Shown one piece after another: positions 1 to 11,643 of a stretch of DNA of 11,643 bases. A program made the position numbers and the translations under genes. Under the pieces are notes generated by a model. The model searched no databases. It saw nothing but the letters and a program-made list of their open reading frames with translations, and was not told where the DNA came from. The DNA comes from Vicinamibacteria bacterium (GTDB taxonomy: Bacteria; Acidobacteriota; Vicinamibacteria; Vicinamibacterales; 2-12-FULL-66-21): NCBI GenBank assembly GCA_025937075.1, contig JAICSD010000095.1, forward strand, positions 1 through 11,643, read 5' to 3'. Every line of letters starts with the position of its first letter. The stretch's first letter is position 1.

Positions 1-273
1 CACCTTATTGATGGTCATGGCGGCGACGTGATCCTGGAGGCCTCCATGCAATGCCGCCTGACGTGCCGGATTTTGCCCCTCGCCTGCAGCGACGACGTTG
101 CCCATGATGCATTCGTCGACGGCCGCGGGATCGATACCCGCGCGCTGGACGGCTTCGCGTACCGCGATCGCGCCGAGCTGCGGCGCCGTGAAATCCTTCA
201 GCGATCCGAGGAATTTTCCGGTAGCGGTGCGGGCGGCGGAGACGATGAGCGCTTCTCGGATGGGCGATGTCAT
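1..273 (-). CDS. Thiolase (acetyl-CoA C-acetyltransferase), N-terminal part
   Basis: This is the first 91 codons of a thiolase, cut by the left window edge. Thiolases condense two acetyl-CoA to acetoacetyl-CoA or cleave 3-ketoacyl-CoA, in the cytoplasm. The product starts MTSPIREALIVSAARTATGK, matching the family N-terminus (IVSAARTPxG). It continues with the LGAIAVREAVQRAGID helix, then VDECIMGNVVAAGEGQNPARQAAL, the conserved thiolase block. It ends at MTINKV, so the nucleophilic cysteine of the family motif NKVCxSG should lie just beyond the edge and cannot be checked here. The ATG at 271-273 is chosen because it gives the normal family N-terminus; no clear ribosome binding site precedes it. 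The biosynthetic and degradative subtypes cannot be separated from this fragment. Confidence 0.93.
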   Translation of the reverse strand, partial: MTSPIREALIVSAARTATGKFLGSLKDFTAPQLGAIAVREAVQRAGIDPAAVDECIMGNVVAAGEGQNPARQAALHGGLQDHVAAMTINKV

Positions 274-605
274 GAGCAGCCGGGCCCGCCGTTGTTTGGT
301 ATTGCACGCGAGTGCGTCTGACCGCTACTCAGTCCCGTCGCCGGCCACCGTCGATCGCGCGGCGGGAAATCGTCTCGTCTCGTACTCTGCCGCACCCGCG
401 GCGAGTAGGGACGGCGGTCCAGTACAGTCGCCGGGCGGCATGCACCGCCTCGGGTAGTCCGCACACAATGGATCACGTAGACCAGACTCGCCGCGATGAA
501 TCGCCTCGCCGATTTCCTGCTACGCGGCGAGCTCGCCGCGCTTTACGGCGGCCTTGCGCCGGGACCGAGTCGCGGTCGACCGATGCAGGCACGCGACGCC
601 TACGC
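274..605. other. Non-coding stretch with no recognisable gene
   Basis: This stretch lies between the thiolase start and the stop of the DUF721 gene, both on the minus strand. Open frames cross it on both strands, but their translations are arginine-rich, low-complexity products typical of GC-rich shadow frames, and none resembles a protein family I know. I saw no tRNA T-loop signature, no riboswitch-like conserved core and no convincing thiolase promoter. A GC-rich palindrome (GCGGCGAGCTCGCCGC) at about 512-527 could fold in RNA but has no T-run beside it. It may hold the 5' leader of the thiolase and the 3' end of the upstream transcript. Confidence 0.5.
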
Positions 606-884
606 CTACTCACACACGACCCTGACGTCGCGCAGGGCCTTCTCGCCGAGCAGATGCTGGAGCCGCGCGACGATCGTCTCGCGCGCGCGTTCGACCTCAC
701 GGGCCCAGCGCGGATCGCGCGGACGCACGATCAGGACGTTCTCGCGCAACTCGACGCTCGTGACCTTCGCGAGCGCCGGACCGACCGCGACGGTCCACGC
801 GAACGTCGTCTTCTCTTTGGACGCCGGCTGCCTCCTGATGATTCCCGCAAGCACGCTCGACGAGAAGTTCTGCAACGGCAGCAT
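606..884 (-). CDS. DUF721 / DciA-like protein
   Basis: A 92-residue protein of the DUF721 family. Some members (DciA) bind and load the replicative helicase DnaB in bacteria that lack DnaC; others are uncharacterised. Visible family features are FAWTVAVGPALAKVTSVEL (residues 28-46), in which the W..avG..la core is typical, then LIVRPRDPRWAREVERAR (51-68), the usual beta strand plus W-A-x-E helix, and a final ARLQHLLGEKALRDVRVV segment. The ATG at 882-884 is chosen because the homologous part begins there. The frame stays open for 54 more codons upstream, but those are the translated GATTG repeat array (runs such as QSAIGNRQS) and are not believable protein. The family match is fairly secure; the DnaB-loading role is inferred. 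Confidence 0.82.
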   Translation of the reverse strand: MLPLQNFSSSVLAGIIRRQPASKEKTTFAWTVAVGPALAKVTSVELRENVLIVRPRDPRWAREVERARETIVARLQHLLGEKALRDVRVVCE

Positions 885-891
885 ATTGGGG

Positions 892-900
892 ATAATAGCA
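892..900 (-). promoter_or_regulatory. Possible extended -10 element for the DUF721 gene
   Basis: On the minus strand this reads TGCTATTAT, an extended -10 (TGn followed by TATTAT, 5 of 6 matches to TATAAT). It ends 7 bases before the ATG at 884, so transcription would begin at or next to the start codon and the mRNA would be essentially leaderless. That fits the lack of a Shine-Dalgarno sequence there. No -35 box is clear. The assignment rests on one short motif. Confidence 0.35.
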
Positions 901-904
901 CCTT

Positions 905-1140
905 GATGATTGCCGATTGCCGATTGCAGATTGAATTGACGATTGGCGAATGGGGATTGTCGATTGGATTGACCGATTGTCGATTGATTGGGGATTGAGG
1001 ATTGGCGAGTGGATTGAGGAGTGACCATCGAATCGACGATCAGCAATCTCCAGTCTAATCAGCAATCCTGAATCCCATCGGCAATCGACAGTCGCCACTC
1101 CCCAATGCAATCTGCAGTCTGCAATCGGCGATCGGCAGTG
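905..1140. repeat. Degenerate GATTG heptad array with an inverted second half
   Basis: The left half (908-1016) holds 14 exact copies of GATTG on the plus strand, many exactly 7 bases apart (908, 915, 922, 929; 955, 962; 975, 982; 986, 993, 1000). The right half (1044-1140) carries the complementary CAATC word and degenerate versions of it. The outer ends match as an inverted repeat: 908-933 against 1115-1140 agree at 22 of 26 positions, and three of the four differences would be G-U pairs in RNA. The array is much less GC-rich than its surroundings. It fills the gap between the divergent DUF721 and maf genes, and the start of maf falls inside the right arm. The units are too short and irregular for CRISPR. 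Similar arrays occur in other high-GC environmental bacteria, as far as I recall. Confidence 0.8.
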
Positions 1141-1698
1141 CGAGTCGTGCTCGCGTCGGCCTCGGCACGACGAGCGGAGTTGCTTGGGAACGCGGGCTTC
1201 ACCTTCAGCATCGAACCTGCAGACGTCGACGAGACGCCGAAGGATGGCGAGCGTCCTGAGGATTACGTCCGCCGCATTGCTCGCGAGAAGGCGCTCACGA
1301 TCAGCGCGGCGCATCCCGACGGCACGCTCGTGCTCGGCGCCGACACGACGGTCGTCGTCGACGGCGTGATTCTCGGCAAGCCGCAGGACGACGAGGACGC
1401 TGCACGGATGCTGCGATTGTTGTCCGGTGGCGTCCATGAGGTGCTGACCGGCATCGCGCTGGCATCTGCGAAGGGGTTCGAGGACGCGATCGAACGAACG
1501 CGCGTTCGCCTTGTGCCGCTCAGCGGTGAAGAGATTGCCTGGTACATCGCGACGGGGGAGCCGGTGGGAAAAGCGGGCGCCTACGCGATCCAAGGCAGAG
1601 CTGCCCGGTTCGTGGACTGGATCGAAGGCTCCTGGTCGAATGTCGTTGGCCTGCCTGTCGCGACGGTCTACCAGATGCTCAAACGGGCGGGCGCGTAG
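1138..1698 (+). CDS. maf: Maf family nucleotide pyrophosphatase (dTTP/UTP type)
   Basis: A 186-residue cytoplasmic house-cleaning enzyme of the Maf/HAM1-like fold that hydrolyses nucleoside triphosphates to monophosphates and pyrophosphate. It opens with VLASASARRAELL (residues 4-16), the family phosphate-binding motif, here with Ala in place of the usual Pro before RR. Then come ETP..YVRRIAREKA (32-51), LGADTTVVVDGVILGKP (66-82) with the expected catalytic Asp69 and Lys81, and LSGGVHEVLTGIAL. The C-terminal block GKAGAYAIQGRAARFVDWI and SNVVGLP marks the YhdE-like subgroup acting on dTTP and UTP, not the YceF subgroup. The GTG at 1138 gives the normal N-terminus. An ATG at 1105 would add 11 residues of repeat-encoded sequence and is less likely. 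It lies 78 bases upstream of ccmE and could share its transcript. Confidence 0.92.
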   Translation: MRVVLASASARRAELLGNAGFTFSIEPADVDETPKDGERPEDYVRRIAREKALTISAAHPDGTLVLGADTTVVVDGVILGKPQDDEDAARMLRLLSGGVHEVLTGIALASAKGFEDAIERTRVRLVPLSGEEIAWYIATGEPVGKAGAYAIQGRAARFVDWIEGSWSNVVGLPVATVYQMLKRAGA

Positions 1699-1708
1699 TA
1701 TTCTTGGT

Positions 1709-1721
1709 GAGAATTCTCCGC
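1709..1721. repeat. GAGAATTCTCCGC word related to the 37-base repeat
   Basis: This stretch contains the palindrome GAGAATTCTC. Its reverse complement includes GCGGAGAATTC, the same 11-base word found in both copies of the 37-base repeat at 4652-4739. It may be a remnant of the same repeat family, but the match is short. Confidence 0.35.
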
Positions 1722-1731
1722 AGGTCAGATT

Positions 1732-1749
1732 CTTCCGCCTGAAGGTGGA
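1732..1749 (+). repeat. Short hairpin between maf and ccmE
   Basis: CTTCCGCC and GGTGGAAG flank a TGAA loop: 8 pairs, one of them a G-T/G-U pair. No T-run follows, so it is a weak terminator candidate. It could equally be a processing or dispersed-repeat hairpin. It lies 33 bases after the maf stop and 28 bases before the ccmE start. Confidence 0.45.
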
Positions 1750-1777
1750 AGCCACGAATATAGAAGCCACGAACATA
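1748..1777 (+). repeat. 15-base tandem repeat abutting the ccmE start
   Basis: Two copies of GAAGCCACGAAYATA (1748-1762 and 1763-1777) differ at one position. The last base of the second copy is the A of the ccmE ATG, so the repeat forms the whole immediate leader. No Shine-Dalgarno sequence is visible within it. Confidence 0.75.
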
Positions 1778-2193
1778 TGAAAGCCAAGCCCGTCAAGATT
1801 GGCGCGACCGTCCTGGTGCTCGGCCTGGCGCTCGGCGGCCTCATGTATTCCACGCTCAGCGAAGGGACCGAGTACTACAAGCACGTCGACGAAGTGATGG
1901 CGAATCCTGCCGTATGGCACGGCAAGCGGCTCCAGCTGCACGGCTTCGTCGTCGATCACTCGATCCTCCGCAGACCGGACACGCTGGACTACCGCTTCCA
2001 GGTGCAGAGCAACGGGAGGGTGGTGCCGGTCCGCTATTCCGGCGTGGTGCCGGACACGTTCAAGGACGGCGCGGAGGTCGTCCTCAAAGGGGAGCTCGTC
2101 GGCGACTACTTCGACGTCGAGGCGAACGGGGTAATGGCGAAATGCCCATCGAAGTACGAAGCGAAGACCTCTCCGGCCGCATCAGGCACTTGA
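1777..2193 (+). CDS. ccmE: Cytochrome c maturation heme chaperone CcmE, cysteine variant
   Basis: A 138-residue membrane-anchored heme chaperone. It takes heme from the CcmABCD complex and hands it to CcmF, on the outer face of the inner membrane. Residues 8-25 are the single transmembrane anchor. An OB-fold beta barrel follows (about 33-120), with YKHVDEVMANPAVWHGKRLQLHGFV and the family core LDYRFQVQSNG, VPVRYSGVVPDTFKDGAEVVLKGEL. The C-terminal heme site reads AKCPSKYEAK: Cys123-x3-Tyr127 in place of the His-x3-Tyr of E. coli-type CcmE. Cysteine-type CcmE is known from Desulfovibrio System I* and from archaea, where heme is held through the cysteine. It is the first gene of the ccm run; its stop is one base from the ccmF start. 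Confidence 0.95.
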   Translation: MKAKPVKIGATVLVLGLALGGLMYSTLSEGTEYYKHVDEVMANPAVWHGKRLQLHGFVVDHSILRRPDTLDYRFQVQSNGRVVPVRYSGVVPDTFKDGAEVVLKGELVGDYFDVEANGVMAKCPSKYEAKTSPAASGT

Positions 2194-2194
2194 C

Positions 2195-4651
2195 ATGGCT
2201 ACGCTCGGATCGCTCTCGCTGCTCGCGGCGTTCGTCGTCGCGAGCTATGCTGTTGCTGCATCGGTCGCCGGCGCGCGAAGACGATCGACCCGCCTGATCG
2301 AGAGCGGCGTCGGCGCCTTCTATCTGGTCGCCGCCCTGATGACCCTCGCGTCGGGGATCATCGTCCACGCCTTCGTCACCGGCAACTACGCGATCAAATA
2401 CGTCCAGCACTATTCGGACTCCGCGCAGCCGCTCGCCTACAAGCTCGCGTCGTACTGGGGCGGACTCGACGGCTCGATCATGTTCTGGGTCTTCCTGCTC
2501 TCGGTCTTCGGCAGCGTTGCCGTGTCGAGGAACCGGGAGCGGCACCGTGAGCTGATTCCGTGGGTCATCGCCGTCATTTCCGTCACGGAGATGTTCTTCA
2601 TCTTCCTGATGGTGATGCACAACAACCCGTTCGACACGTTCCTGACGAAGGCGCCCGTGGAAGGCCGCGGCCTGAATCCGCTGCTGCAGAACTTCTACAT
2701 GGCGATCCATCCGCCGTCGCTCTATACGGGCTTCGTCGCGATGACGATCCCGTACGCGTTCGGCATGGCCGCGCTCATTACCGGTCACCTCGATGATGCG
2801 TGGCTGAGGGCTGTCCGGCGCTGGACGATGATCGGCTGGCTGTTCCTGACGTTCGGCCTCACGCTCGGCATGCTCTGGGCGTACGAGGAGCTTGGCTGGG
2901 GCGGCTTCTGGGGATGGGATCCGGTCGAAAACGCGGGCCTCTTGCCATGGTTCACGGCCACGGCATTCCTGCACTCGGTGATGGTCCAGGAGCGGCGGGG
3001 GATGCTGCGCGTCTGGAACGTCACGCTCGTCATCGTCACGTTCTTCCTCACCATCTTCGGCACGTTCATGACGCGCTCGGGCGTCGTCCAGTCCGTGCAC
3101 GCGTTCGGCGAAGACCGCGAGCTGGCGTGGATGTTCACGGTCTTCATGATCGCGCTGCTCGTGTTCAGCTTCAGCTTCGTCGTGTACCGGCTGCCGCTGC
3201 TGCGATCGCGGAACGAGCTGGACTCGTGGGCGTCGCGCGAAGCCGCGTTCCTCGCGAACAACTGGATCCTGTTGTTCTCGGCGTTTCTCGTGCTGTTCGC
3301 GACGATGTTCCCGACGCTCAGCGAAGCGCTGCGGGGAGAGCGCCTGACGGTCGGGCCGCCGTTCTTCAACAAATGGATGCAGCCCGTGGGCCTGATGCTG
3401 CTCGCGCTGACCGGCATCGGGCCGCTCCTCGCGTGGCGCAAGTCGAGCGCCTCGAACATGCTCGAGCAATTCGCGTGGCCGACAGGAGCCGCGCTCGTAA
3501 CGGCCGGTGGTGTCTACGCCATCGGGATTCGCTTGTGGCCGTCCGGCGTTTGCTTCGCGCTGTGCGCGTTCGTGCTCGCGACGATTGCGCAGGAATTCAT
3601 CCGCGGCGCGCGCGTGCGTCGCGGCGCGACCGGAACCGACATCTTCACGGCGCTCGTCGGGCTCGTCGCGCGCTCACGCCGGCGATATGGCGGCTACATC
3701 GTCCACGTCGGCATCGTCCTGATGTTCGTCGGCTTCGCCGGGCAGGGGTTCAAGCAGGACGAGCAGATGCTGCTGAAGCCTGGGCAGCAGGCGAAAATCG
3801 GCCACTTCACGATTCGCCACGACGCCCTGACGGTCACCAGCGACGATCAGAAGCAGATGATTACGGGGCAGGTGAGCGCATTCGAGGACGGCAAGCTCGT
3901 CGCCGAGCTCGCGCCCGCGAAGTGGTTCTTCAACAAGCACGAACAGGAGCCGACGACCGAGGTCGCGATCCGCCGTGCACCCGGCGAGGACCTGTATGTC
4001 GTGCTCGCTGGCTACGACGTCGCGACGCAGACCGCCACCTATACGGTCACGATCAACCCGCTCGTGAACTGGATCTGGTTCGGGTTTGGCGTGCTGGCGT
4101 TCGGCACCGGCCTGGCGCTGCTGCCGGAGCGCGCGTTCGCGTTTGCGGCGGCGCAGGTGCCCGCGGAAGCGGTGACGACGACTTTGATGCTCCTGATGCT
4201 GCTGTTGCCGGTGACCGGCTTCGCCCAGATGGTGCAGCCGATCTCCAAGAGCGAGCTGCGGCGGCAGGTCGAAAGCGACATCATGTGCACGTGCGGCTGC
4301 CGCGCGCCGATGAACAACTGCCCGATGGGTCCGAGCTGCCACGGATTGCAGGAGCTGAACGCGAAGCTGGACACGTACATCGCGCAGGGGATGACGCGCG
4401 AACAGATCCGTGACGCGTTCGTGGCGGAGCACGGCGGCGAGGACATTCTCACGGCTCCGATCGACAAGGGCTTCAATCGGCTCGCGTGGCTCTTGCCGTA
4501 TGCCGCCGCCGCTACGGGTGCGTGCATCGCCGGGTTCGCGGCGTTCCGCTGGTCTCGGCGCGATGGCACCGCCGAGAGCTCGGCTCTCGCGAGGACCGAC
4601 GACCCGGTCCTCGGCGCCAGGCTGGACGATGAGCTCCGGGATCTCGACTAG
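2195..4651 (+). CDS. ccmF: CcmF-CcmH fusion: heme lyase with C-terminal CcmH-like domain
   Basis: An 818-residue membrane protein. Residues 1 to about 650 are CcmF, which transfers heme from CcmE to apocytochrome c. It has many transmembrane helices, the tryptophan-rich WGGFWGWDPVEN motif at 235-246, and candidate heme-ligand histidines H172 (AIHPPS), H260 (FLHSV), H302 (SVHAF) and H504 (IVHVG), spaced as in E. coli CcmF. A periplasmic beta domain (about 535-615) precedes the last CcmF helix (626-643). From about 660 the chain continues without a stop into a signal-like helix ending in FAQ, then a CcmH-like domain: MCTCGC (C698, C700, C702), C709, C715, the helix EQIRDAFVAEHGGEDIL and an anchor helix at about 763-786. 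CcmH normally reduces or binds the apocytochrome CXXCH. An internal in-frame GTG at 4172 could also start a free CcmH. Confidence 0.94.
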   Translation: MATLGSLSLLAAFVVASYAVAASVAGARRRSTRLIESGVGAFYLVAALMTLASGIIVHAFVTGNYAIKYVQHYSDSAQPLAYKLASYWGGLDGSIMFWVFLLSVFGSVAVSRNRERHRELIPWVIAVISVTEMFFIFLMVMHNNPFDTFLTKAPVEGRGLNPLLQNFYMAIHPPSLYTGFVAMTIPYAFGMAALITGHLDDAWLRAVRRWTMIGWLFLTFGLTLGMLWAYEELGWGGFWGWDPVENAGLLPWFTATAFLHSVMVQERRGMLRVWNVTLVIVTFFLTIFGTFMTRSGVVQSVHAFGEDRELAWMFTVFMIALLVFSFSFVVYRLPLLRSRNELDSWASREAAFLANNWILLFSAFLVLFATMFPTLSEALRGERLTVGPPFFNKWMQPVGLMLLALTGIGPLLAWRKSSASNMLEQFAWPTGAALVTAGGVYAIGIRLWPSGVCFALCAFVLATIAQEFIRGARVRRGATGTDIFTALVGLVARSRRRYGGYIVHVGIVLMFVGFAGQGFKQDEQMLLKPGQQAKIGHFTIRHDALTVTSDDQKQMITGQVSAFEDGKLVAELAPAKWFFNKHEQEPTTEVAIRRAPGEDLYVVLAGYDVATQTATYTVTINPLVNWIWFGFGVLAFGTGLALLPERAFAFAAAQVPAEAVTTTLMLLMLLLPVTGFAQMVQPISKSELRRQVESDIMCTCGCRAPMNNCPMGPSCHGLQELNAKLDTYIAQGMTREQIRDAFVAEHGGEDILTAPIDKGFNRLAWLLPYAAAATGACIAGFAAFRWSRRDGTAESSALARTDDPVLGARLDDELRDLD
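4172..4651 (+). other. Possible internal translation start for a free CcmH-like protein
   Basis: Inside the fusion gene, the in-frame GTG at 4172-4174 (codon 660) begins VTTTLMLLMLLLPVTGFAQ, which looks like a cleavable signal peptide ahead of the cysteine cluster. GGAAG lies 3 bases upstream. The next frame reads TGA at 4173-4175, so this spot has the same GTGA stop/start overlap seen at other junctions of this operon. It may be the scar of two formerly separate genes joined by a one-base frame change, or an active second start. Alternatively, a one-base sequencing error could have joined two genes. Confidence 0.4.
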
Positions 4652-5321
4652 GGCCGCGGAACACGCGGACGACGCGGAGAATTCCCCCCAGACCGTGATG
4701 AAGGCCGCGGAACACGCGGACGACGCGGAGAATTCCCCCGATACGCAGTTGCGCGCCCGCGGATACGCTACTAATCGCCTGCAGGTCGCGCAGCTCTTCG
4801 TCATCCTGGCGTTGATCGCCGCAACGGCGGCGGTCGTCCTGGAACGTCAGAGCGCTCCCGAGCGCCTCATCCTAATCAGCGTCACGATTGGAGCGGCTGG
4901 AGCCGTCGCCTTTGCACTGTATCGCGTCGTCGTGCCGCTGATGGCACCGGACGGCGCGATGGAGCCCGAGGTCTTGCACGATCAGCTTCGCGCCGACCTC
5001 GAGCGCGAGAAGATGCTGACGCTGCGGTCGATCAAGGAGTTGGAATTCGATCGCGCGATGGGCAAGGTCTCGCCGCAGGATTTCGACGACATGGCCGCAC
5101 GCCTTCGCTCGCGTGCGATTGGATTGATGAAGCAACTCGATCGCGAGAGTTCCGCGTATGAGGCCCTGATCGAGCGCGATGTCCAGGCACGAGTGGGGAA
5201 GGGCACGCGACGGGCGGAGAAGGAGAAGCAGCCTGCCCGCCATGTCTGCACGTGCGGCGTGCAGAACGATCCGGACGCGCGCTTCTGCAAGGCATGCGGA
5301 TCGAAGCTCGAGGCCGCGTGA
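4629..5321 (+). CDS. CcmI-like membrane protein with C-terminal zinc ribbon
   Basis: A 230-residue protein when started at the ATG at 4629, which overlaps the ccmF-ccmH end by 23 bases; an ATG at 4698 (codon 24) is also possible. Residues 7-37 are encoded by the 37-base direct repeat (AAEHADDAENSP twice) and look dispensable. Two transmembrane helices follow (about 51-71 and 80-104). Next is a charged helical region (115-190) with DLEREKMLTLRSIKELEFDRAMGKVSPQDF, resembling the two-helix plus coiled-coil head of CcmI. The chain ends in a zinc ribbon (CTC at 207-209, CKAC at 220-223). CcmI presents apocytochrome tails to the heme lyase, but the TPR domain of classical CcmI is absent. Position in the operon supports a maturation role; the exact function is inferred. 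The TGATG junction with the next gene suggests translational coupling. Confidence 0.8.
   Translation: MSSGISTRAAEHADDAENSPQTVMKAAEHADDAENSPDTQLRARGYATNRLQVAQLFVILALIAATAAVVLERQSAPERLILISVTIGAAGAVAFALYRVVVPLMAPDGAMEPEVLHDQLRADLEREKMLTLRSIKELEFDRAMGKVSPQDFDDMAARLRSRAIGLMKQLDRESSAYEALIERDVQARVGKGTRRAEKEKQPARHVCTCGVQNDPDARFCKACGSKLEAA
4652..4739 (+). repeat. Perfect 37-base direct repeat, two copies
   Basis: Copies at 4652-4688 and 4703-4739 are identical and are separated by 14 bases (4689-4702), giving a 51-base period (17 codons). Each runs from GGCCGCGGAACACG through GCGGAGAATTCCCCC. The first begins one base after the ccmF-ccmH stop codon, and both lie inside the N-terminal codons of the following gene, in frame with each other. 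Identity across 37 bases in an otherwise drifting junction points to a recent duplication or insertion of a mobile or dispersed repeat. Confidence 0.9.
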
Positions 5322-6487
5322 TGAACTGGCGCCCTCGATTCGTCCTCATCTGCATCGCTCTCATCGCATTCGCGAGCGCCGGCGCTGCTCAAATGCCCGA
5401 CCCGCGGCAGATGTCCGGCGTCCCCCTTCCGATGGGCGACATGCCCGTGGGCACCGTGACCGTTCGCGTGGCGCGCGGCGCGGTCACGAACATCGTGTCG
5501 GGGCAGGCCGTCCGTCTGGAAGGGCAGGGCGTTTCGAAGGATGCGAAGACGGACGAGTCCGGCCGCGCGACTTTTTCCGGGTTGACGCCCGGGACACGCG
5601 TGAAGGCGTCCGCGACGGTGGATGCCGAGACGATCGCATCGCGTGAGTTCGACGTCCCGTCGGCAGGCGGCGTCCGACTGATGCTGGTCGCCGGGCTTGG
5701 CGCTGCGCCGACGACAGCCGCCGTAGCGGGTGACGTGGTGCTCGGCGATCAGAGCCGCTTCGTGATCGAGGTCGGCGACGAATCGCTGAACGTCTACAAC
5801 GTGATGCAGATTACGAACGCGGCCAGCGCGCCGGTGCAGCCGCCGCGTCCCGTCGTTTTCGATTTGCCGCCAGCCGCAAAGGGTGCGGGCCTGCTGGAGG
5901 GGTCGACCCAGAATGCAACCGTTGCTGGCAATCGAGTAACGGTCCGCGGACCGTTTCCACCCGGTCCAACGATTGTCCAGTTCGCCTACTCGCTTCCGCT
6001 GGGCGACGAGACGATGTCGTTCGCGCAGAAGCTTCCCGTCGCGATGTCGCGGTTCGACGTCGTCGCGCAGAAGCTCGGATCGATGACCGTGTCGTCGCCG
6101 CAGATCGCGCAGCATCGCGAGATGACGGCGGAGGGGCAGACATACTTCGTTGGCCGCGGGTCGGCCGTTCCCGCAGGCGGCAGCGTGGCGCTGACGTTCA
6201 GCGGGCTGCCGCATCGATCGCACGCGGCGCGCAACCTGGCGCTCGCGCTGGCGGGTGCGATTCTAGCGGGCGGCGCGTGGTTCGCGAGCCGCCGCCGGAC
6301 GGCCGGCTCCGATCAGCGCCGCGAACGGGTGCAGCGGAAAGAGCAACTGTTGACGCAACTGGCGTCGGTCGAAGAGCAGCATCGCGCCGGCGCGATCGGC
6401 GCCGCCGCGTACGACGCTCGCCGCCGCGAGCTGATGGTCAGCCTCGAGGAGATCTACGCTGCGCTCCACGAGGGGGCGGCTGCATGA
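5321..6487 (+). CDS. Exported, membrane-anchored protein of unknown function in the ccm operon
   Basis: I do not recognise a named family over the full length of this 388-residue protein. It starts with a signal peptide (about 1-23, ending GAAQ). A beta-rich region at about 45-125 follows, with TDESGRATFSGLTPGTRVKA, the pattern of carboxypeptidase-regulatory-like/transthyretin-type domains. The long middle section (about 130-300) is also predicted beta-rich and extracytoplasmic. One transmembrane helix lies at 306-324 (LALALAGAILAGGAWFASR), then a charged cytoplasmic tail with a likely coiled coil (about 332-385). The ATG at 5321 overlaps the previous stop (TGATG) and has GAGG 7 bases upstream. 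Placement inside the ccm cluster and the outward-facing domain suggest help with apocytochrome or heme handling, but this is inference. Confidence 0.75.
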   Translation: MNWRPRFVLICIALIAFASAGAAQMPDPRQMSGVPLPMGDMPVGTVTVRVARGAVTNIVSGQAVRLEGQGVSKDAKTDESGRATFSGLTPGTRVKASATVDAETIASREFDVPSAGGVRLMLVAGLGAAPTTAAVAGDVVLGDQSRFVIEVGDESLNVYNVMQITNAASAPVQPPRPVVFDLPPAAKGAGLLEGSTQNATVAGNRVTVRGPFPPGPTIVQFAYSLPLGDETMSFAQKLPVAMSRFDVVAQKLGSMTVSSPQIAQHREMTAEGQTYFVGRGSAVPAGGSVALTFSGLPHRSHAARNLALALAGAILAGGAWFASRRRTAGSDQRRERVQRKEQLLTQLASVEEQHRAGAIGAAAYDARRRELMVSLEEIYAALHEGAAA

Positions 6488-6498
6488 CAATGTCGCCT

Positions 6499-6513
6499 GC
6501 GGGGGATTCCCGC
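6499..6513 (+). promoter_or_regulatory. Hairpin over the ccmA ribosome binding region
   Basis: GCGGG and CCCGC pair around a GGATT loop, ending 2 bases before the ccmA GTG at 6516. The purine-rich GGGGGA that could serve as the ribosome binding site is inside the hairpin. This might limit ccmA translation until ribosomes finishing the upstream gene open it. The 5-pair stem is short, so the effect is speculative. Confidence 0.3.
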
Positions 6514-6515
6514 GC

Positions 6516-7271
6516 GTGAGCGTCGATTTCACGTCGTTGACGTTCGAGCAGGTGAGCCGCCACTTCGGACGCCGGCGTGCGCTCCATCGAGTATCGCTAC
6601 AGATTACGGCCGGAGAGGCGGTCGCACTGCTCGGGCCTAACGGTTCAGGCAAATCCACGCTGCTGTCGATCGCCGCCACGCTTCTCGCGCCGTCGAGCGG
6701 GGTGGTGCGATATGGGACGCACGACGGCCACGACGGTCCGGCGCTCCGGGGACGTATCGGGCTCCTCGCGCACGATCTGTTCATCTACCCTGAGCTGTCG
6801 GCGGAAGAAAACCTGCGCTTCTTCGCGCAGGTGTACGGGCTGAGCGATGTCAGCCGCCGCGTCGCGCAGGCACTCGAGCGGGCAGACCTCGTGGCGCGCG
6901 GAGACGACGCCGTATCGGCGTTCTCGCGGGGGATGCGGCAGCGGCTGGCCCTGGAGCGCGCCCTGCTGCACGAGCCGCGCCTCGTGCTGCTCGACGAGCC
7001 GTTCACAGGCCTCGACGACGCGTCGACGCGCGCCCTGATCGGGCGCCTCGGCGCGTTGAAGCAGTCAGGCGCCATCGTCCTCATCGCCACGCACGATCTG
7101 GAGACAGTCGACGGCCTCGTCGATCGTGCCGCTGTACTGCGCGACGGACGCCTGGCCGAGGTGCCATCGGGCGCAGGGCCGCTGCGGGAGCGCTACCGCG
7201 CCGCGCTCGGCGCGTCTAAACATGCGCCCTTCAATGCGTCCAAAGACGCGCCCTACAATCAGACACTGTGA
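6516..7271 (+). CDS. ccmA: Heme exporter ABC ATPase CcmA
   Basis: A 251-residue ATP-binding subunit of the CcmABC(D) complex. With CcmB and CcmC it drives release of heme-loaded CcmE. It shows Walker A GPNGSGKST (40-48), the ABC signature FSRGMRQRL (about 140-148; SRGM where SGGQ is typical, as in other CcmA proteins), Walker B with catalytic Glu in LVLLDEPFTGLD (about 156-167), and the switch histidine in ATHDLE. The GTG at 6516 lies 28 bases after the previous stop. The last 19 or so residues (ASKHAPFNASKDAPYNQTL) come from a 24-base tandem repeat and extend past the usual CcmA end. Its TGA overlaps the ccmB GTG by 4 bases (GTGA), so the two are probably translationally coupled. Confidence 0.93.
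   Translation: MSVDFTSLTFEQVSRHFGRRRALHRVSLQITAGEAVALLGPNGSGKSTLLSIAATLLAPSSGVVRYGTHDGHDGPALRGRIGLLAHDLFIYPELSAEENLRFFAQVYGLSDVSRRVAQALERADLVARGDDAVSAFSRGMRQRLALERALLHEPRLVLLDEPFTGLDDASTRALIGRLGALKQSGAIVLIATHDLETVDGLVDRAAVLRDGRLAEVPSGAGPLRERYRAALGASKHAPFNASKDAPYNQTL
7212..7259 (+). repeat. 24-base tandem repeat at the ccmA/ccmB junction
   Basis: Units at 7212-7235 and 7236-7259 match at 20 of 24 positions (GCGTCYAAA, then GCGCCCTWCAAT at the end). They encode the two halves of the CcmA tail, ASKHAPFN and ASKDAPYN. The second unit ends in TACAAT (7254-7259), 8 bases before the ccmB GTG. It resembles a -10 box that could give a leaderless ccmB transcript, though no -35 is evident. Confidence 0.8.
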
Positions 7272-7948
7272 CGTTTGCCGCAACGGTCTGGCTCATCACG
7301 CGAAAGGACCTGCTGATCGAGGCGCGCAGCCGCGAGATCCTGTATACGACCGTCTTCTTCGCGGTCGCGTGCGTGCTGGTGTTCGCGTTCGGCTTCGTCC
7401 GCGAGGGGCATCCGGTGACCGATGCGGCAGCGGGCATCCTGTGGATTGCCATCGCGTTCTCCGGCACGCTGGCGCTCGGCCGCGCGTTCGAGCGCGAGCG
7501 GCAGAACGAGACGCTTCGCGCCCTGATGCTCGCGCCAGTCGATCGGCCGGCCCTTTACGTCGGCAAGCTGCTGGGCGTCCTGATTCTGCTCGCGCTGGTC
7601 GAGGTGGTTCTGGTACCGCTCGTCGCGCTGATGTTCCAGGCGCCGCTCTTTCAGCACATCTGGCTGACGGTTGGTCTCCTGAGTGCAGGAACGCTCGGCT
7701 TCGCCGCCGTCGGAACGCTCTTCGCCGCCATGCTCGTCCGCGCGCGCAGCCGCGATGTGCTCCTTCCGCTGCTGCTGTACCCTATGACGATCCCCGTGCT
7801 GATTGCCGGGGTGCGAGGGACGGCGGCGCTGCTGCAGGCGGACGTCGATGAGCCGATGGCCCGCGTGTGGCTCGCGATGCTTGCATTTTTCGACGTGGTG
7901 TTCGTCACGCTCGCGCTCTGGACCTTCGAACCGGTGATGTCCGAATGA
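7268..7948 (+). CDS. ccmB: Heme exporter membrane subunit CcmB
   Basis: A 226-residue integral membrane protein that pairs with CcmA as the transporter-like core of the CcmABCD complex. The N-terminus WLITRKDLLIEARSREIL is the family signature before the first helix. FGFVREG ends the first hydrophobic segment, and GTLALGRAFERERQNETLRALMLAPVDRPALYVGK is the conserved cytoplasmic loop that contacts the ATPase. About six transmembrane helices are visible. The C-terminal region has RSRDVLLPLLLYPMTIPVLIAG, also typical. The GTG at 7268 is the only start giving the right N-terminus and overlaps the ccmA stop. No Shine-Dalgarno sequence is apparent, so translation likely depends on coupling or on leaderless initiation. 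The stop overlaps the ccmC ATG (ATGA). Confidence 0.94.
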   Translation: MTFAATVWLITRKDLLIEARSREILYTTVFFAVACVLVFAFGFVREGHPVTDAAAGILWIAIAFSGTLALGRAFERERQNETLRALMLAPVDRPALYVGKLLGVLILLALVEVVLVPLVALMFQAPLFQHIWLTVGLLSAGTLGFAAVGTLFAAMLVRARSRDVLLPLLLYPMTIPVLIAGVRGTAALLQADVDEPMARVWLAMLAFFDVVFVTLALWTFEPVMSE

Positions 7949-8604
7949 CCAATCGCACCTTCCTGGCGCTCGTGGTGATCACGGCGGCGATGTTCCTCTA
8001 CGCGCCGTTCATGATCGTCGGCGCGCCCTACGAATCGACGATGGGCCTGGTGCAGAAGATCTTCTACTTCCATGCGCCGATCGGCATGGTCATGTTCATG
8101 TCGTCGTTCGTCTGCGGCATCGCCAGCGCGAGATATCTCTTCACGAAGCACGCGCCGGCCGACCGCGCGGCACTCGCCGCGGCGGAGCTCACCGTCCTGT
8201 TCGGGCTCATCGTCCTCGTCACCGGGCCCCTGTGGGCGCGTAAGGCATGGGGTGTCTGGTGGCAGTGGGAGCCGCGCCTCACCTCGTCCCTTGTCATGTG
8301 GTTGATCTTCCTGACGTACCTGCTGCTGCGCAAATACGGCGGACCTGGATCGGATCGGCTCGCGGCAGGTGTCGCGATCTTCGGGGCAGCGAACGCGCCG
8401 TTCGTGTACTGGTCGGTGAACGTCTGGCGGACGATGCACCCGAAGACGTCCGTCGTACCAACGCTGCCGCCGGAGATGTGGCAGCCGTTCTGGTTCTGCT
8501 TCGCGGCGTTCGTGGTGCTCTATGTCCTGCTGCTCACGATGCGTATGAACCTGGAGCACCGGCGCGCGGAGCTGGAGGCCTTGTACCTCGAGACTCAGGG
8601 ATGA
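7945..8604 (+). CDS. ccmC: Heme handling protein CcmC with a Glu in the WWD motif
   Basis: A 219-residue membrane protein that presents heme to CcmE. About six transmembrane helices are visible. The tryptophan-rich signature reads WGVWWQWEPRLTSSLVMW, so the Asp that follows WxW in most CcmC proteins (for example WWVWDARLT in E. coli) is Glu here. The two external heme-ligand histidines are present: H43 in FYFHAPIG and H165 in RTMHPKTS, the first preceded by the usual VQKIFYFH. Length is slightly short of the E. coli protein, as is common outside proteobacteria. The ATG at 7945 overlaps the ccmB stop by 4 bases. The C-terminal tail is charged (HRRAELEALYLETQG), suggesting a cytoplasmic end. 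The CcmD-like gene follows after 13 bases. Confidence 0.95.
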   Translation: MTNRTFLALVVITAAMFLYAPFMIVGAPYESTMGLVQKIFYFHAPIGMVMFMSSFVCGIASARYLFTKHAPADRAALAAAELTVLFGLIVLVTGPLWARKAWGVWWQWEPRLTSSLVMWLIFLTYLLLRKYGGPGSDRLAAGVAIFGAANAPFVYWSVNVWRTMHPKTSVVPTLPPEMWQPFWFCFAAFVVLYVLLLTMRMNLEHRRAELEALYLETQG

Positions 8605-8617
8605 AACGGAGCAACCG

Positions 8618-8941
8618 ATGAAGCGGAAAGCAATCTGGCTCGCGCTGCTGATGTGTGCGCTGCTCGCGCGGCCCGCGGCGGCGCAACCGGCAGGGCCGCC
8701 GCTGCCGCGGGCGCAGCCGCCGACGAGCACCGGAGCCGCCCAGGAGGGGTTCGTCCCCGTCGATCAGCTGCCGAAGCCGCAGGACACGATTCCCGCGCCG
8801 CGGCTCGTCGCAGCGGCGTACGGCTTCGTTTGGATCGCGATGCTCGTGTACGTGTGGTCCGTCCGGAAGAGGCTCACAACGGTCGAGCGCGAGCTGCAGG
8901 CCATCACGCGGCGGGTGGATTCGGGAGGCCGTTCGTCGTGA
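8618..8941 (+). CDS. CcmD-like protein with an N-terminal signal peptide
   Basis: A 107-residue protein immediately after ccmC. A signal peptide (1-22, ending AAA before Q) is followed by a proline-rich linker. One transmembrane helix lies at 62-81 (RLVAAAYGFVWIAMLVYVW), then a basic, coiled-coil tail (SVRKRLTTVERELQAI). The helix plus basic tail matches the short CcmD family (typically A-Y-x-x-x-W, then L..v..el..l), which stabilises CcmC-CcmE and helps release of holo-CcmE. Classical CcmD lacks the signal peptide and linker. Longer versions of this kind occur outside proteobacteria, as I recall. A good ribosome site (GGAG, 6 bases before the ATG) supports the start at 8618. Its stop overlaps the next GTG. 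Confidence 0.8.
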   Translation: MKRKAIWLALLMCALLARPAAAQPAGPPLPRAQPPTSTGAAQEGFVPVDQLPKPQDTIPAPRLVAAAYGFVWIAMLVYVWSVRKRLTTVERELQAITRRVDSGGRSS

Positions 8942-9114
8942 ACTTCGGCAACATGACGGCGGCGCACTTCATCTTCATACCTGCCGTCCTGCTCGTCGGG
9001 ATCGTGATTGGGTGGATTCTCGGCGGGCGCGCGGCGCAGGATGCGTTCGCCGCTGAGATGAAGAAGAGGGAAGCCCGGTCCAAGCAAGGCGGAGATCACG
9101 GCCGTCGGCCGTAA
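8938..9114 (+). CDS. 58-residue membrane protein at the end of the ccm operon
   Basis: A short protein not assigned to a family. An uncharged N-terminus leads into one transmembrane helix (about 11-29, FIFIPAVLLVGIVIGWILGG), followed by a charged cytoplasmic tail (AFAAEMKKREARSKQ). The GTG start at 8938 overlaps the upstream stop (GTGA) and is preceded by a strong GGGAGG site at 8923-8928, which favours it over the ATG at 8953. The good ribosome site and coupling indicate a real gene despite its size. It could be a second CcmD-like helper of the heme-handling complex, but nothing in the sequence proves this. The stop codon lies in the hairpin that closes the operon. Confidence 0.68.
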   Translation: MNFGNMTAAHFIFIPAVLLVGIVIGWILGGRAAQDAFAAEMKKREARSKQGGDHGRRP

Positions 9115-9116
9115 TC
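9094..9116. terminator. Hairpin between convergent operons, possible two-way terminator
   Basis: GATCACGGCC and GGCCGTAATC pair (9 of 10) around a GTC loop. The stem spans the stop codon of the last ccm-operon gene and ends just before the stop of the convergent phosphoesterase gene. Only weak pyrimidine tracts follow (TCTATCTTCCC on the plus strand), so intrinsic termination would be modest. The position between converging transcripts is the main support. Confidence 0.5.
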
Positions 9117-9117
9117 T

Positions 9118-9858
9118 CTATCTTCCCAGAGCTAGTCTGTTCGCCAGGCTCGCCGGCAGACCCGCCGCCAGGATCCGCCGCTGCGCCTTGTCGACCGCAT
9201 AGGGAACCCGGACGAGCGTCAGCTCGCGCGATTCTTCATCGAACAGCGCAAATGCCGCGCGCGCATCGCCATCGCGCGGCTGGCCTACCGAGCCCGCGTT
9301 GATCAAGTAGCGCGTCCCTTCCTCGATCGATACCGGCGTGTCCGTCTGTCCACTCGGCGCGGCTCCCTCGTACGTGTGATCCTTGACCCAGAACATCACC
9401 GGCAGGTGCGTGTGGCCGAAGAGACAGAGCGGACGCGTCGCGCTCTCGAGGCCGCGAACCGCGTCGCCGCCGTCGAAGATGTAGTAGTCCTCGTCGAATG
9501 GCGAGCCGTGGCAGATCTCGACGATGTCGTCGATCGTGCGCGGTCCGCTCGGCAGCTCGCGCAGATAGGTCTTGTTGGCCGGAGTGAGGCGCTCGCCGGT
9601 CCATACCGCGGCCAGGCGCGCCACCTGGTTGAAGCCGCTCCCGTCGTCGAGCCCGCATGCCGCCTTGTCGTGATTGCCTCGAATCACCGCAAGGGGAGAG
9701 AGCTCGAGGATCGTCTCGATGACGAGGTTCGGCTCCGCGCCGTATCCGACGAGATCGCCGAGCACGAGCAGCCGATCCCAGGCGCCGTCGGCGCGCCTGA
9801 GCACCGCTTCGAGCGCGTCGATATTGGCGTGGATGTCCGAGATGATCAGATACCGCAC
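9118..9858 (-). CDS. Calcineurin-like metallophosphoesterase (YfcE/MJ0936-type)
   Basis: A 246-residue predicted cytoplasmic phosphoesterase with a two-metal active site. All the motifs are present: SDIHAN (D8, H10), LGDLVGYGAEPN (D35), RGNHDKA (N62, H63), the metal histidine in CHGSP (H117) and FGHTH (H149, H151). INAGSVGQPRDGDARAAFALF is the typical end of this subfamily, in which the gene product is often annotated only as a metallophosphatase; the substrate is unknown. The start is GTG at 9858, 3 bases after the shikimate kinase stop, so it is probably co-transcribed with aroK and aroA. It converges on the ccm operon with a 3-base gap. No obvious link with aromatic biosynthesis. Confidence 0.9.
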   Translation of the reverse strand: MRYLIISDIHANIDALEAVLRRADGAWDRLLVLGDLVGYGAEPNLVIETILELSPLAVIRGNHDKAACGLDDGSGFNQVARLAAVWTGERLTPANKTYLRELPSGPRTIDDIVEICHGSPFDEDYYIFDGGDAVRGLESATRPLCLFGHTHLPVMFWVKDHTYEGAAPSGQTDTPVSIEEGTRYLINAGSVGQPRDGDARAAFALFDEESRELTLVRVPYAVDKAQRRILAAGLPASLANRLALGR

Positions 9859-9861
9859 GGG

Positions 9862-10365
9862 TCATCCGATCGCGAGGTGTTCGAGAACGTGCTCCGCGAT
9901 CTCCTCCGGCGGTGCGATGCCCGCGTCGATCCGGACGTGGGCCTGCGCGTAGGCGGCCTGGCGGATCGCGTACAGGCGCTCCATCTGCGTGCGATCCGCC
10001 GCGAGCGGCCGCCGCCCGTCGGCCGGCACGCGTCCGAGCACCGTCTGAAGCGGGACGTCCAGCCAGACGGAGAGGCCGTCCATGTTGATCGCGTGCCGCG
10101 TCTCCGGATCCATGAAAGTTCCGCCGCCGGTCGCGACGACCGCGTGGCGGATGGGAAGCAGCAGCCGGAGGATTTCGCGCTCCGCGCTGCGGAAGTAAGG
10201 CTCCCCGTGCCGCGTGAAGATGTCCGCAACCGTCATGCGTTCGCGCGCCTCGATCAGCTCGTCGACGTCCTCGGCGCGCCAGCCGAGCCGCTCGCCCAGC
10301 ACACGAGCCACCGTCGTCTTTCCCGCTGCCATGAAGCCGACGAGATAGATTTTATCGGTCGTCAC
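9862..10365 (-). CDS. aroK: Shikimate kinase
   Basis: A 167-residue cytoplasmic enzyme that phosphorylates shikimate at the 3-hydroxyl with ATP, the fifth step of the pathway to chorismate. It shows the P-loop GFMAAGKTT (about 10-18), DVDELIE (the shikimate-binding Asp region), FRSAEREIL with the substrate-binding Arg, TGGGTF (the Gly triplet that binds shikimate), the lid DGRRPLA, and IRQAAYAQAH near the end with the last substrate Arg. The GTG at 10365 overlaps the aroA stop by 14 bases and gives the normal N-terminus (TTDKIYLVGFMAAGK). The frame extends further upstream but only as a shadow of aroA. Order aroA-aroK places two pathway enzymes in one transcript; the next step after AroK is AroA. 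Confidence 0.95.
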   Translation of the reverse strand: MTTDKIYLVGFMAAGKTTVARVLGERLGWRAEDVDELIEARERMTVADIFTRHGEPYFRSAEREILRLLLPIRHAVVATGGGTFMDPETRHAINMDGLSVWLDVPLQTVLGRVPADGRRPLAADRTQMERLYAIRQAAYAQAHVRIDAGIAPPEEIAEHVLEHLAIG

Positions 10366-11643
10366 CGGCGTCGGACAGTCGACGCAGAACGTCGAAGAAC
10401 CCGGGATAGGACACCGACACGGCGTCGGCGCCGGTGATGGACACAGGCGCGCGCGCGGCGGTTCCAGCGATCGCGAACGCCATCGCGAGCCGGTGATCGC
10501 CCGCCGCGTCCGCCTCGCCGCCCACCGGTGGTCCGCCGTGAATCGTGAAGCCGTCGTCGTACTCGTCGACGCGGATACCGAGCGCACGGAATCCGCGGGC
10601 GAGCATCGCGATGCGGTCGCTTTCCTTCACGCGCAGCTCGCCGGCGCCGCGCACGGTCAGCCGTCCGTCGGGGGACATCGCGGCCAGCGCGGCAAGCGCC
10701 GGAATCTCGTCGATGACGGCGGGTACGTCGCCTGGCTCGATTGAAAACGGGCGGACCGAGCCGTCGCCGACGTGAATCGCCCCTATCGGCTCGCCGGCAT
10801 CCTCCTGTTGGACGTCCACGCGGATGTTCGCCCCCGCGCGCTGCAGGACCTCTATTACCGAGGCGCGCGACGGATTGAGCCCGACGTCCTCGATCACCAG
10901 CGACGATCCAGGCCGACCGGCAGCGAGCACCATCCAGAAGACCGCGGACGAGAGGTCACCCGGGACCTGAAGATCCCGCGCCCGCAGCCGTTGGCCGCCT
11001 TCGATCGCGACCGTCAGGCCCTCGCGAACAACCGACGCGCCGAACGCCTCGAGCGCCCGCTCCGTATGATCTCTCGTCGGGGCAGGTTCAGCCACCTTCG
11101 TGCGCCCGCGCGCCTGCAGGCCCGCGAGCAGGATCGCGCTCTTCACCTGAGCGCTCGGCACCGGCGGGGCGTACGTCATGCCCTCGAGATCGGCGCCGTG
11201 GATTGTGAGCGGCGGGCGTCCGCCGTCGGAGTCAATCGATGCGCCCATTTGCGTCAGCGGCTCGATGACGCGGCGCATGGGCCGCCGGGAGAGCGATTGA
11301 TCGCCGCCGATTACTGTTTCGACGGGGTGCGCGGCTGCAATGCCGGCGAGCAGCCGCATCGACGTTCCGGAGTTCGCCGCATCGAGCGCCCTCGCGGGCG
11401 GATGTAGGCCGCGAACGCCGCGGCCGCGAATCTGCAGCGTCAGGCCGCTGGGCGCGGCGGATCGTGCGATATCGACGCCGCAGGCCTCGAGACAGGCAAG
11501 CGTCGCCGCGCAGTCCGCGCCCGTCGAATAGCCCTCGATACGGGAGGTGCCGTCCGCCAGCGCGGCGAACATCGCGTACCGGTGTGAAATCGACTTGTCG
11601 CCGGGCACCCGCACACGGCCCCGCACACGCGCGGCGGGCGAAA
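10352..11643 (-). CDS. aroA: 3-phosphoshikimate 1-carboxyvinyltransferase (EPSP synthase), probably 5' truncated by the window
   Basis: EPSP synthase joins shikimate 3-phosphate and phosphoenolpyruvate, the sixth step of the shikimate pathway. The motifs are VPGDKSISHR with the substrate Lys, NSGTSMRLLAG, GDQSLSRRPMRRVI, SAQVKSAILLAGL, RDHTERALEAFGA, DLSSAVFW, the catalytic Asp region DEIPALAALAA, RVKESDR and GDHRLAMAFAIA. The NSGTxxRL and RPM motifs place it with the class II enzymes rather than the E. coli-like class I. The frame is open to the edge: a GTG at 11626 could start it, but the upstream codons read SPAAR, which fits the usual family N-terminus (xPA.rl.G.v.vPGDKS). The true start is therefore probably outside the window. 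It overlaps aroK by 14 bases. Confidence 0.95.
   Translation of the reverse strand, partial: SPAARVRGRVRVPGDKSISHRYAMFAALADGTSRIEGYSTGADCAATLACLEACGVDIARSAAPSGLTLQIRGRGVRGLHPPARALDAANSGTSMRLLAGIAAAHPVETVIGGDQSLSRRPMRRVIEPLTQMGASIDSDGGRPPLTIHGADLEGMTYAPPVPSAQVKSAILLAGLQARGRTKVAEPAPTRDHTERALEAFGASVVREGLTVAIEGGQRLRARDLQVPGDLSSAVFWMVLAAGRPGSSLVIEDVGLNPSRASVIEVLQRAGANIRVDVQQEDAGEPIGAIHVGDGSVRPFSIEPGDVPAVIDEIPALAALAAMSPDGRLTVRGAGELRVKESDRIAMLARGFRALGIRVDEYDDGFTIHGGPPVGGEADAAGDHRLAMAFAIAGTAARAPVSITGADAVSVSYPGFFDVLRRLSDAGDDR

Follow-up and report, generated by a model that had tools for sequence, protein, structure and literature searches.

Variants of System I, the pathway of cytochrome c maturation, in which CcmE carries a cysteine in place of the heme-binding histidine have been described in several lineages. 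In the parts of a 2011 review considered here (PMC3601427), Cys-type systems are named in delta-proteobacteria, chloroflexi, and firmicutes, about one third of them have CcmH, lacking CcmH is no hallmark of the variant, and CPSKY is the commonest motif (25 of the 36 Cys-type systems examined). The same parts of the review recount that the Desulfovibrio protein binds heme covalently (Goddard 2010) and state as a puzzle how heme is released from a cysteine thioether that is normally very stable. According to the sections of PMC9084895 used here, the CcmE of Methanosarcina acetivorans showed no heme band in the C120A variant, C120H was not detected, His and Cys were not interchangeable in the CcmE tested, and the ccm genes of one archaeon were inferred to come from different bacteria.

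We analysed a stretch of 11,643 nucleotides (hereafter the window) that we read, with a probability of about 0.83, as carrying a complete Cys-type System I operon of a Vicinamibacteria-like acidobacterium with a one-chain CcmF-CcmH synthase. As a System I variant, it joins a Cys-type CcmE to a fused, five-cysteine CcmFH. It shares with the Desulfovibrio System I* (Allen 2006 and Goddard 2010, as covered in part through PMC3601427) the cysteine heme site and, as far as the scanned ORFs show, a locus with no CcmG, but System I* is without CcmH, whereas the window has a cysteine-rich CcmH fused to CcmF. Since System I* was first defined by having no CcmH and a PF03918 domain ends the CcmF of the window, the operon lies outside System I* as first defined, though its CcmE is alike. 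The CXXXY heme site is also common to the window and to the CcmABCEF system of M. acetivorans, which, in the portion of PMC9084895 consulted, has no CcmD or CcmH and a CcmF split in two, whereas the window has a CcmD-like protein and a CcmF fused to CcmH.

The E. coli System I (CcmABCDEFGH) has the core CcmA-F in common with the window, which differs from it by the change from His to Cys, the absence of R-C-x-x-C-Q, the lack of a detectable CcmG in the operon, and the gene order E-F-H-x-x-A-B-C-D, unlike that of E. coli. The plasmid operons of Cytobacillus firmus and Metabacillus have, as in the window, CPSKY and the order E-F-H-small ORF-larger ORF-A-B-C(-D); unlike the window, they have a separate CcmH gene with C-x8-C, followed by a TlpA-type gene. 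Full-text searches for CPSKY returned nothing related beyond PMC3601427, and those for a CcmF-CcmH fusion and for CcmE and CcmH with Acidobacteria and cytochrome c maturation returned nothing, which is weak evidence of absence as most subscription papers fall outside their scope. Searches for CcmH with Acidobacteri and for CcmE with Vicinamibacter gave microbiome surveys only, judging by title, and the literature searched yielded no experimental work on the CcmE of an acidobacterium.

The heme site of CcmE

The ccmE gene (1777..2193, + strand) encodes 138 residues, with a hydrophobic N-terminal segment followed by a CcmE domain (residues 32-129; PF03100, 86.5 bits against a cut-off of 24.6) and the heme site C123-P-S-K-Y127, whose codons lie at 2143..2157 on the + strand (C123 at 2143-2145, Y127 at 2155-2157). 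The NCBIfam equivalog models for CcmE give at best 63.7 bits, below their cut-off of 126. We scored His versus Cys at the heme-site column by alignment, and C123 falls in this column. When matched to PDB chains with phmmer, it aligns with the His of 8ce8, 1sr3, and 1j6q and with the Cys of 2kct (motif KCPLEH), chains that we take to come from E. coli, Shewanella, and Desulfovibrio vulgaris. The same column of alignment A2 (38 sequences) holds C in 32 of 32 Cys-type rows and H in 6 of 6 His-type rows, and Y127 is invariant. The protein therefore has the features of a Cys-type CcmE, a Cys replacing the heme-site His and a Tyr four residues on. Its four histidines (H36, H48, H55, and H61) are all distant from CPSKY; a neighbouring histidine as the real heme site is ruled out by the PDB-chain alignment and by A2.

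The motif CPSKY occurs in all 80 of the nearest loci, which were retained from 234 relatives found in a genome scan, and, judged from this conservation of sequence, it is no chance pattern. The initial annotation had placed a cysteine, within CPSKY, at the heme position of CcmE and had likened the protein to those published for Desulfovibrio and archaea; the PDB chains, A2, and the 80 loci agree with the former, and the latter holds as well. The residue belongs to the known Cys-type CcmE and is nothing new in kind: as CPSKY is the commonest motif of the published Cys-type proteins, it is by itself ordinary. By analogy with the work published on other species, C123 is a putative site of covalent heme attachment, and a heme-transfer chemistry unlike that of E. 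coli is plausible.

The operon and its CcmF-CcmH fusion

The + strand encodes, between 1105 and 9114, maf, ccmE, ccmF-ccmH, two ORFs with CcmI-like hairpins, ccmA, ccmB, ccmC, a ccmD-like gene, and a small ORF. The ccmF-ccmH fusion (2195..4651, + strand; 818 residues) has PF01578, PF16327, and PF03918 over their cut-offs, while the NCBIfam CcmF/NrfE models score under theirs. The CcmF part spans approximately residues 1-645 (match to the CcmF of 6zmq over 27-645) and precedes the C-terminal CcmH domain. In alignment A1 (50 fused sequences, window included), the residues of the tryptophan-rich WWD motif are invariant, as are H172, H260, H302, and H504, which are presumably the heme ligands of CcmF.

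The CcmH domain (4229..4564, + strand; PF03918, 35.6 bits in the whole fusion and 36.8 on the end alone, cut-off 25) carries the cluster C698-x-C700-G-C702-x6-C709-x5-C715. Across A1, C698, C700, and C715 are invariant and C709 is present in at least 90% of the sequences. The window has M-C-T-C-G-C-R in place of the classical R-C-x-x-C-Q, so that the CcmH initially described as altered is indeed so, being here the C-terminal domain of the CcmF ORF with a cluster of five cysteines. A tally of 70 fused sequences, that of the window among them, gives the cluster the form C-x-C-x(1-4)-C-x(6-8)-C-x(0-5)-C. When 14 CcmH of all the kinds met are aligned (A3), the single invariant cysteine is the third of the window's cluster, which aligns, with the gaps placed by MAFFT, with the second Cys of R-C-x-x-C-Q.

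Of the 80 nearest loci, 69 have a CcmH domain that BLAST detects, in every case fused to CcmF. Among the 11 loci where BLAST does not find it, six have a CcmF cut at the contig end; in the five others (L008, L011, L032, L037, and L058) CcmF is uncut by the contig end, so the fused domain may be dispensable there or replaced. When a separate multi-cysteine CcmH was used as a database query, 49 proteins were returned; 17 of them were read, scoring CcmH alone, and have C-x-C-G (8) or a plain C-x-x-C (9). The same query gave no useful match among solved structures (2kw0, E 0.74).

The ORF after ccmFH (4635..5321, + strand, with a putative start, the frame being open from 4410) has a conserved place and encodes hydrophobic segments, a CcmI-like helical hairpin, and a zinc-ribbon-like end (zinc-ribbon matches are below cut-off). 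It is followed by a conserved member of the operon (5321..6487, + strand), whose product is predicted to be exported and to end in a CcmI-like hairpin (E 0.0097 with TIGR03142, below cut-off). By profile, the former matches the ORF at the equivalent place in Cytobacillus; the latter matches its own Cytobacillus equivalent weakly, and BLASTP between these two gives no substantial match. The ORFs at both places in Cytobacillus and Metabacillus match the window pair by profile (the second weakly), so the two hairpin ORFs seem to have long belonged to the Cys-type operon.

Downstream lie, all on the + strand, ccmA (6516..7271; PF00005, 105.6 bits; TIGR01189, 129.8 bits, just below the cut-off of 131.6), ccmB (7268..7948; PF03379, 119 bits, cut-off 24.9), ccmC with the motif WGVWWQWEPRLTS (7945..8604; PF01578, 80.6 bits; TIGR01191, 116.4 bits, below the cut-off of 186), a ccmD-like gene (8618..8941; TIGR04391, 24.2 bits, cut-off 24), and the small ORF that ends the operon (8938..9114), whose place is conserved in loci with the full gene order. 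This full order is kept in 43 loci (window included, some being probably duplicate contigs). The gene-order profiles were built from the window's family and include no CcmG model, so genes that seem missing may simply be undetected.

Several minor features were noted along the way. A degenerate short-period repeat array, GATTGCC-like and with periods of 26-33 bases, lies upstream of maf (903-1026). The ORF that follows ccmFH has at its start a near-duplicate of about 36 bases (4665-4740), which was seen by eye and was not listed by the repeat finder. The loci nearest the window have titles that are nearly all of Acidobacteria or Vicinamibacteria bins; three that carry the window's operon are titled Cyanobacteria, Acidimicrobiia, and Bifidobacterium breve (L019, L026, and L062), and these bins are probably mislabelled.

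Cys-type and His-type systems in Acidobacteriota and other phyla

We searched 297 genomes drawn from the phylum, found CcmE in 186, and read 109: the 30 best-scoring and others along the list, the 77 left out including the weakest matches. CcmE is Cys-type in 91 of the 109 (CPSKY in 63, CASKY in 25, CPTKY in 2, and CPSRY in 1) and His-type in 18 (HDNEY in 11, HDENY in 3, HNNEY in 3, and HNNQY in 1). The initial description of the Cys-type as a minority is thus reversed within the Acidobacteriota read, and its rarity in this phylum is rejected.

The type of CcmE goes with the form of CcmH. The 91 Cys-type genomes have a multi-cysteine CcmH (54), a PCC form (9), or none found (28); the 18 His-type genomes have a classical CcmH (14) or none found (4). 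None of the 77 genomes with a CcmH read has a mixed set, and the classical R-C-x-x-C-Q CcmH was never met beside a Cys-type CcmE in the genomes read. For 58 genomes with no CcmH at the locus, the search for PF03918 was extended to the whole genome. The 28 Cys-type genomes with no CcmH found comprise 21 with no PF03918 match, one (G286) with a sub-cut-off match only, and six read over about 3 kb only, as were the four His-type genomes with none found. When counted by locus, CcmH is multi-cysteine in 98 of 98 Cys-type loci that have it at the locus and classical in 14 of 14 His-type loci; these counts include probable duplicates (L143/L045 and L145/L022), and the genome counts are therefore preferred. 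A strict rule by which a Cys-type CcmE implies a multi-cysteine CcmH is rejected, given the nine genomes with the PCC form, the 28 with none found, and the C-x8-C of Bacillaceae. The gene order is A-B-(C)-E-F-H in 14 of 15 His-type loci; in the Cys-type loci that hold A-B-C, E comes first and A-B-C after. One such Cys-type locus has an additional CcmA-like match upstream, on the other strand.

A third form of CcmH, with the adjacent cysteines A-P-C-C, was seen in Cys-type genomes (L081 of genome G004, L216-L222, L226, and L240), and the genome of L037 has a separate CcmH of this form. The A-P-C-C CcmH of G004 has a redoxin-family match, interrupted by one in-frame TGA, about 200 bases away. 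There are also 14 CASKY loci without a CcmF match beside ccmE (L126-L133, L135, L137, L138, L140, L148, and L153); their genomes encode a CcmH elsewhere, multi-cysteine in 14 of 14.

We compared eight plasmid loci around CcmE matches. In those of Cytobacillus and Metabacillus (Bacillota; L251 and L252), a CPSKY CcmE goes with a C-x8-C CcmH and the genes are ordered as in the window. HDENY occurs with R-C-P-V-C-T in two Pseudonocardia plasmids and with R-C-P-V-C-Q in a Paracoccus plasmid; the motif is HDETY in Methylobacterium and Sinorhizobium and HSEEY in Deinococcus aetherius, CcmH not being read in these three. Plasmid regions of Iamia and two Deinococcus around CcmF/CcmH matches have no annotated CcmE and were excluded.

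Under a mixture model, a 59-row CcmF tree that includes Cytobacillus, Pseudonocardia, Paracoccus, and Sinorhizobium (Bacillota, Actinomycetota, and Pseudomonadota) requires H and C to change only once, and the branch concerned has an SH-aLRT of 97; the tree comes from a quick search without bootstrap, and Pseudonocardia and Cytobacillus are long branches in it. It was obtained from an 87-row tree by dropping 32 rows by hand, long branches included, and adding four named rows. The 87-row tree, for which each locus had to supply a CcmF with 420 or more aligned positions, agrees on one H/C split, with long-branch warnings. Independent replication of the pairing of CcmE with CcmH is hence rejected: the types part at one branch on both trees, which makes the pairing one deep, unreplicated event. 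The genes around the Cys-type CcmE suggest that it is inherited within a separate cytochrome-assembly gene set.

Proposed chemistry, competing explanations, and thiol reductants

The reading of the locus as a complete Cys-type operon builds on what is observed there and in its relatives: the genes present, the heme-site residue and how well it is conserved, the joining of CcmF to CcmH, the cluster of cysteines, and the way these features occur together. In the corresponding mechanism, CcmABCD would load heme onto CcmE, the thiol of C123 would add to a heme vinyl group to form a thioether, and Y127 would probably be an axial ligand. Holo-CcmE would pass heme to the single-chain CcmF-CcmH synthase, whose five-cysteine CcmH domain may, as we infer, keep the CXXCH of the apocytochrome reduced and present it, thus covering part of the job shared by CcmG and the classical CcmH in His-type systems. 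The five near loci whose CcmF is uncut by the contig end and has no CcmH domain found by BLAST count against this reading. A compact operon with a one-chain CcmFH and no adjacent CcmG is tractable for the puzzle of heme release.

A broader interpretation, which we regard as rather unlikely, is that System I consists of two ancient, non-interchangeable operon sets, in each of which the heme-site residue of CcmE and the cysteines of CcmH are fitted to each other within one chemistry: His-CcmE with an R-C-x-x-C CcmH and an operon CcmG versus Cys-CcmE with CcmH cysteines rearranged or lost. The cluster could, for example, be a thiol relay of its own or help heme leave the thioether. The acidobacterial fusion would then be a one-chain synthase that occurs in nature and serves the Cys chemistry. 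How cleanly the His and Cys sets are separated predicts which parts should be swappable and which not. Yet the pairing, though clean, comes from one deep split and is explained by shared descent as well as by function. We give even odds to its having no functional meaning, an ancient operon having split once and its genes having stayed together, which is compatible with our reading of CcmE. That a single branch divides H from C in the CcmF tree, three other phyla included, points this way, as does the inferred origin of one archaeon's ccm genes from different bacteria, by which sets can be mixed (PMC9084895, in the sections used); it fits less well with the absence of mixed sets (0 of 77) in a phylum that has both operon types and with the non-interchangeability of His and Cys in the CcmE tested in that study.

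Two other explanations concern C123 itself. It could be a redox cysteine forming a mixed disulphide with the CcmH cysteines, with heme held non-covalently, as the co-occurrence of Cys-type CcmE with a cysteine-rich CcmH might suggest. We find this improbable, given that the Cys occupies the His column in the alignments, that Cys-type CcmE is present where CcmH was not found (28 of 91 genomes, some read incompletely), and that Desulfovibrio and archaea without CcmH need the Cys for covalent heme (PMC3601427 and PMC9084895, both as covered in part). That the heme site lies elsewhere and this CcmE is a decayed copy has hardly any chance of being true: we found no point in its favour, and the intact ORF within a conserved operon, the presence of CPSKY in every one of the 80 loci, and the alignment all oppose it.

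The ten ORFs scanned between 1105 and 9114 (nine of them twice) have no match to the thioredoxin/CcmG family. The lack of CcmG in the initial annotation stands for these ORFs, but the absence of a reductant does not follow: redoxin-family matches and a DsbD/CcdA-type match are present in the genomes of 9 of 9 Cys-type relatives tested, so a missing CcmG at the locus does not amount to having no thiol reductant. The three His-type genomes tested (3/3) also have redoxin-family and DsbD/CcdA-type matches. In the His-type genomes G164, G180, and G148, the best DsbE/CcmG match scores below its curated cut-off and is 2 to 2.5 kb away from ccmE; the DsbE matches of the nine Cys-type genomes lie at least about 6 kb from it (nearest in G036). 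In several acidobacterial genomes, many of the redoxin PF08534 matches contain one in-frame TGA, which selenocysteine or a simple gene end could explain.
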